Shown here piece after piece: positions 1 to 64,000 of a DNA stretch of 64,000 nt. The stretch's first letter is position 1; each line of letters starts with the position of its first letter. Below the pieces are notes generated by a model. The model was not told the origin of the DNA. It ran no database searches and saw only the letters and a list, made by a program, of their open reading frames with translations. Origin of the DNA: Natrinema sp. DC36 (GTDB lineage: Archaea > Halobacteriota > Halobacteria > Halobacteriales > Natrialbaceae); contig NZ_CP084472.1 of the NCBI RefSeq assembly GCF_020405225.1, positions 1,488,001 through 1,552,000 on the forward strand, written 5' to 3'. The position numbers were made by a program, and so were the translations under genes.

Positions 1-397
1 GCACGGCTTCGGCGGTAGAGCGCGCCTCACGTGGAGAATAATGCCGGACAGCCTGCATTCCCTGTCGGCCAGCGTTTCCCGTTGGCCGGGTGAAACGACG
101 GTGCTATGATACTTGTAGCTATCCGGGAATTACAGGAACTGAGAATCCTCTCGGAATCCGCCTCGATCCCGTTGGACCGTTTCATCGGTCCGAAAATTCG
201 GCACCGAGGCGGTAGTCCTCGTCTCGTGAATCGGGCGTGACGGTTGTGAAATCGACTGATTACACGCGCATTCCCCGCAACAACAACTAATTAGTTGGCT
301 AGAGAGTCCGACAGAATTGACAGTCATCGGAAATGGGTGGCGGGAAAGGCTACCGGAAACCAAACCCGTCTATACGTCTTCGTGGTGGACTTCGGTG
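1..397. other. Leading intergenic region, possible end of a truncated upstream gene
   Basis: No complete gene is visible here. One plus-strand frame is open from base 3 to a TAA at 39-41 and could be the last 12 codons of a gene that begins outside the window, but it is too short to identify. No tRNA T-loop signature or other recognisable RNA element was found. The region carries a perfect palindrome (described separately) about 100 bases before the first clear gene. Confidence 0.3.
284..297. promoter_or_regulatory. Perfect 14-bp AT-rich palindrome
   Basis: CAACTAATTAGTTG reads identically on both strands. It lies about 100 bp upstream of the HTH-10 regulator gene that starts at 398. A short perfect dyad in front of a regulator gene could be an operator, possibly autoregulatory, but no second copy was noticed in the window, so the role is inference. 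Confidence 0.3.
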
Positions 398-1096
398 ATG
401 ACCACAGTCGTCGAACTCGAGATTCCGGCTGCGCGACTCGGCTTCGCCCGGACGTTCGATCGAGTGTCGACGTTCGAGTTTCAGGTCGGCGGGATGATCG
501 GTGGCTCGTCGCCGCTCGTCTGGACGAACGGCCCGGACCGCGAGACGGTCAAGCAGGCGCTCGAGGCGGATCCGTCGGTCGAAGTGATCGCGAGCATCGC
601 CGACGACGCTGATGAGTCCTCGGCGGACGACGGAGTGACGGCCCGTCAGAACGATCGCTGGTTGTTCCGACTCGAATTCGGAGACGGCGTGAAACTGCTC
701 GAACAGATCGTCACCGAGACCGACGGCGCGATCCTGACGGCTCGAGGAGCGAACGGGCGTTGGATGCTGAAGTTGCTGTTCGACGATCGGGAGTCGGTGT
801 CGGCGTGTCACGAGTTGTTCGAGCAATACGAGTACCAGGCCGCCGTCACCCGAATCAGCGGTATCGACGATCTCGCGAGCGCGCAAACACCCCTGACCGA
901 AACGCAGTACGAGACGATCTGCAAGGCGCACGAACTCGGCTACTTCGACGTCCCGAGGGGGGTGACGCTCAAGGAGTTGGCCGCGGAACTCGACGTCTCA
1001 CACCAGGCGCTCTCCGAACGGCTCCGGCGGAGTCACGCCGCCCTCGTCAGCGCTGAACTGTCCGAGCGAACTGCACCGATGGAGATCGATCCCTGA
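398..1096 (+). CDS. HTH-10 (bacterio-opsin activator-like) transcriptional regulator
   Basis: Product of 232 residues. The C-terminal part (about residues 165-220) matches the haloarchaeal HTH-10 domain, with the typical run GYFDVPRGVTLKELAAELDV followed by SHQALSERLRR as recognition helix. The N-terminal part resembles the GAF/HTH-associated sensor half of Bat-like regulators, and its ligand is unknown. The ATG at 398 was chosen because the preceding in-frame residues from 317 have an un-haloarchaeal composition, while the family typically begins close to a strand like TTVVELEIPA. This is probably a DNA-binding regulator responding to a small ligand or stress; the target genes are not evident. 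It is monocistronic. Confidence 0.85.
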   Translation: MTTVVELEIPAARLGFARTFDRVSTFEFQVGGMIGGSSPLVWTNGPDRETVKQALEADPSVEVIASIADDADESSADDGVTARQNDRWLFRLEFGDGVKLLEQIVTETDGAILTARGANGRWMLKLLFDDRESVSACHELFEQYEYQAAVTRISGIDDLASAQTPLTETQYETICKAHELGYFDVPRGVTLKELAAELDVSHQALSERLRRSHAALVSAELSERTAPMEIDP

Positions 1097-1506
1097 TCGG
1101 TTCGCCCGTTGCTCGAGTACACGACTGCGGTGAATTCATCGCCCCACATTGATACTATTGTCTTTCTATCCAAATACCGGGGATATTTCTCATAATCTTC
1201 TTTTCCCGACCCGGATATCGGCGTATTTGTCCCAATAGATAGCTTTAATATTGGACAGTGAAACAATAGGGTGTCGGCGTGATGCCGACCGGCCGAAACA
1301 CCGAGAAGCGCTGTGACGCCGGTAAACCACCCGTGCTCAATCAAGACGCGCGGTCATTCGTGGCTGTGTGACCGCGCTGGTACCGGATCCGTGACGGGTC
1401 GTCTCACGACCCACACACCGTTTTCATCGCCGAACGACTGATCCTGCAGGTCAATGAGTGCGTAGTTTTATCTGTCGAACGATAATACTGTCAGTCGTGA
1501 ATTCGA
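1097..1506. other. Intergenic region with no recognised gene
   Basis: Some 410 bases of mixed composition with no convincing coding frame on either strand. A short hairpin (TCGGC, GTGAT loop, GCCGA) occurs near 1274-1288. A TATA-like run TTTTATC near 1467 lies about 35-40 bases before the GTG at 1507 and may drive that gene. The minus-strand frame at 1033-1344 overlaps the end of the upstream gene and was not accepted as coding. Confidence 0.4.
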
Positions 1507-2076
1507 GTGATCGAACGCAGCCAGGCGGATGCCGTCGGTGAATCACCGCACGTATCTGACACCATCGACAGTCCGGCTGATCTGTCACTCGACGATATTT
1601 ACCACCTCTTGCAGACGAAGCGCCGTCGGGACGTGCTCCGGTACCTCCACCACGAGGGCGGACGGGTCCGGTTACGAGACCTCGCCGAACAGGTCGCCGC
1701 CTGGGAGCAAGAGACAGCCATCGAGAACCTGAGTTCCAGCGAGCGACAGCGGGTCTATATTTCGCTGTATCAATCTCACTTGCCGAAACTCGACAATCAC
1801 GGGATCGTCACGTACGACAAAGACCGCGGTTGGGTTGAGCCGACGCCACTCGTGGCACGGCTGTATCCCTATCTCGAGCCCCCGCATCGGACCCCGTCAT
1901 CCGAACGGTGGCCGCGACGGTACGCGGCGACAATCGCCCTCTGTGGGCTACTTCTCGGGACCATCGCGGCGGGGATCGTTCCGGTTTCCGGACTCGTCGG
2001 TGCGGGACTCGTTCTCGTCGCGTTCGCCACCGTGACGGGTATACACGCGTGGTCGACCGGCGCGTTCCGTCGATAG
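1507..2076 (+). CDS. DUF7344-type winged-helix protein with two C-terminal membrane segments
   Basis: Product of 189 residues with a GTG start. Residues about 28-110 are the haloarchaeal DUF7344 type: LSLDDIYHLLQTKRRRDVLRYL, then a basic/acidic helix set ending in ISLYQSHLPKLDNHGIV, which is a wHTH-like fold. Two hydrophobic stretches follow (about 139-161 and 163-183), so the HTH is probably held at the membrane. Such proteins are plentiful in haloarchaea and their signals are unknown. Two relatives occur in this window (3622-4794 with a membrane part at the opposite end, and soluble 14891-15295). Function is inferred to be transcriptional regulation. Confidence 0.8.
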   Translation: MIERSQADAVGESPHVSDTIDSPADLSLDDIYHLLQTKRRRDVLRYLHHEGGRVRLRDLAEQVAAWEQETAIENLSSSERQRVYISLYQSHLPKLDNHGIVTYDKDRGWVEPTPLVARLYPYLEPPHRTPSSERWPRRYAATIALCGLLLGTIAAGIVPVSGLVGAGLVLVAFATVTGIHAWSTGAFRR

Positions 2077-2145
2077 CGTTTCGGCAGGTACGTTCCGACG
2101 ATACCGCTCCGGTGTTCTCCGAACGCGATGGTCGAGCGACGACCG

Positions 2146-2613
2146 TCAATCGGCGCGGGACGGCGCGATCGCGTTCGTTTCGCGGGACCGCTCGAGGAGC
2201 CGGTGGACGTGGAACGCGACCGAAAAGTCCTGCGGGCTGGGCAGCGCGCAGGCGAGCCAGCCGATGGCCGCGGCGGCGACGATCGGCGTGTCGCTCGTCA
2301 CGTAGCCGGCAGCGGCCAGTCCGAAGGCCGGGATCGCGAGGAGGGCGGGTGCGAGTGCGGCGAGGCGCAGTGCCCAGGGCGATTCGTTCCCGGTCGGCCG
2401 AGGATGGACAGCGGCCCACGGACGAGTCGTTACCAGCGCGACGATCCCGTCGGGACGGCCGGGGAAATAGGAGACGGAGTACTCGACGCGAGCGAGTCGA
2501 AGAACCGTCGCGTGTGCCCACTCGTGGGCCACCAGTCCGATCGCGACCGCGAGGGCGAGCGCACAGCCAGCAACCACCACGTTTGTGCCGATCATAGGAT
2601 GCGTGAGATGCAT
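2146..2613 (-). CDS. Small membrane metalloprotease-like protein (HExxH in first helix)
   Basis: About 155 residues, very hydrophobic, with a zinc-protease motif HEWAH at residues 30-34 inside the first predicted membrane helix. This is the placement seen in site-2-protease-like and DUF3267-type membrane metallopeptidases. A further pair of hydrophobic segments (AAVHPRP... and LRLAALAPALLAIPAFGLAA) and a conserved-looking PQDF follow; no clear distal NPxxDG motif was seen. Two start codons are close together (2613 and 2595), and the upstream in-frame extension is Arg-rich and unlikely to be translated. Probably an intramembrane peptidase, substrate unknown. Confidence 0.65.
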   Translation of the reverse strand: MHLTHPMIGTNVVVAGCALALAVAIGLVAHEWAHATVLRLARVEYSVSYFPGRPDGIVALVTTRPWAAVHPRPTGNESPWALRLAALAPALLAIPAFGLAAAGYVTSDTPIVAAAAIGWLACALPSPQDFSVAFHVHRLLERSRETNAIAPSRAD

Positions 2614-2810
2614 ACCATGGCTGGTGCCCCCGTAGCGGAGGCGTCTCACGCGTCCGAGTCGAGGCGCTACCGGTGGAAGGCCGTCCGGCTGTACCAGTTG
2701 CCGTCTTAAGGGTCGACCCGCCCTCAGACTAACTTGTCGTCCGGCGGTGGACCGTACGGTCGAAACCCGTTCGGCCAACAATTAAGTATCGCCCCGTGGT
2801 AACTAATCCC

Positions 2811-3542
2811 ATGAAGTCGACAGAAACGCTCGAGTTCGGCCACGCGGACCGCAAAGAGATATACGAGTACGTCGAGCGCCGCGGAGCGGTCGAGCCCGAA
2901 GAGACTCGAGATCAGCTGGGCCTCGATCCCGGCGGCTTCCGCCACCACGTCGCGATCCTCAAGCGAGACGGCCGAATCGACGAGGAAGACGGCACGCTCA
3001 GAGTCACGATCGACGCGGGCGCGGAAGAGGAGTACGTCTCCGAAGCGCTCGAGTTTCACATCCGGCCGGCGCGCCAGGAGGACCTGACGGGGATCGTCGG
3101 TGCGATCCGGCAGGTCGCCGAGGAGAAAACGTACATCGAAGCGGAGAGCGTCGCCGACGAGATCGACCACGAGAGCGCGCTGCTCCGACACAACGAACTC
3201 CAGTCCCGGATGTTCTTCGTCGCCACGGTCGACCAGGATGTCGTCGGCTGGGTCCACCTTCACGCCCCGGAGTTAGAGAAGTTGAGCCACACCGCCGAAC
3301 TCACCGTCGGCGTTCTCGAGGAGTACCGCGATCACGGCATCGGTTCGCATCTCCTTTCGCGCGGTCTCGAGTGGGCCGGCTCCAACGGCTACGAACGGGT
3401 CTACCAGAGCGTGCCGTCGACCAACGAGGAGGCGATCGCGTTCCTCGAGATGCACGACTGGGAGACCGAAGCGGTCCGCGAGGATCACTACAAACTCAAC
3501 GGCCACTACGTCGACGAGGTGATGATGGCCGTCGATCTGTAG
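2811..3542 (+). CDS. Winged-helix/GNAT fusion: N-acetyltransferase with N-terminal HTH
   Basis: 243 residues. Residues about 10-70 form an HTH-like segment (RKEIYEYVERRGAVEPEE, then a helix containing GGFRHHVAILKRDGRI). Residues about 85-243 are a GNAT acetyltransferase with the acetyl-CoA loop in VGVLEEYRDHGIGSHLLSRG and the C-terminal strand NEEAIAFLEMHDW. The arrangement suggests a transcription factor whose activity is linked to, or which delivers, acetyl transfer. The ATG at 2811 was preferred over a GTG 15 bases earlier because it follows directly on the intergenic sequence and gives a typical acidic start. It stands alone between divergent and co-directional neighbours. Confidence 0.85.
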   Translation: MKSTETLEFGHADRKEIYEYVERRGAVEPEETRDQLGLDPGGFRHHVAILKRDGRIDEEDGTLRVTIDAGAEEEYVSEALEFHIRPARQEDLTGIVGAIRQVAEEKTYIEAESVADEIDHESALLRHNELQSRMFFVATVDQDVVGWVHLHAPELEKLSHTAELTVGVLEEYRDHGIGSHLLSRGLEWAGSNGYERVYQSVPSTNEEAIAFLEMHDWETEAVREDHYKLNGHYVDEVMMAVDL

Positions 3543-3590
3543 CCACGGTCGCGTTCGATTCGGAAAACGTGTCGTTTTCTAACCAATCCA

Positions 3591-3600
3591 TTTTATATAA
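3591..3600 (+). promoter_or_regulatory. TATA-like box for the membrane HTH gene
   Basis: TTTTATATAA lies 22-31 bases before the ATG at 3622, the normal archaeal TATA-to-start spacing for a leaderless mRNA. No Shine-Dalgarno-like purine tract immediately precedes the ATG, which fits leaderless translation. Confidence 0.55.
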
Positions 3601-3621
3601 CCATCTCTGGAACGGAGAGGT

Positions 3622-4794
3622 ATGCGTTTTGCCACCCCCGCACAATGCGAGTGGGAGGGATGGGGGGAATCGACCGCCGTAATCGTCGCGATGGGGCTCG
3701 CGCTCGCGGTCGCCGGAATCGTTCAGACGCTCGAGACGCCGGTCTCGCAGCCGGTCGTCGCGTTCGAACTGTTCGTCTCGCTGCTCGTGCCGACCGGACT
3801 GGCCACCGGCGGCTACTGGCTGGCCAGTCGGAACGTCTCGCCGGACGTCCGCTGGCGAGCCGCGACCAGGGTCTCGATCGGGATCGTCGTCGCGTGCGCG
3901 CTCGGCGTCTGGCTGATCGGCTACGTCACGCTCGAGGGCGGAGCGATCCGGGATCCGCTGTCGCTGGTGACGGTCCTCGCTGCGGTCGGCGGTGCGACCG
4001 GCTTCGCCAGTGCCATCCAAGAACCGCTGCCAGACGAGTCCAGTTCGATGTGTGACTGTGCGGTCGACGGAGACACGGAGTCGGCACCGTCGCCAACCGC
4101 GGCCGCCGCCGATACGAAATCGACCGCCGAAGAATCGACAGCGGCCACTACCGAAACGACGGCACCGACAGACGAGCGGATTTCGGACGCGGTGGAATCT
4201 ACTGACGAGACAGCGACTTCTAGTGCGTCGACAGCCACCGATGCGTCGACAGCCGCCACTGCGTCGGCCGCCACCACTGCACCGTCAGCCAGCACTGCGT
4301 CGACAATAGCGGAGACGCCGTCACGTGCTGGCGTCTCCCCGGACGCCGACACCGCCGCTGGTCCCGGCGATCCGACACATTTTGTCGATTCGAGCGGGGA
4401 CCAAACGTCCGAAGAGTCCGACGCACCGCCACTGCCAGCGCGGGATCCGGGCGTCGATACCGTGGCAGCCGTCCCGTCGACGGCGGAAACGGTCCTCGAC
4501 GTACTCCAGAACGAGCGCGCTCGAGTCGCACTTGCCGTGCTCTATCACGAATGGAACGGCGAGACCCGGTCGGTCGACGACCTCGCTCGCGCGGTCGCTT
4601 CGCACACGGACGATTCCGTCGACGCCGTCGCAGCCGTGCTCCGACACGCTACCCTCCCGGAACTGGCGGCGATCCGAGCGATCGACTGGGACCCCCACAC
4701 GGATCTCGTCTCGGAATCCGACCACGCCGTCTTCGAAGAGGGGGTTCGCGAGGCGTCGATCCTCCTCGAGGCGTTCGAACCGGGAACGAGATAG
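3622..4794 (+). CDS. Membrane protein with long Ser/Thr/Ala linker and C-terminal DUF7344-like HTH
   Basis: 390 residues in three parts. Residues about 18-130 hold four hydrophobic segments. Residues about 135-290 are a low-complexity, Thr/Ser/Ala/Asp-rich linker that includes a Cys pair (MCDCAVD). Residues about 290-390 resemble a DUF7344 domain (AETVLDVLQNERARVALAVL, then DDLARAVASHTDDS and LRHATLPELAAIRAI). This is an inverted design compared with the protein at 1507-2076, where the HTH is N-terminal. It is likely a membrane-tethered regulator that could reach DNA through the flexible linker. The signal is unknown. Expression is probably leaderless from the TATA box just upstream. Confidence 0.75.
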   Translation: MRFATPAQCEWEGWGESTAVIVAMGLALAVAGIVQTLETPVSQPVVAFELFVSLLVPTGLATGGYWLASRNVSPDVRWRAATRVSIGIVVACALGVWLIGYVTLEGGAIRDPLSLVTVLAAVGGATGFASAIQEPLPDESSSMCDCAVDGDTESAPSPTAAAADTKSTAEESTAATTETTAPTDERISDAVESTDETATSSASTATDASTAATASAATTAPSASTASTIAETPSRAGVSPDADTAAGPGDPTHFVDSSGDQTSEESDAPPLPARDPGVDTVAAVPSTAETVLDVLQNERARVALAVLYHEWNGETRSVDDLARAVASHTDDSVDAVAAVLRHATLPELAAIRAIDWDPHTDLVSESDHAVFEEGVREASILLEAFEPGTR

Positions 4795-4973
4795 CCGGGA
4801 CCGCCCGCTATTCGGGTGGCGATGCGGGACGCCGGAACTGGGATCCGGAAATCCAGCCCCCGCGGGGAACGCCGGTCACCGCGGTGCCCGAAGCGGAGAC
4901 GGCCGACTCGTTCCCACCCGTCCGTAGTGACGGAATCGAAAGGTAGTTTTCCCGGACCCTGCTACGCTGAGCC

Positions 4974-6152
4974 ATGCTTTCGATCGCGCTTGCCGGAAAG
5001 CCCAACGCCGGCAAGTCCACGTTCTACACAGCGGCGACGATGGCGGAGGTCGACGTCGCCAACTATCCGTTCACCACGATCGACGCCAACCGCGGGGTGA
5101 GCTACGTCCGGACCGACTGTCCCTGCCTCGAGCGCGACGAGCGCTGTACCGCCGACAACTGCGAGGACGGCAAGCGCTACGTCCCGATCGAACTCCTGGA
5201 CGTGGCGGGGCTCGTCCCGGGCGCGCACGAGGGGAAGGGGCTGGGCAACCAGTTCCTCGACGAACTCACGAACGCGGACGTGATCGTCAACGTCGTCGAC
5301 GCCTCCGGCGGGACCAACGAAAAGGGCGAGCCCGTCGACATCGGCGACCACGATCCGCTCGAGGACATCGATTTCGTCGAGGAGGAGATGGACCTCTGGC
5401 TGGCCGGCATCATCGAGAACAACTGGGAGTCCGTCGAGCGCAAGTCCCGCTCGCCCGATTTCGACATCGACGACGTGCTGGCGGACATGCTCTCGGGCTT
5501 CGGCGCGTCGCCAAAACAGATCGCCATCGTCCTCCGCGATCTGGACTACCCCGACGACCCGATCCAGTGGGAGGACGAGCACCGCGAGGCGCTCGCGCGC
5601 GACGTCCGCCAGCGGACCAAACCGATCGTCGTCGCGGCGAACAAGATCGACGTCGCACCCGAGGAGAACGTCGAACGGTTGCTCGAGCTTGACAAACCGG
5701 TGATCCCCACCACCGCGGAGGGCGAACTCGCGCTCCGCCGGGCCGCCGACAACGGACTGATCGAGTACGATCCCGGCGACGAGACGATCGCGATCGGCGA
5801 CGACGTCAACGACGCCCAGCGCGAGGCGCTCGAGGGGCTCGCGGATACCATGGCCGAGTGGGACGGCACCGGCGTTCAGGCGGCGCTCGATTACGCGGTC
5901 TACGACCTGCTCGAGCACCTCACCGCCTACCCGGTCGAGGACGCCGCGAAGTGGTCCGACGGCAGCGGCAACGTCCTGCCGGACGCCTTCCTCCTGCCCG
6001 ACGGATCGACGCCGGTCGATCTGGCGTACACCGTTCACTCCGACATCGGCGACGGCTACCTGCACGCGGTGAACGCGAAGTCGAATCGAGAGATCAGCGA
6101 GGAGTACGAACTCGAGGAGGGCGACGTGATCAAGATCGTGAGCACCAACTGA
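4974..6152 (+). CDS. ychF: YchF/OLA1-type P-loop NTPase with TGS domain
   Basis: 392 residues, full length for the archaeal YchF family. The P-loop GKPNAGKST is at residues 9-16, followed by the switch region ANYPFTTIDANRG, DVAGLVPGAHEGKGLGNQF as the G3 region, and NKID near residue 222. The C-terminal TGS domain contains LPDGSTPVDLAYTVHSDIGD. YchF proteins bind ribosomes and nucleotides (often ATP in preference to GTP) and are linked to oxidative-stress and translation control. A short TATA-like AGTTTTCC lies about 25 bases before the ATG, so the gene is probably leaderless and monocistronic. Confidence 0.95.
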   Translation: MLSIALAGKPNAGKSTFYTAATMAEVDVANYPFTTIDANRGVSYVRTDCPCLERDERCTADNCEDGKRYVPIELLDVAGLVPGAHEGKGLGNQFLDELTNADVIVNVVDASGGTNEKGEPVDIGDHDPLEDIDFVEEEMDLWLAGIIENNWESVERKSRSPDFDIDDVLADMLSGFGASPKQIAIVLRDLDYPDDPIQWEDEHREALARDVRQRTKPIVVAANKIDVAPEENVERLLELDKPVIPTTAEGELALRRAADNGLIEYDPGDETIAIGDDVNDAQREALEGLADTMAEWDGTGVQAALDYAVYDLLEHLTAYPVEDAAKWSDGSGNVLPDAFLLPDGSTPVDLAYTVHSDIGDGYLHAVNAKSNREISEEYELEEGDVIKIVSTN

Positions 6153-6370
6153 AAACCGTATTTGTCGAACTATCTCCTCTCTGTAATACACTCGAGCGAT
6201 TGCTATCGGACCCATAGCGGCGCTGCACTCATTGACAACACGTGGATTCAGTTGCGCTACCCGATATCGGAGCAGGAATCGCAGTCGAAAACCGATAGCC
6301 TGCCGGCAGGAGTCTCACGACGGCTGTCGGGTAGAGATGAGTATTTGCTCACTGGCGACCTACACCGACC

Positions 6371-6619
6371 ATGACGCCCCGTTCAACCCGCGTTCCCGAC
6401 CCCCGTCGCGAGCGAACGACGGCTCAGTTGGCCGTCCTCACCGATCGACTCGAGGCGACGGAACGTCGCCAGCAGCAGTTACAGAACACGCTGGCCGGGC
6501 TCGCCCGGGAAGTCGGCGTCTCCGTCGGCTGTGTATGCGGGCACTGCGACGAGAGCCACACGCTCATCAAAGACGGCACGATGTACTGTCCGAGGTGTGG
6601 CTACCGGCGATCGGTGTAG
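6371..6619 (+). CDS. Small coiled-coil/zinc-ribbon protein
   Basis: 82 residues. Residues about 15-48 are a Gln/Arg/Leu-rich helix predicted to form a coiled coil (RLEATERRQQQLQNTLAGLA). The C-terminal part carries two Cys pairs, CVCGHC and CPRCG, with an intervening His/Asp-rich turn: a zinc-ribbon arrangement typical of tiny haloarchaeal zinc-finger proteins. Function is unknown. It may bind nucleic acid or a partner protein. It is convergent with the prenyltransferase gene downstream. Confidence 0.7.
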   Translation: MTPRSTRVPDPRRERTTAQLAVLTDRLEATERRQQQLQNTLAGLAREVGVSVGCVCGHCDESHTLIKDGTMYCPRCGYRRSV

Positions 6620-6655
6620 GCCGCCTCGAGTACCCGAACGTCGGACCGGGGTCGC

Positions 6656-7516
6656 TCACACCAGAGTACCGAGCGGATCGAACCGAACCGCGGCCACGAG
6701 GACCGCGAGGAAGACGTAGGAGCCGCGGATGAGGAGCATGGTCGCGAGTTCGGGGTCCGCCCGTCGCGCGACGATTGCGACGGCGGCGAACGCGAGCGCC
6801 GCGAGCAGCGACGTGAGGGGAAAGATGCGAACGAGGGCCAACGCGGCGACGGTCACGACCGCAGCGATCATCAGCCCGTAGGCGACGTCGTGGGCCCGGT
6901 CGGGACCGACGGCGACCGCGACGGTCCGTTTCTCGATCGACCGGTCGTACGCGTAGTCCTGCGTGTCGTCGATCACCTTGATCCCGGAGAGGAGCGTGAG
7001 GAAGACGACGGCGAAACCGAGCGGAATGAGCCCGATAGTCCCTGCCTGCACGTAGAACCCCCCGAGCACGGAGAGGGCGATACCCAGGGGGTAGCCGGTC
7101 GTCGCCGTCACCGGGTTCGTGTCGAGTTGCGGCGCGTGGTGGTAGGCGATCAGCCACGTTGGAACGACCAGCGCGACCGCGACCGGACCGACGAGAATTC
7201 CCAGGACCACGCAACACAGCACGAACACCGCCGTCGACAGCCCGAGTGCGATCCGACAGCCGCGTTCGGTCAACGGATGGTCGTCGTCCTCGCCGCGGAC
7301 GTGGAAATCGACGTAGCCGTCTTTCACGTGCGCCGTGTAGACCGCGGCGAACATCGCGACGACGTGAACCGCCGCGGTCAGCGGGTCGACGGTTCCGGCG
7401 AGGATCGCGCCGAACAGCGAGGCCGCGAGCGGCGGCGTCATGAAGACGGGATGAACCTGCGACCAGAGCGCTCGAGCGGTCGCGTCGACTCCGGTGGCGT
7501 CCCTCGCGAGGGCCAT
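6656..7516 (-). CDS. UbiA-family prenyltransferase (membrane)
   Basis: 286 residues with seven to nine hydrophobic helices. The Asp-rich motifs of UbiA enzymes are present: HVKDGYVDFHVRGEDDDHP near residue 65 and IDDTQDYAYDRSIEKRT near residue 185. These bind Mg and prenyl diphosphate. Haloarchaeal members make menaquinone, archaeol-type lipids or related isoprenoids; the substrate cannot be assigned from sequence alone. The ATG at 7516 was chosen, since upstream in-frame residues are Arg/Cys-rich and overlap the divergent gene's promoter. It diverges from the ThDP enzyme at 7626 across about 110 bases. Confidence 0.85.
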   Translation of the reverse strand: MALARDATGVDATARALWSQVHPVFMTPPLAASLFGAILAGTVDPLTAAVHVVAMFAAVYTAHVKDGYVDFHVRGEDDDHPLTERGCRIALGLSTAVFVLCCVVLGILVGPVAVALVVPTWLIAYHHAPQLDTNPVTATTGYPLGIALSVLGGFYVQAGTIGLIPLGFAVVFLTLLSGIKVIDDTQDYAYDRSIEKRTVAVAVGPDRAHDVAYGLMIAAVVTVAALALVRIFPLTSLLAALAFAAVAIVARRADPELATMLLIRGSYVFLAVLVAAVRFDPLGTLV

Positions 7517-7625
7517 ATGCGAGCGACAACGAACTGAAGTATAATACCCGGGCCGGGGCCGCACGAGCTGGAACCAACCCGCCGGAACACACAATTTGAT
7601 GTGAGATGGCGTGCCACGAGGGAGC

Positions 7626-9314
7626 ATGGCAGATAGCTATACGGGTGCGGATCTCTTCACCGACGCTCTCGAGTCGTACGGCGTCAACTACGTCTTCGGC
7701 AATCCGGGAACGACCGAACTGCCGATCATGGACGCGATCAGTCGAAGCGATCTCGAGTACCGGCTCGGACTCCACGAGGACATCGCGGTGGGGATGGCCG
7801 GCGGTTACGCCCAGCGGCGACGGTACCACGCCCACCACGACGACTCGATCACCCCGGTCGGCGTGGCGAACCTCCACATCGCTCCCGGACTGGCCCACGG
7901 GCTTGGGAACCTCTACGCGGCCAAAATCGCCGGCGCGCCGCTGGTCGTGACGGCGGGGAATCACAGCACGGACTTCCGCCACGAGGAGCCGATCCTCTCG
8001 GGCGATCTGGTCGACATGGCCGACCAGTTCTGCAAGTGGTCCGACGAGGTACTGGACGTCTCGGCGCTGCCGACGATGCTCCGCCGGGCGTTCCGGATCG
8101 CGATGACGCCCCCGACCGGCCCCGTCTTCCTCGGGCTGCCCCTCGACGTGATGCTCGAGGAAACCGACGCCGAGCCGGAACGACTCGGCCCGATTCCGAA
8201 CGCGGGCAGCGGCGATCCGTCACAACTCGAGCACGCCGCCGACCTGCTGGCCGACGCAGAGGATCCGGTGATGGTCGTCGGGGACCACGTCGCCCGCTCC
8301 GGAGCCGACGCCGTCGCCGCGGCCGTCGAACTCGCGGAGGCGACGGGCGCTCGCGTCCACGGGGAGATCCTCTCCTGCGAGGTGGACTTCCCCACCGATC
8401 ACGAGCAGTGGGTCTCCTACCTGCCGACCAGCGAGAGCCTGGCTGCGATGTTGATGGACACCGATACGATCATGTTCGCGGGCTGTTCGACGAACACGAC
8501 GCTGACGCGCCACGAGGAGGCGCTGGTCGACCCCGACACGACCTGCATCCACCTGAGCGACGACGCCTGGCAGGTCGGCAAGAATCAGCCCGCCGACGCG
8601 GCAGTGATCGGCGATCCGGGGCTCGTTTTGCAGGGTCTCACCGAGCGCGTTCGCGGGAAGCTCTCGGACGATATCGTGGCGGACCGACTCGAGGCGGTCG
8701 CCGAGGTCAAGGAAACCGTCGAGTCCCAGATGGCCGGCTACGGCGAGGCCGACGGAGACGATCCGCGGTCGTCGAAGGCCGAACTGGTCGACGCCATGGA
8801 GCGCGTGGCCGGCGACGCGGCCATCGTCGACGAGGGCGTCACCTCGAAGTACGCCATGCTAACGCGCTGGGATCTCGCGCCCGAACAGTACATGTCGAAC
8901 AAGGGGGGTGGACTCGGCTACGGGCTGCCAGCAGCGGTCGGTGCCGCCGTCGCCGAGGAACAGCGAGAGGATCCGCGGGACGTGGTCGGCTTCATCGGCG
9001 ACGGCTCCTACCAGTACTACCCCCACTCGATCTACAGCGCCGCCCGATACGATCTGGACCTGACGGTCGTCATCTCGGACAACCGCAACTACCGGATCCT
9101 GAAGGACAATACGCTCCACCTCATGGGCGGGGAGGAAGACGACTACGAGTTCGTTGGAATGGACTTCGAGCCGGCGGTCGACCTCGTGAAAAACGCCGAA
9201 AGTCACGGCGCGCGCGCCGAACGTATCGAGACGCCGGACGGTATCGAGGGCGCGCTCGAGGACGCGCTGACCCGCGAGGGACCGGACGTGCTGGACGTGC
9301 TGGTCCAGGACTGA
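7626..9314 (+). CDS. Thiamine diphosphate-dependent enzyme (acetolactate synthase/benzoylformate decarboxylase-like)
   Basis: 562 residues, the full three-domain length of ThDP decarboxylase/synthase enzymes. The N-terminal PYR domain has FGNPGTTELPIMDAI and the cofactor-activating Glu in HEDIAVGMAGGYA. The central domain has VMVVGDHVA. The C-terminal PP domain has GDGSYQYYPHSIYSAARY with NRNYRI about 30 residues on, the ThDP/Mg motif. Sequence features do not separate acetolactate synthase from benzoylformate or oxalyl-CoA type decarboxylases. It lacks an adjacent ilvN-like regulatory subunit, arguing against the biosynthetic acetolactate synthase. Confidence 0.85.
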   Translation: MADSYTGADLFTDALESYGVNYVFGNPGTTELPIMDAISRSDLEYRLGLHEDIAVGMAGGYAQRRRYHAHHDDSITPVGVANLHIAPGLAHGLGNLYAAKIAGAPLVVTAGNHSTDFRHEEPILSGDLVDMADQFCKWSDEVLDVSALPTMLRRAFRIAMTPPTGPVFLGLPLDVMLEETDAEPERLGPIPNAGSGDPSQLEHAADLLADAEDPVMVVGDHVARSGADAVAAAVELAEATGARVHGEILSCEVDFPTDHEQWVSYLPTSESLAAMLMDTDTIMFAGCSTNTTLTRHEEALVDPDTTCIHLSDDAWQVGKNQPADAAVIGDPGLVLQGLTERVRGKLSDDIVADRLEAVAEVKETVESQMAGYGEADGDDPRSSKAELVDAMERVAGDAAIVDEGVTSKYAMLTRWDLAPEQYMSNKGGGLGYGLPAAVGAAVAEEQREDPRDVVGFIGDGSYQYYPHSIYSAARYDLDLTVVISDNRNYRILKDNTLHLMGGEEDDYEFVGMDFEPAVDLVKNAESHGARAERIETPDGIEGALEDALTREGPDVLDVLVQD

Positions 9315-9327
9315 GCCTCGGCGGCCG

Positions 9328-10875
9328 CTACGAACGCCAGTACGCCGGCGTCAGGATCACCAGCACGGAGAGGATCTCGAGCCGGCCGATCCACATCAGG
9401 AAGATCATGTACAGCTTCGAGAGCCGCGAGAACGGCTCGTAGCTGTTCATCGGTCCGACGACGCCGACGCCCGGGCCGATGTTCCCGAGCGTCGCGATCG
9501 TCGCGCTCGTGGCCTCGAGTCCCGACAGCGAGAGGCCGGGTGTTCGGTGCGCATCGAGAAAGAGCAGGACGGTCGAGACGGCGAACAGCGTTAGAAAGAG
9601 GAGCACGAAGACGAAGATGCCGTGGATCGCTTCCTCGCCGATAACGTCGCCCGTGTCACCCATCCGAACCGGCCGAATCGCCTGCGGGTGGACGGTCGTA
9701 AACAGTTCTCGCTGAATGGACTTCCCGACGACGTACCAGCGGATGATCTTGATCGATCCGGCCGCGGATCCCGCCGACCCGCCGAGGAACATCGCGAACA
9801 GGAGAATCACCTGCGTCGACTCGCTCCACGCGTTGAAGTCCATGCTGGCGTAGCCCGTCGTCGTCACGATCGCGAGCGTCTGGAAGAGTCCGTGGCGCAG
9901 CGAGCGCTCGAGACTTCCCGGAATCGCGGCGACGTTCTCCGGCACTGTCTCGAGGCCGACTCCGAGAAAGAGGAGCAGGGAGAGGAGACCGCCGATGACA
10001 CCCATCGACAGAATATACGATCGGAACTCGGCGTTGCTCGTCAGGCGTTCGGGGTGGCCGCGCCAGGCGTACCAGTAGAGCGCGAAGTTCGCCCCGGCGA
10101 CGATCATGAAGACCATGACCGCCCACTGGACGATTGGTTCGAACGCCTCGACGCTACGTCCCTCCGGCGAGAACCCGCCGGTCGGCAGCGACGTGAGCGC
10201 GTGGGAGACGGCGTTGTAAAACGTCATGTTCGGGGCCAGCCCGGCGAGATGGAGCCCGTAGTAGACGGCCACCGCTGCGAGCGTGAACCAGGCGTAGATC
10301 AGCCAGAGCGCTCGCGCCGTTTGCCTGATTCGCGGCGTTAACTTCTCGACCTGTAGCCCCGGTGATTCCTCCCGAATGAGCTGCGTGCCACCGACGGAGA
10401 GCTCAGAGAGGATCGCGACCATGAGCACGATGATTCCCATCCCGCCGAGCCACTGGGTGAGCTGTCGCCACAGCATGATCGACCGCGAGTGGGTCTCGAC
10501 GGAAATCTCGCCCATGACCGTCGCGCCGGTCGTCGTGAACCCGCTCATGCTTTCGAACAGCGCGTTGACGGGATGTGCGATCGTCCCCGTCCCGGCGACG
10601 AGATACGGGATCATCCCGACGAGCGGGAGCACTAACCACGTCAGTGCGACGAGCAAGAACGCTTCGCGGTGCTCGAGGTCCGGATCGGGCTCGAGGCGCT
10701 CGAGACCCGTCCCGACGGCGACGGCGACGACGAGTGCGACGAGAAACGGAAGCGGACTCTCCCGGTAGAACAGTGCGACGGCCGTCGGAAACAGCAGGGA
10801 AAGCGAGAGATACTTCAGCACCGTGCCGAGGAGACTCAAACTGGACCGGACGTCGACGTGAATCCTTCCTCTCAT
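9328..10875 (-). CDS. trkH: TrkH-family potassium transporter membrane subunit
   Basis: 515 residues, polytopic. The four pore loops of the Trk/Ktr superfamily are visible with their selectivity-filter turns: TTTGATV, LPTGGFSPEG, TTGYASMDF and LGNIGPGVG. It mediates potassium uptake, essential for salt-in halophiles. No TrkA/KTN gating subunit lies next to it, so that partner must be encoded elsewhere. The ATG at 10875 gives the usual MRGRIHVDVR-type start; an earlier TTG at 10887 is less likely. It converges on the ThDP gene with only 13 bases between stops. Confidence 0.92.
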   Translation of the reverse strand: MRGRIHVDVRSSLSLLGTVLKYLSLSLLFPTAVALFYRESPLPFLVALVVAVAVGTGLERLEPDPDLEHREAFLLVALTWLVLPLVGMIPYLVAGTGTIAHPVNALFESMSGFTTTGATVMGEISVETHSRSIMLWRQLTQWLGGMGIIVLMVAILSELSVGGTQLIREESPGLQVEKLTPRIRQTARALWLIYAWFTLAAVAVYYGLHLAGLAPNMTFYNAVSHALTSLPTGGFSPEGRSVEAFEPIVQWAVMVFMIVAGANFALYWYAWRGHPERLTSNAEFRSYILSMGVIGGLLSLLLFLGVGLETVPENVAAIPGSLERSLRHGLFQTLAIVTTTGYASMDFNAWSESTQVILLFAMFLGGSAGSAAGSIKIIRWYVVGKSIQRELFTTVHPQAIRPVRMGDTGDVIGEEAIHGIFVFVLLFLTLFAVSTVLLFLDAHRTPGLSLSGLEATSATIATLGNIGPGVGVVGPMNSYEPFSRLSKLYMIFLMWIGRLEILSVLVILTPAYWRS

Positions 10876-11012
10876 TCTAAATATCAACCTGGTGGAAGCG
10901 AGGCGCGCTTCTCGCTCGACCGAACGTAACTACCTCCGACAGATTCGATGTACAGCAATAAAAACTGTGTCTCGAGACCGCCTCGGCCGAGAAACGGGGA
11001 AGTCCACGGGCG

Positions 11013-11912
11013 TCACGAAAAGAACTGCTGGTGGTGTTCGGCCATTGCCGCTCGAGACGTTTCCGAGAACGCGGCGATATAGTCCATGTTGAAGTACGAC
11101 CAGGCCTCGTCGGCGGGATCCGCGTAGACGTCGATCGCATCGGTTTCGGTCGCAAACTGGTGATTTCGCGGCGTGTTCCGACTTTCCATCGCCGAGTAGC
11201 CCGTGGCCATCGGCGTGATCCCGTGTCGGACGAACCAGCCGCTGGCTGCGGGATGGTCCTGAGCGCCACAGCTGTGTGCGCGAACCACCGGTGAGCGGTC
11301 GCGGTCGGGTTCGTCGGACGGATAGTACGGAAAGTCGGCCCAACCGATGACGGCGTGCCCGCACTCGTGGGCCGCGAAGTTCCGAACGAGTTCCCGCGGC
11401 GTCCTGAATCGCCAGCCCAGCAGGTCGACGAGTTCGGTATTGACGTAGCCGTACGCGCCGGGCGCCGCGTATTCGCTCCCGTCGTGTCCCGCGTACGCAC
11501 GCATCGCACCCGCGGTCGTCGTTCCGTCTTCGACGACGAACAGCGTCACCGTTTCCGGCGTCCGATCGGACCGGAGCGCGTCGTCGGTTTCGATCGCATC
11601 GAGAGTTTCACCGTGCGACGGAGACACGTCGAACGTCGCGACCGAGGATTCGTCCGTCGTCACCTCGGCTACCCCCGGCGTCGCGTCCCTCCACGCCTCG
11701 GCGAACAGCTCGACGCCCTCGAAGACGGACTCGAGCGCGTCGTCGGTCGGCTCGACGGAGTCGTGGCGGACGACTTCGATCGTCAGATCGCCGTCACCGA
11801 CGGCCGCAGAGCCGGCTCCCGATGCGACGACCGTCCCGGCGACTGCGGTACACGCACACGTGAGAAATCGGCGGCGGTCGAGTGTGGGCCGCCGGTGATC
11901 CATCGGAGTCAT
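11013..11912 (-). CDS. Tat-exported protein with HExxH metalloprotease-like motif
   Basis: 299 residues. A twin-arginine signal (DRRRFLTCACTAVAGTVVAS) occupies about residues 12-32. The mature part has a zinc-peptidase motif, FAAHECGHAVIGW, at about residues 179-191. A further His and Cys (HSCGAQDH) and a Met-containing turn (GITPMATGYSAMESRNTPRNH) follow, which could supply the third ligand and a Met-turn as in metzincin-like folds. A named family could not be assigned. The protein is probably secreted or surface-attached. It is preceded by a region divergent from nothing obvious and followed by the trkH promoter side. Confidence 0.7.
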   Translation of the reverse strand: MTPMDHRRPTLDRRRFLTCACTAVAGTVVASGAGSAAVGDGDLTIEVVRHDSVEPTDDALESVFEGVELFAEAWRDATPGVAEVTTDESSVATFDVSPSHGETLDAIETDDALRSDRTPETVTLFVVEDGTTTAGAMRAYAGHDGSEYAAPGAYGYVNTELVDLLGWRFRTPRELVRNFAAHECGHAVIGWADFPYYPSDEPDRDRSPVVRAHSCGAQDHPAASGWFVRHGITPMATGYSAMESRNTPRNHQFATETDAIDVYADPADEAWSYFNMDYIAAFSETSRAAMAEHHQQFFS

Positions 11913-12049
11913 GATCGAATGCAATCCCTTCCGAGAGAAAAGACAGACCACTCATATCGTCCTTCCGGCCGACAGCAACGGTCACGCCAACGACCAGACA
12001 TCGTGATTCCGGTTGACTGCGAGGTCACCGCCGAGCGAGGCGACCGCGT

Positions 12050-13477
12050 CTAACGGTCCCGACCGTTGATCCGTTCGCCGGCGGCCGTTTCGGGGAATAT
12101 CTTCCCGGGGTTGAGCGTATCGGTCGGATCGAGCGCCCGCTTGATCGTCCGCATGGCCTCGACCGCGCCGGCCCCGTGTTCGGGCTCGAGGTATTCCCGT
12201 TTCCCCTGTCCGATACCGTGCTCTCCCGTTGCGGTTCCGCCCAGTTCGATCGCGAGCTCCACTATCTCTCGATAACACTCTTCGCCGCGTTCGACCTGCT
12301 CGGGATCGTCGGGGTCGACGAGGACGCTGTAGTGGAGGTTGCCGTCGCCCGCGTGGCCGAAACAGGGGACGAGGAGGTCGTACTCGTCGGCCAGCCGTTT
12401 CGCCTCCCGGACGACCGTCGGATAGGAACTGATCGGCACCGTCACGTCGCCGGGGTGGAGCGGCTCGAGGGTGGGATCGTAGCTCGCGACGGCGTAGGCC
12501 AGTTCCCTCCGCGCCCGCCAGAGGGCGTCCATCTCGTCATCGTCGTCGCTCATCTCGAATCGGGCGACGTCGTGATCTTCGAAGATCGTCCGGCAGAGGT
12601 CGATCTCTTCCTCGATGCCGTGATTGGCGTGAAACTCGAGGAAGACCATCGGCGCGTCGGGGAGCTCGCTGCCGAGATACTCGTTGGCCATCGTCGCGCT
12701 CAGCCCGTCGACGAGTTCGATTCGGGCGACGCCGACGTCTGTTCGAACCGCGTCGAACACTGCTTCGGTCGCGTCGTCGAGCGTCTCGAAGATCGCTCGG
12801 CCGCCGCGGATCTGCTCGGGGCGGCCCGCCAGTTCCAGCGTCGCCTCGGTGACGACGGCCAGCGTCCCCTCGCTGCCGACGATGAGGTCGGTCAGGTTGT
12901 AGCCGCTCGAGGTTTTGATGGCGCGCGAGCCCGTTCGGACGACGGTGCCGTCGGCGAGAACGGCCTCGAGGCCGAGTACCCAATCGGCGACCTCGCCGTA
13001 CCGGACGGTCTGCATGCCGCTGGCGTCGGTCGCGATCATTCCACCGATCGTCGAGATGTCGCCGGAGGAGGGCAACGGCGGGAAGAACAGGCCGTCACCG
13101 GCGACGCGCTCGTCGACGTCGGAGCCGATGATCCCCGGCCCGACATCGATCTGGAAGTCGTCGGGCCGGTAGTCGGCGACTGCGTCCATCCGCGTGAGAT
13201 CGAGGCTGATGCCGCCGTGGGCCGGGACGGCGTTGCCCTCGAGTCCCGTCCCAGCGGCGTAGGGTGTCACGGGGACGCCGCGATCGGTCGCAGCGGCGAG
13301 CACGGCCGAGACGTCGTCCGTACACTCGGGCCAGACGACGGCGTCCGGGAGAACGCCGCCACCGTCGTTTTGCTCCGTTCCGAAGTCCGTAGCGTGCGAT
13401 TCGCGTCGTCCGTTCGCGAACGAGAGCTGATCCTCTGCGAGATCGAGCGTCTCGAGAAACGCACAGTCGTATGTCAT
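12050..13477 (-). CDS. FAD-binding 2-hydroxyacid dehydrogenase (GlcD/D-lactate dehydrogenase-like)
   Basis: 475 residues. The N-terminal FAD_binding_4 domain has VTPYAAGTGLEGNAVPAHGG and SGDISTIGGMIATDASGM. The C-terminal FAD-oxidase domain has the metal/substrate-binding CFGHAGDGNLHYS and GEHGIGQGKREYL, diagnostic for glycolate oxidase GlcD and D-lactate dehydrogenase. It likely oxidises D-lactate or glycolate, passing electrons to quinone or another acceptor. No GlcE/GlcF subunits are adjacent and the protein lacks a fused Fe-S C-terminal domain, so the electron partner is unknown. Confidence 0.9.
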   Translation of the reverse strand: MTYDCAFLETLDLAEDQLSFANGRRESHATDFGTEQNDGGGVLPDAVVWPECTDDVSAVLAAATDRGVPVTPYAAGTGLEGNAVPAHGGISLDLTRMDAVADYRPDDFQIDVGPGIIGSDVDERVAGDGLFFPPLPSSGDISTIGGMIATDASGMQTVRYGEVADWVLGLEAVLADGTVVRTGSRAIKTSSGYNLTDLIVGSEGTLAVVTEATLELAGRPEQIRGGRAIFETLDDATEAVFDAVRTDVGVARIELVDGLSATMANEYLGSELPDAPMVFLEFHANHGIEEEIDLCRTIFEDHDVARFEMSDDDDEMDALWRARRELAYAVASYDPTLEPLHPGDVTVPISSYPTVVREAKRLADEYDLLVPCFGHAGDGNLHYSVLVDPDDPEQVERGEECYREIVELAIELGGTATGEHGIGQGKREYLEPEHGAGAVEAMRTIKRALDPTDTLNPGKIFPETAAGERINGRDR

Positions 13478-13490
13478 ACGCCCACGTTAG

Positions 13491-13655
13491 TCACTACCGA
13501 TATCAACGTTTCCCACCGTTTCGAAGGGAGCGGAAGTCGAACGGGTCAAACGCGTCCGACACCACCTCGCGGAAGACGATGAGCCGGTTCACGACTTGGC
13601 GCGCGATCACCTCGAGGCGGTCCGGCAGCCGTATACCGAAATCCTGGATCGGTGA
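13491..13655 (+). pseudogene. Unidentified coding remnant (C-terminal tail of a lost gene)
   Basis: A frame open from the TAG at 13488 to the TGA at 13653 reads as a strongly charged haloarchaeal-like tail, including VERVKRVRHHLAEDDEPVHD and LEAVRQPYTEILDR, with mostly G/C third bases. No ATG or GTG start is available in the frame. It looks like the 3' end of a gene whose 5' part was deleted. Family not recognised. It sits between two divergent intact genes. Confidence 0.35.
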
Positions 13656-13782
13656 CCGCGGCGACCGATTGTCGCGGCAACCGTTCGTCCCGGGTGACTA
13701 GATGGAAACGCTACAAATTTATGTGAATGGGTGACGCGGTGTGTGGTGATGGCAGTACGACGAGCGATCCGACGGCAGACGT

Positions 13783-13789
13783 GGAGGGG
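13783..13789 (+). promoter_or_regulatory. Shine-Dalgarno sequence fixing the start of the F420-dependent oxidoreductase
   Basis: GGAGGGG with a 6-base spacer to the ATG at 13796. It decides between this ATG and an in-frame ATG at 13727, whose extra 23 residues do not resemble the family. A TATA-like AAATTTATG lies near 13714. Confidence 0.6.
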
Positions 13790-13795
13790 AGCACT

Positions 13796-14803
13796 ATGAA
13801 CGCTGAACTAGATCTGCTAGTGCGACTCGGCGACTACGATCGGCCCCAGGGCGTCGCCGAGCGGGCCGTTCAGGCCGAGGAACTGGGTTTCGACCGGATC
13901 ACGGTCGGCGAGACGACCGGCTGGAACATCGTGCCGCCGCTGACGCTGGCAGCCGAGCGGACCGAAGAACTCGGTATCTCCAACGACGTGATTTCGCCGT
14001 ACGGGCGAACGCCGTCGATGCTCGCCCAGACGGCGCTCACGATGCAGGACGTGGCGGACGGCCGGTTCCGATTCGGAATCGGCCCGAGTTCGCCCGCGAT
14101 CACCGAGCGTTGGCACGGCCAGGAGTTCGACCGACCGCTGCGCCGGACCCGCGAAGTGATCGACGTGCTGCGAAACGTCTACGAGGAGGGCAATCCCTCG
14201 TACGACGGCGAAATATTCGACATTCCCGGATTGGGCTACGAGCGGGGGCCCCACGAGAACCCGCCACCGATCGACGTCGGGACCCTCGGACCCAAGGCCA
14301 CCGAGATGGCCGGGCGCTTCGGCGACGGATGGGCCCCCCAGCTATTCACGACAGACGGGCTTCGAGACCGCCTCGAGGATCTGGAACGCGGTGCCGAGTT
14401 AGGGGAGAAGAGTCTCTCGGACCTGCGGGTGGCTCCGATCGTTCGCGGGATCGCAGCCGAGGACCGCGAGGAAGCACGCGCGAAGGCTCGCAGCACCGTC
14501 GCCTTCCTGCTCGGGGCGTACGGCCCCTACTACGGGAACTCGGTCGCCGAGCAGGGCTATCCCGACGTCGTCGAGGAGATCCGCGCCGCCTGGGAGGAGA
14601 GAGATACCGACGCGATGGCTCAGGCGCTCCCCGAAGACGTGCTCGACGAGTTGGCTCCCGCGGGTACCCCCGGCGAGGTTCGCGACTGGATCGAGGCGTA
14701 CAGCGAGATCGAGGGCGTCGACGCCGTTCGGCTCGGGTTCGTCAACGGGATGTCCGAGGACGACAAGCGGACGACGATGGAAGCGGTCGCCGACCTCGCG
14801 TAG
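13796..14803 (+). CDS. F420-dependent luciferase-like oxidoreductase (Mer-like, haloarchaeal family)
   Basis: 335 residues, a single TIM-barrel bacterial-luciferase-like domain. Visible features are the N-terminal strand ELDLLVRLGDYD, the flavin/F420-phosphate site region RFRFGIGPSSPAITERWHG, and VGTLGPKATEMAGRFGDGWAP. The family includes methylenetetrahydromethanopterin reductase (Mer) and many F420H2-dependent reductases. Haloarchaea contain F420, and proteins of this type are often annotated Mer-like, though the substrate is unproven. It is alone on its strand, with a strong Shine-Dalgarno. Confidence 0.85.
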   Translation: MNAELDLLVRLGDYDRPQGVAERAVQAEELGFDRITVGETTGWNIVPPLTLAAERTEELGISNDVISPYGRTPSMLAQTALTMQDVADGRFRFGIGPSSPAITERWHGQEFDRPLRRTREVIDVLRNVYEEGNPSYDGEIFDIPGLGYERGPHENPPPIDVGTLGPKATEMAGRFGDGWAPQLFTTDGLRDRLEDLERGAELGEKSLSDLRVAPIVRGIAAEDREEARAKARSTVAFLLGAYGPYYGNSVAEQGYPDVVEEIRAAWEERDTDAMAQALPEDVLDELAPAGTPGEVRDWIEAYSEIEGVDAVRLGFVNGMSEDDKRTTMEAVADLA

Positions 14804-14890
14804 TCGGCGACGACCTCGTCTCGAGAAACACGGTAGTGTTTCGATCGGACTCACACGTCGCATATATACCGTCTGGCTCCTACGGGGGGT

Positions 14891-15295
14891 ATGATCCCGC
14901 TACTGAATTCACCCGAGAGTCTCACCGCGTTCGGCGATTCGAACGCCGACGCCGTGGATACGGCGATGGATCTGTTGGCGAATCGCCGACGGCGTGCGGT
15001 GTTGCAGTATCTCGAGGAGCGCGGCGGCTCCGCCACCCTCACGGAACTCGCGGTGGAGATCGCGACTCGAGAGGCCAAATCGGAACCGAACGCAATCTCG
15101 GATCACGGAGATCTCTCCGCGAGGGATCGACGCGCCGTTCGACTATCGCTCCACCACACGCAGATCCCGAAGTTGGCGGCCGCGGAGGTCGTCGACTACG
15201 ATACTGCGACGGAGACGGTCACGCTCCGCGATCGCGGACGGGCGCTGCTCTCCCGGCAAGAAGCCGTCGACGGCGCTCCACAGGGATTCCGATAG
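14891..15295 (+). CDS. Soluble DUF7344-type winged-helix protein
   Basis: 134 residues. The core matches the same family as the proteins at 1507 and 3622: AMDLLANRRRRAVLQYLEER, a basic/acidic middle, then DRRAVRLSLHHTQIPKLAAA and VDYD. There is no membrane segment, so this is a cytoplasmic version. A GC-rich purine/pyrimidine run GGGGGGT immediately precedes the ATG at 14891, while a TATA-like CATATATACC at 14871 is unusually close to it. An internal ATG at 14963 is a possible alternative start. Probably a DNA-binding regulator, target unknown. Confidence 0.75.
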   Translation: MIPLLNSPESLTAFGDSNADAVDTAMDLLANRRRRAVLQYLEERGGSATLTELAVEIATREAKSEPNAISDHGDLSARDRRAVRLSLHHTQIPKLAAAEVVDYDTATETVTLRDRGRALLSRQEAVDGAPQGFR

Positions 15296-15374
15296 GAGTC
15301 GGATCCTGCTGGTCGACCGCCGGGCGGTCCTGCTCGGCACACGATTGGATCGCAGCTCGGTATTCGGCTGCTCG

Positions 15375-16340
15375 TTACGGCTCGATGACGAGTTTTCCGA
15401 GGAAGCTATCCGACATGACGGCCCGCTGGGCGTCGGCTGCCTCCTCGAGGTCGTACGTCCGCGCTACGTCGACCGAGAGGCTCTCGCTAGTCATGAGGTG
15501 AGCGACGCCTCGCAGCGGCACGCGCAGGTCCGGCGTATTGAACATACTCATGAACTGGTAGGAGACGTCCTTCGACCGGGCGGCCCCGTCGTTCGTAAAG
15601 CCCGGATCGGGACTGTTCTCGCCGATACCGACGACTCGAGCACCGTCTGCGGCCACGTCCGCGTCGAACTGCAGGTAGTCGTCGAGGCGGTGATCGAGTA
15701 CGGCGTCGACGCCGCCCTCGGACGCCTCGAGCACGGCGTCAGCCAGATCGTCGCGGCCGTAGTCCAGCACCGTTTCGGCTCCGTAGTCGGCGAGGGCGTC
15801 GTGGTACTCCTCGGACGCGGTCGTGATCACCCGCGCGCTCACGGCGGCCGCGATCTGAACGGCCGCGTGGCCGACGCCGCCCGAGCCGCCGTGGATTAAG
15901 CAGTGTTCGGCGGGCTCGAGGTCGGCGTGGTCGATCAACGCGCGCCAGGCGGTGACGGCGGCGACGCCCGCGCCACCGGCCTCGGTCAGATCCGCGCCGT
16001 CGGGGAGGTGGACGACGCGGTCGGTAGGAACCGTCGCGAACTCCGCGTAGGCACCCTGCGCGGCGGCCCCGCCGATACCGGTGCCGTAGACGCGGTCGCC
16101 TTCCGCGAAGCCGTCGACGGACTCGCCAACCTCGGCGACGACGCCCGAGAAATCGACGCCGGGCGTAAACGGCACGTCGACCGGCGTGTACGATCCGTCC
16201 CGGAAGTAGGTATCGACGGGGTTGACGCCCGCAGCGGCGACCTCGATCAGGAGTTCGTCCGCGGCCGGCTCCGGTCGATCGATTTCGTCTACCTGTAGTA
16301 CGTCCGCATCGCCGTGTTCGTGGAGGCGTACAGCGCGCAT
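15375..16340 (-). CDS. Zinc-free MDR-family NADPH:quinone reductase-like oxidoreductase
   Basis: 321 residues. The GroES-like N-terminal domain has AGVNPVDTYFRDGSY and FTPGVDFSGVVAEVGE; the nucleotide-binding domain has HGGSGGVGHAAVQIAAA. The catalytic zinc cysteines of alcohol dehydrogenases are absent, which places it with the quinone oxidoreductase (QOR/zeta-crystallin) group. It probably reduces quinones or enones with NADPH. A TATA-like CCATTTTACGG lies about 30 bases before the ATG at 16340, consistent with leaderless expression. Confidence 0.9.
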   Translation of the reverse strand: MRAVRLHEHGDADVLQVDEIDRPEPAADELLIEVAAAGVNPVDTYFRDGSYTPVDVPFTPGVDFSGVVAEVGESVDGFAEGDRVYGTGIGGAAAQGAYAEFATVPTDRVVHLPDGADLTEAGGAGVAAVTAWRALIDHADLEPAEHCLIHGGSGGVGHAAVQIAAAVSARVITTASEEYHDALADYGAETVLDYGRDDLADAVLEASEGGVDAVLDHRLDDYLQFDADVAADGARVVGIGENSPDPGFTNDGAARSKDVSYQFMSMFNTPDLRVPLRGVAHLMTSESLSVDVARTYDLEEAADAQRAVMSDSFLGKLVIEP

Positions 16341-16514
16341 ATCGTTCGAGACCACGGATCGGGGCCGTAAAATGGTACACGTGACGGCAGGGGAGACGGC
16401 TCCCTCGGAGCGGTATCTCTGCTACTCGAGCGGGACGTGCGCATCAGAGTGCTGTCAGGCCGTTTTGCACCAGCAGGTACAACCCCCGTCCGAACGAGTC
16501 CCCTCGCTTTCAGT

Positions 16515-16643
16515 ATGAGCGAATCTGACCAGCAACTGCTCGAGGACACCATCGTCGCCCTCTTCCTCGCGTCGGAAGGCACCGAAGAGGTCGAGTTCAT
16601 CTGGGAATATGCGTGCCGCATTCACGGGAGATCGGGAGTTTGA
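16515..16643 (+). CDS. Very small hypothetical ORF
   Basis: 42 codons starting with ATG, acidic, with the central run EDTIVALFLASEGTEEVEF. The opposite strand is also open over this interval (16455-16667), so the coding strand is uncertain. No family is recognised. It may be a relic rather than a gene. It precedes the small membrane protein at 16699 by about 55 bases. Confidence 0.25.
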   Translation: MSESDQQLLEDTIVALFLASEGTEEVEFIWEYACRIHGRSGV

Positions 16644-16676
16644 TAGAAAAGATGCGACGTACCGCAAGACATATAT

Positions 16677-16696
16677 TTTATACTAAGTAGTATAAA
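16677..16696. promoter_or_regulatory. Perfect 8-bp inverted repeat overlapping the promoter of a small membrane protein
   Basis: TTTATACT-AAGT-AGTATAAA, two perfect 8-base arms with a 4-base spacer, ends 2 bases before the ATG at 16699. The left arm is TATA-like. A symmetric site covering promoter and start would block transcription when bound, so this is a plausible operator. Confidence 0.4.
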
Positions 16697-16698
16697 TT

Positions 16699-16899
16699 AT
16701 GGAATATAAAACACTCTTTCGTTTTTTGAGGACAACAGTCGTTCTCTGGCTACTCGTGATCGTGATCTCAGCGGTGGTTTCCCCACCAGACCCCTTCACA
16801 CAGATTCTGTATGCGATTCCACTGCTGTTTCTCGCCACTGTCATTTCGTATATTCTCACGTACAGAGGCGGGTTCGATTATCTAGAAACGAAATTTTGA
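16699..16899 (+). CDS. Small two-helix membrane protein, hypothetical
   Basis: 66 residues with two hydrophobic helices (about residues 10-28 and 35-54: VVLWLLVIVISAVV and ILYAIPLLFLATVISYIL) separated by a SPPDPFTQ turn, and a polar tail ending RGGFDYLETKF. The composition is less GC-rich than its neighbours. Small proteins of this shape are common and mostly uncharacterised in haloarchaea. A dyad covers the promoter. Confidence 0.55.
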   Translation: MEYKTLFRFLRTTVVLWLLVIVISAVVSPPDPFTQILYAIPLLFLATVISYILTYRGGFDYLETKF

Positions 16900-17369
16900 C
16901 CCGGTTCAGTTTGTGCATCCATCGAACAAAGTCTCCGAACCCGTTTCGATACGTTCGCAAGTGGACTGTTCGACTCGAGGAGAACAACGCGGAGTTCCTG
17001 CGTATCGTGGCGGCACGGAGTTGCCTCGCCCTCCCCAGCCGATTGCGGTCCTCGCTCCCACGGGTCGCTGCGGTCCTCATCCCTCGCACGGCCTTGTCGG
17101 TCGCTCTCGCTGTGCTCACGGTTCCCTGCGGTCACCGTTCGCTATCCGAGGCGCTCACTGTGTTCGCGCCTCGCGACGCTCGCTCGGCCGACAGCGCGCG
17201 CCACCGCATATCGGTTCGCGAGTCCGAAGTGAAAACACGGATCGTCTCCCCGTCTCGTTCGATGGAAGACACGACGAGAAAGGACCGATCCACAGAGACC
17301 CTCTGCTCCCCGAGTAACGGAATACGGTCGACGCGACAGCAGTACCAACAGTAGGGGCTCGAGAGCGAC
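16900..17369. repeat. GC-rich quasi-repetitive intergenic block
   Basis: Between about 17010 and 17230 the sequence is built of short GC-rich words (CGCTGCGGTCCTC, GTCGGTCGCTCTCGCTGTGCTCACGG, TGCGGTCACCGTTCGCTATCCGAGGCGCTCACTG). Several frames are open on both strands, but their translations (runs of Arg, Ser, Ala, Leu) lack the acidic bias of every real gene here. I recall similar blocks being scattered between genes in related haloarchaea. It is best treated as non-coding repeat-derived sequence rather than as genes. Confidence 0.4.
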
Positions 17370-18491
17370 CTATCGAACGGCTCGAGTCGCGTCGTCCATA
17401 ATTTCGAGCGCCTCCTTCAGTTCCTCCGTTCCGGTCGCATACGAGAGCCGAGCGTAGCCCGCGCCGTTCGCGCCGAATGCGTCGCCGGGGACGACGACGA
17501 CGCCGCGCTCGAGCACCTCTTCACACCAGCCGTCGGGGACCTTCGGCATCGCGTAGAAGGCCCCTTCGGGGGTCGGCACCTCGAGGCCGGCGTCGGTGAG
17601 CCCGTCGAGCACGAGGTCCCGCCGCTGCTCGAAGGTGTCGACCATCTCCCGAACCCGATCCTGGGGCCCCGTCAGGGCGGCCTCGGCGGCGTACTGTGCG
17701 GGCGCGGAGGCACAGGCCTGCCCGTACTGGTGGACGCGAAGCATGCGCTCGATGCGCCGATTCGATGCGACGACCCAGCCGAGTCGCCAGCCGGTCATCG
17801 AGTAGGTCTTCGAGCAGGCGCTGACGACGAGGACGTTGTCCGTCTCGGCGAACTCGAGGGGCGAGTGGTGCTCGCCCTCGAACACGATGTGCTCGTAGAC
17901 CTCGTCGGAGATGCAGAGCACGTCGTGCTCGTCCGCGATGCGGGCGAACTCGCGCATGTCGTCCTCGCTCTGGACGGCTCCCGTCGGGTTCGCGGGGCTA
18001 TTGACGACGAACGCGGCCGTCTCCGGGGTAATGGCGTCCTCGACCGTCGCGGGATCGAGCGTCAGATCCTCTCGCAACCCAACGGGCTTCGGCGTGCCGT
18101 CGGCGATGTGGGTCAGCGCGTCGTAGGAGACGAAACCCGGATCCGGGAAGATCACTTCCTCGCCGGGATCGACGTGGGCCTCGAGCGCGAGATGGAGCGC
18201 CTCGCTGCCGCCGGAGGTGGCGATCACGTCTTCGGGGTAGATCTCGAGGCCGTAGTCCCGGTCGTACTTCGCCGAAATCGCCTCTCGAAGCTGCGGGGTG
18301 CCCTTGTTCGAGGTGTAGGCGTCGGCCCGCCCGGCCTCGATCGCTTCGATCGCCCCGCGACGGGCGTGGGCGGGCGTCGGGAAGTCCGGTTGGCCGAGGC
18401 CGAGGTTGATCGCGTCGTCGCCGGCGGCCTCGAAGACCTCGCGAATCCCGCTGATCGACACCTGCTCGACTCGCGCTGCGAAGTCGGTCAT
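17370..18491 (-). CDS. PLP-dependent aminotransferase, class I/II (aspartate-type)
   Basis: 373 residues, full length for fold-type I aminotransferases of the AspC/subgroup I-gamma type. Features: LGLGQPDFPTP near the N terminus, SGGSEALHLALEA, NSPANPTGAV, the PLP Asp/Tyr region CISDEVYEHIVFEG, the Schiff-base lysine in VSACSKTYSMTGWRLGW, and a C-terminal Arg in GYARLSYATG. It transfers amino groups between aspartate or another amino acid and 2-oxoglutarate; precise specificity is not determinable. It stands alone on the minus strand. Confidence 0.92.
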   Translation of the reverse strand: MTDFAARVEQVSISGIREVFEAAGDDAINLGLGQPDFPTPAHARRGAIEAIEAGRADAYTSNKGTPQLREAISAKYDRDYGLEIYPEDVIATSGGSEALHLALEAHVDPGEEVIFPDPGFVSYDALTHIADGTPKPVGLREDLTLDPATVEDAITPETAAFVVNSPANPTGAVQSEDDMREFARIADEHDVLCISDEVYEHIVFEGEHHSPLEFAETDNVLVVSACSKTYSMTGWRLGWVVASNRRIERMLRVHQYGQACASAPAQYAAEAALTGPQDRVREMVDTFEQRRDLVLDGLTDAGLEVPTPEGAFYAMPKVPDGWCEEVLERGVVVVPGDAFGANGAGYARLSYATGTEELKEALEIMDDATRAVR

Positions 18492-18673
18492 GGCTACATG
18501 GGGGCGGCCGATCCCGATAACTCTTCATGTGTTCGTCGGTCCGGGCTCATCGCCCGAACGGTCCCGAACTCCGAACCGTCTCGACCCCAAACCCTCTCGC
18601 CCCGTAAACGGTCTTGTCAGCGGTCCTGAAGTAGCCACAAGGGATATGCCGCTCGTAGCGAATCTCTCTTTCA

Positions 18674-19342
18674 ATGACTCTCACTCGCCGATCGGTGCTC
18701 GCCGCGGGCGCGACCGGAGCCCTCGCACTGACGGCAGGCTGTCTCGACGTCGTTCTCGGTAACGGGCCCCTCGAGTTCGAATCCGACCGCGTCGCCCCGA
18801 CCGAGGGCGCGCTCGAGGAGGCCGGCTACGAGGAAAGCGGCGTCAATAACGACGCGATCGAGCGGACGGTCGACCTCCCGGGCGGCATCGAACGCGACGT
18901 CCGGGCCGGCGTCTGGCGTTCGGTTTACACGAAGGAGGTCGACTATCTGGGCGAGACGCGCGAGGGAGCCGCCTTCGCGGGCGTCTCGATTCCCGGCATG
19001 AAGGTCGCCGGCCGATCGCTCAACCCGCTCGACGATATGTCGAACGGGGAACTCCTCGAGCGGTTTCTGAGCGAGGTTCCCAGCGATCACGGCGATATTT
19101 CGAACGTTCAACGCGAGGATTCGTTCGGTCTCGATATCCTCGGCGACGGACGCGAGGTCGACCTGTTCGTCGGCCAGAGCGAACTCGAGGGCGAGACGAT
19201 CGATATCGAGATCAAGATCACGTCGTTCGAGCACGAGGGCGATCTGCTCGTGTTGCTCGGGACTTACCCGAAGCTGCTCACTGCCGAAGCCGCGAACGTC
19301 GAGAAACTGATGGAGTCCGTCGAACACCCCTTCGAGGAGTAG
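18674..19342 (+). CDS. Exported lipoprotein of the haloarchaeal DUF6517 type
   Basis: 222 residues. A Tat-like signal RRSVLAAGATGALALTAGC ends in a lipobox whose Cys is near residue 22, giving a membrane-anchored lipoprotein. The mature part has GVWRSVYTKEVDY, FAGVSIPGMKVAGRSLNPLD and a C-terminal strand set IEIKITSFEHEGDLLVLLGTYP, matching my memory of the DUF6517 family; this is recognition without a database check. Function is unknown. Confidence 0.75.
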   Translation: MTLTRRSVLAAGATGALALTAGCLDVVLGNGPLEFESDRVAPTEGALEEAGYEESGVNNDAIERTVDLPGGIERDVRAGVWRSVYTKEVDYLGETREGAAFAGVSIPGMKVAGRSLNPLDDMSNGELLERFLSEVPSDHGDISNVQREDSFGLDILGDGREVDLFVGQSELEGETIDIEIKITSFEHEGDLLVLLGTYPKLLTAEAANVEKLMESVEHPFEE

Positions 19343-19586
19343 GGTTCGATTCGCAGTCTCGAGTTACGGAACGGGGCACAAATCGGTCGGGTCGGCCGGT
19401 TTTAGCCGAACTACAGACGACCGCATTTTCGATTAAACTGGCTGACTTACTAACAGTGAACAGAATGAAGAGTGTATGGATAAACAGTGTGTGGGAAGCT
19501 AGCACACGAAACGAGATCGGTACAAACGATCTGCGCACAGCAGGGGTCGTGCGCACAGAACGGAAAGCGAGCAGCGAACGGCGGCG

Positions 19587-20453
19587 TCAGTAGAACTCGC
19601 GGACGAGATCCATCGCGTCCTCGGGCGCGCCGTCGGGGATCTCGGACATGTCCTCGGTGACGCCGTGTTGTTCGTGGTACGGCACGGAGTTTTCGTTCTG
19701 GTACATGACTCCCTGGTACTCCTTGTCGCTGTCGAGGATGACTTTCTTTGCGGCCTCGTAGTCGTTCGGATCGTGATCCTCGTCCTCCTGCAGGTCGACG
19801 AGACTGTCGCGGAAGTAGTCGTAGGTGTCGACGTCGTTGAACGTGACGCACGGACTGAAGACGTTGACGAAGCCGAAGCCGTCGTGTTCGATGGCCTGCT
19901 CGATGATCTCCGCGTGGCGCATCGCGTCCGAACTGAACGACTGCGCGATGAAGCTCGCGCCGGAGGCCATCGCCAGGGCGAGCGGGTTGACCGGCGGCTG
20001 CTTGGGCCCTTCGGGGGTCGTGCTGGTCTCGAAGTCCGACCGCGAGGTCGGCGAGGCCTGCCCCTTCGTCAGCCCGTAGATGCGGTTGTCCATGACCACG
20101 TAGGTCATGTCGACGTTCCGGCGAACGGCGTGGACGAAGTGACCGGCACCGATCGAGTAGCCGTCACCGTCGCCGCCGGCGACCATGACCTCGATATCGG
20201 GACGGGCCATCTTGACGCCGGTGCCGACCGGGAGCGCACGGCCGTGGACCCCGTGAAGGGCGTAGCTGTGCATGTACGTCCCGATCTTGCCGGAACAGCC
20301 GATCCCCGCCACCACGAAGGTGTTATCGGGGTCGTTGCCGGTGTTCGCGAGGGCTTTCATCATGCCGTTCATCGTCCCGAAGTCGCCGCATCCGGGACAC
20401 CACGTCGGCTGCTTGTCGGATTTGAAGTCGGTGAATCGTACGTCGGAGCTCAT
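19587..20453 (-). CDS. korB: 2-oxoacid:ferredoxin oxidoreductase subunit beta
   Basis: 288 residues. It contains the ThDP-binding signature GDGDGYSIGAGHFVHAVRRN with NRIYGLTKG downstream and the Cys motif WCPGCGDFG near the N terminus. A further Cys (CSGKIG) may join a 4Fe-4S cluster. With KorA it oxidatively decarboxylates 2-oxoglutarate or pyruvate to acyl-CoA, reducing ferredoxin; haloarchaea use these enzymes in place of NAD-linked dehydrogenase complexes. It is translated from an ATG that overlaps the stop of korA by one base, so the two are co-translated. Confidence 0.93.
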   Translation of the reverse strand: MSSDVRFTDFKSDKQPTWCPGCGDFGTMNGMMKALANTGNDPDNTFVVAGIGCSGKIGTYMHSYALHGVHGRALPVGTGVKMARPDIEVMVAGGDGDGYSIGAGHFVHAVRRNVDMTYVVMDNRIYGLTKGQASPTSRSDFETSTTPEGPKQPPVNPLALAMASGASFIAQSFSSDAMRHAEIIEQAIEHDGFGFVNVFSPCVTFNDVDTYDYFRDSLVDLQEDEDHDPNDYEAAKKVILDSDKEYQGVMYQNENSVPYHEQHGVTEDMSEIPDGAPEDAMDLVREFY

Positions 20454-22207
20454 TATGCTGGTACCTCCTCGGAGAGTTTGTCGGTGATATCGTCTGCGAG
20501 TTCGTCGGCCTTGAATCGAACGCCCGTGTACTTGTTGATGCGCTTCACGCGGGTAAGCACGTCGTGTTCGATCACGTCGGCGAACTGTCCGGTCGCGTTA
20601 CACTCGACGACGATCGTCTCGTCGGCGGCCTCGATCTCCTCGGTCAGGTCCGGCCGCGGGAAGATGTACGGCACCGAGATGACGCGGACGTCGATGCCGT
20701 CCGCCTCGAGGTAGTCGAGCGCTTCGATGAGCGCGCCCTCGTTGGACCCCCACGAGATGACGAGGTTGTCGGCGTCCGGGTTCCCGAACTCGCGGTAGTC
20801 CCACTCCTCCTCGTTCCGGGCGGTCTCGACCTTGCGGTATCGCTTGTCGACCTGGTGGACGCGCTCGTCTTCTTCCTCCGTCCGGCGGCCGAGCTCGTCG
20901 TGCTCGAGGCCGGTGGACATGTGTGCGGCATCGGTCGTCCCGGGGATAGCGCGCGGGCTGACTCCGTCTTCGGTGACGGCGTGGGCGCGGAAGTGACCCT
21001 GTGCGTCGAGCCACTCGTCGACCTCGTCTTCGTCGACGAGCTTGCCGCGATCGATCTCGACGTCGTCCATGTCGAAGACCTCCGGCGGGAACGTCTGTTC
21101 GGTGACCGACATCGCCAGATCGGAGACCAGGAAGACCGGCGTCTGGTACTTCTCTGCGAGATTGAACGCCTCGACGGTCTTCCAGAAACACTCGGTGATC
21201 GACGTGGGGGCGACGACGAACCGCGGGACTTCACCGTGGCCGGCGTACAGCGCCATGTCGAGATCTCCCTGTTCCTGTTTGGTCGGCATCCCAGTCGAGG
21301 GACCGGACCGCTGCACGTCGGCGATGACCAGCGGGGTCTCGCTGGTCGCGACCAGGCCGAAGGTCTCGGTCATGAGGTCGATCCCGGCCCCAGACGTCGC
21401 GGTCATCGATCGGGCACCGGCACGTGCGGCCCCGAGAGACATGTTGATCGCCGATAACTCGTCTTCCGCCTGCACGACGTGACCGCCGTAGTCTTCGATG
21501 CGTTCCGTCAGATACTCCATGATCGACGTCGCGGGCGTGATCGGATAGCCGGCGTAGAACCGGCAGCCAGCGGCGATGGCACCCATGCCGATCGCCTCGT
21601 TGCCGTTGAGTAAGACGTAGTCGTTGTCGGTCGTGTCGATGTTGTAGCCGAGGTGGTCCAGGTCGTAGTTCTCCTGGACGTACTCCTGCCCCGCCCGGGC
21701 GGCCGCCTTGTTGTTCTCGACGATCTTCGAGCCCTTCCCGCCGAAGCGCTTCTCGAGGGCTTCGTCCAGGTACTCGACGTCGAAGCCGGTGATTTCGCAC
21801 GCGGCACCGAGCGCGACGATGTTGCGCATGATCGCGCCGCCGGCCTCCTCGGCCAGCGTCTTCAGCGGGACGTCGACTGCGGTCATTTCGTCGGGAATCT
21901 CGGCTTCCCACGAGCGCTCGCCGTCGTAGATGATGGCGCTGCCCTCGTGTAGTTCGTCGAGGTTCTCGTCGATCGTCCGCTGTGTGAGCGCGACGAGGAT
22001 GTCCAGTCGGTCGACGACGCTCTGGACCTGCTCGACCGACGTCCGAATCTTGTAGGCAGTGTACCCGCCGCGGATCCGGGACGCGAAGTCTTTCGACGTG
22101 AATACGTGCCGTCCGGCTCGGGAAAGGGCCTGAGCGAAGATTTTACCCGTGGAGTCGATACCGTCGCCGGCCTCGCCTCCGACCGCCCAGTTGAGATCCT
22201 CAGCCAT
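20453..22207 (-). CDS. korA: 2-oxoacid:ferredoxin oxidoreductase subunit alpha (fused gamma-alpha)
   Basis: 584 residues. Residues about 5-190 are the gamma domain (VGGEAGDGIDSTGKIFAQAL, SRIRGGYTAYKIRTS). The rest is the alpha domain with GNEAIGMGAIAAGCRFYAGYPITPA and SGAGIDLMTETFGL. The ATG at 22207 begins MAEDLNWAVGGE; upstream in-frame residues from 22297 are a poor match and overlap the promoter. A TATA-like element lies 24-33 bases upstream. It forms an operon with korB. Whether pyruvate or 2-oxoglutarate is the substrate is not fixed by these motifs. Confidence 0.93.
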   Translation of the reverse strand: MAEDLNWAVGGEAGDGIDSTGKIFAQALSRAGRHVFTSKDFASRIRGGYTAYKIRTSVEQVQSVVDRLDILVALTQRTIDENLDELHEGSAIIYDGERSWEAEIPDEMTAVDVPLKTLAEEAGGAIMRNIVALGAACEITGFDVEYLDEALEKRFGGKGSKIVENNKAAARAGQEYVQENYDLDHLGYNIDTTDNDYVLLNGNEAIGMGAIAAGCRFYAGYPITPATSIMEYLTERIEDYGGHVVQAEDELSAINMSLGAARAGARSMTATSGAGIDLMTETFGLVATSETPLVIADVQRSGPSTGMPTKQEQGDLDMALYAGHGEVPRFVVAPTSITECFWKTVEAFNLAEKYQTPVFLVSDLAMSVTEQTFPPEVFDMDDVEIDRGKLVDEDEVDEWLDAQGHFRAHAVTEDGVSPRAIPGTTDAAHMSTGLEHDELGRRTEEEDERVHQVDKRYRKVETARNEEEWDYREFGNPDADNLVISWGSNEGALIEALDYLEADGIDVRVISVPYIFPRPDLTEEIEAADETIVVECNATGQFADVIEHDVLTRVKRINKYTGVRFKADELADDITDKLSEEVPA

Positions 22208-22230
22208 GTTATGCTGAGCCTTGCCCCCCA

Positions 22231-22240
22231 TAAATGAAAA
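22231..22240 (-). promoter_or_regulatory. TATA-like element of the korAB operon
   Basis: On the minus strand TTTTCATTTA sits 24-33 bases before the korA ATG at 22207. The spacing suggests transcription starting at or within a few bases of the start codon. Confidence 0.45.
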
Positions 22241-22506
22241 GGCTTCTGAAACCCCAACCGGACAACCGCAACGGTGGGTGATATGTTCGATAGCCATGGA
22301 CAGTTTTCATTAATCGTTACAAATTGCGCCGGTGACGGTTACCAACGGAAAGAAACGGGTAACGCAGTGAATGTGGTATCGAAGTGCACGGTCAGTTTCA
22401 CCGTCCGTGCCCGCAACACGATCCCGGATCAGGACCGGAATCGAGTCGAACCGGCGGCGGCGATGGAACGGAACGACTTTTCGACCCGCCCCCGAACGGA
22501 CTCATC

Positions 22507-23145
22507 ATGGAAGGGACGCCAGTCACCGTCGCATCGGTCACCGAAGTCGGTCCGGACACCGTCGCACTCGAACTCGAAACGCCCGACGGGTTCGACGCTC
22601 TGCCGGGCCAGTTCGTCTTGCTCCGGGCCAGCCCCGACGACGAGGTTCTTTCGCGTCACTACACGCTCTCGTCGCCGGACGTCGGAGCGACGTTCGAACT
22701 CACGGTCGGCATCGATCCCGACGGCGACCTCTCGCCGTGGCTCGCCGACCTCGAGGCCGGTGAAACCGTCCACATCGAGGGACCGTTCGGCAGGATTACG
22801 TACGACGGTGCGGGCGACATCGTCGCGGTCGCCGGCGGGCCGGGAATCGGTCCCTCGGTGGCGGTCGCCGAAGCGGCCCACGACGCGGGTCACGACGCCG
22901 TCGTAATCTACCGAGCGGACGAACCCGCTCACACCGACCGCCTCGAGGCGCTCGAGAGCGCCGGTGCAACGATTCGGTACGTCGACGTGGACGATGACGA
23001 CGACCTGACGGACGCGATCGCCACGCACCGCGAGGACGGCCAGCTGTACGCGTTCGGCTTCGACGACTTCGTCACGTTCGTCGCCGAGGCGATCGACGAC
23101 GCCGGCGGCGACCCGGATGAAGCGTTGATCGAGAACTTCGGCTGA
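22507..23145 (+). CDS. Ferredoxin/flavodoxin-NADP reductase-type flavoprotein (short)
   Basis: 212 residues. The FAD domain has LPGQFVLLRASPDD and the RxYxLSS motif in SRHYTLSSPDV. The nucleotide-binding part has VAVAGGPGIGPSVAVAEAAH and a closing FGFDDFVTFVAEAIDDAGG. It probably shuttles electrons between a pyridine nucleotide and an iron-sulfur or other acceptor. It has no fused ferredoxin domain. The ATG at 22507 was chosen over an upstream in-frame ATG because it begins the beta-barrel directly (EGTPVTVASVTEV). The 300 bases before it hold only a short GTTACC/GGTAAC inverted repeat. Confidence 0.85.
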   Translation: MEGTPVTVASVTEVGPDTVALELETPDGFDALPGQFVLLRASPDDEVLSRHYTLSSPDVGATFELTVGIDPDGDLSPWLADLEAGETVHIEGPFGRITYDGAGDIVAVAGGPGIGPSVAVAEAAHDAGHDAVVIYRADEPAHTDRLEALESAGATIRYVDVDDDDDLTDAIATHREDGQLYAFGFDDFVTFVAEAIDDAGGDPDEALIENFG

Positions 23146-23204
23146 CGATCGGCGTCATTGGCTGGCGGACCGCGGGGCCGGTCTCGAGGTGCCGGCCGGC
23201 GAAC

Positions 23205-23681
23205 TCACGCGTCGGATTCCGTAGATCGGCCCAGTTGCACGAACGCGAGCGCCGCTCCCAGCAGGGCGGTGTTCTTCGAGAAATCGTTGAGCTGTTGTTG
23301 TTTTGCTTCCGGGTCGTCGATGTTCCAGAAGTCGTGCATCAGCGGCGTGGTGGTGACGAAGAATCCGGCGACCGCGGCGGCGGAGGCGGCCGGCACCCGC
23401 CACAGCGCGATGCCGATACCGCCGAACAGGAGGCCGCCGCTTATCGCTGGAACCGAAAACGACGGTGCCGGCGCGTTTTTCATCTCGGCGTACTGGACTC
23501 GCCCCTCGAGGTTTCGGAGGTTGTCCGTCGCCATGAACGCGAGGACGGCACCGAACAGGACGCGTGCGATCCGAAACAGCCCGCTTTCGGTTATCGAACT
23601 AGCGTCCGTCTCCGACCGTCGGCGAGTCTCGCTCGTACTGTCGCGCTGTGTCTCGCGTTGCAGAAGCTTGCTTATACTCAT
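23205..23681 (-). CDS. DoxX-like membrane protein
   Basis: 158 residues. After a polar N-terminal stretch of about 35 residues there are four hydrophobic helices: FRIARVLFGAVLAFMATDNL, ISGGLLFGGIGIALW, AAAVAGFFVTTTPLMHDFW and NTALLGAALAFVQLG. The HDFW/DFSKNTALLGAAL signature is typical of DoxX/DoxD-like proteins of haloarchaea. In other organisms DoxX family members are linked to thiol or quinone redox homeostasis; the role here is unknown. The ATG at 23681 is preferred over an upstream in-frame ATG. Confidence 0.8.
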   Translation of the reverse strand: MSISKLLQRETQRDSTSETRRRSETDASSITESGLFRIARVLFGAVLAFMATDNLRNLEGRVQYAEMKNAPAPSFSVPAISGGLLFGGIGIALWRVPAASAAAVAGFFVTTTPLMHDFWNIDDPEAKQQQLNDFSKNTALLGAALAFVQLGRSTESDA

Positions 23682-23816
23682 ACGCTCGCGTATACGCGCG
23701 GCGGGTTTCAGTCCGACCGTGACATTTGCCTGTTTCGGGAGCGCTGACTGTCGCTCCAGTGAACAGGTTAGAGCGCTTGACAAAGGTGTTTATTCCATAT
23801 CGTGGTGGGAACGCGT

Positions 23817-24773
23817 ATGCGACGACGAGACCTCCTCGCCGGCACGACCGGCGCGGTCTGTGGACTGGCCGGCTGCACGGGTTCGACGATCGACCGACTC
23901 CAGTCGGACCGTCCCGGTACCGACGGTGACGAGTCCGCTACCGACTCGAGCGCCGACACCGATCGGACCGACAGCGAATCGCAATCGGACGACACGATCG
24001 AGGTCGGGGACCCCGACGAGGTGCCGTTCCTCGATGCGCACCCACCACACGAGTTCGAACTCCGAAACGAGGGCGAGGCGGCTCGGACGATCTCCGTGAC
24101 GGTCAGAGCCGAGGGAACCGACGAGGGCGACGGAGACGACGCTGACGGGAGCGATCGCGACACGCTACTCGAGCGCGATCTCGATCTCGCGGCGGGCGAT
24201 GCGATCACGCTCGTCCTTTTCGAACCGCGGTCGTACGTCATCACCGTCACGACGAGCAGCGACGACGGCACGAGCGAGGCGACCGTCACCGACGGGATCG
24301 ACCGCAGCCCCTTCGACTGCACCCGCTCTCGAACGACTCTGACACTTAGCGATACCGGCACGCGGACGGAGTCGACCTCGACCTCGATATCCTGTCCGAC
24401 GCCGGCGGTTGCAGACGCGTCCCTCGAGGTCGGCGAGCGAGAGTGTGCAGGCGGGACGGACGAGGACGGTGCGACCGTCGAGTTCGCGGACGAAACCGTG
24501 ATCGTCGACGGCGATATCACGACGCCAACACCGTGTCACGGCCTCTCGCTGGCCGAGACGGAGTACGACGAGCGACGAGGTGTCCTCGCGATCACCGTCG
24601 CCGTCGGCGAGCAGGAGAGCGACACCTGTACCGACTGTCTCGGAACCGTCGATTACGAGGCTCGGATCGACCTCGAGGGGCGGTATCCGGAGCGCGTTGA
24701 AGTCCACCACGAGACCGGCGACGAGGGTCAGCGGATCACTGCGGCTGAGTACGATTATTCGACGGGCGGGTAA
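23817..24773 (+). CDS. Exported lipoprotein, hypothetical
   Basis: 318 residues. A twin-Arg signal and lipobox (MRRRDLLAGTTGAVCGLAGC) put the lipidated Cys near residue 20. A Ser/Thr/Asp-rich tether of about 45 residues follows, then a beta-rich domain with strands such as EFELRNEGEAARTISVTV and SYVITVTTSSDDGTSEATV. Several Cys residues (CTRS, CPTP, CAGG, CHGL, CTDCLG) suggest disulfides or metal binding. I recognise no catalytic motif. It is probably a cell-surface protein. Family unknown. Confidence 0.75.
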   Translation: MRRRDLLAGTTGAVCGLAGCTGSTIDRLQSDRPGTDGDESATDSSADTDRTDSESQSDDTIEVGDPDEVPFLDAHPPHEFELRNEGEAARTISVTVRAEGTDEGDGDDADGSDRDTLLERDLDLAAGDAITLVLFEPRSYVITVTTSSDDGTSEATVTDGIDRSPFDCTRSRTTLTLSDTGTRTESTSTSISCPTPAVADASLEVGERECAGGTDEDGATVEFADETVIVDGDITTPTPCHGLSLAETEYDERRGVLAITVAVGEQESDTCTDCLGTVDYEARIDLEGRYPERVEVHHETGDEGQRITAAEYDYSTGG

Positions 24774-24790
24774 AACGAGAGTCGAGACGA

Positions 24791-25174
24791 TCAGTGTTCG
24801 ACGAGTTCGATCAGGATACCACCGGTGTCCTTGGGATGCAAGAACGCAACCGAGTGACCCCACGCGCCCGGCCGCGGCTCCTCGTCGATTAGCGTCACGT
24901 CGTGGTCGCGAATCGTCTCGAGGGCCCCCTCGATGTCGTCGGTCGCGAGCGCGAGATGGTGAATTCCCGCTCCGTTGTCCTCGAGATACCGCGAAATCGT
25001 TCCGTCCTCGATGGGTTCGAGCAGCTCGAAGTAGCCGTCACCGCAGTCGAGGAAGACGACGCGCATTCCGTCGAACACCTCCTCGTGGACCGCCTCGAGA
25101 CCGAAGAGGTCGTCGTACAGCGCTGCGAGAGCCTGTGCGTCGTCGGTCGCGATCCCGGCGTGGTCGAAGTGCAT
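24791..25174 (-). CDS. mce: Methylmalonyl-CoA epimerase (VOC fold)
   Basis: 127 residues, the usual length. The two VOC repeats carry the metal ligands: FDHAGIATDDAQALAALYDD (His near residue 4), GAGIHHLALATDDIEGAL (His near residue 75) and a terminal Glu in GGILIELVEH. It interconverts the (S) and (R) forms of methylmalonyl-CoA, working with methylmalonyl-CoA mutase, whose large subunit is encoded 3 kb away on the same strand. The genes are adjacent in many haloarchaea as I recall; here they are separated by an aldo/keto reductase stub and a sugar dehydrogenase. Confidence 0.9.
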   Translation of the reverse strand: MHFDHAGIATDDAQALAALYDDLFGLEAVHEEVFDGMRVVFLDCGDGYFELLEPIEDGTISRYLEDNGAGIHHLALATDDIEGALETIRDHDVTLIDEEPRPGAWGHSVAFLHPKDTGGILIELVEH

Positions 25175-25325
25175 CGGATTGTACTGCACGATGGGGCCGT
25201 GTTACTGTTATGATTTTTCGTGGTGTTCGAGTCGCACTCGAGGAGCGGGCCCACCGCCTCGCGACGGCCGACACTCCAGATGCAACTGGTCGGCCAGCCG
25301 ATCCGAAAGCCCACCGTCGAGTTCG

Positions 25326-25442
25326 AGCGGTTTCGACGGCTCGCTGGCAGTCGTCGCCGATCATACCAGCGGTACCGAGCCCGAGCACGGGTATCTCAGC
25401 TCCCTGTGCGACGACCGTCCCGCTCGTGGAATCAGTGCTCAC
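25326..25442 (-). pseudogene. Aldo/keto reductase N-terminal stub
   Basis: Reading from a GTG at 25442, the first 39 residues resemble the start of an aldo/keto reductase: GAEIPVLGLGTAGMIGDDCQ followed by RAVETA. In intact enzymes this is followed by a GYRHIDTA-type strand carrying the catalytic Asp; here the frame continues into a Trp/Arg/Ser-rich sequence with no family resemblance. The remaining 230 or so residues of the enzyme are absent before the epimerase gene. This is a truncated relic. Confidence 0.55.
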
Positions 25443-25516
25443 GGCTCACCGTTCGATACTGGCTATTCAAGCCGGACCCGGCGAATGACGAGCGACTGGA
25501 CGGGTTCGTCGGATCC

Positions 25517-25562
25517 AAAAAAAGTCGATGGCCGCGAGTCGAGCGTCTCGTCGCTCGAGACG
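25517..25562 (-). terminator. Hairpin plus oligo-T terminator of the sugar dehydrogenase gene
   Basis: Just past the sugar dehydrogenase stop, the minus strand has CGTCTCG-AGCGA-CGAGACG (a perfect 7-bp stem) and, about 20 bases later, TTTTTTT. In archaea the oligo-T tract is the more important element. It would insulate the gene from the downstream stub and the epimerase gene. Confidence 0.5.
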
Positions 25563-25572
25563 TTACGCGTCG

Positions 25573-27873
25573 TCAGTTCTCGTCAGATGTCACGTTCTCA
25601 GCGGTTTCGTTGTCGGCCGTCGCGTTCGCAGTGGTTTCGTTGCCAGCCGTTTCGTTTCCTGCCGTCTCGTTGCCAGCCGATTCCGCCATACCAGCGCCCG
25701 TTTCGGGCGGAGTCAGGGAATCTCCCTCGCCCGGTGGAACGATCTGCATGACCGCGCCCGTGTCTCCTTCGGGGACGCCAACCTGGTTCGCGAGGACGTA
25801 CACGTTGCCGTTGGAGTCCTGGCCGAACTGCCGGACGAAGTAGGGGAACGAGCCGTCTTCGGTGCCTGCGACCTGAAGCTCTTCCATCTCCCAGAGTTCG
25901 TCCCGCGGGACGACTTGCTCCTGACCGGCACCGCCGGCCTCTGCCGCGCCGTCGGCGGCGGTCTCGTTGCCGGCCGTCGCGTTGCCGGCAGTCTCGTTCT
26001 CGAAGCCTTCGGACTCGAGGTCGGCCGCGCCGCCTGCCTCGCTCTCGTTCGTCGCGTTGGTCTCGTTCGTCGCGTTGGTCTCGTTCGTCGCGTTGGTCTC
26101 GTTCGTCGCGTTGGTCTCGTTCGTCGCGTTCTCGAATCCCTCGTCTTCGATACCGCCCTCGCCGGCAGTCACGTTCTCGAGGCTGGCGTTTTCCGACTGG
26201 TTCCCGCCGCCGTTACCGGCCATCTGTCCGGCTCCGCCGCTGGGTTCCGTTGCGGCGAGGAGCCGCCCCTGGGGAGACTGCCGCGCCGCGTCCGCCGTCC
26301 AGTCGCCGAAGATGTACTTGCCGTTCAGTTCCTGTACGGCGTCGGCCTCGTAGACGTGACCGCCGACGACCGCGATGCCGACGACCTCACCCTGATAGAC
26401 GTGGGGGTACTCGACGATCGGGTCCTGGAACTCCTGGCCGTCGTACGGCGGCTCGTCGGGAGCCGAGTTCGGGCACTCCTCGGGCGGCTCGCCCGGCGTC
26501 TCCGGGCTGAAGCAGTGGGTGCCCTCCTTGACGTTCCAGCCGTAGTTGCCGCCCGACTCGACGATGTTGACCTCCTCGTAGAGGTCCTGTCCGAGGTCTG
26601 CGACGAACAGTCGGCCGTCGCTGTCGAACGAGATGCCGTACGGGTTCCGGAGGCCCCACGCGTAGTGTTCGGGCAGCGCCTCGTCGGAGTCGGCGAGCGG
26701 GTTGTCGTCCGGAATGCCGTAGGGCCGGTCTTCGCCCTCGCTGTCGACGTCGACGCGGAGGATGCTGCCGAGCAGGTTCTCGCCGACGTCCTGTCCGTTG
26801 CCGCCTTCGTTGTCGCTATACCAGTCCTGGACGTGTCCCAGCATGGAGTCGTTGGCACCGCCGCCGTCGCCCATCGGGACGTAGAGGTAGCCGTCGGGTC
26901 CGAACGCCATCGGTCCCGAGTTGTGGTTGTACTGGGGCTTCTGGAACTCCATAATGACCTGCTCGGACTCGGGATCGGCGGCGCTCATATCCTCGTTGGC
27001 CTGGAACTCGGAGACGACCTCGACGTGACTCCAGCCGTCGGGCGTCTCGTCGTTCGGGGGCCTACTGTAGTGGACGAATAAGCGGCCGTTTTCGGAATAG
27101 TCAGGATGGGGCTGGACGCCGAGCAATCCGCGCTCGTCGTAGTCCTGGCCCTGACTCGCGTAGTCGCCCTCGAAGGTCCCGAGTTCGACCATCCGATCAC
27201 TGACGTCGAGGAACGGCTCGTCCTGCAACCCGTCGCCGGTGACGACCCACAGCTCGCCGGTCTGGTCGGTAACGAAGTACCGGCCCGCCTCGCCGGCGAC
27301 CGCCATGTCCGTCGGCGCGGTCATGCCCTCCGCGATCGTCTGGACGCCGATCTCCGTCCCCTCGCGGAAGAAGCCCTGCATCTGGCCGGCGGCCTCCTGT
27401 TGACCCCCGCCACCGCCGCCGACCTCGATGTCGCCGTTCATCGACGCGCGGTGGGGCTGACAGAAGTACGTTGCCATCTCGCTCGTCGCCTCGAACTCGA
27501 GGGTCTGCGTCTCGCCCTCGGAACTCAGGATTTCGGTCGACTCGAGTTCCTCGCCCTCCTCGCTCTCGATGACGAAGTTGTGCGGCGCGCCGTCGAGGTT
27601 CTCCCACGTCACCTCGTACGTCGTTCCCTCCTGCAGTTCCAGCGTCGGGTTCGTCTCACCCGAAATCGGTTCGGGCGAAACGCCTTGCCAGCCGCTCGTT
27701 TCGCCGCCGAGTTCGATCGTTTGGGTATCGAACTGGGCGGCACCGATCCCACTCAGACCGACGACACCGCCCGCGGCCGCGGCCGCCTGCAGCACGCGAC
27801 GACGGGACGCTGATGGATAGTTGTCGGACGACTCCGATACCGGGGTCGATCGCTCGTTGGGTTGGTCGCTCAT
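25573..27873 (-). CDS. Exported cupredoxin / PQQ-type sugar dehydrogenase fusion with sequon-rich linker and tail
   Basis: 766 residues. A Tat signal (SASRRRVLQAAAAAGG) is followed by a cupredoxin domain (about residues 50-150) with candidate copper ligands H98, C138, H141 and M145 (FCQPHRASM). Next comes a six-bladed glucose/sorbosone dehydrogenase propeller (about 165-540: GLLGVQPHPDYSENGRLFVH, HNSGPMAFGPDGYLYVPMGD, WGLRNPYGISFD). An inserted region (about 550-640) and the C-terminal tail (about 725-766) contain 22 N-X-S/T sequons, ten of them in a NATNET repeat. It probably oxidises an extracellular sugar and passes electrons to copper. Closest known relatives are PQQ-dependent soluble aldose dehydrogenases; cofactor use is inferred. 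Confidence 0.85.
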   Translation of the reverse strand: MSDQPNERSTPVSESSDNYPSASRRRVLQAAAAAGGVVGLSGIGAAQFDTQTIELGGETSGWQGVSPEPISGETNPTLELQEGTTYEVTWENLDGAPHNFVIESEEGEELESTEILSSEGETQTLEFEATSEMATYFCQPHRASMNGDIEVGGGGGGQQEAAGQMQGFFREGTEIGVQTIAEGMTAPTDMAVAGEAGRYFVTDQTGELWVVTGDGLQDEPFLDVSDRMVELGTFEGDYASQGQDYDERGLLGVQPHPDYSENGRLFVHYSRPPNDETPDGWSHVEVVSEFQANEDMSAADPESEQVIMEFQKPQYNHNSGPMAFGPDGYLYVPMGDGGGANDSMLGHVQDWYSDNEGGNGQDVGENLLGSILRVDVDSEGEDRPYGIPDDNPLADSDEALPEHYAWGLRNPYGISFDSDGRLFVADLGQDLYEEVNIVESGGNYGWNVKEGTHCFSPETPGEPPEECPNSAPDEPPYDGQEFQDPIVEYPHVYQGEVVGIAVVGGHVYEADAVQELNGKYIFGDWTADAARQSPQGRLLAATEPSGGAGQMAGNGGGNQSENASLENVTAGEGGIEDEGFENATNETNATNETNATNETNATNETNATNESEAGGAADLESEGFENETAGNATAGNETAADGAAEAGGAGQEQVVPRDELWEMEELQVAGTEDGSFPYFVRQFGQDSNGNVYVLANQVGVPEGDTGAVMQIVPPGEGDSLTPPETGAGMAESAGNETAGNETAGNETTANATADNETAENVTSDEN
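26044..26133 (-). repeat. 18-bp tandem repeat within the sugar dehydrogenase gene
   Basis: The 18-base unit CTCGTTCGTCGCGTTGGT (plus-strand sense) occurs in register from 26044, 26062, 26080 and 26098, with a final partial copy at 26116. On the coding strand each unit encodes a six-residue NATNET period. The copies are identical at DNA level, which indicates recent expansion or homogenisation and predicts copy-number variation between strains. Confidence 0.85.
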
Positions 27874-28048
27874 AGTGCGCTCACGACAGGCGGTTGCCCG
27901 AGACGAGGATAAACAGATCCGACCGTTCCTCCGATTTCATCGCTCAATCGAACGTTGTCTTCGAATCGCCCGACGGGAAGGGCTGTAAAAGGGTATTACT
28001 CGAGCCGAATGGACGATCTTCTCCGACGCTAATCCGATGTTCAACCGC

Positions 28049-29731
28049 TCACATCGCGCCGCCAGGCTGGTACTCTCCGAACTCGTCGCGCATGACGTTG
28101 CAGATCTCGCCGACCGTCGCGTACGCCTTGACCGCGTCGATGATGTAAGGCATCAGATTCTGGTCGCTCCGCGCCGCGTCGCGCAGCGCCTCGAGGGTCG
28201 CGTCGACCGCTTCGTCGTCGCGCTCCGCGCGGACGTTCGAGAGACTATCGATCTGGCGCTGTTGGTCCTCGGCCGTGACCTCTTCGACGTCCATCTGGGG
28301 ATCTTCGTCGACCTCGAACTCGTTGACGCCGACGATGATCCGCTCTTTGTCTTCGATCTCCTTCTGGCGGTCGAAGGCCGTATCCTGAATCTGGCGCTGA
28401 ACCCACTGCTGTTCGACGGCATCGCGCATGCCACCACGGTCGTCGACCTCCTCTAAGATCTCGTAGGCCTCTTCTTCGACCTCGTCGGTCAGGGATTCGA
28501 CGTAGTAACTGCCAGCGAGCGGGTCGATGGTGTCGGCCGCGCCGGACTCGTGGCCGAGGATCTGTTGGGTGCGCAGTGCCGTTCGGACGGACTCCTCGGT
28601 CGGCAGCGCGAGGGCCTCGTCCTTGCCGTTGGTGTGGAGACTCTGGGTGCCGCCGAGGACGGCCGCGAGCGCCTGATAGGCGACGCGGACGACGTTGTTC
28701 TCGATCTGCTGAGCGGTCAGCATCGAGCCGGCCGTCTGAGTGTGGAACTTGAGCTGTTTGGACTTCGGATCGTCCGCGTCGAAGCGCTCGTCGATGATGT
28801 CGTGCCACATCCGGCGGGCCGCGCGGAACTTGGCGACCTCCTCGAAGATGTTGTTGTGGCCGTTGAAGAAGAAGGAGAGCTGCGGTGCAAAGTCGTCGAC
28901 GTCGAGGCCGGCCTCGATCGCCGTCTCGACGTACTCGATGCCGTCTCCCAGCGTGAAGGCGAGTTCCTGGGCGGCCGTCGAGCCGGCCTCGCGGATGTGG
29001 TAGCCCGAGATCGAGATCGTGTTGAACTTGGGCGTCTCCTCGGCACAGAAGTCGAAGATGTCCGTGATGATCCGCATCGACGGCTCGGGCGGGTAGATGT
29101 ACGTGTTGCGCGCGATGTACTCCTTCAGAATATCGTTCTGGATTGTACCCCGAAGTTCCTCGCGGTCGACGCCCTGCTGGTCACCCACCGCGATGTACAT
29201 CGCCAGCAGCACCGATGCCGGCGCGTTGATCGTCATCGAGGTCGAGACCTCGTCGAGCGGGATGCCGTCGAAGACGGTCTCCATGTCGTCGAGCGAGTCG
29301 ATCGCGACTCCGGCCTTGCCGACCTCGCCGGCGGCCATCGCCGCGTCCGAATCGTACCCCATCTGCGTCGGCAGGTCGAAGGCCATCGACAGTCCGGTCT
29401 GGCCCTCGTCGAGCAGATAGTGATACCGCTCGTTGGTGTCCTCGGGCGTCGAGAACCCCGCGTACTGGCGCATCGTCCACAGCCGACCGCGGTAGCCGGT
29501 CGAGTAGATACCGCGCGTGTACGGCGGCTCGCCGGGATTCCCCAGATCCGCCTCGTACTCGAGGTCGTCGACGTCCGCCGGCGTGTAGAGTCGATCGACC
29601 TCCTGACCGCCCGTATCAGTGGTAAACGTTTCCCTGCGCTCGCCGAACCGCTCGAGGACGGGTTCGACTTCCGCCTCGTGCCACTCCGCTTTGCTGGCAC
29701 GGATCTCCTCGAGTTCGTCGGGATCGAACAT
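28049..29731 (-). CDS. mcmA: Methylmalonyl-CoA mutase large (catalytic) subunit
   Basis: 560 residues, matching the separate catalytic subunit of archaeal two-part mutases; the B12-binding domain (DxHxxG) is absent and must be encoded elsewhere. Features: [74 protein letters not shown] and [19 protein letters not shown]. It isomerises (R)-methylmalonyl-CoA to succinyl-CoA in propionyl-CoA use. The ATG at 29731 starts [17 protein letters not shown], the family-like N terminus. The related epimerase gene lies 2.9 kb downstream on the same strand. Confidence 0.95.
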
Positions 29732-29819
29732 TATGGTTATCGTGGACCGGACGGGGCTTGAACTTTGATGAACGCGCCGCGTTTGCGCGTCCGTCCAGCA
29801 GACCCGCGTTCCGACCGTT

Positions 29820-30185
29820 TCAAACGCTATCGGTCGGATCGTGTTGCGCCGCCATCCGCGATGCTTCGTCGGCGTATCGCTCTCGAGTCGTCGAATCGTC
29901 GACGCTCCCGAGCGCATCGGACGAGACGAGTAACCCGGCTTTCGTCTCTCGAGCGGGCCCGGTAAAGCTCGTCAGTGCGCGCTCGCGGCGGTGGTACCGC
30001 CGGCCGTCCTCGGTCGCGTACACGAGGATGATGAGATTGAGTTCGTCGTCGCCGTACGTTCGCTCGACGAGCCAGACGCGGACCTCGTCGCTTTCGCCGT
30101 CGTCGCTGTCGTCACTGCCATCGCTGCCATTGCTGTCGTCGGAATCGATCCGTGCAGCAGCCGAATCTGACTGGTTCGAATTCAT
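29820..30185 (-). CDS. Hypothetical acidic protein
   Basis: 121 residues. The first 35 are Ser/Asp-rich and probably disordered. A core of about 65 residues follows with strands [20 protein letters not shown] and [19 protein letters not shown] and the helix-like [19 protein letters not shown]. It is a small haloarchaeal protein of unknown function; no catalytic or metal motif seen. It lies 88 bases upstream of the mutase gene on the same strand and diverges from the membrane protein at 30242. Confidence 0.65.
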
Positions 30186-30241
30186 GACTATCACTTCGAC
30201 CGTAACAACCGCTTATGTCTCGCGCCGTCGACGCCTCGGTC

Positions 30242-30481
30242 ATGGCAACGGAACCGACGGGCGGGTCCGACGACGCGGGCGATCGTCGCCGCGCCGCCCG
30301 CTACGTCGCGCCGTTTCTCGTGCTCGGACTGGTGAATCTCGGTCTCTTGCTCCGCTGGGGGCTGGATCCGCTGTGGGCCTTTGCCGTCGTTCCTCCGATG
30401 GCGTTTCTCTCCGGGATCGGCTGGATTGCGTTCCGCCACGGCTTCCCGGAGCGATCGGCCGGAGCGGGCCCGAACCGGTGA
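30242..30481 (+). CDS. Small two-helix membrane protein
   Basis: 79 residues. A charged N terminus (about 20 residues) is followed by two hydrophobic helices, YVAPFLVLGLVNLGLLLRWG and LWAFAVVPPMAFLSGIGWIAF, and a short basic tail. The ATG at 30242 gives a clean start; an in-frame ATG-equivalent 27 bases upstream is possible. Function unknown. It shares a 56-base promoter region with the divergent gene at 30185. Confidence 0.65.
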   Translation: MATEPTGGSDDAGDRRRAARYVAPFLVLGLVNLGLLLRWGLDPLWAFAVVPPMAFLSGIGWIAFRHGFPERSAGAGPNR

Positions 30482-30504
30482 CCGCAGTGACGATGACCTC
30501 ACGG

Positions 30505-31089
30505 TTAGCGTCCCGTATCGTACTTGTACGTCGCCGATTCGGGGTCGATGCCGAAGTCTTCCGGTAACTCCTCGTCGTCCGCGTCGTCGCGCCCCTCCGG
30601 GGCGTTCTTGAACGCGTCCCGGAGCCGGTCGGGCATTCGGAACTCGGCGACGTCGATCGAAAGCGCCACCGCATCCGGATCGACGCCGTCGCGTTTGGCC
30701 GCGAGCCGGTCCTGCAGCACGGACGGCAGGTCGGATTCGTCGATCCGCTGGAAGCCGAACTGCGCGAGATAGGCACCCTCGCCGGTCAGGGTGTAGACGG
30801 TATCGAACCCCTCGTCGCTCGCGTACTCCACGAGCCGTTCGACGACGTGGGCTCCGACGCCCTGTCCGCGCCAGTCCTCGAGGACGCCGATGCTGGTCAG
30901 TTCGCAGACGTCCTCGCTTTCGTCGGGCTTGTGGACGCGGATACGGCCGAACCCGGCTTTTTCGCCGGATTCCTCGTCGACCGCGACGACGTAATCACGC
31001 GAGCGAAACGCCGTCTCGTCGAGGCCCATCGACTCGATGTGATCCAGCAACCAGACCTCTTCCCTGTTTTTCGCGTCCCGGACGTACAT
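30505..31089 (-). CDS. GNAT-family N-acetyltransferase
   Basis: 194 residues. The acetyl-CoA binding loop is clear: ELTSIGVLEDWRGQGVGAHVVERL, with VYTLTGEGAYLAQFGFQRID as the C-terminal strand. A C-terminal extension of about 60 residues (residues 130-194) is acidic and not part of the standard fold. The ATG at 31089 begins MYVRDAKNREEVWLLDHI. Substrate unknown; it could be a small molecule or a protein N terminus. Confidence 0.88.
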   Translation of the reverse strand: MYVRDAKNREEVWLLDHIESMGLDETAFRSRDYVVAVDEESGEKAGFGRIRVHKPDESEDVCELTSIGVLEDWRGQGVGAHVVERLVEYASDEGFDTVYTLTGEGAYLAQFGFQRIDESDLPSVLQDRLAAKRDGVDPDAVALSIDVAEFRMPDRLRDAFKNAPEGRDDADDEELPEDFGIDPESATYKYDTGR

Positions 31090-31178
31090 GAATCGACGTA
31101 GGCGGCGTGTGGCCAAAAGCGTTTGTGAGTTGCCAGTATCACGTACGGACCGCCGTAGTACGAGACCGGTACCACCGT

Positions 31179-32105
31179 TTACCCGGCCGATAATGCCTCA
31201 TCGAGCCGGTCTTCGATATCGTCCAGTTCCTCGCGCAGGGCCTCGCCCTCGGCGTCCTCGAGGTCGTCGATCCGGTCGGCGATCCCCTGCAGCCGCGAGT
31301 ACTTCTCGTCCTCGTCGACGCCGGTCTTCTGCACGTACACGTCCTCGTCGACGTCGTAGACCTCGCTCTCCTCGAGATCGGTCACCGCGAGGACCACGTC
31401 CATCTTGTCCCGATCGATGCCGGTGACCCACTCGCGGGGGATGCCGCGCTCGTCGAGGGCGGCGAACACGGTTTCGGCGTCCTTCGGCCGGCGGCGCTCC
31501 CGCGTCGTCCGTCTCACGGTGCCGTACCGCCCGTGAAGCCGCTGATCGGGACCGAGTCGGTCGAGCAGCGGCTCGCGGGCCGACCGGCGCAGCCTGTCGG
31601 ATCCGTGCTGGACGTCCGACGCGAGCACGTAGAGATCGGTCAGCGAGTCGGTGTCGAGCGCCGACGGTCCGTCGGCGTCGATCTCCTCGAGCAGCGCCGC
31701 GAGCAGCATCGCATCGTCGTGAACGCGCTCGGGCGGGTCCCGCGCGTCCGCCGCCGGGACGAGAAACGGCGTCTCCCCGCCGACGGCGTCGGGGTCGTAC
31801 CCGATCGTCTCGTCGTCGGTCGCGTACGTGTCGGCCAGCGTCACGATGCTGGCGTACGGCTCGACGCCCGGCTGTAGTTGCTCGATGGCGACCGAGCCCT
31901 CGTCGAGTCGCTCGAGGAGGACGACGAACTGCTCGCGCCAGAGCGGCCGCCGCTCGCCGCTGTCGCCGAACCGGACCACGATTCGATCCTCGGCGGTCCG
32001 CTCGATTCCGAACGGCCGTTTGGAGACCGGCGTGAGCAGTTCCGCACCCGGCTCGAGGGCCTCACACTGTTTTCTGAGGGTCGTCCAGGTATCGTCGGGT
32101 TCCAT
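31179..32105 (-). CDS. Haloarchaeal conserved hypothetical protein
   Basis: 308 residues. The N-terminal half (about 1-190) has RPFGIERTAEDRIVVRFGDS and a run ending LTDLYVLASDVQHGSDRLR. A middle segment (GRYGTVRRTTRERRRPKDAETVFAALDERGIPREWV, positions 200-240 roughly) leads into a C-terminal acidic helical tail with coiled-coil character. No catalytic motif is evident and I do not recognise a named family. The upstream in-frame extension to 32144 was not used because the ATG at 32105 starts cleanly with MEPDDTW. It diverges from the aldehyde oxidoreductase gene. Confidence 0.7.
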   Translation of the reverse strand: MEPDDTWTTLRKQCEALEPGAELLTPVSKRPFGIERTAEDRIVVRFGDSGERRPLWREQFVVLLERLDEGSVAIEQLQPGVEPYASIVTLADTYATDDETIGYDPDAVGGETPFLVPAADARDPPERVHDDAMLLAALLEEIDADGPSALDTDSLTDLYVLASDVQHGSDRLRRSAREPLLDRLGPDQRLHGRYGTVRRTTRERRRPKDAETVFAALDERGIPREWVTGIDRDKMDVVLAVTDLEESEVYDVDEDVYVQKTGVDEDEKYSRLQGIADRIDDLEDAEGEALREELDDIEDRLDEALSAG

Positions 32106-32326
32106 ACGGAGCCTACGGCGAGCGGGCGGAAAAAGCGCGACCACGAATCTGCCACCCGTCTCGACGACCGGGGGCAGAGTGTCGATCGGTCTCGAGGCGA
32201 CGAGTGACGTTCCGGCTTCCGAGCAGAATCATACTCCTGTTGATCGAGTCGGCTGGCACTGCGAATCCGATAGCTGCCGTCGAACGGGGACCCAGAGCTA
32301 AGGGCCCCCGGGTGCTATTCCGCCTC

Positions 32327-33994
32327 ATGCTCCACGCAGAAGGCCCGCTCCTCACCGTCGACGTCGGTGAGCGATCGGCAGCCGAAACGGCCATCGACGA
32401 CGTGCTCGAGACGAACGTCGGCGGGCGAGCAGTCGCGACCGCGCTGGCCCACGAACGAATTCCGTTCGACGCGGATCCGTTCGGTCCCGAGAATCGCGCG
32501 TATCTCGCCACGGGACCCCTCCAGCAGTCCGGCATGTCCTTTACCGGTCGAATGAACATGACCGGGCTCTCGCCGCTGACCGACGGCCTGGTCTCGACCA
32601 ACGCGGGGGGCTACCTCTCGCGGAACTTCGTCGGGACGGGAATCAGCGTCCTCGAGGTTGTCGGACAGAGCGACGAGCTATTGGCCGTTCACGTGACGGA
32701 TCAGGGCGTCGAGTTCGAAGCGGTGCCGGAGCTCGAGGGGGCGACGGTGCCGGAGACCTCCGAATACGTGACCGAACACCACGACCTCGGCGCGGACAAC
32801 TGCATCGCGATCGGGCCGGCCGGCGAGAATCGGGTTCGGTTCGCCTCGGTGATGACGTTCGACTCGCGAGCGTTCGGTCGCGGCGGACTGGGTGCCGTCC
32901 TGGGATCGAAGAACGTCAAATGCGTCACCTTCGAGGGCGACGCCGCGCCGACCGTCGAGATTCCGGATCCGCCCGAGATGGACGTCCACCGGGAGGCGGC
33001 GCAGTCGGACGACCTGATGCGGCGACAGGGGACGACGGGCAGCACCGAGTTCATCAACGACAACTTCGCGCTTCCAACCCGGTACTTCAGCGAGTACGAG
33101 TTCGAACACGCGGATCGGATCGGCGGCAACGCCGTCGAGGAAAAGAAGTACAAGAAGGGCGCGTGCTCGGCCTGCGCCTACGCCTGCAAGCTCCCGACGC
33201 GGGACGAGGAGACCGGCGTCGAAACCGAAGGGCCTGAGTTCGAAACCGTCTACGCGTTCGGCTCGAGCCAGGGCGTCGGCGACATCGTCGACGTGATGCG
33301 GGCGAACGAGTGCTGTGACTCCCTCGGGATGGACACCATTTCCGCCGGCGTCACCGTCGCGGCCTACCTCGCGAGCGAGGACGAGTTCGGAAACGCGGAA
33401 CTCGCACGGGAGGTCACCGAGCGGATCGCGTACCGCGAGGGGATCGGAGACGCCCTCGCCGAGGGAGTCGATCGCTGTCACGACGAACTCGGCGTCGACA
33501 ACTACACCGTCAAGGGAATGGAGTTCGCCGCCCACGACGGACGCGTCCTTCACGGACAGGGGCTCTCCTACGCCGTCGCGAATCGCGGCGCGGACCACAT
33601 GTACGCCGGCATGTTGACCCTCGAGTACAGCGGCGAACTCGATCCGGAGGGCACCCTCGGGAAGGCCGAGCGGCTCGTCCAGGAGGAGAACGCGGCGGCG
33701 TTCCGTGATACGGGCATCGTCTGTGCGTTCGGCAGCGACTACGTCACCGACGACCGACTCGAGACGCTGTTCGACGCCGACTATGCGGACCTCATGGAAA
33801 TCGGAGCCCGAACCGTTCGCCTCGAGCGTCACTTCAACAATCAGCGCGGCTTCGACCGCGCCGACGACGGGTTACCGTACGAGATTCCCGACCTCGAGGG
33901 AGCGATCGACGAGTACTACGCGGCGCGGGGCTGGACCAACGACGGAACGGTTCCGGACGTGGCGCTCGAGACGGTCGCACCGTCGGCGGACTGA
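32327..33994 (+). CDS. aor: Aldehyde ferredoxin oxidoreductase family (tungstopterin Fe-S enzyme)
   Basis: 555 residues, typical length for one-subunit AORs. The domain-1 signature is near the N terminus (DVLETNVGGRAVATALA, SPLTDGLVSTNAGGYLSRNF). The 4Fe-4S ligands are C280, C283 and C287 in CSACAYACKLP, with the distal Cys at C466 (GIVCAFGSDYV). It oxidises aldehydes to acids with ferredoxin as acceptor, using a bis-pterin tungsten centre. A MoaD-like protein is encoded 37 bases downstream on the opposite strand, a usual neighbour for AOR genes because MoaD supplies sulfur for pterin synthesis. Substrate not assignable. Confidence 0.92.
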   Translation: MLHAEGPLLTVDVGERSAAETAIDDVLETNVGGRAVATALAHERIPFDADPFGPENRAYLATGPLQQSGMSFTGRMNMTGLSPLTDGLVSTNAGGYLSRNFVGTGISVLEVVGQSDELLAVHVTDQGVEFEAVPELEGATVPETSEYVTEHHDLGADNCIAIGPAGENRVRFASVMTFDSRAFGRGGLGAVLGSKNVKCVTFEGDAAPTVEIPDPPEMDVHREAAQSDDLMRRQGTTGSTEFINDNFALPTRYFSEYEFEHADRIGGNAVEEKKYKKGACSACAYACKLPTRDEETGVETEGPEFETVYAFGSSQGVGDIVDVMRANECCDSLGMDTISAGVTVAAYLASEDEFGNAELAREVTERIAYREGIGDALAEGVDRCHDELGVDNYTVKGMEFAAHDGRVLHGQGLSYAVANRGADHMYAGMLTLEYSGELDPEGTLGKAERLVQEENAAAFRDTGIVCAFGSDYVTDDRLETLFDADYADLMEIGARTVRLERHFNNQRGFDRADDGLPYEIPDLEGAIDEYYAARGWTNDGTVPDVALETVAPSAD

Positions 33995-34031
33995 AGGTGG
34001 GAGAGAGCGAGGCCGGACCGAAACCGTGCGG

Positions 34032-34310
34032 TCAGCCGCCGTAGACTGACGGAACCAGCCGAATCACGGAATCGTCCGTCAGTTCCGTCTCGAGGCCGTC
34101 GATGTGGACGACGTTCTTCGTGTCCCTGGTGACGACCGTGTCTCCAGCCAACCCTTCGCCGTCGTCGGCCACGAGCTCTCCCTCGAGCGGGTACGCGGCC
34201 TCGAGTTCGACCAGGAGTTCGCCGACCGTTTCGGCGTCAGTCTCGTAGAAAACCGTCTTTTCGCCGACCGCATCGCGGAAGGGGCCGAAGAAGACGCACT
34301 CGAGTTGCAC
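34032..34310 (-). CDS. MoaD/ThiS-type ubiquitin-fold sulfur carrier (SAMP-like)
   Basis: 92 residues with a GTG start, ending in the diglycine GG required for adenylation and thiocarboxylation. The fold features are an N-terminal beta strand LECVFFGPFRDAVGE, central SELLVELEAAYPLEGEL-like helix, and a C-terminal VIRLVPSVYGG strand. In haloarchaea such proteins act both in molybdopterin/tungstopterin synthesis and as ubiquitin-like modifiers (SAMPs), activated by UbaA. The adjacent AOR gene favours the pterin role. Confidence 0.85.
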   Translation of the reverse strand: MQLECVFFGPFRDAVGEKTVFYETDAETVGELLVELEAAYPLEGELVADDGEGLAGDTVVTRDTKNVVHIDGLETELTDDSVIRLVPSVYGG

Positions 34311-34430
34311 ACCGCGACGTTCGACGCGTTCGCTCTTGTAGCCGTGGGTTCGATGGACTCCTGTTGACAGAGCGGGGAGGCGAGCGGTAGTCGCCGGCCG
34401 GAGTTCCCCGGTGTCGCTACGTCTCGCGAG

Positions 34431-34940
34431 TTACGACGGGGTCAGCTGTTCCCACAGGGATTTCAAGTCCTTCGCGGTCGCCAGGGTTTCGAGTTCGCGG
34501 AATGCGGATTTCTCCTCCTCGTAGTTCGATTCGAGGGGAGTCTGGACGTCGTTGCCGAGTTCGAGTTGCTCCCCGAGCGTCGTCAGTCCCTCGTAGGCCG
34601 TCATCTCGACGCGCTCGGTCATCATTCCCGCGTTCAGGTAGACCATGTTGAGCAGTTCGTCGTCCTCGATCCGGGACTCGAGTTCCCGCCGATCCTCCTC
34701 GAGCCCCTCGAGGACGGAGGAGTTTCGCGCTTCCGCGGGTCTGTCCAGGGCCGCGAAGACCTCCTCGAGGCGCTGGACCTGCGTGCGCGTTTCCTCGCGG
34801 TGATCGGCGAAGCCCTGACTCATTCGGTCGTTGGTCGTGTGTCGGGCCATCTCGTCGAGCGCCTCGACGAGTTCCCGTTCGACGTAGTACTGTTGGGCGA
34901 GCTTGTGGACGAACAGCTCCTGGAGATCGTTCATTGTCAT
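34431..34940 (-). CDS. DUF892/YciF-type ferritin-like protein
   Basis: 169 residues, almost entirely helical. The ferritin-like helices are recognisable: LQELFVHKLAQQYYVERELVE, then HREETRTQVQRLEEVFAALD, ELLNMVYLNAGMMTERVEMT and a final YEEEKSAFRELETLAT. Glu and His residues in these helices are typical di-metal ligands. The YciE/YciF group is associated with stress responses and biofilm; direct activity is unproven. An alternative ATG lies 6 bases downstream of the chosen start. Confidence 0.82.
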   Translation of the reverse strand: MTMNDLQELFVHKLAQQYYVERELVEALDEMARHTTNDRMSQGFADHREETRTQVQRLEEVFAALDRPAEARNSSVLEGLEEDRRELESRIEDDELLNMVYLNAGMMTERVEMTAYEGLTTLGEQLELGNDVQTPLESNYEEEKSAFRELETLATAKDLKSLWEQLTPS

Positions 34941-35187
34941 ACGGGTGAATTACCACCAACCAGTCGCTTAGTCGTGCGCCCCGAACACGCAGGTGCGGCG
35001 CTGTCGGACGGTATCACCCTCCCGAACGCCGACGAATGCCAAATAAAGCCAAACGAGTTTCAATTTCGTCAGTCGTGGTGACAGACACGCATTACTGAGC
35101 CACAGCCGCGTCTGAACGGCCGTTTCGGGAACTCTTACCCCTGAGGCCTTTTGCCCCGACCGTGGATAGCGAGAGCCGCTGATTCCA

Positions 35188-36768
35188 ATGTCGGACCACA
35201 CCCCACCCGAATCCCCGCGCGAAGAGTCGCTGTGGCTGGCCACGACGCCGACGACCGAGTACGAACCGCTCGAGGACGGCCTCGAAGTCGACGTTGCGGT
35301 CGTCGGCGGCGGTATCACCGGTCTGACCGCCGCGATCGAACTGAAGGAGGCGGGACGATCCGTCGCGGTCGTCGAGTCCGATCGGATCGTCGAGAGCACG
35401 ACCGGTCACACGACGGCCAAACTCACCTCCCAGCACGGACTGATCTACGACACGCTCGTTTCCCAGTTCGGCGAGGGGAAGGCGCGACAGTACGCCGACG
35501 CGAACGAAGCGGCGATCGACGCGGTCGAACGGCGCGTCGAAAACGAGAATATCGACTGCGACTTTCGGCGGACGGAAGCGTACACGTACGCTGCATCGCC
35601 GGACGACCGGGGGACGATCCGAGACGAGGTCTCGGCCGCTCAGCAAGTCGGTCTCCCCGCCTCCCTCGTCGACGAGACGCCGCTGCCGTTCGACACCGCC
35701 GGCGCGGTCCGTTTCGACGAGCAGGCCGAGTTCCATCCGCGGAAGTACCTGCTGGCGATCGCAGAAGCGGTCCACGGTGACGGGAGCTACGTGTTCGAGG
35801 AGACGCGCGCGCTCGAGGTCGATCCCGGCTCGCCGTGTCGCGTCGAAACCGAGCACGGCGAGGTCGTCGCCGACGACGTGGTGGTCGCGACGCACTTTCC
35901 CGTCCTCGACCGCGCCGGCTACTTCGCGCGGATGCATCCCCACCGCGCGTATCTGCTCGCCGTTCGGGTCGCGGCAACGCCCCTCGAGGGGATGTTCTAC
36001 AGCACCGATTCGCCGCCGGCGACGATGCGAACGTATTCGCCGAGCGCGTCGGCCGGTAGCGGTTCCGATGGCGGCGGCTCCGACGACGGCGAACTCCTCC
36101 TGGTGGGTGGCCAGAGTCACAAGCCCGGAATCGATGGCCCGCCGACCTCCGAACGGTATCGACGCTGCGAGGCGTTCGCCCGCGAGCACTTCGACGTCGA
36201 ATCGATCGAGTACCGCTGGTCGACGATGGACTACTCGACCGTGGACGACGTCCCCTTCATCGGACGGATCGATCCGCTGTCGAAGCACGTCTACGTCGGC
36301 ACCGGCTTCAACGGCTGGGGGATGACCGGCGGGACCGCTGCGGGGATGATCCTCGCCGATCTGATAGTCGAGGGATCGAACCCCTGGGCCGATATCTTCG
36401 ATCCCCAGCGGCTCACGCCCGGCGCGTCCGCGAAGAGCTTCCTCGAGGAGAACGCCAAAGTCGGCGGCAGTTTCGTCGGCGACCGGATCAAATCGGTGCT
36501 CGCCGCGCTCGGGGCCGACGGTGCGACCGACATTCCGCCCGGTGACGCCCGCGTCGTTCGACACGCGAGCCAGCCGGTCGGCCTCTACCGCGAGGCGGAC
36601 GGAACGACCCACGCCGTGTCGGCGACCTGTCCGCATATGGGCTGTCTGGTCCGCTGGAACGACGCCGAGGAGACCTGGGACTGTCCCTGTCACGGCTCGC
36701 GGTTCACTCACGAGGGCGAAGTACTGTCGGGCCCCGCCGTCGAGGGCCTGCTGTACCGAGAGTTGTAA
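35188..36768 (+). CDS. FAD-dependent oxidoreductase with C-terminal Rieske [2Fe-2S] domain
   Basis: 526 residues. The N-terminal DAO-type FAD domain has VAVVGGGITGLTAAIELKEA, ESTTGHTTAKLTSQHGLIYD, and a C-terminal GTGFNGWGMTGGTAAGMILA. The last 100 residues are a Rieske domain with the ligand boxes CPHMGC and CPCHGSRF, 18 residues apart. It belongs to the group of FAD-Rieske oxidoreductases fused in one chain, found in many bacteria and haloarchaea. It may oxidise an amine or thiol substrate; substrate is unknown. It is a stand-alone gene. Confidence 0.9.
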   Translation: MSDHTPPESPREESLWLATTPTTEYEPLEDGLEVDVAVVGGGITGLTAAIELKEAGRSVAVVESDRIVESTTGHTTAKLTSQHGLIYDTLVSQFGEGKARQYADANEAAIDAVERRVENENIDCDFRRTEAYTYAASPDDRGTIRDEVSAAQQVGLPASLVDETPLPFDTAGAVRFDEQAEFHPRKYLLAIAEAVHGDGSYVFEETRALEVDPGSPCRVETEHGEVVADDVVVATHFPVLDRAGYFARMHPHRAYLLAVRVAATPLEGMFYSTDSPPATMRTYSPSASAGSGSDGGGSDDGELLLVGGQSHKPGIDGPPTSERYRRCEAFAREHFDVESIEYRWSTMDYSTVDDVPFIGRIDPLSKHVYVGTGFNGWGMTGGTAAGMILADLIVEGSNPWADIFDPQRLTPGASAKSFLEENAKVGGSFVGDRIKSVLAALGADGATDIPPGDARVVRHASQPVGLYREADGTTHAVSATCPHMGCLVRWNDAEETWDCPCHGSRFTHEGEVLSGPAVEGLLYREL

Positions 36769-36793
36769 TCAAAACTGCGAGAAGTAACCGCCT

Positions 36794-37534
36794 TCAGGGA
36801 AGCGACACCGCGTCGAGATCGATCCGGTTCGATTCGGGAACCGACTCGCTCGAGACGGCGGACGTTCCCCGGTCGACCGCGGCCCCGTCTTCGTCGTCCG
36901 GAAGCACGATCACGCCCCGGACGAGCAGCGGTGCGATCACGCCGGCCGCGACGGCTCGCGGATCGGACAGCGGCGCGCGAACGACGACCCGATCGTCCGC
37001 TTCGAGGCCGTTCTCCGCGACCACCTCGCGTGCGGCCTCGAGCAGCCCGTCGTGAGCGACGGTCCGCTCGCCGTCGGTCAGGACGGCGGTCTCGGGATCG
37101 ATAGCTAGCGGCGGAAACGACGGGTTTTCGGTCCAGATGCCGGCGTCGAAGTGGTGGACGTCCGGCGCTTCGGGTTTCGAGCCGTAGCCGACGCGCTGTG
37201 CGCCCCGCGGGAGGTCGTACTCCTCGAGGTCCGAAACGGGTGCGACGAGGGCCCGAAAGTCGTCCGCGTCCGCGAGGTCGGTCGGCGGCTCGAAACGGGT
37301 GGTTCCCTCGAGTAGCGTCGTCCCGAAGAAAGCGAGCAGTGCGAGCGGGCCGTCACCGACGACGCCGACGGTGACATCCTCGCGAACGCCCGCGTGGCGC
37401 AGGAAGTTCCCGGCCTGCCACGAGGAGGTACACAGCCAGTGGTAGTCGTACTCCCGACCCGTCGCGTCGACGAGCCCGATCCGGTCGTCGCGGAGCTCCC
37501 GGGTAAACAGCTCGTCGACCGTCCCAGCGTTCAT
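36794..37534 (-). CDS. Half-length adenylate-forming-enzyme-like protein
   Basis: 246 residues that resemble the first part of an acyl-CoA synthetase (AMP-dependent ligase): ELFTRELRDDRIGLVDATGRE, GNFLRHAGVREDVTVGVVGD, a helix LLAFFGTTLLEGTTRFEPP, and GERTVAHDGLLEAAREVVAE. The A3 (SGTTGxPK) motif and the C-terminal lobe are absent, so it cannot be a complete ligase. It may be a binding protein derived from one or a degenerate paralogue. The upstream in-frame sequence (to 37795) overlaps the inverted-repeat element, so the ATG at 37534 was taken. Confidence 0.6.
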   Translation of the reverse strand: MNAGTVDELFTRELRDDRIGLVDATGREYDYHWLCTSSWQAGNFLRHAGVREDVTVGVVGDGPLALLAFFGTTLLEGTTRFEPPTDLADADDFRALVAPVSDLEEYDLPRGAQRVGYGSKPEAPDVHHFDAGIWTENPSFPPLAIDPETAVLTDGERTVAHDGLLEAAREVVAENGLEADDRVVVRAPLSDPRAVAAGVIAPLLVRGVIVLPDDEDGAAVDRGTSAVSSESVPESNRIDLDAVSLP

Positions 37535-37623
37535 ACTCGAGACTGGGAACCGGGGCGGAAAAAGGACGCCGACTCGCATCGCCGGCGTCGCCGTCGTGGC
37601 CCGCCATACGGCGGGGTGAGTCC

Positions 37624-37705
37624 ATACGGACTGCTGTAAGTCATTTTCGGCGCGACCGTGATCCGACCTGCGGTCGCGACGGTAAATCGTTACAGCAGAC
37701 CGTAT
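37624..37705. repeat. Nested inverted-repeat element
   Basis: Outer arms ATACGGACTGCTGTAA (37624-37639) and TTACAGCAGACCGTAT (37690-37705) are complementary with one mismatch over 16 bases. Inside them CGCGACCG (37651-37658) and CGGTCGCG (37671-37678) are perfectly complementary. The whole 82-base unit would fold as two stacked hairpins. Its edge overlaps the stop codon of the DJ-1-like gene. It could be a small mobile repeat or an attenuator/terminator. I recall similar arms in other haloarchaeal intergenic spaces, unchecked. Confidence 0.6.
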
Positions 37706-38298
37706 CAGTCGTCCGCTGCCGCCGGCGCGGCGTGGTCGATGTCCGTCCCGAGACACTCGAGGAACTGCGCGAGCCACTCGGGGTGGTCCGGCCACGCCTG
37801 GCCCGTCACGAGATTGCCGTCGCGCGTGACGCCGTCTTTCCAGGTGCCCCCCGAGATCCGGACGTCCGCTTCGAGCGCCGGATAGCCGGTACAGGTGCGG
37901 CCCTCAAGGACGTCCGCGGCAGCGAGGATCTGGACGCCGTGACACAGCGCCGCGACCGGTTTGTCCGCCTCGAAGAAGTGGCGGGTTATCTCGAGCACCT
38001 CGTCGTACGTTCGGAGGTACTCGGGTGCGCGCCCGCCCGGAACGACGAGCGCGTCGTAGTCGGCGGGATCGACGGCATCGAAGTCGTAGTTTACTTCGAA
38101 GTTGTGGCCCGGCTTCTCGGTGTACGTCTGATCTCCCTCGAAATCGTGGATGGCCGTCGGACAGGTGTCGCCGGTCTCCTTTTCGGGGCAGACGGCATGG
38201 ACCTCGTGGCCGACCATCTGGAGCGCCTGAAACGGGACCATGATCTCGTAGTCCTCGACGAAGTCACCGGCGAGGAGCAGTATCTGTTGTGCTGACAT
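37705..38298 (-). CDS. DJ-1/PfpI-family protein
   Basis: 197 residues. The class I glutamine-amidotransferase-like fold is clear: [39 protein letters not shown], and the nucleophile elbow [19 protein letters not shown] with the candidate catalytic Cys near residue 120 followed by His. Members include proteases, deglycase-like and chaperone-like proteins; activity cannot be settled from sequence. It ends inside the inverted-repeat element, and is followed by the adenylating-like gene. Confidence 0.9.
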
Positions 38299-38484
38299 GG
38301 GTATCTCCGTCTAACCGTTCGGTCGCAACAGCCATAATCTATGCTGTACGATACCGTGACACTCATAGCAGTAGCCGAACCGCTCCGGCGACCGCTCGAG
38401 GATGTCTGCTTGAAGGCGTCTGCTCGAGAGCAATTACGTGATGGGTGTCCGCTGAGGAGAATTGCTCGAGCGCCGTCAGTTGCC

Positions 38485-39399
38485 TCAGATGACGCCGTGA
38501 TCCCGGTAAAACCGTCGCGTTCGACCATCAGCGAGCAGCGGTCGGTGCACCTGAAGCGAGGCGACGCCCGGATAGCTGTTGGCCTCGATGATCTGGAACT
38601 CGCCGTCGTCGGTGACGACCAGATCCCAGCCGACGTAGGGAACGTGGGAGAGCGTCTCCGCGATCTCGAGCAAGCGGTCTCGAGTTTGCTCCCAGCCGGG
38701 AATCGCTGTCCCCTCGATACGAGCGCCGGTCTCGGGGTGACTCTCGTGCCAGTCGACGACACCGTCGTGTGGATACTCTGCACCCGCACTGAGAGCGCCG
38801 GTCTCGGGATCGATCTCTGCGCTCAGTCCACCGTTCGAGAAGTTGTCCACGGGGACGGAGTCCCCAGTCCCGATCCGGTGAATCGCGATCGGGATGAACG
38901 CTTCTCCCGCCCGCTCGTCGTACATCGTCAGGACCCGGAGCGTGTTCGCCGTGTCGGGGAACAACTCGTCCGCGTAGTCGGCCTGTTCGATGAACTCGCA
39001 GACGAGGTAGTTCTCGAGGCCAGCGAGCGTCTCGACGAGGTCGGACTCGCTCGTCAACTCGCCGTCGAACCGGTACTCGCCGTCCACTCGCTCGAGGAAG
39101 TGGACGTTGTTTCCGCCGCCGCCGCTGAACCACTTCAACACGAGCCGGTCCCCGTCCGAGAGAGCGTCGTCGAGCCAGTCGATCGGTTCCTCGGTCGGCC
39201 GCATCGTTTCCGACCCGGTCCGGTGCTCGAGTTCGATTCCACCGTCGGTCAGTGGCGTCGGGTCGGCGGCCGGATCGAACGCGTGAAAGCGCCAGAGTCG
39301 GCGACGGGCCGGGAGGTCGAACGACGACCCGGTCCGTCGTTCCGTCCGAAGTAGCTTGCGCACCTGATTCACAGATTGGTACGTTCGAGCGATGTTCAT
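38485..39399 (-). CDS. ATP-grasp protein of the sugar-transfer-associated type
   Basis: 304 residues. ATP-grasp features: DRLVLKWFSGGGGNNVHFLE (nucleotide loop), YLVCEFIEQADYADELFPD, NTLRVLTMYD, and the metal-binding tail WDLVVTDDGEFQIIEANSYPG. This resembles the sugar-transfer-associated ATP-grasp domain (alpha-L-glutamate-ligase related) found next to glycosylation genes. It is shorter at the N terminus than many ATP-grasp enzymes, and no glycosyltransferase neighbours are present. It likely makes an amide or ester bond with ATP. The ATG at 39399 follows a GTG one codon earlier. Confidence 0.75.
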   Translation of the reverse strand: MNIARTYQSVNQVRKLLRTERRTGSSFDLPARRRLWRFHAFDPAADPTPLTDGGIELEHRTGSETMRPTEEPIDWLDDALSDGDRLVLKWFSGGGGNNVHFLERVDGEYRFDGELTSESDLVETLAGLENYLVCEFIEQADYADELFPDTANTLRVLTMYDERAGEAFIPIAIHRIGTGDSVPVDNFSNGGLSAEIDPETGALSAGAEYPHDGVVDWHESHPETGARIEGTAIPGWEQTRDRLLEIAETLSHVPYVGWDLVVTDDGEFQIIEANSYPGVASLQVHRPLLADGRTRRFYRDHGVI

Positions 39400-39478
39400 C
39401 ACCGATGACTGATGGGGCGTGCCCCATATTTACCGGTGAGATAACGGTCGTGCCCGCTGTAAGGAACTGTCCCGCTCG

Positions 39479-40651
39479 CTAGAACGCCCGCTTGATCTTC
39501 TCGAAGAAGCCCTCCTTCACCTCGATTTCGTCGCCGCCGGCTGCCGCGAACTCCTCGAGCGCATCGCGTTGCTCCTCGTTCAGGCTCTCGGGGGTGACGA
39601 CCTGTACCTTCACGAAGAGGTCGCCCTGTCCGCGACCGCGAAGCCGGGGCATGCCCTTCCCCTCGAGGCGGAACGTCTCGCCGCTCTGGGTCCCCGTCGG
39701 AATCTCGAATTCGGCTGCGCCCTCGAGCGTCGGCACTTCGACGGTGTCGCCGAAGGTGGCCTGCGGGAACGATATCGGCAGCCGGTACTGGAGGTCGTCG
39801 CCCTCGCGCTCGAACTCCTCGTGCTCGCGGATCGAGACGTCGATCAGCAGGTCCCCGTGGGGACCGCCCTCGGGGCTCGGTGCGCCCTCGCCTTCCATCC
39901 GAAGGGTCTGGCCTTCCTGAATGCCGGCCGGGACCTCGACGGTCAGCGTCGCCTCGTTTCGGACGTAGCCCTCGCCGCGACACTCCCCGCACGTCTCGGA
40001 GTACAGCGTCCCCTCTCCCTCGCAGCGGGGACAGGCCGTCGTCTGCTGGACCCGGCCCAGCGGCGTCTGCTGGACCTGGGTCACCTGACCCTGGCCCTGA
40101 CACTGCGGACAGGTTTCGGCGTCCGCTTCCGGTGGATGGCCCTCGCCCTCGCAGACCTCGCACTCCTCGGGCCGCTCGACGGTGAACTGCTTTTGGGCCC
40201 CCTCGTAGGCCTCCTCGAGGTCGATCTCGAGTTCGGTTCGCAGGTCGCGACCCTTGCGGGGTCGACGGCGGCCGCGTCCACCGCCGCCACCGCCGCCGAA
40301 GACCTGCTCGAAGAGGTCGCCGAGGCCGCCACCGCCGCCCATGCCACCGCCGCCCATCCCGCCGAACGGGCCGCCGCCCATTCCCCCAGCACCGCCCGCG
40401 TCGCCGGCGTCGAAGCCGTGTTTCTCGGCCTGCTCGTAGCGGTCGTGACCCATCTGATCGTAGGCCTCGCGCTTCTCCTCGTCGGTCAACACCTGTTTGG
40501 CCTTCTGGATCTTTTTGAACTTCTCCTCGGCATCGGGGTCGTCGCTGACGTCCGGATGGTACTCGGTGGCCTTCGACCGATACGCCTGTTTGATCTCCTC
40601 GGCAGACGCGTCGGAGCTCACGCCGAGAACGTCGTAGAAGTCCTCGCTCAT
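39479..40651 (-). CDS. dnaJ: Chaperone DnaJ (type I Hsp40)
   Basis: 390 residues. J domain (1-70) with DFYDVLGVS and the HPD tripeptide in EYHPDVSDD; a Gly/Phe-rich segment (GGMGGGPFGGMGGGGMGGGG); a zinc domain with four CxxCxGxG repeats (CEVCEGEG, CPQCQGQG, CPRCEGEG, CGECRGEG); then the C-terminal substrate-binding domains. It stimulates DnaK ATPase and delivers clients. It is the last gene of the chaperone set on this strand, separated from dnaK by about 2 kb containing DUF4870, a low-GC hypothetical gene and fragments. Confidence 0.97.
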   Translation of the reverse strand: MSEDFYDVLGVSSDASAEEIKQAYRSKATEYHPDVSDDPDAEEKFKKIQKAKQVLTDEEKREAYDQMGHDRYEQAEKHGFDAGDAGGAGGMGGGPFGGMGGGGMGGGGGLGDLFEQVFGGGGGGGRGRRRPRKGRDLRTELEIDLEEAYEGAQKQFTVERPEECEVCEGEGHPPEADAETCPQCQGQGQVTQVQQTPLGRVQQTTACPRCEGEGTLYSETCGECRGEGYVRNEATLTVEVPAGIQEGQTLRMEGEGAPSPEGGPHGDLLIDVSIREHEEFEREGDDLQYRLPISFPQATFGDTVEVPTLEGAAEFEIPTGTQSGETFRLEGKGMPRLRGRGQGDLFVKVQVVTPESLNEEQRDALEEFAAAGGDEIEVKEGFFEKIKRAF

Positions 40652-40700
40652 TCGTTGTTCACCCGATAGTCGGTTGAGACACTTGAAACGAACGTTCCGG

Positions 40701-40830
40701 ACGTACCTTTTCCGCCTCGGGATTCCTCACTTCGTTCGGAACCACTCGGCGCAAAAATCTACGCCAAAAAGGCCGCTCGCTCCCGGTGGTCGCTCGCGGG
40801 TGCAGTGCTTCGCCTTCACCGCAGCGGTAA
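40701..40830 (+). repeat. Dispersed repeat, copy A
   Basis: This 130-base segment between dnaJ and the DUF4870 gene recurs at 50165-50297. Shared blocks are ACGTACCTTTT..CCGCCTCGGG, the near-identical core GGCGCAAAAATCTACGC followed by C/T-AAAAAGGCCGCTC, then CGCGGGTGCA and CCGCAGC. The copies differ by substitutions and small indels. No coding frame is conserved. Function unknown. Confidence 0.7.
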
Positions 40831-40892
40831 CTCAAAAGCTGCGAAAGGGGAAAATCGCCACGTGCTGGAACCGACTGCGGCGGATCCGGTGA

Positions 40893-41336
40893 CTACCGAT
40901 TACGACCGACGATATCGATTGCACCGGGGTAGGACCACACCGATCCGGAGACCGCTTTCAGGGTCGCGACGATGGCATACGCGAACGTGAGAAGCACCGC
41001 AATGGTCGTCACGAGCAGCAGTAGTATACCGACGACCATGAACACCGGCTCAAGCGGTGAGGGAAGCAACGACGGATCGATCGATTCTCCGCCGATGGTA
41101 GCCTCGTCGGCACCGAGGAGGGCTATCGGGAACGCGATGGCCGCCAGCACGACGACGGTGACGTGCCAATTGAACGCGTGGCGAGCGTTCTCTCGGGTGA
41201 ACTCGTCGTCCGAGACGGCGTACATGACCGCGGGACCGACGAACGCGGTGAAAAGTGCCAGCGGGTGAACGAGGATGCCACCGAGGGATCGTTCGTCAAT
41301 CGGTTCTGAGTCGGATGTAGTGGATGGAGTGTTCAT
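40893..41336 (-). CDS. DUF4870-type membrane protein
   Basis: 147 residues with three to four hydrophobic helices: LALFTAFVGPAVMYAVS, the motif FTRENARHAFNWHVTVVVL, and two C-terminal helices (VFMVVGILLLLVTTIAV, LLTFAYAIVATLKAV). The ENARHAFNW signature is typical of DUF4870/Tic20-like small membrane proteins. Function is not known. It sits between dnaK-side insertion and dnaJ. The ATG at 41336 was chosen over an upstream in-frame start. Confidence 0.85.
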   Translation of the reverse strand: MNTPSTTSDSEPIDERSLGGILVHPLALFTAFVGPAVMYAVSDDEFTRENARHAFNWHVTVVVLAAIAFPIALLGADEATIGGESIDPSLLPSPLEPVFMVVGILLLLVTTIAVLLTFAYAIVATLKAVSGSVWSYPGAIDIVGRNR

Positions 41337-41778
41337 GACGTGTAGAGAGCGGGGTATCAACTTGTGTCTCAGTTTGGGTGGGCCGTCACGTAGGGGGCTC
41401 TAGTCGGGCTTTTCGCGATATAGAGCGAAACTAGGGCATAATAATACCTTGTCGGACATGATACTTAAAATTACTTGTTATTGTATATACTAATATAAAT
41501 ATAACTATTATAAATACCTCAATAGTATTAAATTATATATCAATTGTTTTATTTCTCCTGATCTTGTGGTACGGTCGAACCCCATCGGTTTTTGTAATCT
41601 GGATCACCCACGCAATTTCTCGTGATGCGTGTATAATTGTTCAACAAGAATCCCTGATCGGTATTCTTTCTCATCACTGGCAGCCTCAATTAGACGGTCA
41701 GTACCTACTGTCTTCAAAAAGTAATAACTAAATTAGAAATTTAGATTGAGGATAGTGAATATGCAGGGTGATCTATTC
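41337..41778. other. AT-rich insertion sequence space between dnaK and dnaJ
   Basis: From about 41440 to 41540 the sequence is almost entirely A and T, in sharp contrast to the surrounding genome. A TTTCGC/GCGAAA hairpin lies near 41412-41431. A minus-strand frame at 41604-41717 is described separately. No transposase, integrase or terminal repeats were found, so this is a foreign or decayed islet without an identified mover. Confidence 0.5.
41604..41717 (-). CDS. Possible 37-residue ORF or gene tail
   Basis: Minus-strand frame from a TTG at 41717 to TGA at 41604-41606. It reads as a plausible helical peptide (TVGTDRLIEAASDEKEYRSG, then ILVEQLYTHHEKLRG). It directly follows the low-GC hypothetical gene at 41779-42393 and might be a small co-transcribed gene or a remnant. 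No family was recognised and the start is weak. Confidence 0.3.
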   Translation of the reverse strand: MKTVGTDRLIEAASDEKEYRSGILVEQLYTHHEKLRG

Positions 41779-42393
41779 TCAGTATTCGAATTCATAACTC
41801 AGCGAACCACACTCTTCGAATCGCCAGCCGCCTACGCAGACCTCTCCAGTCAGATGCACTCCATTAGTGAACATAATCCCATCGATTGGTTCAATAGTAA
41901 CTTCAAGGTTAGCAACTACAAGATCAACACCGAGTGATCTCGATCCTTCACAGTCAATCCGTTTCCTAGTAGCGGAATAAACGCCGGTCGAAAATGAAAC
42001 TCCGTAATTACAGAGCGGATCATCTCGATCGTAAATTGATAGCGTGGCTTCGAATTCTCTACCTTTAAATTCGAAGTCAAACCCCCACTGTGCGTCAGGG
42101 GTAGCAGACTGAGTCGTGACTCCATAGTCTCTAGCAGACGGTTGATCGATACGCTCTGCTGATTTGAGTTCTACTTCGTTTGCGGATGTTTCGGACACCC
42201 ACTCCGGAAGTTCATTATCACTAGGCGCATTTCCACTTGCCAGACTCAATATTTCTTGTCGACTCACTTCGATCTCTGTGTAATTTCCTGAAGTATCATT
42301 ATCGGACAGAGACCCAGTCTCCGTATTTCTCTCCGACGTACTCGTCGACAAACCGTTGAGTACGCTCGGCGTTTCCATCTGGAACCACCACAT
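41779..42393 (-). CDS. Low-GC hypothetical protein
   Basis: 204 residues with unusually AT-rich codons compared with the flanking chaperone genes. The N-terminal 70 residues are Ser/Thr/Asn-rich and polar. The C-terminal part (about 95-204) has beta-like strands: WGFDFEFKGREFEATLSIYD, YGVSFSTGVYSATRKR, GVDLVVANLEVTIEPIDGI and a Cys-containing end VGGWRFEECGSLSYEFEY. No signal peptide. Family unknown. Another ATG at 42378 is possible. Its composition suggests recent acquisition, in an islet that splits dnaK from dnaJ. Confidence 0.55.
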   Translation of the reverse strand: MWWFQMETPSVLNGLSTSTSERNTETGSLSDNDTSGNYTEIEVSRQEILSLASGNAPSDNELPEWVSETSANEVELKSAERIDQPSARDYGVTTQSATPDAQWGFDFEFKGREFEATLSIYDRDDPLCNYGVSFSTGVYSATRKRIDCEGSRSLGVDLVVANLEVTIEPIDGIMFTNGVHLTGEVCVGGWRFEECGSLSYEFEY

Positions 42394-42534
42394 CTAATCC
42401 TCAGAGAGTGTCCCGACATCAGTTACCTTGAAGTCGGAACGTCTGGCTGCCGAGAAGATCGTCCCTTTTCCATCGTCTATGAAGCCCAACGGAAAGCCGA
42501 GGACTCCGCCGCTCGGATCAATTGTGGAGGAGAG
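42394..42534 (-). pseudogene. Coding remnant (C-terminal tail of a lost gene)
   Basis: A 46-codon frame runs from after the TAG at 42535-42537 to a TAG at 42394-42396, immediately before the ATG of the low-GC hypothetical gene. It reads IDPSGGVLGFPLGFIDDGKG then TIFSAARRSDFKVTDVGTLSED, convincingly protein-like, with no ATG or GTG start. It appears to be the 3' end of a gene whose 5' part is gone. The family is not recognised. Confidence 0.35.
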
Positions 42535-42656
42535 CTACCGGGATATGGACCACTGTTAGGGGATCCCAATACCAACTTCGAAAATCACTGTCGGTTTCGA
42601 AACGACGATGGACTCGCTACGCTCGCCCATCGAGCCCAAGGGGACGACTGCTCGCG

Positions 42657-44603
42657 TTACTCCTCGTCGTCTTCCTCGAAGTCGACGTCCTCGAAGTCGG
42701 CGTCGACGAACTCCTCGTCCTCGTCACCGGCAGCGCCCGCGTCGGGACCGGGGTTCGGACCGCCGCCCATGCCGCCGGGGCCTGCGCCCGCAGCACCGCC
42801 AGCGCCCGCCGCTCCGGCACCCGCTGCGCCGCCGGCCGCACCGGCGTCCGCGGCACCGGCTTCCTGGTAGATCTGCTTGCCGATCTCCTGAAGTTCTTCG
42901 CTCAGGTTCTCGGTCGCCGCCTCGATGTCGTCGGCGTCGGCTTCGTCGTCGTCGATCGTCGCCTCGAGGTCCTCGATCGCGTCCTCGATGTCCGCGCGAA
43001 GGTCGTCGTCGACCTGCTCGTCGTTCTCCTCGAGCAGCGTTTCGGCGCGCTGGATCGTGGCCTCGGCGTTGTTGCGGGCCTCGATGCGCTGGCGCTTTTG
43101 CTGGTCCTCTTCGGCGTGTTTCTCGGCTTCGCGCTGCATCTTCTCGATCTCGGAGTCGGAGAGCCCGGCACCGCCCTCGATGGTGATCTCCTCGGTGGTG
43201 CCGCTGCCCTTGTCCTCCGCGCTCACGTTGACGATGCCGTTCTCGTCGATCGAGAACGTGACTTCGATCTGTGGCGTTCCGGCGGGGGCCGGCGGGATGC
43301 CGGTCAGGTGGAACTCGCCGAGCATCTCGTTCTCCGCGGCCAGTTCGCGCTCGCCCTGGAAGACCCGGACCTGCACCGTGGTCTGGTTGTCCGCCGCGGT
43401 GGTGAAGATCTTCGACTCTTCGGTCGGAATCGTCGTGTTCTTCTCGATGAGTCGCTCGAAGAGGCCGCCCTTGACCTCGATACCCAGCGAGAGAGGCGTC
43501 ACGTCCAGCAGGACGATATCGTCGACCTCGCCGCCCAGTACGCCGCCCTGGATCGCCGCGCCCAGCGCGACGGCCTCGTCGGGGTTGACGTTCTTCTGGG
43601 GTGCCTTGCCGGTCAACTCTTCGACCTTCTCGGCGACCTGTGGCATCCGGGTCGAGCCGCCGACGAGGAGGACTTCGTCGATCTCGTCTGCATCGTAGCC
43701 CGCGTCCTCGAGCGCCTGCTCTGTCGGGTCGACGGTGCGATCGATCAGATCCTGCGTCAGCGACTCGAACTTGGCTCGAGTCATGGACTCCTCGAGGTGG
43801 ATCGGGCCGTCGTCGGTCGCCGTGATGAAGGGCAGGTTGATCTCGGTCTCCTTCCGACTACTGAGTTCGATCTTGGCCTCCTCGGCGGCGTCCTTGAGCC
43901 GCTGGAGGGCCTGACGGTCGTCGCGGAGGTCCATCCCGTGTTCCTCCTCGAACTCGTCGGCGAGCCAGTCGATAATGGCCTCGTCCCAGTCGTCGCCACC
44001 GAGGTCGTTGTCACCGTTGGTCGCGACGACCTCGTAGACGCCGCCGCCGAGATCGAGAATGGAGACGTCGAAGGTGCCGCCGCCGAGGTCGTAAACCAGA
44101 ACGGTCTGGTCGGAGTCGTCGTCTAACCCGTAGGCCATCGACGCAGCCGTCGGCTCGTTGATGATGCGTTCGACCTCGAAGCCGGCGATCTCGCCGGCGT
44201 CCTTGGTCGCCTGGCGCTGTCGGTCGGAGAAGTACGCGGGGACCGTGATGACGGCTTTCTCTACTTCGTCGCCCAGATAGTCTTCGGCATCGCGTTTGAT
44301 CTTCTGGAGGATCATCGCCGAGATCTCCTCGGGCGTATACTCCTCGCCCTCGATCTCGACGGTGTAGTCGTCCTCGCCGATGTGGCGCTTGATCGAGGCG
44401 ATCGTCTTTTCGGGGTTCTGAATCGCCTGATTCTTCGCGGGTTTGCCGACGAGGCGCTCGTCGTCGTCCGTGAAGGCGACGACGGAGGGCGTCGTCCGTT
44501 CGCCTTCGGCGTTGACGATAATCTCCGGATCGCCGCCTTCCATCACCGCGAACGCGCTGTTCGTCGTCCCGAGGTCGATTCCGAGAATCTTGTTGCTTGC
44601 CAT
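42657..44603 (-). CDS. dnaK: Chaperone DnaK (Hsp70)
   Basis: 648 residues. The ATPase domain starts [19 protein letters not shown] and includes [39 protein letters not shown] and [20 protein letters not shown]. The substrate domain follows with [19 protein letters not shown], and a Gly/Ala-rich acidic tail ends [11 protein letters not shown]. The ATG at 44603 was chosen; a TATA-like TTTAAAAC lies about 26-33 bases upstream, so the mRNA is probably leaderless. It forms the chaperone set with grpE (upstream) and dnaJ (downstream, displaced). Confidence 0.98.
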
Positions 44604-44628
44604 AGTGGCCGGGTATTGTGCGCACTTT

Positions 44629-44636
44629 GTTTTAAA
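44629..44636 (-). promoter_or_regulatory. TATA-like box of dnaK
   Basis: Minus-strand TTTAAAAC, 26-33 bases before the dnaK ATG. This indicates that dnaK has its own promoter, even though grpE lies upstream on the same strand. In haloarchaea heat-shock genes are commonly controlled by TFB/TBP variants at such elements. Confidence 0.5.
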
Positions 44637-44823
44637 GGTTACTAGGCAGACGGAGGAACCGAATAAAATCCGGATACCGCGGCTCTCAGCCTCGCTCGAG
44701 ACAGTCGGGGTCCAGTAAAAACGGGCGTCAAATTCGGCCTCACACGATCCGCGTCGGCTCGAGCGGCGATTCACGTCTCGGTCCGCCGGTGATTCGCCGA
44801 CGGCTCAAGCGGGTCCGCTCGCC

Positions 44824-46077
44824 TTATTCGTTCGATTCGTTTGCTGCGGCGTCCGTCGACGTGTCCTCGCGGTCGTCCTCGGCGACTTCGCCGCCGAGTT
44901 CGATCGCTTCATCACCGTCATTAGCGTCGTTCGCCGACGACTCGTCGGCCTCGGCCGCTTCGTCGTCTGCGGTCGTGTCGGCATCTGCATCGGACCCGCC
45001 GCCCGCCTCGTCAGCCTCAGTCGCGTCGCGTCGCTCGTCCGATTCGTCGGCTGCTCCCTCCTCCTCGCTCTCGTCTGCCCCGTCTTCTTCGTCCGCATCC
45101 GCGAATTCGCCGTTCGAGACTGTCACCTGGGCGCTCTGGATGACCTTCTCCCCCATCTCGTAACCGGGCGTGTAGACGTCGGCGATGGTCCCCTCGGGCT
45201 GGTCGCTGTCGACCTGCATCATGACCTCGTGGCGCTGCGGATCGGCCTCGGTACCCGGGTCGGGATCGATCTCCGAAACGTTCTCGTCCTCGAGAATGCG
45301 ATCGAACTCGCGCAGCGTCATATCGACGCCGTCTCGGAGCGTTTCGACGTCGCCGCTCTCCTCTTCGAGCGCGCGTTTGAGGTTGTCCCGGACGCCGATG
45401 AGCCGTTCGACGAGGTCCTCGGCGGCGCGATCCTTGATCTGCTGTTGGCGCTTCTTGGCGCGTTTCTTGTAGTTCTGGAAGTCCGCCTGTTTGCGCTTGA
45501 GCCGGCTCTTCAGGTCCTCTATCTCCTCCTCGTACTCCGCTATTTGCTCGTCGCGCTCGTTCAGGGCAGCCTCGTACTCGTCGAGTTCGGTCTGGAGTTC
45601 GCCGATGGTCTCGGCCTGGGACTCGATGCGCTCGGAGAGATCCTCGAGTTCCTCGCGCTGGTGTTTGACGGTCCCGTTGAGGTCGCGGGCCTCCTCGACG
45701 ATCGAGTTGACCTTGTGGGCGAGTTCGTCGTCGTACTCGGTGACCCGATCGAGCATGCGCTGAACGTCCTCGCTCGTTTCGGGTGCCTCCCCGTCTTCGC
45801 CGACATCCTCCCTGGCCGGTTCAGTCGCTGTTGCCTCGGCTGCATCCTCGTCCGCGGTCGTCGCGGTCCCCGCTGTGGCTGTCTCGTCGACCGCGTCAGC
45901 GCTCGAGTCGTCGTCCGTAGCCGTAAATTCCGATTCGGCGTCGTCCGAGTCAGGAGCCGGTTCCGATTCCCCGTCCGTCGACTCGTCAGGATCCACGTCG
46001 GCCGTTTCGCCGTCGTCGGATTCCTCCTCGGACGGGACACCCTGGGCGGACGTGTTCGTGCCCTCGTCTTCGCTCAT
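44824..46077 (-). CDS. grpE: GrpE nucleotide exchange factor with large acidic extensions
   Basis: 417 residues, about twice the usual GrpE. Residues about 1-105 and about 330-417 are Asp/Glu/Thr/Ala-rich and probably disordered. A coiled coil occupies about 110-205, and the GrpE core runs about 205-320 (FQNYKKRAKKRQQQIKDRAA, LIGVRDNLKRALEEE, RHEVMMQVDSDQPEGTIADV, GYEMGEKVIQSAQVTVSNG). It releases ADP from DnaK. It lies immediately upstream of dnaK, with its own TATA-like element. Confidence 0.93.
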   Translation of the reverse strand: MSEDEGTNTSAQGVPSEEESDDGETADVDPDESTDGESEPAPDSDDAESEFTATDDDSSADAVDETATAGTATTADEDAAEATATEPAREDVGEDGEAPETSEDVQRMLDRVTEYDDELAHKVNSIVEEARDLNGTVKHQREELEDLSERIESQAETIGELQTELDEYEAALNERDEQIAEYEEEIEDLKSRLKRKQADFQNYKKRAKKRQQQIKDRAAEDLVERLIGVRDNLKRALEEESGDVETLRDGVDMTLREFDRILEDENVSEIDPDPGTEADPQRHEVMMQVDSDQPEGTIADVYTPGYEMGEKVIQSAQVTVSNGEFADADEEDGADESEEEGAADESDERRDATEADEAGGGSDADADTTADDEAAEADESSANDANDGDEAIELGGEVAEDDREDTSTDAAANESNE

Positions 46078-46098
46078 GTGCCAGTCAACGAACAGCGG

Positions 46099-46107
46099 TA
46101 ATAAAAG
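46099..46107 (-). promoter_or_regulatory. TATA-like box of grpE
   Basis: Minus-strand CTTTTATTA lies 22-30 bases before the grpE ATG at 46077, the spacing for a leaderless transcript. Confidence 0.5.
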
Positions 46108-46320
46108 GGTTGAGGTACGGCGACTCGCGCCGGATGGAGCGAAACCGTGAACCGATCACGACAGATGCGAACTGACCGCTGAGATTCCTCCCAATTACAT
46201 AGTGGGCCGATGACCCACACCCGCCAGGGGGACTGGTGTTTAGAGACAGTAATATAAGTTCGAATGTAATATAGTGCAGAAAATAAGTATAGATTGCTTA
46301 AGATTCTACCCGCCGTTTGA

Positions 46321-46491
46321 ATATCTGATAGGGGTAAAACCGTGTCGCTGATCGGGTTCGGCTCGTTCAGTATCTCGAAGCGGTCTGCCCGAACGGGGCG
46401 CAACCCGCAGACAGGGAAGGAAATCAAGATCGCGACGAAGAACGTGGTCAAATTCAAAGCGGGTGCTGAGCCGTCCAAAAGCGTGAACTAG
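46321..46491 (+). pseudogene. Truncated bacterial-type HU DNA-binding protein gene (C-terminal half)
   Basis: Starting after an in-frame TGA (46318-46320), 56 codons run to a TAG at 46489-46491, with a GTG at 46342 the only plausible start. From [10 protein letters not shown] the sequence continues [20 protein letters not shown] and [20 protein letters not shown]. This is the beta-arm and C-terminal helix of HU, including the [12 protein letters not shown] hallmark and the VxLxGFGxF strand; it resembles bacterial HU closely. The N-terminal helical dimerisation half (about 40 residues) is missing. HU is essentially a bacterial protein; among archaea it is known mainly from Thermoplasmatales. 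Probably a laterally acquired, decayed copy. Confidence 0.85.
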
Positions 46492-46614
46492 TGACGCTTC
46501 AGGCCTGAGATGCTAGCTTTATCGGTCAGGACCGCCAACGGCCGGCCGCCACGCCGAGCACCTGCTGCTCGGTATTCGACTGGCGGACACGGGCGGTCGT
46601 CCCGCTCCCTCCGC

Positions 46615-47409
46615 TCAGGCTTTGTCGGTTTCGTGCATCCACTCGAGGGCAGCCTGCAGCCCCTCCTCGTTCCGAATTTCGCGAAACCGTTCCGCAGACG
46701 TGGATTCCATGGTGAGGGCACCAACGTACTCGTCGACGCGGCCGTACCGTCTGAACCCCTGCGTCTCCTGCACATCGTTGAGCATGTCTTTCGCGATAGC
46801 AACGGCCGTACTCGGGGTCTTCTTGATCGCGGCCACTTCCGTCTCGACGGTTGCGTCCAGTTCGCCTTCGGGGACGGCCCGATTGACGAGTCCCATCTCG
46901 GCGGCAGTGGCTGCGTCGACGGTCTTCCCCGAATAGAGCAGTTCCCGGGCGTCTTTCAGGGAATTCGTTACGAACGGCAGCACGAACTTCGGCGGGGGTT
47001 CGCCGAAGTGCATGTCGGGATAGCCGAATTCGGAGGGCGCCGTCGCGAAGGTGAGATCACAGCAGATCGCGAGGTTGCACCCACCGGCGACTGCGGGCCC
47101 GTCGACCGCCGCGATGACCGGAAGCCGCGACGAAAAGATCGCCTCGAGGTGAGTCCGCTGGTCGAGGATGCGATCATCGGTCGATTGCTCGGTCTCGGCC
47201 TCGCTGATATCGTAGCCCGACGAAAAGGCGCGGCCGTTGCCGCTCAGGACGACGACTCGAACCTCATCGGCGCCCGCAGCGCGTCCGATCGCGTCCTCGA
47301 GTTCGCGCAGTAACGGCGGATTCAACGCGTTGAGAGCCTCGGGACGATCCAGTGCGATTCGGGCCACGCCCTCGTCTACAGCGTACTCGAGACAGTCATA
47401 CGTTCCCAT
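46615..47409 (-). CDS. Enoyl-CoA hydratase/isomerase family protein
   Basis: 264 residues, full length for the crotonase fold. Motifs: IALDRPEALNALNPPLLREL, VLSGNGRAFSSGYDISEAE (first oxyanion strand) and AVDGPAVAGGCNLAICCDLT (second oxyanion Gly). The catalytic acid region is at DMHFGEPPPKFVLPF. It hydrates or isomerises an enoyl-CoA, in fatty acid or amino-acid degradation. The ATG at 47409 follows the in-frame GTG/ATG at 47436, which is less likely. The neighbour MaoC hydratase suggests related acyl-CoA metabolism. Confidence 0.9.
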   Translation of the reverse strand: MGTYDCLEYAVDEGVARIALDRPEALNALNPPLLRELEDAIGRAAGADEVRVVVLSGNGRAFSSGYDISEAETEQSTDDRILDQRTHLEAIFSSRLPVIAAVDGPAVAGGCNLAICCDLTFATAPSEFGYPDMHFGEPPPKFVLPFVTNSLKDARELLYSGKTVDAATAAEMGLVNRAVPEGELDATVETEVAAIKKTPSTAVAIAKDMLNDVQETQGFRRYGRVDEYVGALTMESTSAERFREIRNEEGLQAALEWMHETDKA

Positions 47410-47559
47410 ACCACAGTCATTCCGAGCTACCCACATATACCGTTGGGCGCCTCTCAGCGACGGAGCAGCGATCCCAAACGAGGAACGGAGACGCTCTCAC
47501 TCGGGATGGCCAGTCAATGATAACTCGTTGTGGCAGCGCTAGAACGCGAGCGGGTGACG

Positions 47560-48021
47560 CTAGTCTGCCGCGTCTGTTCGGCGGACGATATTGTGCGAGA
47601 GGATCGACATCACGTCTTCATCGGCATCGTTGACGACGCTGCGATGGAAATCAACGTAACCGCGATCCGATCGGCTCGTCGAGGGTGTCTTGCCGACGAC
47701 CTCGACCCGGACGCGAAGCGTCTCACCGGGGCGGACCGGCTCGTGCCAGCGCAGATCGTCCATCCCGAGGCCGCCCATATTTGCGATATCGACCTCGCCG
47801 TTGACGATCTCCGTGACGAACAACCGGACGGACAAACAGAGCGTGTGGAGGCCGCTGGCGACCAGTTCACCGAACATCGAATCCTGAGCGGCCTCCTCGT
47901 CGAGATGGAACGGCTGCGGGTCGAACTGCTCGGCGAACTCGATGATCTCTTGTTTGGTGACCGTGTATCCCCCGGTCTCGTAGGTCTCACCGATCTCCAA
48001 ATCCTCGTAATACCGTGGCAT
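47560..48021 (-). CDS. MaoC-family (R)-specific enoyl-CoA hydratase-like protein
   Basis: 153 residues, one hot-dog domain. The hydratase motif FAEQFDPQPFHLDEEAA contains the catalytic Asp and His, preceded by YYEDLEIGETYETGGYTVT. The substrate helix region is FGELVASGLHTLCLSVRLF and the C terminus has GKTPSTSRSDRGYVDF. It converts (R)-3-hydroxyacyl-CoA and trans-2-enoyl-CoA, for example in polyhydroxyalkanoate or beta-oxidation chemistry. The ATG at 48021 was chosen because the 56 residues upstream are Arg-rich and not family-like. Confidence 0.88.
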   Translation of the reverse strand: MPRYYEDLEIGETYETGGYTVTKQEIIEFAEQFDPQPFHLDEEAAQDSMFGELVASGLHTLCLSVRLFVTEIVNGEVDIANMGGLGMDDLRWHEPVRPGETLRVRVEVVGKTPSTSRSDRGYVDFHRSVVNDADEDVMSILSHNIVRRTDAAD

Positions 48022-48212
48022 ATCGTGTAAATGCCTAACGAATGGCGTAAACAATCCGGTTCGCGACGTGACGAATCCCCTGTTATCCTCGAAACGGTAG
48101 CGCTTCTGGCATAGCCGAACAAATGCACGCCTCAACGGGTGGAAGTGCCGTCGCGCCGGTTCCGATGGGTGACCGAAGCCGCTCGCCATGTGAAATGGGC
48201 TGACCGATTTTG

Positions 48213-49970
48213 TCAGCGGTCACACGCCGGATCGGTACCGACGGTTTCTCGTGCGAACACGTCTTCGTAGCCGGAAAACGACATCCTGAGCGACGGAACG
48301 CCGGTGAACGACAGCGCTTGCAGGATGAGTGCCGGTTCCTCGAGACGAGCCCCTAACTCCCGGAGCGCCGAGCTCACGTCGGCCATCTTCTCGGCGGTTT
48401 CGGAGATATCACGGCCTGCACAGCGGGCGCCGATCGGCGTTGGGAACGTGACGCGAGTCGTCTCGTGGCCACGAACGGCCCACCCGCCCCCCATCTCGAT
48501 CACGTCCGCGATCGATCGTCGCATCGCGTCTTCGTCCGCACCGACGGCGATCACGCCGGGGGTCTGCCACGTATGGGACGTCGCGACCGCGCCCGCCTCG
48601 AGTCCGAAACCTGAGAGGAATCCGGTAAAGCCATCCCCGACTCCACTCGGCGAGCGATCGAAGAGCCCGACCTTGAGCGCGTCGCGGTCCGGGGTCGCGA
48701 CGAATTCCCCGTCCGCAATCGCCGGTTCGACGGTCGCCTCGCTGGTCACTGTTCCGCCCTCGCAGTGGATCGCTCTGACGGTCCCGTCGGAACCGTCGGC
48801 CGTCGGGACTCGCAACGCCCCTTCGTCCAGCGACAGTGAGATCGAATCGCGGAACCACTCGGGGTAGGTGTGCGAGCGGGGCTCGACGATCGGCGTGCCG
48901 CCGTCGACCACGATTTCGCCGCCGCTGATAACCGTCTCGACGGCGACATCTTCGAGATCGTCGAGAACGATGATATCGGCTCGCGAACCGGGAGATAGCG
49001 AGCCGATATCTGGAAGACCGAAGTGACGAGCGGGGTTGAGCGTCGCCATTCGAACGGCGTCGACCGGGTCAATTCCCGCTTCGATGGCCCGTCGAACGAC
49101 GGCGTCCATGTACCCCTCCGTAACGATATCAGTCGGCCAGATCCAGTCCGTCGAGAGCGAGAGTTCCGCCGACCCGAACCGCTCGTAGGCGTCGGCGAGC
49201 GCGTCGATATCGTCGCGAAACGTCCCATAGCGCCCGATCGAGTGAATCCCGTTCTCGAGGCGCTCGGCGACCTCCTCGCTCGAAACCATCTCGTGGTCGT
49301 CGGTGATCGTCGCGGCGAGAGCGGTCAATCGACGACCCGAACAACCGGCTCCGTGACCGCTCACCGTTTTGCCGAGCGCTCGAGCCCGCGCAGCGAGTGA
49401 TTCAGCCGGCGATGAGCGCCCGACGAGCTGTATCCAGGGAATTTCGCCGATGCCGACGATTCGATCCTCCTGGAGCAGGGCGGACAGCTCCTCGCGATCG
49501 GTATCGTCGAACTGGTCGTACCCGACGCTAAATGCATCGAGGAACGCCTGCGGCGGAACGGTCCCGAAAACCCGAATCGGGAGGTCGGCCGTCGCCTCGA
49601 GGAGTTGTCGGACACCGGGTTCACCGAAACAGCTCCCGAATTCACAGATTTCGGTTACGACGGCCGTGGTTCCGGTTGCAAGAACGCGGTGATAGGCCCG
49701 TTCGAACGGCTGGAACGAGTCGACGTGAACGTGCGCGTTGACGAATCCCGGGGTAACCACTTTCCCCGTGGCGTCGACAACCGTCGTCTCCGGGCCCGTT
49801 ACGTCGCTCGCATCGGTCGTGACTGCTGCAATCCGGTCGGTTTCGACGGCAATCTCACGATCGACGATGCGTCGGGATTCCGGTAACAGTACTCGCCCGT
49901 TCGTAACGACGAGATCGGCCGGAGCGGTTCCGAGCGCAACGTTTTGCAGTTTGTCAGCGTTCCTGGTCAC
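48213..49970 (-). CDS. Adenine deaminase-like amidohydrolase
   Basis: 585 residues with a GTG start. The amidohydrolase metal site is in PGFVNAHVHVDSFQPFERA and the barrel continues with GTTAVVTEICEFGSCFG, GIGEIPWIQL and VSGHGAGCSG. ATLNPARHFGLPDIGSLSPG is the amidohydrolase C-terminal signature, and the adenine deaminase C-terminal domain has TSHTWQTPGVIAVGADEDAM and EMGGGWAVRG. Typical adenine deaminases have an ADPHE motif after the GTT strand; here it is TEICEFG, so specificity may differ. Stand-alone gene. Confidence 0.8.
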   Translation of the reverse strand: MTRNADKLQNVALGTAPADLVVTNGRVLLPESRRIVDREIAVETDRIAAVTTDASDVTGPETTVVDATGKVVTPGFVNAHVHVDSFQPFERAYHRVLATGTTAVVTEICEFGSCFGEPGVRQLLEATADLPIRVFGTVPPQAFLDAFSVGYDQFDDTDREELSALLQEDRIVGIGEIPWIQLVGRSSPAESLAARARALGKTVSGHGAGCSGRRLTALAATITDDHEMVSSEEVAERLENGIHSIGRYGTFRDDIDALADAYERFGSAELSLSTDWIWPTDIVTEGYMDAVVRRAIEAGIDPVDAVRMATLNPARHFGLPDIGSLSPGSRADIIVLDDLEDVAVETVISGGEIVVDGGTPIVEPRSHTYPEWFRDSISLSLDEGALRVPTADGSDGTVRAIHCEGGTVTSEATVEPAIADGEFVATPDRDALKVGLFDRSPSGVGDGFTGFLSGFGLEAGAVATSHTWQTPGVIAVGADEDAMRRSIADVIEMGGGWAVRGHETTRVTFPTPIGARCAGRDISETAEKMADVSSALRELGARLEEPALILQALSFTGVPSLRMSFSGYEDVFARETVGTDPACDR

Positions 49971-50435
49971 GCGTTGTCCCTCGCTTCCTGTAGTTGTTCG
50001 TTCGGAAATCGCACGGAGGGACCACAGAGACGGTACCTTGATATGTCATGAGAGAACATGTCCCAGATTGGACTACCATCCATATAACAGTAGTTGGCAA
50101 TGCCATTTCTTTATTCAGGGTGAGATCCGAACTGAATCGTCCGGTTCGATAACTACGTCTGCGAACGTACCTTTTTCCGCCTCGGGTTCGCTCGCGTTGC
50201 TCGCTCACCTCTCGGCGCAAAAATCTACGCTAAAAAGGCCGCTCACTCGCTTCGCTCGTTCGCGGGTGCAACGATTGCGATCCGACCGCAGCAGTAAGTT
50301 CTTCGCCTGTACTGAACAGCAACTACACATGGTCAAGTAGCGGTATTTTTCATACGGGTCTGTGAGGTAAACGCTCTTGAACTGGACACGGTCCCCGAGA
50401 GGTGGGGTTTTTATCTATTCGCGAGAAATAGTGGC
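49971..50435. other. Intergenic region containing a dispersed repeat
   Basis: No gene is accepted here. The stretch 50165-50297 is copy B of the repeat described separately. A 34-codon plus-strand frame starting near 50047 (MREHVPDWTTIHITVVGNAI and on) is open but too short and unsupported. From about 50340 onward GC content drops into the signalling islet. Confidence 0.4.
50165..50297 (+). repeat. Dispersed repeat, copy B
   Basis: Matches copy A at 40701-40830 in the same orientation: ACGTACCTTTTTCCGCCTCGGG, the 30-base core GGCGCAAAAATCTACGC/T-AAAAAGGCCGCTC, GCTCGTTCGCGGGTGCA and CCGCAGCAGTAA. The core is almost identical, whereas the segments between blocks differ, suggesting selection on, or recent copying of, the core. 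Confidence 0.7.
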
Positions 50436-51089
50436 ATGGCAATTGAGGCCTCGTTCACATCCACTAATGACGAGTTCCCTCTCGCGGAAGTCTTCGAGAA
50501 GTTCCCTAGCTCCAAAGTTGAATTAGACCGCGTCGTTCCAACGAATCATGCAATAATTCCATACTTTTGGTTACAACTTGACAATAGCTCAGAGGTTTCT
50601 ATGGATGGAATCAATCATCCCGGCCTCAACGACTTGAAAATAGTTGATAGAGTTGAGGACGAGGCACTTATTCGGATTGAGTGGGATTTAGATTACGAGA
50701 GTGTCCTCAAAGCAATCCTCGAAACGGGTGTATCACTCATGTCAGCTATTGGCAAGGAGGATAAATGGACATTTGACGTCCGTGGTGAGGACCAGCAAGA
50801 TATCTCGGACTTCCAATCATATTGCAATGAGTGCAATATTCCCATTGAACTCGTCCAACTCCACGCGTTGTCCCCGATGCACTCGGGGAACGAGTACGAC
50901 CTCACGGAGGCACAACGGGAAGCCTTGACGCTCGCGTACGCTCGTGGGTACTTTGATTCTCCCCGGGATGCGTCCCAAGATGAGGTCGCTGATGAACTTG
51001 GAATCACCCGCCAAGCATTCGCTTCGCGACTGCGACGAGGTATGAGGCGGTTGGTTTCCAGTACTATTATCCATTCGCCATCCGAATGA
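50436..51089 (+). CDS. HTH-10 (Bat-like) regulator, low-GC
   Basis: 217 residues. The C-terminal HTH-10 domain (about 155-205) reads LTEAQREALTLAYARGYFDS, then DELGITRQAFASRLRRGMRR. The N-terminal 150 residues are the sensor-like half with no recognisable ligand site. Its codons are markedly less GC-rich than most of the window, like its two downstream neighbours, suggesting acquisition as a block. It likely controls genes nearby or elsewhere; a related protein is encoded at 398-1096. Confidence 0.85.
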   Translation: MAIEASFTSTNDEFPLAEVFEKFPSSKVELDRVVPTNHAIIPYFWLQLDNSSEVSMDGINHPGLNDLKIVDRVEDEALIRIEWDLDYESVLKAILETGVSLMSAIGKEDKWTFDVRGEDQQDISDFQSYCNECNIPIELVQLHALSPMHSGNEYDLTEAQREALTLAYARGYFDSPRDASQDEVADELGITRQAFASRLRRGMRRLVSSTIIHSPSE

Positions 51090-51151
51090 CCGTATAAAGA
51101 TATTGCCTAGGCAGAAGTCATTTTCATTCACCTTCCGCCCCTATCTATGTT

Positions 51152-51490
51152 GTGACTCAAGAAAATATCCCCGCCGAGGACTCCGTCGCTGGGCCACTGC
51201 CAACTGCTCTTGATGTCGAGCCCTGTGATGATGGGCGCTATCGCGTCGAATGCGATTTTGCTCTCGACGACCCGAGCCATGCTGTCGTCGCTGCAATCGG
51301 CTCTCTCACCCAAACGGATCCACTAGAACTGGACCCATTGTATCAGGCTATCGACCCTGATGCTCTAAATCAGATGGTCTCCGCAACCCGAGAGGAGTGC
51401 CACGTCTCTTTCCAGTATGCCGACTTCGATGTAACAGTCGATAGTACCGGGGTGATTATCTGCGAACAGCCGGCGGGAGAGAACGTATGA
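51152..51490 (+). CDS. HalOD1 output-domain protein
   Basis: 112 residues, GTG start. It fits the haloarchaeal HalOD1 domain: VVAAIGSLTQTDPLELDPLY, then QAIDPDALNQMVSATRE and a closing pair of strands VSFQYADFDVTVDSTGVII. These domains are thought to act as output modules of signalling systems; biochemistry is unknown. Its stop overlaps the ATG of a 45-codon zinc-ribbon gene (ATGA), indicating translational coupling. A second member is at 59817-60071. Confidence 0.8.
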   Translation: MTQENIPAEDSVAGPLPTALDVEPCDDGRYRVECDFALDDPSHAVVAAIGSLTQTDPLELDPLYQAIDPDALNQMVSATREECHVSFQYADFDVTVDSTGVIICEQPAGENV

Positions 51491-51624
51491 TTGCTATGGT
51501 GGGAGAGTATGTTGAATGTATGAACTGTGAGTTTGTCTTCATGGCTGGGCCGGGTGCAGAACCAGTATCATATCACGGCACATCATGCCCGAATTGTGAC
51601 GAAGAGGAATTTGAATTTTTGTGA
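51487..51624 (+). CDS. 45-residue zinc-ribbon microprotein coupled to HalOD1
   Basis: Starting at the ATG that overlaps the HalOD1 stop (ATGA), the frame encodes 45 residues with two CxxC pairs: YVECMNCEFVFMAG and TSCPNCDEEEFEFL. The knuckles are 20-odd residues apart with an acidic end: a small zinc ribbon. The overlap and the conserved knuckle spacing argue that it is real although very short. It probably binds zinc and a partner, perhaps the HalOD1 protein; the function is unknown. Confidence 0.65.
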   Translation: MIAMVGEYVECMNCEFVFMAGPGAEPVSYHGTSCPNCDEEEFEFL

Positions 51625-51955
51625 GGAACGAAAATAAGCTTGAAACATACATAGTTGCGTCTCACCGACTCTTCTTCCCTTCTATGCTGATTCCTTATTG
51701 GCTATCCTCCAGATGGGTATAATCTCCCTCCTTGGCGAGAATCCACATCGTTTCGAGTTCGTCGTTGGTCGCGTCCAACGGATAAAGAACACACTCGTTG
51801 GCGGAATTTGGATTATCTATTATAATAGCGTTCAATTCACTACGGATATCTCTTTGCCCTGTACTGAGCCCACATCAGCGAGCAATAGATACCGATCGAT
51901 CTCGAGGTCGCGAAATACCCGACCGTATATGTGGGTCTGCACCCGATTGTGTCCC

Positions 51956-53395
51956 GTGACGCCGACACTGGCCGACGAATCGTCCGCGATCGAACTCCGG
52001 TACGAGGACGGGACGATCCGGATCGACGGCCTCGAGGAGTCGTCGATCTCGCCGTCGTCGCTTCGGACGGCCGTCCCCGACCTCGAGACCGACCAGCGGA
52101 CTGACGGCTGGCGCGTCCCGGCCGTTCGATACGCCGCCCTCCGTGCAGCGCTGGCGGAAACGGATGTCACAGTCGACGATCGCGTCCTCGACCTCGAGTC
52201 AGTACCCGCCCTCGAGTCGGCGTACGAACTGCGCGACTATCAGACGACGGCGCTCGAGAGGTGGCTCGAGACCGATCGCTGGGGCGACGTCCCGACCCTC
52301 GCGTCGATCGGTCGAGCGCCCGCCGGCGTCCTCGAACTCCCGACTGGCAGCGGCAAGACCGTCATCGCGCTGAAAGCGATCGAGCGGCTCTCGGTCCCGA
52401 CGCTCGTCGTCGTACCGACGATCGACCTGCTCGAGCAGTGGCAGCGCGAACTCGAGCGCGAATTCGATCGGCCGATCGGCCGCTTCGGCGGCGGCGAACA
52501 GCGCCTCGAGGCGATCACCGTTTCGACCTACGACTCGGCGTACCTGAAGGCCGATTCGGTGGGCGACCGGTTCGGCCTCGTGGTCTTCGACGAGGTCCAC
52601 CACCTCGGCGGCGAGGGCTACCGCGAGATCGCGCGGCTGCTGGCCGCACCCGCGCGGCTGGGGCTCACTGCGACCTTCGAGCGGCCCGACGGCGCACACG
52701 AGGTGCTCGAGGAAATCGTCGGTCCGCTGATCCACCGCGTCGACGTGGACGAACTCGCCGGCGATCATCTCGCGAACTACGACGTTAAGCGACTCGAGGT
52801 CTCGCTCACCGCCGACGAGCGCGAGGAATACGAGCGGAATCAGGACGTGTTCACGGACTATCTCGCGCGCTCGAACATCGAGATGCGCAGCGGCTCGGAC
52901 TATCAGGAACTCGTCAAGCGATCGGGCAGCGATCCCGACGCACGGGAGGCGCTGCTCGCGCGCCAGCGCGCTCGGGAACTCATGTTCGGGAGCGAGGCGA
53001 AGCTCGCGGCGCTCGCGGACATCCTCGACGACCACCGCGGCGAGCGGATCATCGTCTTCACGGCGCACAACGACCTCGCGTACGACGTCAGCGAACGGTT
53101 CCTGATCCCGACGATCACCCACCAGACCGGCACGACGGAGCGCCGGGAGATCCTCGAGCGGTTCCGCGAGGGGAGATACACCCGGGTCGCGACCTCGAAC
53201 GTGTTAGACGAGGGGGTCGACGTCCCCGACGCGAACGTGGCGGTCGTGCTCTCGGGCAGCGGCAGCGAGCGGGAGTTCGTCCAGCGACTCGGACGGATCC
53301 TTCGCCCGAAATCCGACGGCGGACGAGCGATCCTCTACGAGGTCATCTCCGAAAATACCGGCGAGGAACGGATCGCAGGTCGTCGTCGTGACTGA
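51956..53395 (+). CDS. XPB/Rad25-family superfamily II DNA helicase
   Basis: About 479 residues from a GTG at 51956. The Walker A motif is LELPTGSGKTVIAL (near residue 130), the box is DEVHHLG (near 212), and the C-terminal RecA domain has IIVFTAHNDLAYDV, HQTGTTERREILERFREG, NVLDEGVDVPDANVAVV and QRLGRILRPK. XPB unwinds DNA at damage or promoter sites and in archaea pairs with the nuclease Bax1, encoded 2.4 kb downstream on the same strand. In-frame sequence before 51956 lies in AT-rich DNA and is not family-like, so the longer form starting at 51698 was rejected. TTG/ATG alternatives exist at 51929. Confidence 0.9.
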   Translation: MTPTLADESSAIELRYEDGTIRIDGLEESSISPSSLRTAVPDLETDQRTDGWRVPAVRYAALRAALAETDVTVDDRVLDLESVPALESAYELRDYQTTALERWLETDRWGDVPTLASIGRAPAGVLELPTGSGKTVIALKAIERLSVPTLVVVPTIDLLEQWQRELEREFDRPIGRFGGGEQRLEAITVSTYDSAYLKADSVGDRFGLVVFDEVHHLGGEGYREIARLLAAPARLGLTATFERPDGAHEVLEEIVGPLIHRVDVDELAGDHLANYDVKRLEVSLTADEREEYERNQDVFTDYLARSNIEMRSGSDYQELVKRSGSDPDAREALLARQRARELMFGSEAKLAALADILDDHRGERIIVFTAHNDLAYDVSERFLIPTITHQTGTTERREILERFREGRYTRVATSNVLDEGVDVPDANVAVVLSGSGSEREFVQRLGRILRPKSDGGRAILYEVISENTGEERIAGRRRD

Positions 53396-53557
53396 CGATC
53401 GTTGGATGGCAGACGCACGTCGCCGAGCCGGATTAGTCGCTTCGGCTCGGCCAACGGCTGCCGTGTCCTCTATTCACAGGGACCGTAGTTAGCGAGGGCC
53501 GCCGGCTCGATGATGCCGACGCCTGATCCGTTCGAAAGGTGCGATCTCGGGGCGGAG

Positions 53558-53791
53558 CTACTGATCATCGGGATCGATCTCGGACGAACGGTGCCGCTCG
53601 AGAAGCTGTTGCACTCCGGCCCGGAGCGCTTCGCTCCGGGAATGGTAGACGTCGGCGTCCACGAGCGATTCGAGGGCGGCGAGCTGTTCGTCGGTGGCCC
53701 GGAACGTCACGCGCTCGAGCGTCCGCCCATCCACCAGCCGGGAGTGGTCGGGGTCGGCGACGATGTCGTCGGACGGCGGACTACGCGACAT
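53558..53791 (-). CDS. Ribbon-helix-helix (CopG/Arc-type) DNA-binding protein
   Basis: 77 residues. The strand-helix-helix motif is LERVTFRATDEQLAALESLV, then DADVYHSRSEALRAGVQQLL, followed by a basic/acidic tail. Such proteins are small regulators, often autoregulatory and often antitoxins; no toxin-like partner is adjacent, so an antitoxin role is unsupported. It lies between XPB and the secreted protease gene, opposite in strand to both, in the block that separates XPB from Bax1. Confidence 0.8.
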   Translation of the reverse strand: MSRSPPSDDIVADPDHSRLVDGRTLERVTFRATDEQLAALESLVDADVYHSRSEALRAGVQQLLERHRSSEIDPDDQ

Positions 53792-54062
53792 CGCCGGTCA
53801 CCTCGTTCCGGTCGCGTCCGGGGCGCGACGCCGCTCTCGTCTCGGTTTCTGTGACTGTGAGTCCCGTTCTATTTTTCGCGAGGACCATGTGACGAGAAGG
53901 GGACGATCGGTGAAAAGGGCTCGCGTAGCGCGGTGAAAGTGAAGTCCCGAGTCCGCACCGAGACCGCTACCGACTCGAGGCAGTCGGCTAATCTGTGTTA
54001 GCAGGGACCAAACCCATCGGCCAAAGGACACTTATGGCCCAATTCGGAAGTCAGCATATCTT

Positions 54063-55664
54063 ATGGATTGGGAGGACGAAATCGTCACACGGCGTCGAAT
54101 GTTGCAAGCCGCTTCGGCGGCTGGAACCGTCGCCATCGCGGGCTGTAGCGGATCTTCTGAGGAGACGAGTGATCCGGGGACTGACAGCGAGACGGACGGG
54201 GAGGAAACGAACGGGAACGAAACGGACGACGGCGAGTCGGAACCGGAAGAAGTGCCGGATCCGCCGAACGTCGAGAGTCAGATCATCCAGCGGGATAAGG
54301 CCGCGATAACGAACGTTCGCCACGTCGTCGACGGAACGATGACGTGGCCGTCGGCTCGCTGGGTTGACGTCGTCGACCCGACTCTCCTCGGTACCTGGGA
54401 AACGGGGAACAGTCGAGTCTACTTCTCTTCCGACCGTACGTTCGTACTAGAAACCTCGAGGACACAGTACGGCGAATGGGCAACGCGAGACAACCAACTC
54501 TTTCTCGAATACGAGTCGGGAGCCACGGAGAATCTGGGCTACCAAATCCAGACCGAAAGCTCGCGACCGGTTCTCGAGATCTACCAGAACGGAGCGTACC
54601 AGGGCTCGTACGAACAGACAACGACGGAATCCGACCAACGGGGCCCCATCGAGACTGCCGAGAGTCTGATCGCCGTTCGCGAGCAAAACAGCACCACGAA
54701 ACGCGAATCTGTCCGGAGCGGGGCGATGGGGTCTGGCTTCATCGTCTCGCCTGACGGCACCGTCGTTACGAACGCACACGTCGTCGGAACGCATCAGAAT
54801 CCCAAAGAAACGGTCTTTCAGCGGTTCGCGGTGAACAAGAGCGAAGCGATCCGACAAGAGCTGGCCTCGAGCGGGAACCTCTCCGAAGAGCAGCGAGACG
54901 AGGCCGGTCAGATACTCTACGAAGAGATCATGGACTACTACCGGGAGAACGGCAGCCTCGGAAGCGTCTCCGAGGAAGTGAACGTCCTGAACGGGAAGGC
55001 AACCCCCGACGACGACCTCGAGGTCGAGAGCTGGTCCGCGGATATCGAGACGGAGGGGACGGTCTACACGGAGGTCGGCGGCGAGCCGTCGATGGGTCGT
55101 GACATCGCGATCCTGGACATCGACGGTGAGAACCTCCCGACGGTGACGCTCGGAAGCGCGACCGACGTCGGTACCGGCGAGGAACTCTACGTCATCGGCT
55201 ATCCCGACATCGGCATCGACGAGGTGTTCGACGACAGGAACACCACCCTCGAGCCGACGATGACGACCGGGATCGTCAGCGCGCGGCGGACGCTCAACTC
55301 CGGCGTCGATTCGATCCAGACCGACGCAGCGATCAATAGCGGCAACAGCGGCGGCCCCATGTACAACAGCGACGGGGAGGTCGTCGGCGTTGCGACGTTC
55401 AGTCCACCCAACGTCGACATTCAGGACATCCAGTTCGGTCTCCCGATCGAGGTCGCGAAGGGGTTCCTGAGCGAACTCGACGTGGAGAACACCACCGGCG
55501 AGATGCAGCGTGCCTACGAAGACGGCCTCGAGGCCTACTGGCGTGGCGACTGCGAGACGGGGACGGCAAAGATGGAGACCGTCCTAGAGCTCCATCCTGA
55601 CCATCCACAGGCCAAGGGATATATCACGGACTGTGAGAACGGCGAGGCACCCGGACAGGAGTAA
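54063..55664 (+). CDS. Exported HtrA-like serine protease (lipoprotein)
   Basis: 533 residues. A twin-Arg signal with lipobox puts the lipid Cys at about residue 28 (AIAGCSG), followed by a Glu/Asp/Thr-rich tether. The trypsin-like triad is H239 (NAHVVG), D347 (RDIAILDIDG) and S429 (NSGNSGGPM). Between H and D there is an insertion of about 75 residues compared with typical HtrA. There is no obvious PDZ domain; the C-terminal 60 residues (YEDGLEAYWRGDCETGTAKME) look like a TPR-type helical pair. It should act outside the cell on misfolded proteins or surface substrates. It lies between XPB and Bax1. Confidence 0.88.
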   Translation: MDWEDEIVTRRRMLQAASAAGTVAIAGCSGSSEETSDPGTDSETDGEETNGNETDDGESEPEEVPDPPNVESQIIQRDKAAITNVRHVVDGTMTWPSARWVDVVDPTLLGTWETGNSRVYFSSDRTFVLETSRTQYGEWATRDNQLFLEYESGATENLGYQIQTESSRPVLEIYQNGAYQGSYEQTTTESDQRGPIETAESLIAVREQNSTTKRESVRSGAMGSGFIVSPDGTVVTNAHVVGTHQNPKETVFQRFAVNKSEAIRQELASSGNLSEEQRDEAGQILYEEIMDYYRENGSLGSVSEEVNVLNGKATPDDDLEVESWSADIETEGTVYTEVGGEPSMGRDIAILDIDGENLPTVTLGSATDVGTGEELYVIGYPDIGIDEVFDDRNTTLEPTMTTGIVSARRTLNSGVDSIQTDAAINSGNSGGPMYNSDGEVVGVATFSPPNVDIQDIQFGLPIEVAKGFLSELDVENTTGEMQRAYEDGLEAYWRGDCETGTAKMETVLELHPDHPQAKGYITDCENGEAPGQE

Positions 55665-55763
55665 CGAGACGGAGATCGACGGCTGTAGCCGCGCTACTTG
55701 AACGTTACTCGGACCTGCCACCGTCCGGGTGACTTTTGACGATGCCGCGCCGACTCGAGACAG

Positions 55764-57344
55764 ATGCTGACGAAGGACCTGCTTCGCGTCTCGCGGGCCG
55801 GCGGCGGCTACCACCCCCAGTTCGCCGACCGCGAACACCGGCCGCTCGCCGCCCGCATCATCGGCACGTATCAGGGCCACGTCGGCGAACCGCGGGCGAC
55901 GCTCGAGAACGCGCTGACCGCACTCGAGCGCGAGGCCGAGGACTTCAAACTCGCACGCGGCCTCGCGGCGCTGGTCGAACGCGAGACCGTCGCGGAGACG
56001 GAGACGGCGATCGAGCCCGAGCGGGCCCGGGCGGCGGTGTTCGAGGCGGCCGAGGCCGTCGGCGTCGTCACCGAGGACGAGCGCGCGATGGCGTTCATCC
56101 GCGCGAGCGAATCGCTCGACGTGTCGGCGGACGACCTCGAGGCCGCGCTGTACGCCGATCTCGAGGAGCGACAGGTCGTGACCGCGGTCGAGTCACGTTG
56201 GGACCCGGACGGTCTGATCGCCCAGTACAACCTCTCGCTCGCGCAGACGGCGCTCTTCGACGCGACCGAGGTTCGAGTGCGCTCGAGCGATCCGAAGGCG
56301 TTGATTTCGGCGATCAAGCGGTTGCGGCTGATGTACGAGATCCACCGGGTCGACGCCGAATCCGCAGGCGGAGTCGAGGGGATATCCGACCGCGAGGTCG
56401 TCGTCACGGGCCCGACCCACCTCTTTCGCGCGACCCGGCGGTACGGGACTCGCTTCGCACGCCTCCTTCGAAGCGTCGCGACGGCCGATCGGTGGCACCT
56501 CGAGGCGACGATCGACGACCGCGGCACCGAACGAACCCTCGAACTGTCCCACGAGGATCCCGTCCGGGTACCCGACGCGGAGCCGATCGCGGAGGTGTCC
56601 TTCGACAGCGGTGTGGAAGCCGATTTCGCGGCTCGCTTTACGAATCTGGATCTGGACTGGGACCTCGTCCGCGAACCCGAGCCCCTCGCGACGGGAACGG
56701 GGGTGATGATCCCCGATTTCGCGTTCGAATACGCTCCCGCGGGTCGTCCCCGCGGGGACGCGTCGGACGAGTTCGACGGCGACCGCGGTGATTTCCGCGT
56801 CTATTTCGAGATCATGGGGTTCTGGACGCCCGAATACGTCGAGAAGAAGCTCGCTCAGCTCGCCGATCTCGAGGACGTGGCCATGCTGGTCGCCGTCGAC
56901 GAATCGCTGGGCGTCGGCGAGGAGATCGCCGCCCGCGACCATCGAGCGATCCCTTACTCGGGAACGGTCAGGGTCAAAGACGTCGCCGACGTCCTCCGGG
57001 AGTACGAACGCCAACTGGTCGCCGAGAGCGCGGCCCGCCTTCCCGATGTGCTGCGGCCGGCGGATGACGCCGTCACGGTGGACGAGCTGGCGGATCGTCA
57101 CGGCGCGAGCCCGGACGCGCTCGCGGACAAGGACTTCCCCGACCACGAATGGGTCGGTCGGACGCTGGTTCGCCCCGCCGTTCTCGAGTCGGTAGCGGAC
57201 GAAATCGAGGCGGGGATAGCACTCACGGACGCCGAAGCGATCCTCGAGGCGGTCGATCTCTCCGACTCTAGTGCGATCCTCTCACAACTCGGCTATCGCG
57301 TCGAGTGGGAGGGGCTGGCCGGGGGGACGCTCGTCGAGCGGTAA
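55764..57344 (+). CDS. bax1: Bax1 nuclease (XPB partner, DUF790)
   Basis: 526 residues matching the Bax1/DUF790 family: N-terminal LTKDLLRVSRAGGGYHPQFA, a central helical domain (NLSLAQTALFDATEVRVRSS), and a PD-(D/E)xK-like nuclease core with IPDFAFEY (near 317) and the Glu/Lys of VYFEIMGFWTPEYVEKK (near 350). Bax1 binds XPB and cleaves DNA at bubbles in archaeal repair. In most archaea known to me the two genes are adjacent; here XPB ends 2.4 kb earlier, with an RHH gene and a protease gene in between. Confidence 0.88.
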   Translation: MLTKDLLRVSRAGGGYHPQFADREHRPLAARIIGTYQGHVGEPRATLENALTALEREAEDFKLARGLAALVERETVAETETAIEPERARAAVFEAAEAVGVVTEDERAMAFIRASESLDVSADDLEAALYADLEERQVVTAVESRWDPDGLIAQYNLSLAQTALFDATEVRVRSSDPKALISAIKRLRLMYEIHRVDAESAGGVEGISDREVVVTGPTHLFRATRRYGTRFARLLRSVATADRWHLEATIDDRGTERTLELSHEDPVRVPDAEPIAEVSFDSGVEADFAARFTNLDLDWDLVREPEPLATGTGVMIPDFAFEYAPAGRPRGDASDEFDGDRGDFRVYFEIMGFWTPEYVEKKLAQLADLEDVAMLVAVDESLGVGEEIAARDHRAIPYSGTVRVKDVADVLREYERQLVAESAARLPDVLRPADDAVTVDELADRHGASPDALADKDFPDHEWVGRTLVRPAVLESVADEIEAGIALTDAEAILEAVDLSDSSAILSQLGYRVEWEGLAGGTLVER

Positions 57345-57379
57345 CGGCCGACCCTGCGCGTCGAACGACTGTAGTACCG

Positions 57380-57432
57380 ACTGCAACGAAGTCCACACGG
57401 ATCGCACAGTCCGCGGTTTTCGCTCACGGTGC
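57380..57432 (+). repeat. Second dispersed repeat, copy A
   Basis: A 53-base segment starting ACTGCAACGAAGTCCACACG matches, with about six substitutions and no gaps, the reverse complement of 60176-60228. It lies just after the bax1 stop. Neither copy is in a conserved reading frame. A non-coding mobile or structural repeat is the simplest reading. Confidence 0.7.
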
Positions 57433-57507
57433 TCGCTCACTTGTAGCAACGCAGCAGCGGCCGGTTTTACGGATCGGTGAGGCGAACCCAACGTGCTTTG
57501 TCATCAG

Positions 57508-57516
57508 CCTTAAGCC
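57508..57516 (+). promoter_or_regulatory. TATA-like element before the response regulator
   Basis: CCTTAAGCC, 28-36 bases before the GTG at 57544. A second TATA-like GATATATC sits too close (4 bases) to serve as a TATA box for that start. Confidence 0.35.
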
Positions 57517-57543
57517 CCCGCCTCCCCTCTCGAGATATATCTA

Positions 57544-57996
57544 GTGTCCCATCAGTCCTCTCCCGACCCCGTTTCCATCCTTCTCGTCGAAGACAATCCC
57601 GGCGACGTTCGCCTGATAGAGGAGGCGTTCAAAACGGCGGGATTCGAGACGGTCTTTCACACGTTCACGGACGGTGGATCCGCCCTCGACTTCCTCTATG
57701 AGCAGGTGCTGTCCGCGGGCGGTCCCGACGTGGATCTCATGTTACTCGATCTAAACCTTCCCAGAACGAGCGGATTCGAGGTGCTCGAGACGCTCAAAAA
57801 CGAGTCGAATCTCACGTCGCTCCCGGTCATCGTCCTCACGAGTTCGGAGGCGACCGAAGACATCGTCAGGAGTTACGAACTGTGCGCGAACGCCTATCTC
57901 ACCAAGCCGAGCGATCCGGCCGAGTTCGCCGAACTCGGTCGTGCCGTCGAAGCGTTCTGGATCGACGAAGCGACGCTCCCACCCGTTCCCTCGTAA
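57544..57996 (+). CDS. Response regulator receiver domain protein
   Basis: 150 residues, a single receiver domain with a GTG start. The acidic pair is in ILLVEDNPGDVRLIEE, the phospho-accepting Asp in LMLLDLNLPRTSGFEVL, the Thr/Ser in VIVLTSSEATED, and the Lys in AYLTKPSDPAEFAEL. There is no output domain, so it is an Rcp1-like stand-alone receiver that takes phosphate from a histidine kinase encoded elsewhere. Haloarchaeal receivers of this kind often pair with phytochrome-like or GAF/PAS kinases; none is nearby. Confidence 0.92.
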   Translation: MSHQSSPDPVSILLVEDNPGDVRLIEEAFKTAGFETVFHTFTDGGSALDFLYEQVLSAGGPDVDLMLLDLNLPRTSGFEVLETLKNESNLTSLPVIVLTSSEATEDIVRSYELCANAYLTKPSDPAEFAELGRAVEAFWIDEATLPPVPS

Positions 57997-58051
57997 CTCG
58001 AGAGGATCAGAACGGACTCGAAACGAACGCGGACGACGCTTCCGATTCCGA

Positions 58052-58279
58052 TCAGTCCCGATCCGTCTCGCTCCAGTCACAGTCCTGGCACTTCCGACCG
58101 GTGACCAGTTCAGTCACCGACGGCATGTAGGTCACCGTGAGGACGGAGCCGCCACACGCCGGACACTCCTCGTCGGCCTCCTCGATCGAGTCGACCTCCA
58201 TGACGGAGTCGCCCTCGACGATCTCGGCGAGTTTTTTGGCCGTCACCATTCGTCCCTGAACGACGCGATTCTCGCTCAC
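58052..58279 (-). CDS. DUF5795-type small zinc-binding protein
   Basis: 75 residues matching what I recall as DUF5795: MSENRVVQGRMVTAKKLAEI at the start and two Cys pairs, CPACGG and CQDCDW, about 30 residues apart, forming a zinc ribbon. It is a conserved haloarchaeal protein of unknown function. It converges with the response regulator and diverges from the ubiquitin-fold-like gene downstream. Confidence 0.8.
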   Translation of the reverse strand: MSENRVVQGRMVTAKKLAEIVEGDSVMEVDSIEEADEECPACGGSVLTVTYMPSVTELVTGRKCQDCDWSETDRD

Positions 58280-58480
58280 ACTCGAATTTTCGGACGAGAC
58301 ACCCTAAGCGTTTCCTGACGTGGTCGCCGGCCGACCGTCCGCTCGAGGCCGGCGCGGTCTCGTCGCCAAGGACGGTCGACTGGTCGATAGCCGCAGGATC
58401 CGAACGGTAGCGGTGGGCCGCTCGGCCGGCATGTGTCTGCGGGCACAACCGTATAGAGGCTCTTGCCCGAAGGATCGGCT

Positions 58481-58810
58481 ATGGAGACGCGATGGGCGCT
58501 CGTCGACGGCGTCACCCTCGAGTTACCGGCCGACTGTACCGTCTGCGAACTCCGGGACGCCCTGTACAAACCGGACGACGCAGTGCTCGTCGCAGTGACG
58601 GGTGATCTCGTCTCGATCGTCCACGACGAAGACCGACCGCTTTCGGAGTTAGTCGCCGGCTGTGCGGAGACGTACTATTTCCGGCGGCCGGAGGAGCCCG
58701 ACCGAAACGAGGTGCTGGCCGCGCCGGAACTCGAACGGGCGCTGGAGAAATCCGACGACGAGCGATCTGGGGCGGAAACCACGTTTCAGCGGCCCGGAAT
58801 CGATCACTGA
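58481..58810 (+). CDS. Hypothetical small protein, possible beta-grasp fold
   Basis: 109 residues. The first 75 read WALVDGVTLELPADCTVCEL, then a helix RDALYKPDDAVLVAVTGDLV and strands SIVHDEDRPLSELV, in the strand-strand-helix order of beta-grasp (ubiquitin-like) folds. There is no C-terminal Gly-Gly. The tail is polar. Function unknown; the fold assignment is by eye only. A TATA-like CGTATAGAGG lies about 22-31 bases before the ATG at 58481, so the gene is probably leaderless. Confidence 0.6.
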   Translation: METRWALVDGVTLELPADCTVCELRDALYKPDDAVLVAVTGDLVSIVHDEDRPLSELVAGCAETYYFRRPEEPDRNEVLAAPELERALEKSDDERSGAETTFQRPGIDH

Positions 58811-58835
58811 GTCGGTCGGCGGTATCCCCCTCTCG

Positions 58836-59609
58836 TCAGTCGTCGACTATCGCGACCGGATCGTCGACTCGAAGGGTCTCGCCGCGGTCGCGTTCGGGGA
58901 CGCGCGCGATAAGCATTAGCGAATAGTAGTGGTCGAACGCGTCCGCGTCCGCCCAGTCGGGGAAGGTTTCCTCGCGGCGGCGAACGAACTGCTCTCGAAA
59001 CCCCGGAGTCGGGTCGCCGGTGTCGGGATCGCGCTGGGGAACGACGCATCTACCACAGGGCGTCACTCCCTCGAACCGGACCCCGCCGACTTCGAACGCC
59101 GGCGCGTCCGCGCCGACGAATCGGTCCTCCCAGAACGGCTCCACGCCGCCGACCTCGACGTTCGCCCGGAGCCGCCGCCGCACGCCCTCGACGGTCAATT
59201 CGTCGAACCAGTCGGCGACGGTGCGAAGCGTCGCCGTGCTGATCACCGACGGTCCCATCTCGCGTCGATCCACGAATCCCAGCGATCGATCCCGCTCGAG
59301 CGACAGCTCCACATCGAAGAACTCGCTCAACCAGGCCGCTGCGGTCTCGCGATCGGACTCGAGGTCGAATCGCTGTCGTTCGCCGTCGGTCGTCTCGATC
59401 GCAAGCTCACGCGTTTCGGGATCGAAATTCGTGTCGAGGTCGTGCACTCGATCGGTCCGCTTCCCGTTGAGTACGTCGCCGTCAGCGTCGAACAGCGCGA
59501 ACTCCCGGTCGTGAGCGACGGTCCCGCCCTCGAGTACCTCGGCCGCCTCGAGATCGATACCGTCGAGTCCCTTCACCGGATACACCCGCAGCCCCTCGAG
59601 TCGTGCCAT
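58836..59609 (-). CDS. MOSC-domain protein (mARC-like)
   Basis: 257 residues. The N-terminal beta-barrel is GLRVYPVKGLDGIDLEAAEV. The MOSC domain has RRRLRANVEVGGVEPFWED and the Cys loop TPCGRCVVPQRDPDTGDPTP, the position where molybdenum cofactor-linked Cys sits in mARC-type proteins. It likely binds molybdenum cofactor and reduces N-hydroxylated compounds or transfers sulfur. No FeS or cytochrome partner lies adjacent. A TATA-like AGTATAATGG lies about 27-34 bases before the ATG. Confidence 0.88.
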   Translation of the reverse strand: MARLEGLRVYPVKGLDGIDLEAAEVLEGGTVAHDREFALFDADGDVLNGKRTDRVHDLDTNFDPETRELAIETTDGERQRFDLESDRETAAAWLSEFFDVELSLERDRSLGFVDRREMGPSVISTATLRTVADWFDELTVEGVRRRLRANVEVGGVEPFWEDRFVGADAPAFEVGGVRFEGVTPCGRCVVPQRDPDTGDPTPGFREQFVRRREETFPDWADADAFDHYYSLMLIARVPERDRGETLRVDDPVAIVDD

Positions 59610-59816
59610 TGGTGAACCGTACCGGTCGGTGATCCATTATACTAGCGACCGAAACGTGGTGCGCGCTGATCGCACAGCCGTCATCTGACCGGGTTCCCAC
59701 AGGCTGTCAGTGGCGACAGTCGCGGACCACGTGAACGATGACGGGACGCTGCCGGGTCAGGATGTGTGATCGAATCGCGAGAACGAACTCGCCGATGGAC
59801 GACGGCGTGTTTCGAC

Positions 59817-60071
59817 TTAATCGATCGTCACGACCGGGTTCCCGGTCTCGTCGAACTCCACTCGAACCTGATGACCGGCGTACGGAAATCCGACGTATCC
59901 CGACCGCCGTTCGCCGGACTCCGTGGCTGCGAACACTGCGTTGAGTGCATCGGGATCGACCGCGTCAAAGAGCGGCGGTAATTCCATGGGATCGGTCCCT
60001 TCGAGCGCTGCTACCCCGGTAACGATCCGCTCGTGTATCTCGTCGGTATCGAACGCGAGGGTTTGTTCCAT
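59817..60071 (-). CDS. HalOD1 output-domain protein (second copy)
   Basis: 84 residues, the same domain as at 51152-51490: ERIVTGVAALEGTDPMELPP, LFDAVDPDALNAVFAATESG, and a closing strand pair (YVGFPYAGHQVRVEFDETGN). It lacks the N-terminal extension. Here there is no overlapping zinc-ribbon gene, which shows that the microprotein at 51487 is not an obligatory companion. A TATA-like AAAATTATTAAT sits 25-36 bases before the ATG. Confidence 0.78.
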   Translation of the reverse strand: MEQTLAFDTDEIHERIVTGVAALEGTDPMELPPLFDAVDPDALNAVFAATESGERRSGYVGFPYAGHQVRVEFDETGNPVVTID

Positions 60072-60095
60072 TGCAATCTACCGCCACACCACTCC

Positions 60096-60107
60096 ATTAA
60101 TAATTTT
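60096..60107 (-). promoter_or_regulatory. TATA-like element of the second HalOD1 gene
   Basis: Minus-strand AAAATTATTAAT, 25-36 bases before the ATG at 60071, the usual spacing for a leaderless mRNA. Confidence 0.5.
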
Positions 60108-60175
60108 CGAAGCATTGATTCATTGTAGTTATTTCCAATCGTAATATCCGTGCGCTGGTCGCTCGAGTTCGAAGT

Positions 60176-60228
60176 GCACCGTGAGCGAGAACCGCTGATT
60201 GTGCGATCGGTGTGGAAATCGTTGCAGT
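60176..60228 (-). repeat. Second dispersed repeat, copy B
   Basis: On the minus strand it reads ACTGCAACGATTTCCACACC and on, matching 57380-57432 with about six substitutions over 53 bases. It lies between the HalOD1 and SMP-30-like genes. The flanks do not match, so the repeat unit is defined by this core. Confidence 0.7.
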
Positions 60229-60333
60229 TGGGACTAGAGTGCCGCCGCTCTGTCAGCCGCCGTGATGACATCCTGTCAGCCGACGGGAGGAATCCTGCTT
60301 TCGATCGACCACTGACCGAGCGCGTTTACGGAG

Positions 60334-61467
60334 TCACTCGTCGTTGGCCGTCTCGTTCGCGTCGTCTCCGGGCCGATCGTCGTCAGCGCTGCCGTCCTCC
60401 TTGGCCGTACCGGGCGTTTCGCCGGCGGTCTCCGGGAAGTAACCGGCCGTTCCGACATCGACTCTCGCGAGGCTCGGTTCAGCGGCTTCCGCGTCCTCGA
60501 GGAAGGTCCCGTAGGCGAAGTTCGCGATGTACAGCGACGTCGCGGTTTCTTCGGTCGTGCCGAAGTGGACGTCCGCGGGGAAATCGAGGGGGTCACCGCT
60601 GGCAAGCGTCTCGATCTCCTGATCGTCCGTGATACGGACGACCTCGTTCGCCGCGTTCACCGCGACGTACAGGGTCCCGCCCTCGTCGAACGTCATGCCG
60701 TCCGCGCCGATCAGGCCCTCGTCCTGGACGACCTGCTCTACTTGCCCGGCGCTCCCGTCGTCCGCGACCGGGACTCGCATGACCGATCCCGCGTTGAGAT
60801 TATCGACGTAGACGTCACCGTCCGGGTGGACGGCCAGCCCGTCAGCGCCGACCGGCGTCTGGGCGTCCATGTCCGGCTCGAGCAACGGATCCGAAACCCA
60901 CGGCTCGGCCTCGCCGCCGATCGTCACGCGCCAGATCGCGCCGCCGAGGTGATCGGAGACGAGCAGCGCGTCCGACGTCGTCGGATCGGGGATGATCCCG
61001 TTCGGCGTCGATTCGTCGGGCGACAGCGACGCGATCCGCTCGGGATCGCCACCGTCCGGATCGACGCGCCAGATGCCGTGCGTCTCCGGCTGGCCCGACG
61101 CGTTCGCGGCGTAGAGCACGCCGTCGAGGACGGTAATACCGAGTAGGAGCCCCTGCTCGCCGGTCTCGAGCGTTGCGACCGACGACTGATTCCCCTCGGA
61201 ATCGACGGCACGAATCTCGCCGGCTGGCCCCATACTCAGGTAGACGGTTCCCCGCTCGTCGATCGCGAGATTCTCCGGGAGTGCAGGCGGCTCGAACTCG
61301 GCCACCGTCTCGAGGTCGCCCACCGTGTCGTCTTGTCGTCCGAACGCGGCCGTGGGGAGACTCGCGAGCGTGCTCGCCGCGGCGATGCTCCCCAGGACGA
61401 ATCGTCGGGAAACACTCGCTCGGGAGGCGGTACCGGTCGTCGGCTCGGTCGTGTTGTCAATAGTCAT
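60334..61467 (-). CDS. Exported SMP-30/gluconolactonase-like beta-propeller
   Basis: 377 residues. A Tat signal ASVSRRFVLGSIAAASTLAS ends near residue 40. The mature part is a six-bladed propeller with PENLAIDERGTVYLSMGPAG, LLGITVLDGVLYAANASGQ, NGIIPDPTTSDALLVSDHLG, GLAVHPDGDVYVDNLNAGSV and FPADVHFGTTEETATSLYI, which carry the metal-binding Glu/Asn/Asp positions of SMP-30-like proteins. The C-terminal 50 residues are acidic and disordered. It may hydrolyse a sugar lactone outside the cell; substrate is unproven. The ATG at 61467 is chosen over a further upstream start. Confidence 0.8.
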   Translation of the reverse strand: MTIDNTTEPTTGTASRASVSRRFVLGSIAAASTLASLPTAAFGRQDDTVGDLETVAEFEPPALPENLAIDERGTVYLSMGPAGEIRAVDSEGNQSSVATLETGEQGLLLGITVLDGVLYAANASGQPETHGIWRVDPDGGDPERIASLSPDESTPNGIIPDPTTSDALLVSDHLGGAIWRVTIGGEAEPWVSDPLLEPDMDAQTPVGADGLAVHPDGDVYVDNLNAGSVMRVPVADDGSAGQVEQVVQDEGLIGADGMTFDEGGTLYVAVNAANEVVRITDDQEIETLASGDPLDFPADVHFGTTEETATSLYIANFAYGTFLEDAEAAEPSLARVDVGTAGYFPETAGETPGTAKEDGSADDDRPGDDANETANDE

Positions 61468-61779
61468 GACTACGACGACGAGACCGACCGGCCGAAATCG
61501 CGTAAATCGCGCACACCGTTTCCCGCCAAATCGACCGGTTGTCGCGAGTTTCAGGGGCGAAAATTCGTGTTGGCTCGCGTTCACGATCCATTACGTCGGT
61601 CGAGCCGAGATCGGACCGCCCTGACGATGGTCGTCGCTGAACGCACGAGAGCTGCAGCCGTGTGCACCGATACCGACCGCTACCGGATCGGACCGCCGTT
61701 CGCGGCTCCCGCGTCGGACTGCGGTTACCGTGTCGGACCGCGACGAACCGCATCTCGAGTCGACGGAGTTCGCCACCGC
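61468..61779. other. Intergenic region, nothing recognised
   Basis: About 312 bases between the starts and stops of two minus-strand genes. Frames are open on both strands but their products are Arg/Ser/Pro-rich and unlike real haloarchaeal proteins. Short echoes of ATCGGACCGCC/GTCGGACCGCG occur but form no clear repeat or hairpin. Confidence 0.4.
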
Positions 61780-62082
61780 TTACCGAACGGACAGGTCACC
61801 GCCCTCCGTCGGCTCCGTGAACTCGAGTTCGATCTCGAGTTCCCGCTCTCGCTGCTCGGAGAACTCGATCTCGACCTCGACGGGATCACTGTAGTCGAAG
61901 GGGATCTCCCACTCCGACGCGGAGATCGTAAACGACGATCCGGCCTCGAGCTGATCGGCGAGGTCGTGGAGGAACGCGGCCGTCTCCTCGCTGGAGAGGT
62001 ACACCTCCTGTTCGAAGAAGCCGCTCGTGATCGTCCGTCGGTCGCCGGTTCTGTCGTCGGGGAAGTCGACACGGTCGCTCAT
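61780..62082 (-). CDS. Amphi-Trp domain protein
   Basis: 100 residues. It matches the amphi-Trp domain: a helix SSEETAAFLHDLADQLEAGS, then SFTISASEWEIPFDYSDPVE with the key Trp and a run of glutamates, then EIEFSEQRERELEIELEF. Such domains are widespread in haloarchaea and have no assigned function. The start is the ATG at 62082; the in-frame sequence upstream to 62235 is unlike the family. It is divergent from the ArsR-like gene. Confidence 0.82.
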   Translation of the reverse strand: MSDRVDFPDDRTGDRRTITSGFFEQEVYLSSEETAAFLHDLADQLEAGSSFTISASEWEIPFDYSDPVEVEIEFSEQRERELEIELEFTEPTEGGDLSVR

Positions 62083-62204
62083 AGTAGTCGTCCCACGACG
62101 ACGCCGATAAAGCTGCGTCCACGCGTTTCGACAGATCGGATCGATGGCATGCTTCCCCCCAGCCTCGGCCGCGAGTGCGGTGAGAATCGGCGACACCCTT
62201 CTTG

Positions 62205-62531
62205 ATGCGGGATGTCGTACGGACGTGCGTGACACTGATCGACGCCCTGGGAAACGGAACGCGGTTGGCGATTCTCAGGGAACTCTCGCGGGAACCGATG
62301 TACGTCTCGGAACTCGCAACGGAGATCGGAATGGACGGGAAAACCGCCGTCCACCACCTCTCGACGCTCGAGGACGCCGGGCTGGTCGAACACTACAGGC
62401 GCGGGAATCGGAAGTACTACGAACTCGCTCGGCGCATCGAGTTGCGCATCGCCCCGCCGCCGGAGCGAGCGTTCGTCTTGCAGGCCGATCCGCTCGACGA
62501 CGAGAGCGAGTCTGAATCGGAGTCGTCGTGA
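62205..62531 (+). CDS. ArsR-family winged-helix regulator
   Basis: 108 residues. The wHTH is TCVTLIDALGNGTRLAILRE, LATEIGMDGKTAVHHLSTLE and DAGLVEHYRRGNRKYYELA (wing), with an acidic Ser/Glu tail. No metal-binding Cys are seen, so it probably does not sense arsenic or zinc. It sits 120 bases from the divergent amphi-Trp gene and 150 from the downstream antiporter, which may be its targets. The ATG at 62205 follows a TTG at 62202. Confidence 0.85.
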   Translation: MRDVVRTCVTLIDALGNGTRLAILRELSREPMYVSELATEIGMDGKTAVHHLSTLEDAGLVEHYRRGNRKYYELARRIELRIAPPPERAFVLQADPLDDESESESESS

Positions 62532-62678
62532 AAGCCACATCGTGTCCGTGCGCGGGCCAGACAGTGGTATTCAACAGGCCCGTGTAGAGATCTCCCACGG
62601 ATTCCGTGTAGAAATTTCCACTGAACTGATCCCCCCGGCCTGATAGCTATATGGCACTGGTTCGCATGCGGAACCCAC

Positions 62679-63971
62679 ATGCTCGAGGTCCTCGTCGAGA
62701 GCGCCACCGCTTCGCGGCAACCGAGGGTCGTGACTGCGGTGCGCTCGATCGGTACGAGACGCCGTCCCTCTCGTCGATCGATCCGACGAATCATCGCCGC
62801 TCTCCTGGTAACCGCGATGCTCGTCGCAGTTCCGGTCGCACCGGTAGTCGCCCAGGACGACGGAAGTACGGGTGAAGACGGCGACGCGGCGGAGAACGAA
62901 GGCGGTCTCGAGGGGACGATCGAGGGATTCGTCGGGGCACAGGGGCTCCTCGGTGCGGTGCTCGTCCTCGTCATCGGTGGCGTCCTCTTGACGGTCTGCG
63001 TCGAAAAGCTGATCAGTTATCTCACGCGAGCGGCGCTGAAACTGAAGATATCGCTGTTCGCGCTCGCGATACTCTTCACCGGATTCGAGTTCGACGACAC
63101 GATTCTCGCGCTCGTTCTGTCGGCCGGCGACCTCGAGGGTGCCGCCCTCGGGACGGCGCTCGGAACCGGACTGGCGATCATCGGCGTGACGCTCGCGCTC
63201 GCCGCGATCATCAGCCCCTTCCCGGTCGATCTTCCGGCCGATTACATCGCCCTCTTCGCGCTGGCACCGCTGTTGTTGATTCCGTTCGTTCTCGTCGGAA
63301 CGCTGACGTTCGTCCACGGACTGCTGCTCCTCGGCGCGTTCGTCCTCTCGTTCGGGTACATCGTCGCTCGAGAGTACCAGCGCGACACGCCGGTGTTCCG
63401 GACCACCGAACTCGGCGAGGAGATACAGGCCGACGGCGGCGTCGCGTTGCCGGCGGAGTTCTCGGAGATCTCCGAGGACCGACTCGTCGGCGGTCGCTCC
63501 GCGTCCGGGTGGCTCTGGCTCTCCCTCTCCGTCCTCGCACTGATCGGCATCGTGTTCTCGTCGATGTTGCTCGAGGCCGGGTCTGAGGTCGTTATCGACG
63601 GGTTCGGCCTCGAGGAGACCGTTTTCGGGGCGACAGTGCTAACGGTGATCCTCACCTTCGAAGACGTCATGCTGACGATCGAGCCGGTCCGACGGGGCGT
63701 CCCCGAGATCGGCGTCGGAAACGTCATCGGGAGCGTCCTCTTCTCGGTGACGGGCAACGTCGGCGTCATCATGCTCCTCAGCGACCTCGAGATCTCTCGA
63801 TCCGTGCTCACGTTCCATCTCCCGACGGTGATCGTCGTGACCGCCCTCGCCGCGTACTTCCTCTCTCAGGGGAAACTGAAGCGGTGGCACGGCTTCCTCC
63901 TCGGCGGGCTCTACGTCGCCTACTGGCTGATCGCGATCGTCGTCTTCGGTGGCGTTCCGATCAGTGGCTGA
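62679..63971 (+). CDS. Sodium/calcium exchanger-type (CaCA) membrane protein
   Basis: 430 residues. After a basic N terminus and one possible signal-like helix (IIAALLVTAMLVAVPVAPVV) it has about ten membrane helices. The two alpha-repeats of CaCA exchangers are visible: FTGFEFDDTILALVLSAGDL in the first half and ETVFGATVLTVILTFEDVML followed by IGVGNVIGSVLFSVTGNVGV in the second, with acidic residues in the ion-binding positions. It likely exchanges sodium or protons for calcium. A TATA-like GCTATATGG lies about 25-33 bases before the ATG. The adjacent ArsR-like gene may regulate it. Confidence 0.75.
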   Translation: MLEVLVESATASRQPRVVTAVRSIGTRRRPSRRSIRRIIAALLVTAMLVAVPVAPVVAQDDGSTGEDGDAAENEGGLEGTIEGFVGAQGLLGAVLVLVIGGVLLTVCVEKLISYLTRAALKLKISLFALAILFTGFEFDDTILALVLSAGDLEGAALGTALGTGLAIIGVTLALAAIISPFPVDLPADYIALFALAPLLLIPFVLVGTLTFVHGLLLLGAFVLSFGYIVAREYQRDTPVFRTTELGEEIQADGGVALPAEFSEISEDRLVGGRSASGWLWLSLSVLALIGIVFSSMLLEAGSEVVIDGFGLEETVFGATVLTVILTFEDVMLTIEPVRRGVPEIGVGNVIGSVLFSVTGNVGVIMLLSDLEISRSVLTFHLPTVIVVTALAAYFLSQGKLKRWHGFLLGGLYVAYWLIAIVVFGGVPISG

Positions 63972-64000
63972 TCCGCGGTGAGTTCGCGGAACCGCCTTCG

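Follow-up and report, generated by a model that had tools for sequence, protein, structure and literature searches.

A loop within the propeller and the C-terminal tail of a probably exported cupredoxin-GSDH protein of Natrinema sp. DC36 together carry 22 N-glycosylation sequons (N-X-S/T). It is probable that these two segments, the loop belonging to blade 5, grew through the copying of DNA repeats and were selected to carry many acceptor sites for AglB. The sequon array is a real and well-retained feature; N-glycoproteins of the AglB type and this kind of enzyme were already known. The gene lies on the reverse strand of the window (the whole stretch of 64,000 nucleotides that was analysed), arranged as follows:

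25573..27873 (-): whole gene, encoding the putatively Tat-exported cupredoxin-GSDH protein of 766 aa (ORF, Pfam)
27733..27873 (-): aa 1–47, N-terminal region with twin-arginine SRRRVLQ and a hydrophobic stretch to AAQ, no lipobox Cys (sequence)
27421..27726 (-): aa 50–151, cupredoxin domain, PF00127 (profile match)
27373..27420 (-): aa 152–167, Gly/Gln-rich linker between cupredoxin domain and propeller, no sequons (sequence)
26221..27372 (-): aa 168–551, first part of the six-bladed propeller, GSDH (Pfam, AF2, structure comparison)
25909..26220 (-): aa 552–655, predicted-disordered loop inserted between propeller strands, 16 sequons (AF2 pLDDT <50)
26041..26130 (-): unbroken run of ten sequons, (NATNET)4 NATNES, encoded by a perfect 18-bp tandem repeat
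25729..25908 (-): aa 656–715, rest of the propeller, comprising the strand that closes blade 5 and the strands of blade 6, no sequons
25576..25728 (-): aa 716–766, C-terminal tail, six sequons
28049..29917 (-): upstream neighbour, methylmalonyl-CoA mutase (PF01642), marking the conserved gene site
24791..25189 (-): downstream neighbour, glyoxalase-fold protein, probably methylmalonyl-CoA epimerase, marking the conserved gene site

The preliminary description had counted 16 sequons in the loop, with an unbroken run of ten (NATNETNATNETNATNETNATNETNATNES), and six in the tail, and the same counts were recovered from the sequence. It had also stated that the rest of the protein has no such density, which agrees with a propeller core that was nearly free of sequons; the single core site, N341-D-S, brings the protein total to 23. 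Both counts were far above chance: composition shuffles of the loop contained 2.8 on average, with 0 of 2000 reaching 16, while shuffles of the tail contained 1.6 on average, with 0 of 2000 reaching six. The genomic background was 0.30 sequons per 100 aa, estimated from 723 gene-like ORFs delimited by a crude ORF caller in 864 kb, or about 17% of the genome. When these 723 ORFs were ranked by the number of sequons in any 120 aa, the cupredoxin-GSDH protein came first with 16, followed by ORFs with 13, 10 and 9.

An artefact or a wrong frame was considered as the source of the sequon ORF, and was ruled out by the reading frame, the Pfam domains and the presence of syntenic orthologues in ten named genomes. 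The mutase and the probable epimerase flanked the gene in the window and at 10 of 10 named loci with an orthologue (from Natrinema, Haloterrigena salina, Halopiger and Natrialba), and therefore the orthologues occupy one locus. Three other features of the window were recorded. An open antisense frame of 517 aa (25528–27081, +) overlaps the gene and probably reflects the coding bias that comes with high G+C. A Tat-type lipoprotein with a Ser/Thr/Asp-rich spacer and no Pfam match is encoded near the gene (23802–24773, +). Another 18-bp tandem repeat, with 4.6 copies and 78% match, occurs at 4224–4305 within an ORF at 3622–4794 (+).

The earlier identification of a Tat-type N-terminus, a cupredoxin domain and a sugar dehydrogenase fold was upheld. 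The Tat-type N-terminus (SRRRVLQ...AAQ) was read by eye, PF00127 matched aa 86–151 of the 766-aa protein, and PF07995 (GSDH) matched aa 186–523 with 116 bits against a cut-off of 25; TIGR03606 scored under its subfamily cut-off. Across 15 orthologues, S23, RRR 24–26 and L28 of the N-terminus were invariant, as was the type-1 copper ligand pattern (H98, C138, H141, M145). The AF2 model contained a six-bladed propeller that matched 7cgz, 2ism and 3a9g (Z 39 over model residues 5–549). His317 and Arg409-Asn410 aligned with His144 and Arg228-Asn229 of Acinetobacter sGDH (1c9u), the catalytic His and the Arg-Asn of its PQQ site. Because the PQQ-site residues align and the copper ligands are invariant, the protein is probably an exported sugar or aldose dehydrogenase that passes electrons to its own copper domain. 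A profile search of the genome for PqqE found nothing above cut-off.

The six-bladed propeller is held in common with the PQQ-dependent soluble aldose sugar dehydrogenases (Pyrobaculum 3a9g, E. coli Asd 2g8s, Thermus 2ism and Acinetobacter sGDH 1c9u), the likeness being Z 39.0 and 2.6 A over 334 residues for 3a9g, and Z 32.2 for 1c9u. Unlike these enzymes, the Natrinema protein has an N-terminal cupredoxin fusion, putative Tat export, a blade-loop insertion of ~105 residues that is rich in sequons, and a sequon-rich tail. The best match by both Foldseek and sequence was the propeller of HHIP (Z 37), which is a binding protein and not an enzyme. Relatives on viral contigs were also observed; these are GSDH proteins, 33–44% identical.

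The position of the loop differed from that first proposed. It had been described as a linker after the propeller, but the segment sits inside the propeller, one domain boundary away, as indicated by the HHIP alignment, by homologues with short loops and by the AF2 model. Although the Pfam GSDH match ends at residue 523, the last blade resumes past the loop at aa 656–715, a stretch matched in alignments by HHIP's last blade and, in homologues whose loop is only 13–15 aa, by the C-terminal end. HHIP itself has a short connection (chain 304 to 315) where the Natrinema protein has its long loop (query 528 to 659). The AF2 model, built with 85 diverse homologues, had a pLDDT of 82 overall and mostly >90 in the propeller; aa 552–655 were the only long stretch with pLDDT <50. 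Strands were modelled at 536–542 before the loop and at 662–668, 679–685, 691–696 and 706–712 after it. The loop is therefore an insertion within the propeller that expanded from an ancestral length of about 13 aa, and the picture of a spacer was wrong in detail, since the sequons lie in that loop and in the tail rather than between domains. The topology of the model suggests that the loop connects strands C and D of blade 5, that strand C of blade 6 leads into the tail and that an N-terminal strand closes blade 6. Judging from strand order, the loop, the tail and the cupredoxin linker would all exit from the same propeller face, opposite the face of the substrate mouth, which in sGDH is that of the BC/DA loops.

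Retention of the array was evaluated in a set of 15 Natrinema orthologues, comprising the window's own and 14 others with 71–78% overall identity to it. Loops in this set were 62–113 aa long and tails 38–60 aa; 221 of the 233 Asn that they contained (95%) were in sequons, and all 30 loop and tail segments exceeded shuffles of their own composition. The position two residues after Asn was T in 83% of cases and S in 12%, giving an entropy of 0.90 bits, as against 1.7–3.0 at every other offset. The pattern extended to a wider orthologue clade (28 rows), where 333 of 364 loop and tail Asn were in sequons, compared with 12 of 491 in the propeller core; some loops of this clade were short and sequon-poor (L123, 40 aa; L122, 49 aa).

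The NATNET run corresponds to a perfect DNA repeat, and part of the array is therefore the product of recent copying. TRF placed the 18-bp repeat beneath the ten contiguous sequons at 26043–26130, with 4.9 copies and 100% match. Period repeats were present in other orthologues also, where the units had diverged at synonymous sites in most cases, and the codons of sequon Thr varied synonymously (ACC 89, ACG 73, ACT 21, ACA 10). From these sequences, it is a fair reading that repeat copying supplies the raw material for the array. The array might then be a neutral low-complexity tract, in which slippage and unequal crossing-over expand codon repeats in a tolerant loop and the sequons, copied along with the founder unit, go unused. 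The perfect repeat in the window gene and the period repeats elsewhere would both be expected of such a tract, as would the absence of better conservation at individual Asn, which among close pairs changed non-synonymously in 15.6% of cases against 17.4% in the flanks (p = 0.64). However, repeat units varied by species (NATNET, MNETGG/MNESAD, GNETADMNET, ANETDGNVT), and these differing founder units all keep N-X-T. The proportion of orthologue Asn in sequons also far exceeded that in the Asp/Asn-rich loops of paralogues, where it was 4 of 45 when pooled (L154 0/12, L069 1/12, L058 2/10, L061 1/6, L151 0/5). Since, moreover, the units have mostly diverged at synonymous sites, and the motif is common to the tail, the loop and a second loop of a paralogue, a neutral tract is considered unlikely. 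The +2 position of sequons changed non-synonymously in 9.7% of cases against 17.4% in the flanking loop (p = 0.017, from close pairs that are not fully independent). These comparisons can fairly be taken to suggest that the density of sequons and the integrity of the motif are preserved, with turnover at individual sites.

Among 102 haloarchaeal homologues, about half had a loop of 12–30 aa, mostly with little or no tail, and expanded loops differed in their make-up. Besides the sequon-rich kind, there were acidic loops (L151, L064, L134–L136), Thr-rich loops (L124, L125) and Asp/Asn-rich loops with hardly any sequons (such as L154 and L058). This variety in the same loop would suit a general hydrophilic, acidic and disordered cushion for high salt, where composition matters rather than glycosylation and Asn-Glu-Thr is one recipe of several; Glu and Asp are abundant in the N-X-T loops as well (E 17% and D 12% of their composition). 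Such a cushion is quite improbable, since it leaves unexplained why Asn stands at -2 from Thr or Ser in 95% of orthologue cases, and since Asp/Asn-rich cushions exist without that pattern. As those loops indicate, Asn in Asp/Asn-rich linkers need not fall in sequons.

The preliminary description had regarded equally long linkers without sequons as evidence against its reading. These were found in paralogues (L154, 78 aa; L151, 138 aa; L064, 99 aa), and so sequons are not required of the linker in every case, but such sequon-free linkers were not found in the syntenic orthologues of Natrinema, Natrialba and Halopiger. On a tree of the propeller that excluded the loop, sequon-rich loops implied about seven state changes, six of them forced by well-supported branches. 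At least two regions of the tree contained them, namely the orthologue clade (with L126, from another family, among its members) and the Natrinema paralogue family P2, in which a second loop and the tail bear sequons in addition to this loop. One such paralogue, a cupredoxin-GSDH protein with sequon-rich loops and tail, is located ~1.5 kb past the right end of the window (L002:1504-3759, G000:C1:1553542); it has 752 aa and is 59% identical in its best stretch.

In line with the proposed AglB route, the same genome contains AglB (TIGR04154, 870.7 bits against a cut-off of 450). AglB was identified in 20 of 20 genomes tested, including those with sequon-free loops; its presence alone therefore predicts nothing, and the possibility that sequon presence tracks AglB presence was ruled out. 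The term N-glycosylation region, as first applied, gained comparative support from the 95% of Asn in sequons, the differing repeat units, the sequon-rich exported proteins and AglB itself. On balance, comparison among relatives speaks for an acceptor region for N-glycosylation that has been under selection.

In Haloferax volcanii, 45 AglB-dependent N-glycoproteins with 114 sites have been mapped by mass spectrometry, among them SecD and Tat substrates (PMC8241124). They are exported haloarchaeal proteins with N-X-S/T sites recognised by AglB, as the Natrinema protein would be, and HVO_2160, with 19 confirmed N-glycosylation sites (PMC8241124), demonstrates that many sites are usable on one protein. 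They differ in that the Haloferax sites come from mass spectrometry, while the 22 Natrinema sequons are candidate sites read from the sequence and are packed in two disordered segments. Oligosaccharyltransferases bind the sequon in extended form (PMC7226087), which suits disordered segments. The loop and tail are probably coated with many sugar chains, though simultaneous use of all sequons spaced three residues apart is unlikely. That the Thr of the array is instead O-glycosylated, the sequons being a by-product, is hardly credible: Thr-rich versions of the loop (L124, L125) and O-glycopeptide candidates in Haloferax (PMC8241124) lend it something, but Thr in the Natrinema loops is tied to Asn at -2, a constraint that O-glycosylation would not impose. 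In the L124 and L125 orthologues (genus g21, another family), the Thr-dominated loop might itself be O-glycosylated.

The literature searched contained nothing relevant to sequon-rich linkers or repeats in haloarchaea. Halomucin of Haloquadratum walsbyi is a large secreted haloarchaeal protein with a proposed role as a mucin-like coat; it is a giant structural protein, whereas the Natrinema array decorates a folded oxidoreductase.

The array had been called unusual, and it was indeed the densest case in the 17% genome sample, but other exported proteins of Natrinema also had sequon-rich segments. Export-type N-termini (Tat or Sec, by eye) were present in all four of the ORFs with the highest sequon density in the sample. 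The ORFs ranking next were two Tat lipoproteins (L077, L090) and a Sec-type protein at L185:3596-4804, reaching into L105 (G000:C1 about 2559596-2560804). The last is an exported-looking protein of 402 aa with degenerate DNTTDAVDDT repeats and 13 sequons in 120 aa, for which no Pfam match was obtained. Across 29 Natrinema genomes, three contiguous N-X-T triplets occurred at 74 (overlapping) places, some of them in non-coding frames, compared with 3 for the reversed control. Proteins with such runs, besides the cupredoxin-GSDH protein, are of two kinds noted here. Several short Natrinema Tat lipoproteins (L216, L217, L218, L219, L228) consist of little beyond a lipobox followed by a NETNETNETNET run, and SecD-like proteins, named by eye (L213, L215, L230), contain a short contiguous run such as NQTNQTNQTNET. 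A NATNVTNTT frame at L227 and similar frames in L214, L221, L222 and L225 appeared to be non-coding and were left out of the evidence. It is conceivable, and put forward tentatively, that sequon arrays recur among haloarchaeal exported proteins as a fast-evolving module, comparable to mucin domains but N-linked. Repeat expansion would make disordered loops, tails and lipoprotein spacers, and selection would keep nearly every Asn as an AglB acceptor, letting Tat-folded proteins be densely glycosylated.

For the cupredoxin-GSDH protein, the reading preferred here, selection for AglB acceptor sites, would proceed as follows. Copying of short DNA repeats would expand the C-D loop of blade 5 and the C-terminal tail into disordered segments, which selection would cause to carry many acceptor sites. 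The enzyme would fold and then cross the membrane via Tat, after which AglB, at the outer membrane face, would glycosylate only the flexible parts, loop and tail, at a subset of the 22 sequons. A hydrophilic glycan brush would then cover the propeller face opposite the substrate mouth, and might keep the secreted enzyme in solution, shield it from proteases or retain it in the S-layer space. It is possible, as had been suggested, that the array protects the enzyme in high salt; the further suggestion of a tether found no support, because the sequence showed no anchor motif.

Glycosylation of the array, if it takes place, would make the protein a naturally occurring substrate that offers up to 22 sites, divided between two flexible segments. 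The genomes concerned have one clear AglB, and a series of orthologues along with relatives having a sequon-free loop would be ready for comparison. It would then be possible to ask how an archaeal oligosaccharyltransferase handles Tat-folded proteins, how small the spacing between occupied sites can be, and how a secreted enzyme fares in brine under a dense N-glycan coat.

Follow-up and report, generated by a model that had tools for sequence, protein, structure and literature searches.

The closest described relatives of the cassette examined here are the Bat/Brz(/Brb) system of Halobacterium salinarum and a gene group of Haloferax volcanii; both are summarized from the available portions of the cited reports. 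Halobacterium bop needs both Bat, a BAT/HTH_10 protein that also carries PAS and GAF domains, and Brz, a 60-aa zinc finger protein (PMC3184054, PMC2253796). The small protein Brb tunes bop and joins Bat and Brz in activation (PMC3184054). In H. salinarum, a second small protein is co-transcribed with the zinc protein, and both Bat paralogues adjoin small CPxCG zinc finger genes (PMC3184054, PMC2253796). In the Haloferax group (HVO_1357, HVO_1358, and HVO_1359), a BAT/HTH_10 regulator likewise has a small CPxCG zinc finger gene nearby; this region is linked to motility (PMC7824242, PMC12240190).

Stand-alone HalOD1 proteins have many paralogues per genome, and a metal site has been proposed for the domain (PMC5847659, Galperin and co-workers 2018). 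Both disk shape and the density response depend on DdfA (HVO_2176), a HalOD1 protein (PMC10869688, PMC12240190). The available portions of PMC5847659 describe no BAT/HTH_10 neighbour, operator, or coupled small protein for stand-alone HalOD1 proteins. Mainly open-access literature, available in part, yielded no account of a cassette of BAT regulator, HalOD1, and small protein, or of the promoter element described below.

The window, a 64,000-nucleotide stretch of the chromosome of Natrinema sp. DC36 (G000:C1:1488001-1552000), contains such a cassette:

50308..51654 (+): entire cassette, with a second copy elsewhere on the chromosome (blastn against the second copy)
50436..51089 (+): BAT plus HTH_10 one-component regulator, 217 aa (Pfam HTH_10 1.7e-17, BAT 4.2e-11)
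51093..51098 (+): TATA box (TATAAA), predicted promoter for HalOD1 and the ribbon, from reading of the sequence; position conserved behind the regulator stop
51103..51114 (+): candidate operator dyad, TTGCCTAGGCAG; consensus TTRC-N4-GYAA, from which the final base deviates here
51152..51490 (+): stand-alone HalOD1 protein, 112 aa, GTG start (Pfam PF18545 2.1e-21)
51487..51490 (+): ATGA stop/start overlap between HalOD1 and ribbon, from sequence and open reading frames; overlap or near-overlap in other trios too
51487..51624 (+): putative 45-aa zinc-ribbon microprotein (CMNC...CPNC), outside all curated families

The original prediction had described an HTH-10 regulator, a HalOD1 protein, and a zinc ribbon joined to it by the ATGA overlap. 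Open reading frames and Pfam bear this out, and add the BAT domain that it had left unnamed. The regulator matches only the BAT and HTH_10 models and overlapping sigma region 4 models (HTH_10, 63.4 bits against a cut-off of 23.1; BAT, 43.3 against 25.8); Pfam finds no PAS, GAF, or REC domain in its 217 residues. It shares 63-66% identity with aligned orthologues from five other genomes. The window resembles both described systems in placing a BAT/HTH_10 regulator near a small CPxCG-type zinc finger gene. It differs from Bat/Brz in four respects: the regulator has neither PAS nor GAF; HalOD1 stands in the middle; stop/start coupling ties the zinc gene to HalOD1; and no opsin gene, the adjacent target in Bat/Brz, adjoins the window locus. 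It also differs from HVO_1357, which has REC, HalX, and GAF domains and stands beside a kinase and a response regulator rather than HalOD1, in the portions of the reports available.

The HalOD1 protein belongs to PF18545 (76.3 bits; gathering cut-off, 26.3). It shares this domain with DdfA, whereas the ddfA neighbours, rdfA and sph3, differ (PMC10869688, in the portion available); against the DdfA model NF053557 (NCBIfam) it scores 63.8 bits, below the equivalog cut-off of 70. In Pfam and NCBIfam the ribbon stays below every curated cut-off, and its best PHROG match (E 0.0045) is a family of unknown function. Its cysteine pairs (C11-C14, and CPNC at 34-37) lie 19 residues apart within 45 aa, and were judged by the small zinc finger definition given in PMC2253796. 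The likeness to Brz drawn here is one of gene context and of a small CPxCG-type zinc finger. Alternative in-frame starts exist at ATG 51496 and GTG 51499, the overlapping ATG being the predicted one.

Fold searches gave no confident match for either small protein. The HalOD1 model (mean pLDDT 79.8) has a best Foldseek E of 0.24, and its best Z, 4.6, to CorC/HlyC-associated and PAS domains, is too weak to be used as a fold assignment. The ribbon model reaches a mean pLDDT of 73.6 (49.8 to 73.6 over five models) and a best Foldseek E of 0.28; a ribbon profile found nothing below E 0.14 among sequences of solved structures.

The cassette is flanked by genes for an adenine-deaminase-like amidohydrolase and an XPB-like helicase (Pfam, NCBIfam). 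Directly behind the ribbon, on the opposite strand, a 46-codon frame at 51698-51835 (-) matches DUF7511 (Pfam 5.4e-08) and looks like a short or truncated gene. The window also holds a further HTH_10 gene at 260-1093 (+), its BAT match below the cut-off, and a further HalOD1 gene at 59820-60077 (-), which does not adjoin it.

The trio behaves as a unit: the block 50308-51654 (1,347 bp) recurs ungapped at 91.5% identity elsewhere on the same chromosome (L002 319-1665; G000:C1 about 230.8-232.2 kb). It starts 128 bp ahead of the regulator, runs to 30 bp past the ribbon, and has sharp ends; blastn at E 1e-3 finds no flanking similarity except one 47-bp match elsewhere, at 57577-57623 (83%), to sequence beside the second copy. 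In that copy the overlapping start codon is GTG, against ATG in the window. Between the copies, dN/dS is 0.19 for the regulator, 0.45 for HalOD1, and 0.47 for the ribbon. Other ribbon pairs give 0.25 (L022/L024) and, for two Natrialba-type pairs, 0.13 and 0.06. From these ratios the ribbon looks like a coding gene, with weak constraint between the two copies in this genome.

The three genes were said to share a low-GC islet. Their GC contents (regulator 0.49, HalOD1 0.555, ribbon 0.44) do lie below the 0.636 of the 64-kb window, and the dip is wider than the islet first described, spanning roughly 49.8 to 52.0 kb. Cassettes in relatives are often closer to their host's GC; the low value thus belongs to this locality and does not characterize the cassette. 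The case for a transferable module rests on the duplicate block and low GC; three scans of viral contigs, by a method that reaches close relatives only, found no relative of the ribbon, HalOD1, or regulator. (HalOD1 has been reported from haloviruses, in the available portion of PMC5847659.) Eight plasmid records match the regulator at 65-70% identity, none covering more than 80% of the query; two were inspected.

Ribbon profile searches matched 7 of 29 genomes in the genus, 38 of 125 in the family, and 48 of 391 in a class sample, from which 78 non-redundant ribbon sites (at most one per locus) were examined for neighbours. At 15 of the 78, one with a decayed ribbon (L099), a same-strand HalOD1 gene immediately precedes the ribbon. 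Less than one would be expected by chance, at about one HalOD1 per hundred genes (an assumed gene number). These 15 sites span five GTDB families (f1, f2, f3, f4, f7); nine stand behind a BAT/HTH_10 gene and six do not. In the 14 pairs with intact ribbons, the distance from HalOD1 stop to ribbon start runs from -17 to +14 nt. Three junction types recur: the window, its copy, L005, and L016 have ATGA or GTGA; L004 overlaps by 8 nt; and other pairs are separated by 2 to 14 nt. At six further sites BAT/HTH_10 is upstream without HalOD1. Neither gene is directly upstream at the remaining 57, nine of which have a HalOD1 domain elsewhere in the locus. Two side observations concern the ribbon matches. 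In genus g19 (L079, L084, L087) a ribbon lies between large and short BAT/HTH_10 proteins without HalOD1. This genome has the same weak ribbon-profile match twice (G000:C1:601194 and 673005; L102, L103); redundancy removal retained one of them, so the surrounding stretch is read as repeated.

The pairing of HalOD1 and ribbon is therefore recurrent, beyond chance. The trio too is more than coincidence, with its second occurrence in this genome and further ones in others: the cassette of regulator, HalOD1, and ribbon is real, recurrent, and of the kind that combines an HTH_10 regulator with a zinc protein. Seen from the HalOD1 side, the pairing is rare. This genome has 43 HalOD1 matches in 5.1 Mb (42 over the Pfam cut-off), and only two are followed by a zinc ORF. 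In six other genomes, picked for already having a HalOD1-ribbon pair, the best-scoring 30 of 148 HalOD1 matches include two with a ribbon behind (L158, L169) and two with a DUF7576-type zinc protein (L149, L162). The latter, a different zinc-finger-like family, stands 38-39 nt behind a BAT-HalOD1 pair. The ribbon had been proposed as a HalOD1 partner, to be sought across haloarchaea. It was indeed found behind HalOD1 in five families and is a recurrent companion; as a general partner of HalOD1 it is ruled out by the 2 of 43 in this genome. In a pooled scan, zinc ORFs followed 6 of the 19 HalOD1 genes that had BAT upstream and none of the 54 that did not, a contrast not relied on because it joins two scripts with slightly different windows and Cys/His patterns, and because HalOD1-ribbon pairs without BAT exist.

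The promoter element is the strongest new result. A profile of eight trio regulators was searched in the 125 family genomes, with the best 24 candidates per genome scored. It delimits a regulator clade of at least 18 matches at 387 bits or more, the next best being 332; one genome (G073) has an additional broken copy. Behind the regulator stop stands a common arrangement: a TATA box, a fixed gap, the dyad TTRC-N4-GYAA, then AAAG. A script detected the dyad in 28 of 30 loci (29 plus the window, L204 excluded), against 1.02 expected in first-order random sequence for a pattern derived from these same loci. Of the two misses, L207 shows the dyad by eye, the wrong stop having been used, and L201 lacks it; L204, outside the count, also has it. 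TATA and dyad are separated by 4 nt in 18 loci and by 6 nt in 10. The half-sites show partial covariation, pairing G/C 13 times, A/T 8, A/C 6, and G/T once; because the loci are related, this does not count as independent evidence.

Since the pattern was drawn from the loci themselves, it was tested across whole genomes. The strict form TWTAAAN{4,6}TTRCNNNNGYAAAAG has 12 exact matches in 12 of the 125 family genomes, against 0 for the reversed control. Every one of the 12 falls no more than about 40 nt from where a clade regulator ends (3' end); therefore, the element is dedicated to this clade and its sister. The strict pattern misses most of the 30 loci, including the window's own site, where the changed last base departs from the consensus. 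Within this genome, a looser TATA-linked form matches once, at the second copy, against two for its reversed control. An 18-base form matches exactly only at the two cassettes from which it was derived; with three mismatches it finds 6 further sites, against 67 for the reversed control.

A dyad common to all BAT-HalOD1 pairs was rejected on inspection by eye: it is missing from six other pairs in this genome (L105, L117, L120, L122, L126, L141) and from most of the eleven inspected in other genomes, so it belongs to one regulator clade and its sister. Four loci outside that clade (L016, L100, L101, L158) have the order regulator, HalOD1, ribbon, with promoters that lack the TTRC dyad. Other short elements behind the regulator stop are shared, by eye, between L120 and L016; among L141, L164, and L172; and between L100 and L158 with L101. 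Each regulator lineage may have its own operator. Directly behind the L016 ribbon is a gene with a receiver domain-like start and a kinase-like end (by eye), and plasmid NZ_CP142029.1 of Haloarcula sp. GH36 has the order regulator, HalOD1, 48-aa gene, response regulator; similar cassettes may for this reason feed two-component systems. On that plasmid, the HalOD1 gene (L230 3713-4018; PF18545 9e-16) is absent from the record's listed genes, and the 48-aa gene abuts the response regulator.

The gene behind HalOD1 is variable. The window's ribbon fills this third slot in the window and in L187-L191. In L192, L194, and L198 the occupant is instead an acidic protein of 82 aa whose gene shares 8 nt with HalOD1; in L205 and L211 it is another zinc ribbon, starting 8 or 9 nt after HalOD1; in L206, L207, L209, and L210 it is a DUF7344-type protein, 5 to 104 nt behind (assigned by Pfam for L207 only, by resemblance for the other three); and in L199 it is a 75-aa protein. 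Neither the 82-aa nor the 75-aa protein matches a Pfam family, and in four loci (L202, L208, L212, L214) a clear third gene is absent.

HalOD1 itself is present behind the regulator in 19 of the 30 loci returned. In 10 of the 11 where it was not found, the third gene remains, and in nine of these ten a short frame overlaps its start, by 4 nt (L185, L186, L204) or 8 nt (L193, L195, L196, L197, L200, L201). In eight loci the short frame starts 62 to 65 nt behind the regulator stop, or at the matching place, which is where HalOD1 begins elsewhere. The exceptions are L203, without a fitting short frame, and L201, whose short frame starts elsewhere. The chance of an open, in-phase leader frame is 0.03 to 0.23 per locus, and the nine loci amount to about three lineages. 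This suggests that stop/start coupling itself is kept after HalOD1 loss; in three Natrialba-type loci the ribbon is still coupled behind the same promoter. Deeper forks of the regulator tree are poorly resolved, and changes of slot were for that reason left uncounted. The constant core of the cassette is the regulator plus its promoter element, which are more constant than HalOD1 and the ribbon.

The element is read as an operator because it is a dyad, holds a fixed core-promoter place, and travels with a DNA-binding protein; from sequence, the bound protein would be the regulator. To our preferred model, in which the cassette regulates itself, includes a coupled small protein that can be exchanged, and is predicted to function like Bat/Brz, we give an even chance. 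The BAT/HTH_10 protein would bind the dyad between the TATA box and the expected transcription start and so switch the HalOD1-ribbon promoter. The simplest form would be repression, lifted once the BAT domain senses its signal. HalOD1 would be produced together with the small third protein, translated through stop/start coupling. The zinc ribbon is a probable co-regulator with either the HTH_10 protein or HalOD1 as its target, much as Brz works with Bat, a role suggested by the Bat/Brz and HVO_1357 zinc finger precedents. For this model speak the nine sites with the full gene order, the specificity of the element, and coupling without HalOD1; against it, the published Bat/Brz pair activates, its known control element sits upstream of the TATA box whereas the window dyad, with its last base changed, lies downstream, L201 lacks a dyad, and 57 of 78 ribbons are near neither gene.

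Its broader form is more tentative: a class of cassettes in which each regulator has its own operator behind its stop, HalOD1 is the shared part, and the coupled slot carries a plug-in effector that sets the output. If this were true, one genome could hold many insulated circuits.

It is rather unlikely that the ribbon serves chiefly as a physical partner for HalOD1, with the HTH_10 gene a neighbour or a mere transcriptional switch. Six ribbon sites do have HalOD1 upstream with no BAT found nearby (L068, L072, L074, L089, L092, L099); counted with the window's own family they reach four further families, and five have intact ribbons at overlaps or gaps of -4 to +9 nt. Such a partnership is hard to reconcile with the 2 of 43 HalOD1 matches that carry a ribbon, with the three Natrialba-type loci that keep the coupled ribbon after HalOD1 loss, or with the 82-aa, DUF7344, and other zinc proteins in the same slot.

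Activation is unlikely: here the BAT/HTH_10 protein would activate the HalOD1-ribbon promoter with the ribbon as obligate co-activator, as Bat/Brz does at bop. A site just downstream of the TATA box usually suits a repressor. The dyad lies 4 or 6 nt downstream of it, and the regulator lacks Bat's PAS and GAF domains. Activation would fit the joint action of Bat, Brz, and Brb (PMC3184054, in the portion available) and the six ribbon sites that keep BAT/HTH_10 upstream without HalOD1. Very improbable is mere packing, in which small signalling genes gather in low-GC islands and overlap without a working link: the 57 ribbons near neither gene and the faster divergence of ribbon and HalOD1 than regulator between copies would suit it, against 15 HalOD1-ribbon sites where less than one is expected, an element specific in 12 of 12 matches, and coupling retained after HalOD1 loss.

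HalOD1 ranks with the most frequently repeated signalling domains in haloarchaea, and its mechanism is not known. Within one short stretch of DNA, the cassette offers a defined regulator, a candidate 22-bp target for it, and two or three small proteins that are coupled; its recurrence in relatives opens a poorly understood signalling family to experiment. It also carries the Bat/Brz idea, in which HTH_10 regulators work with very small zinc proteins, over to one-component regulators linked with HalOD1.
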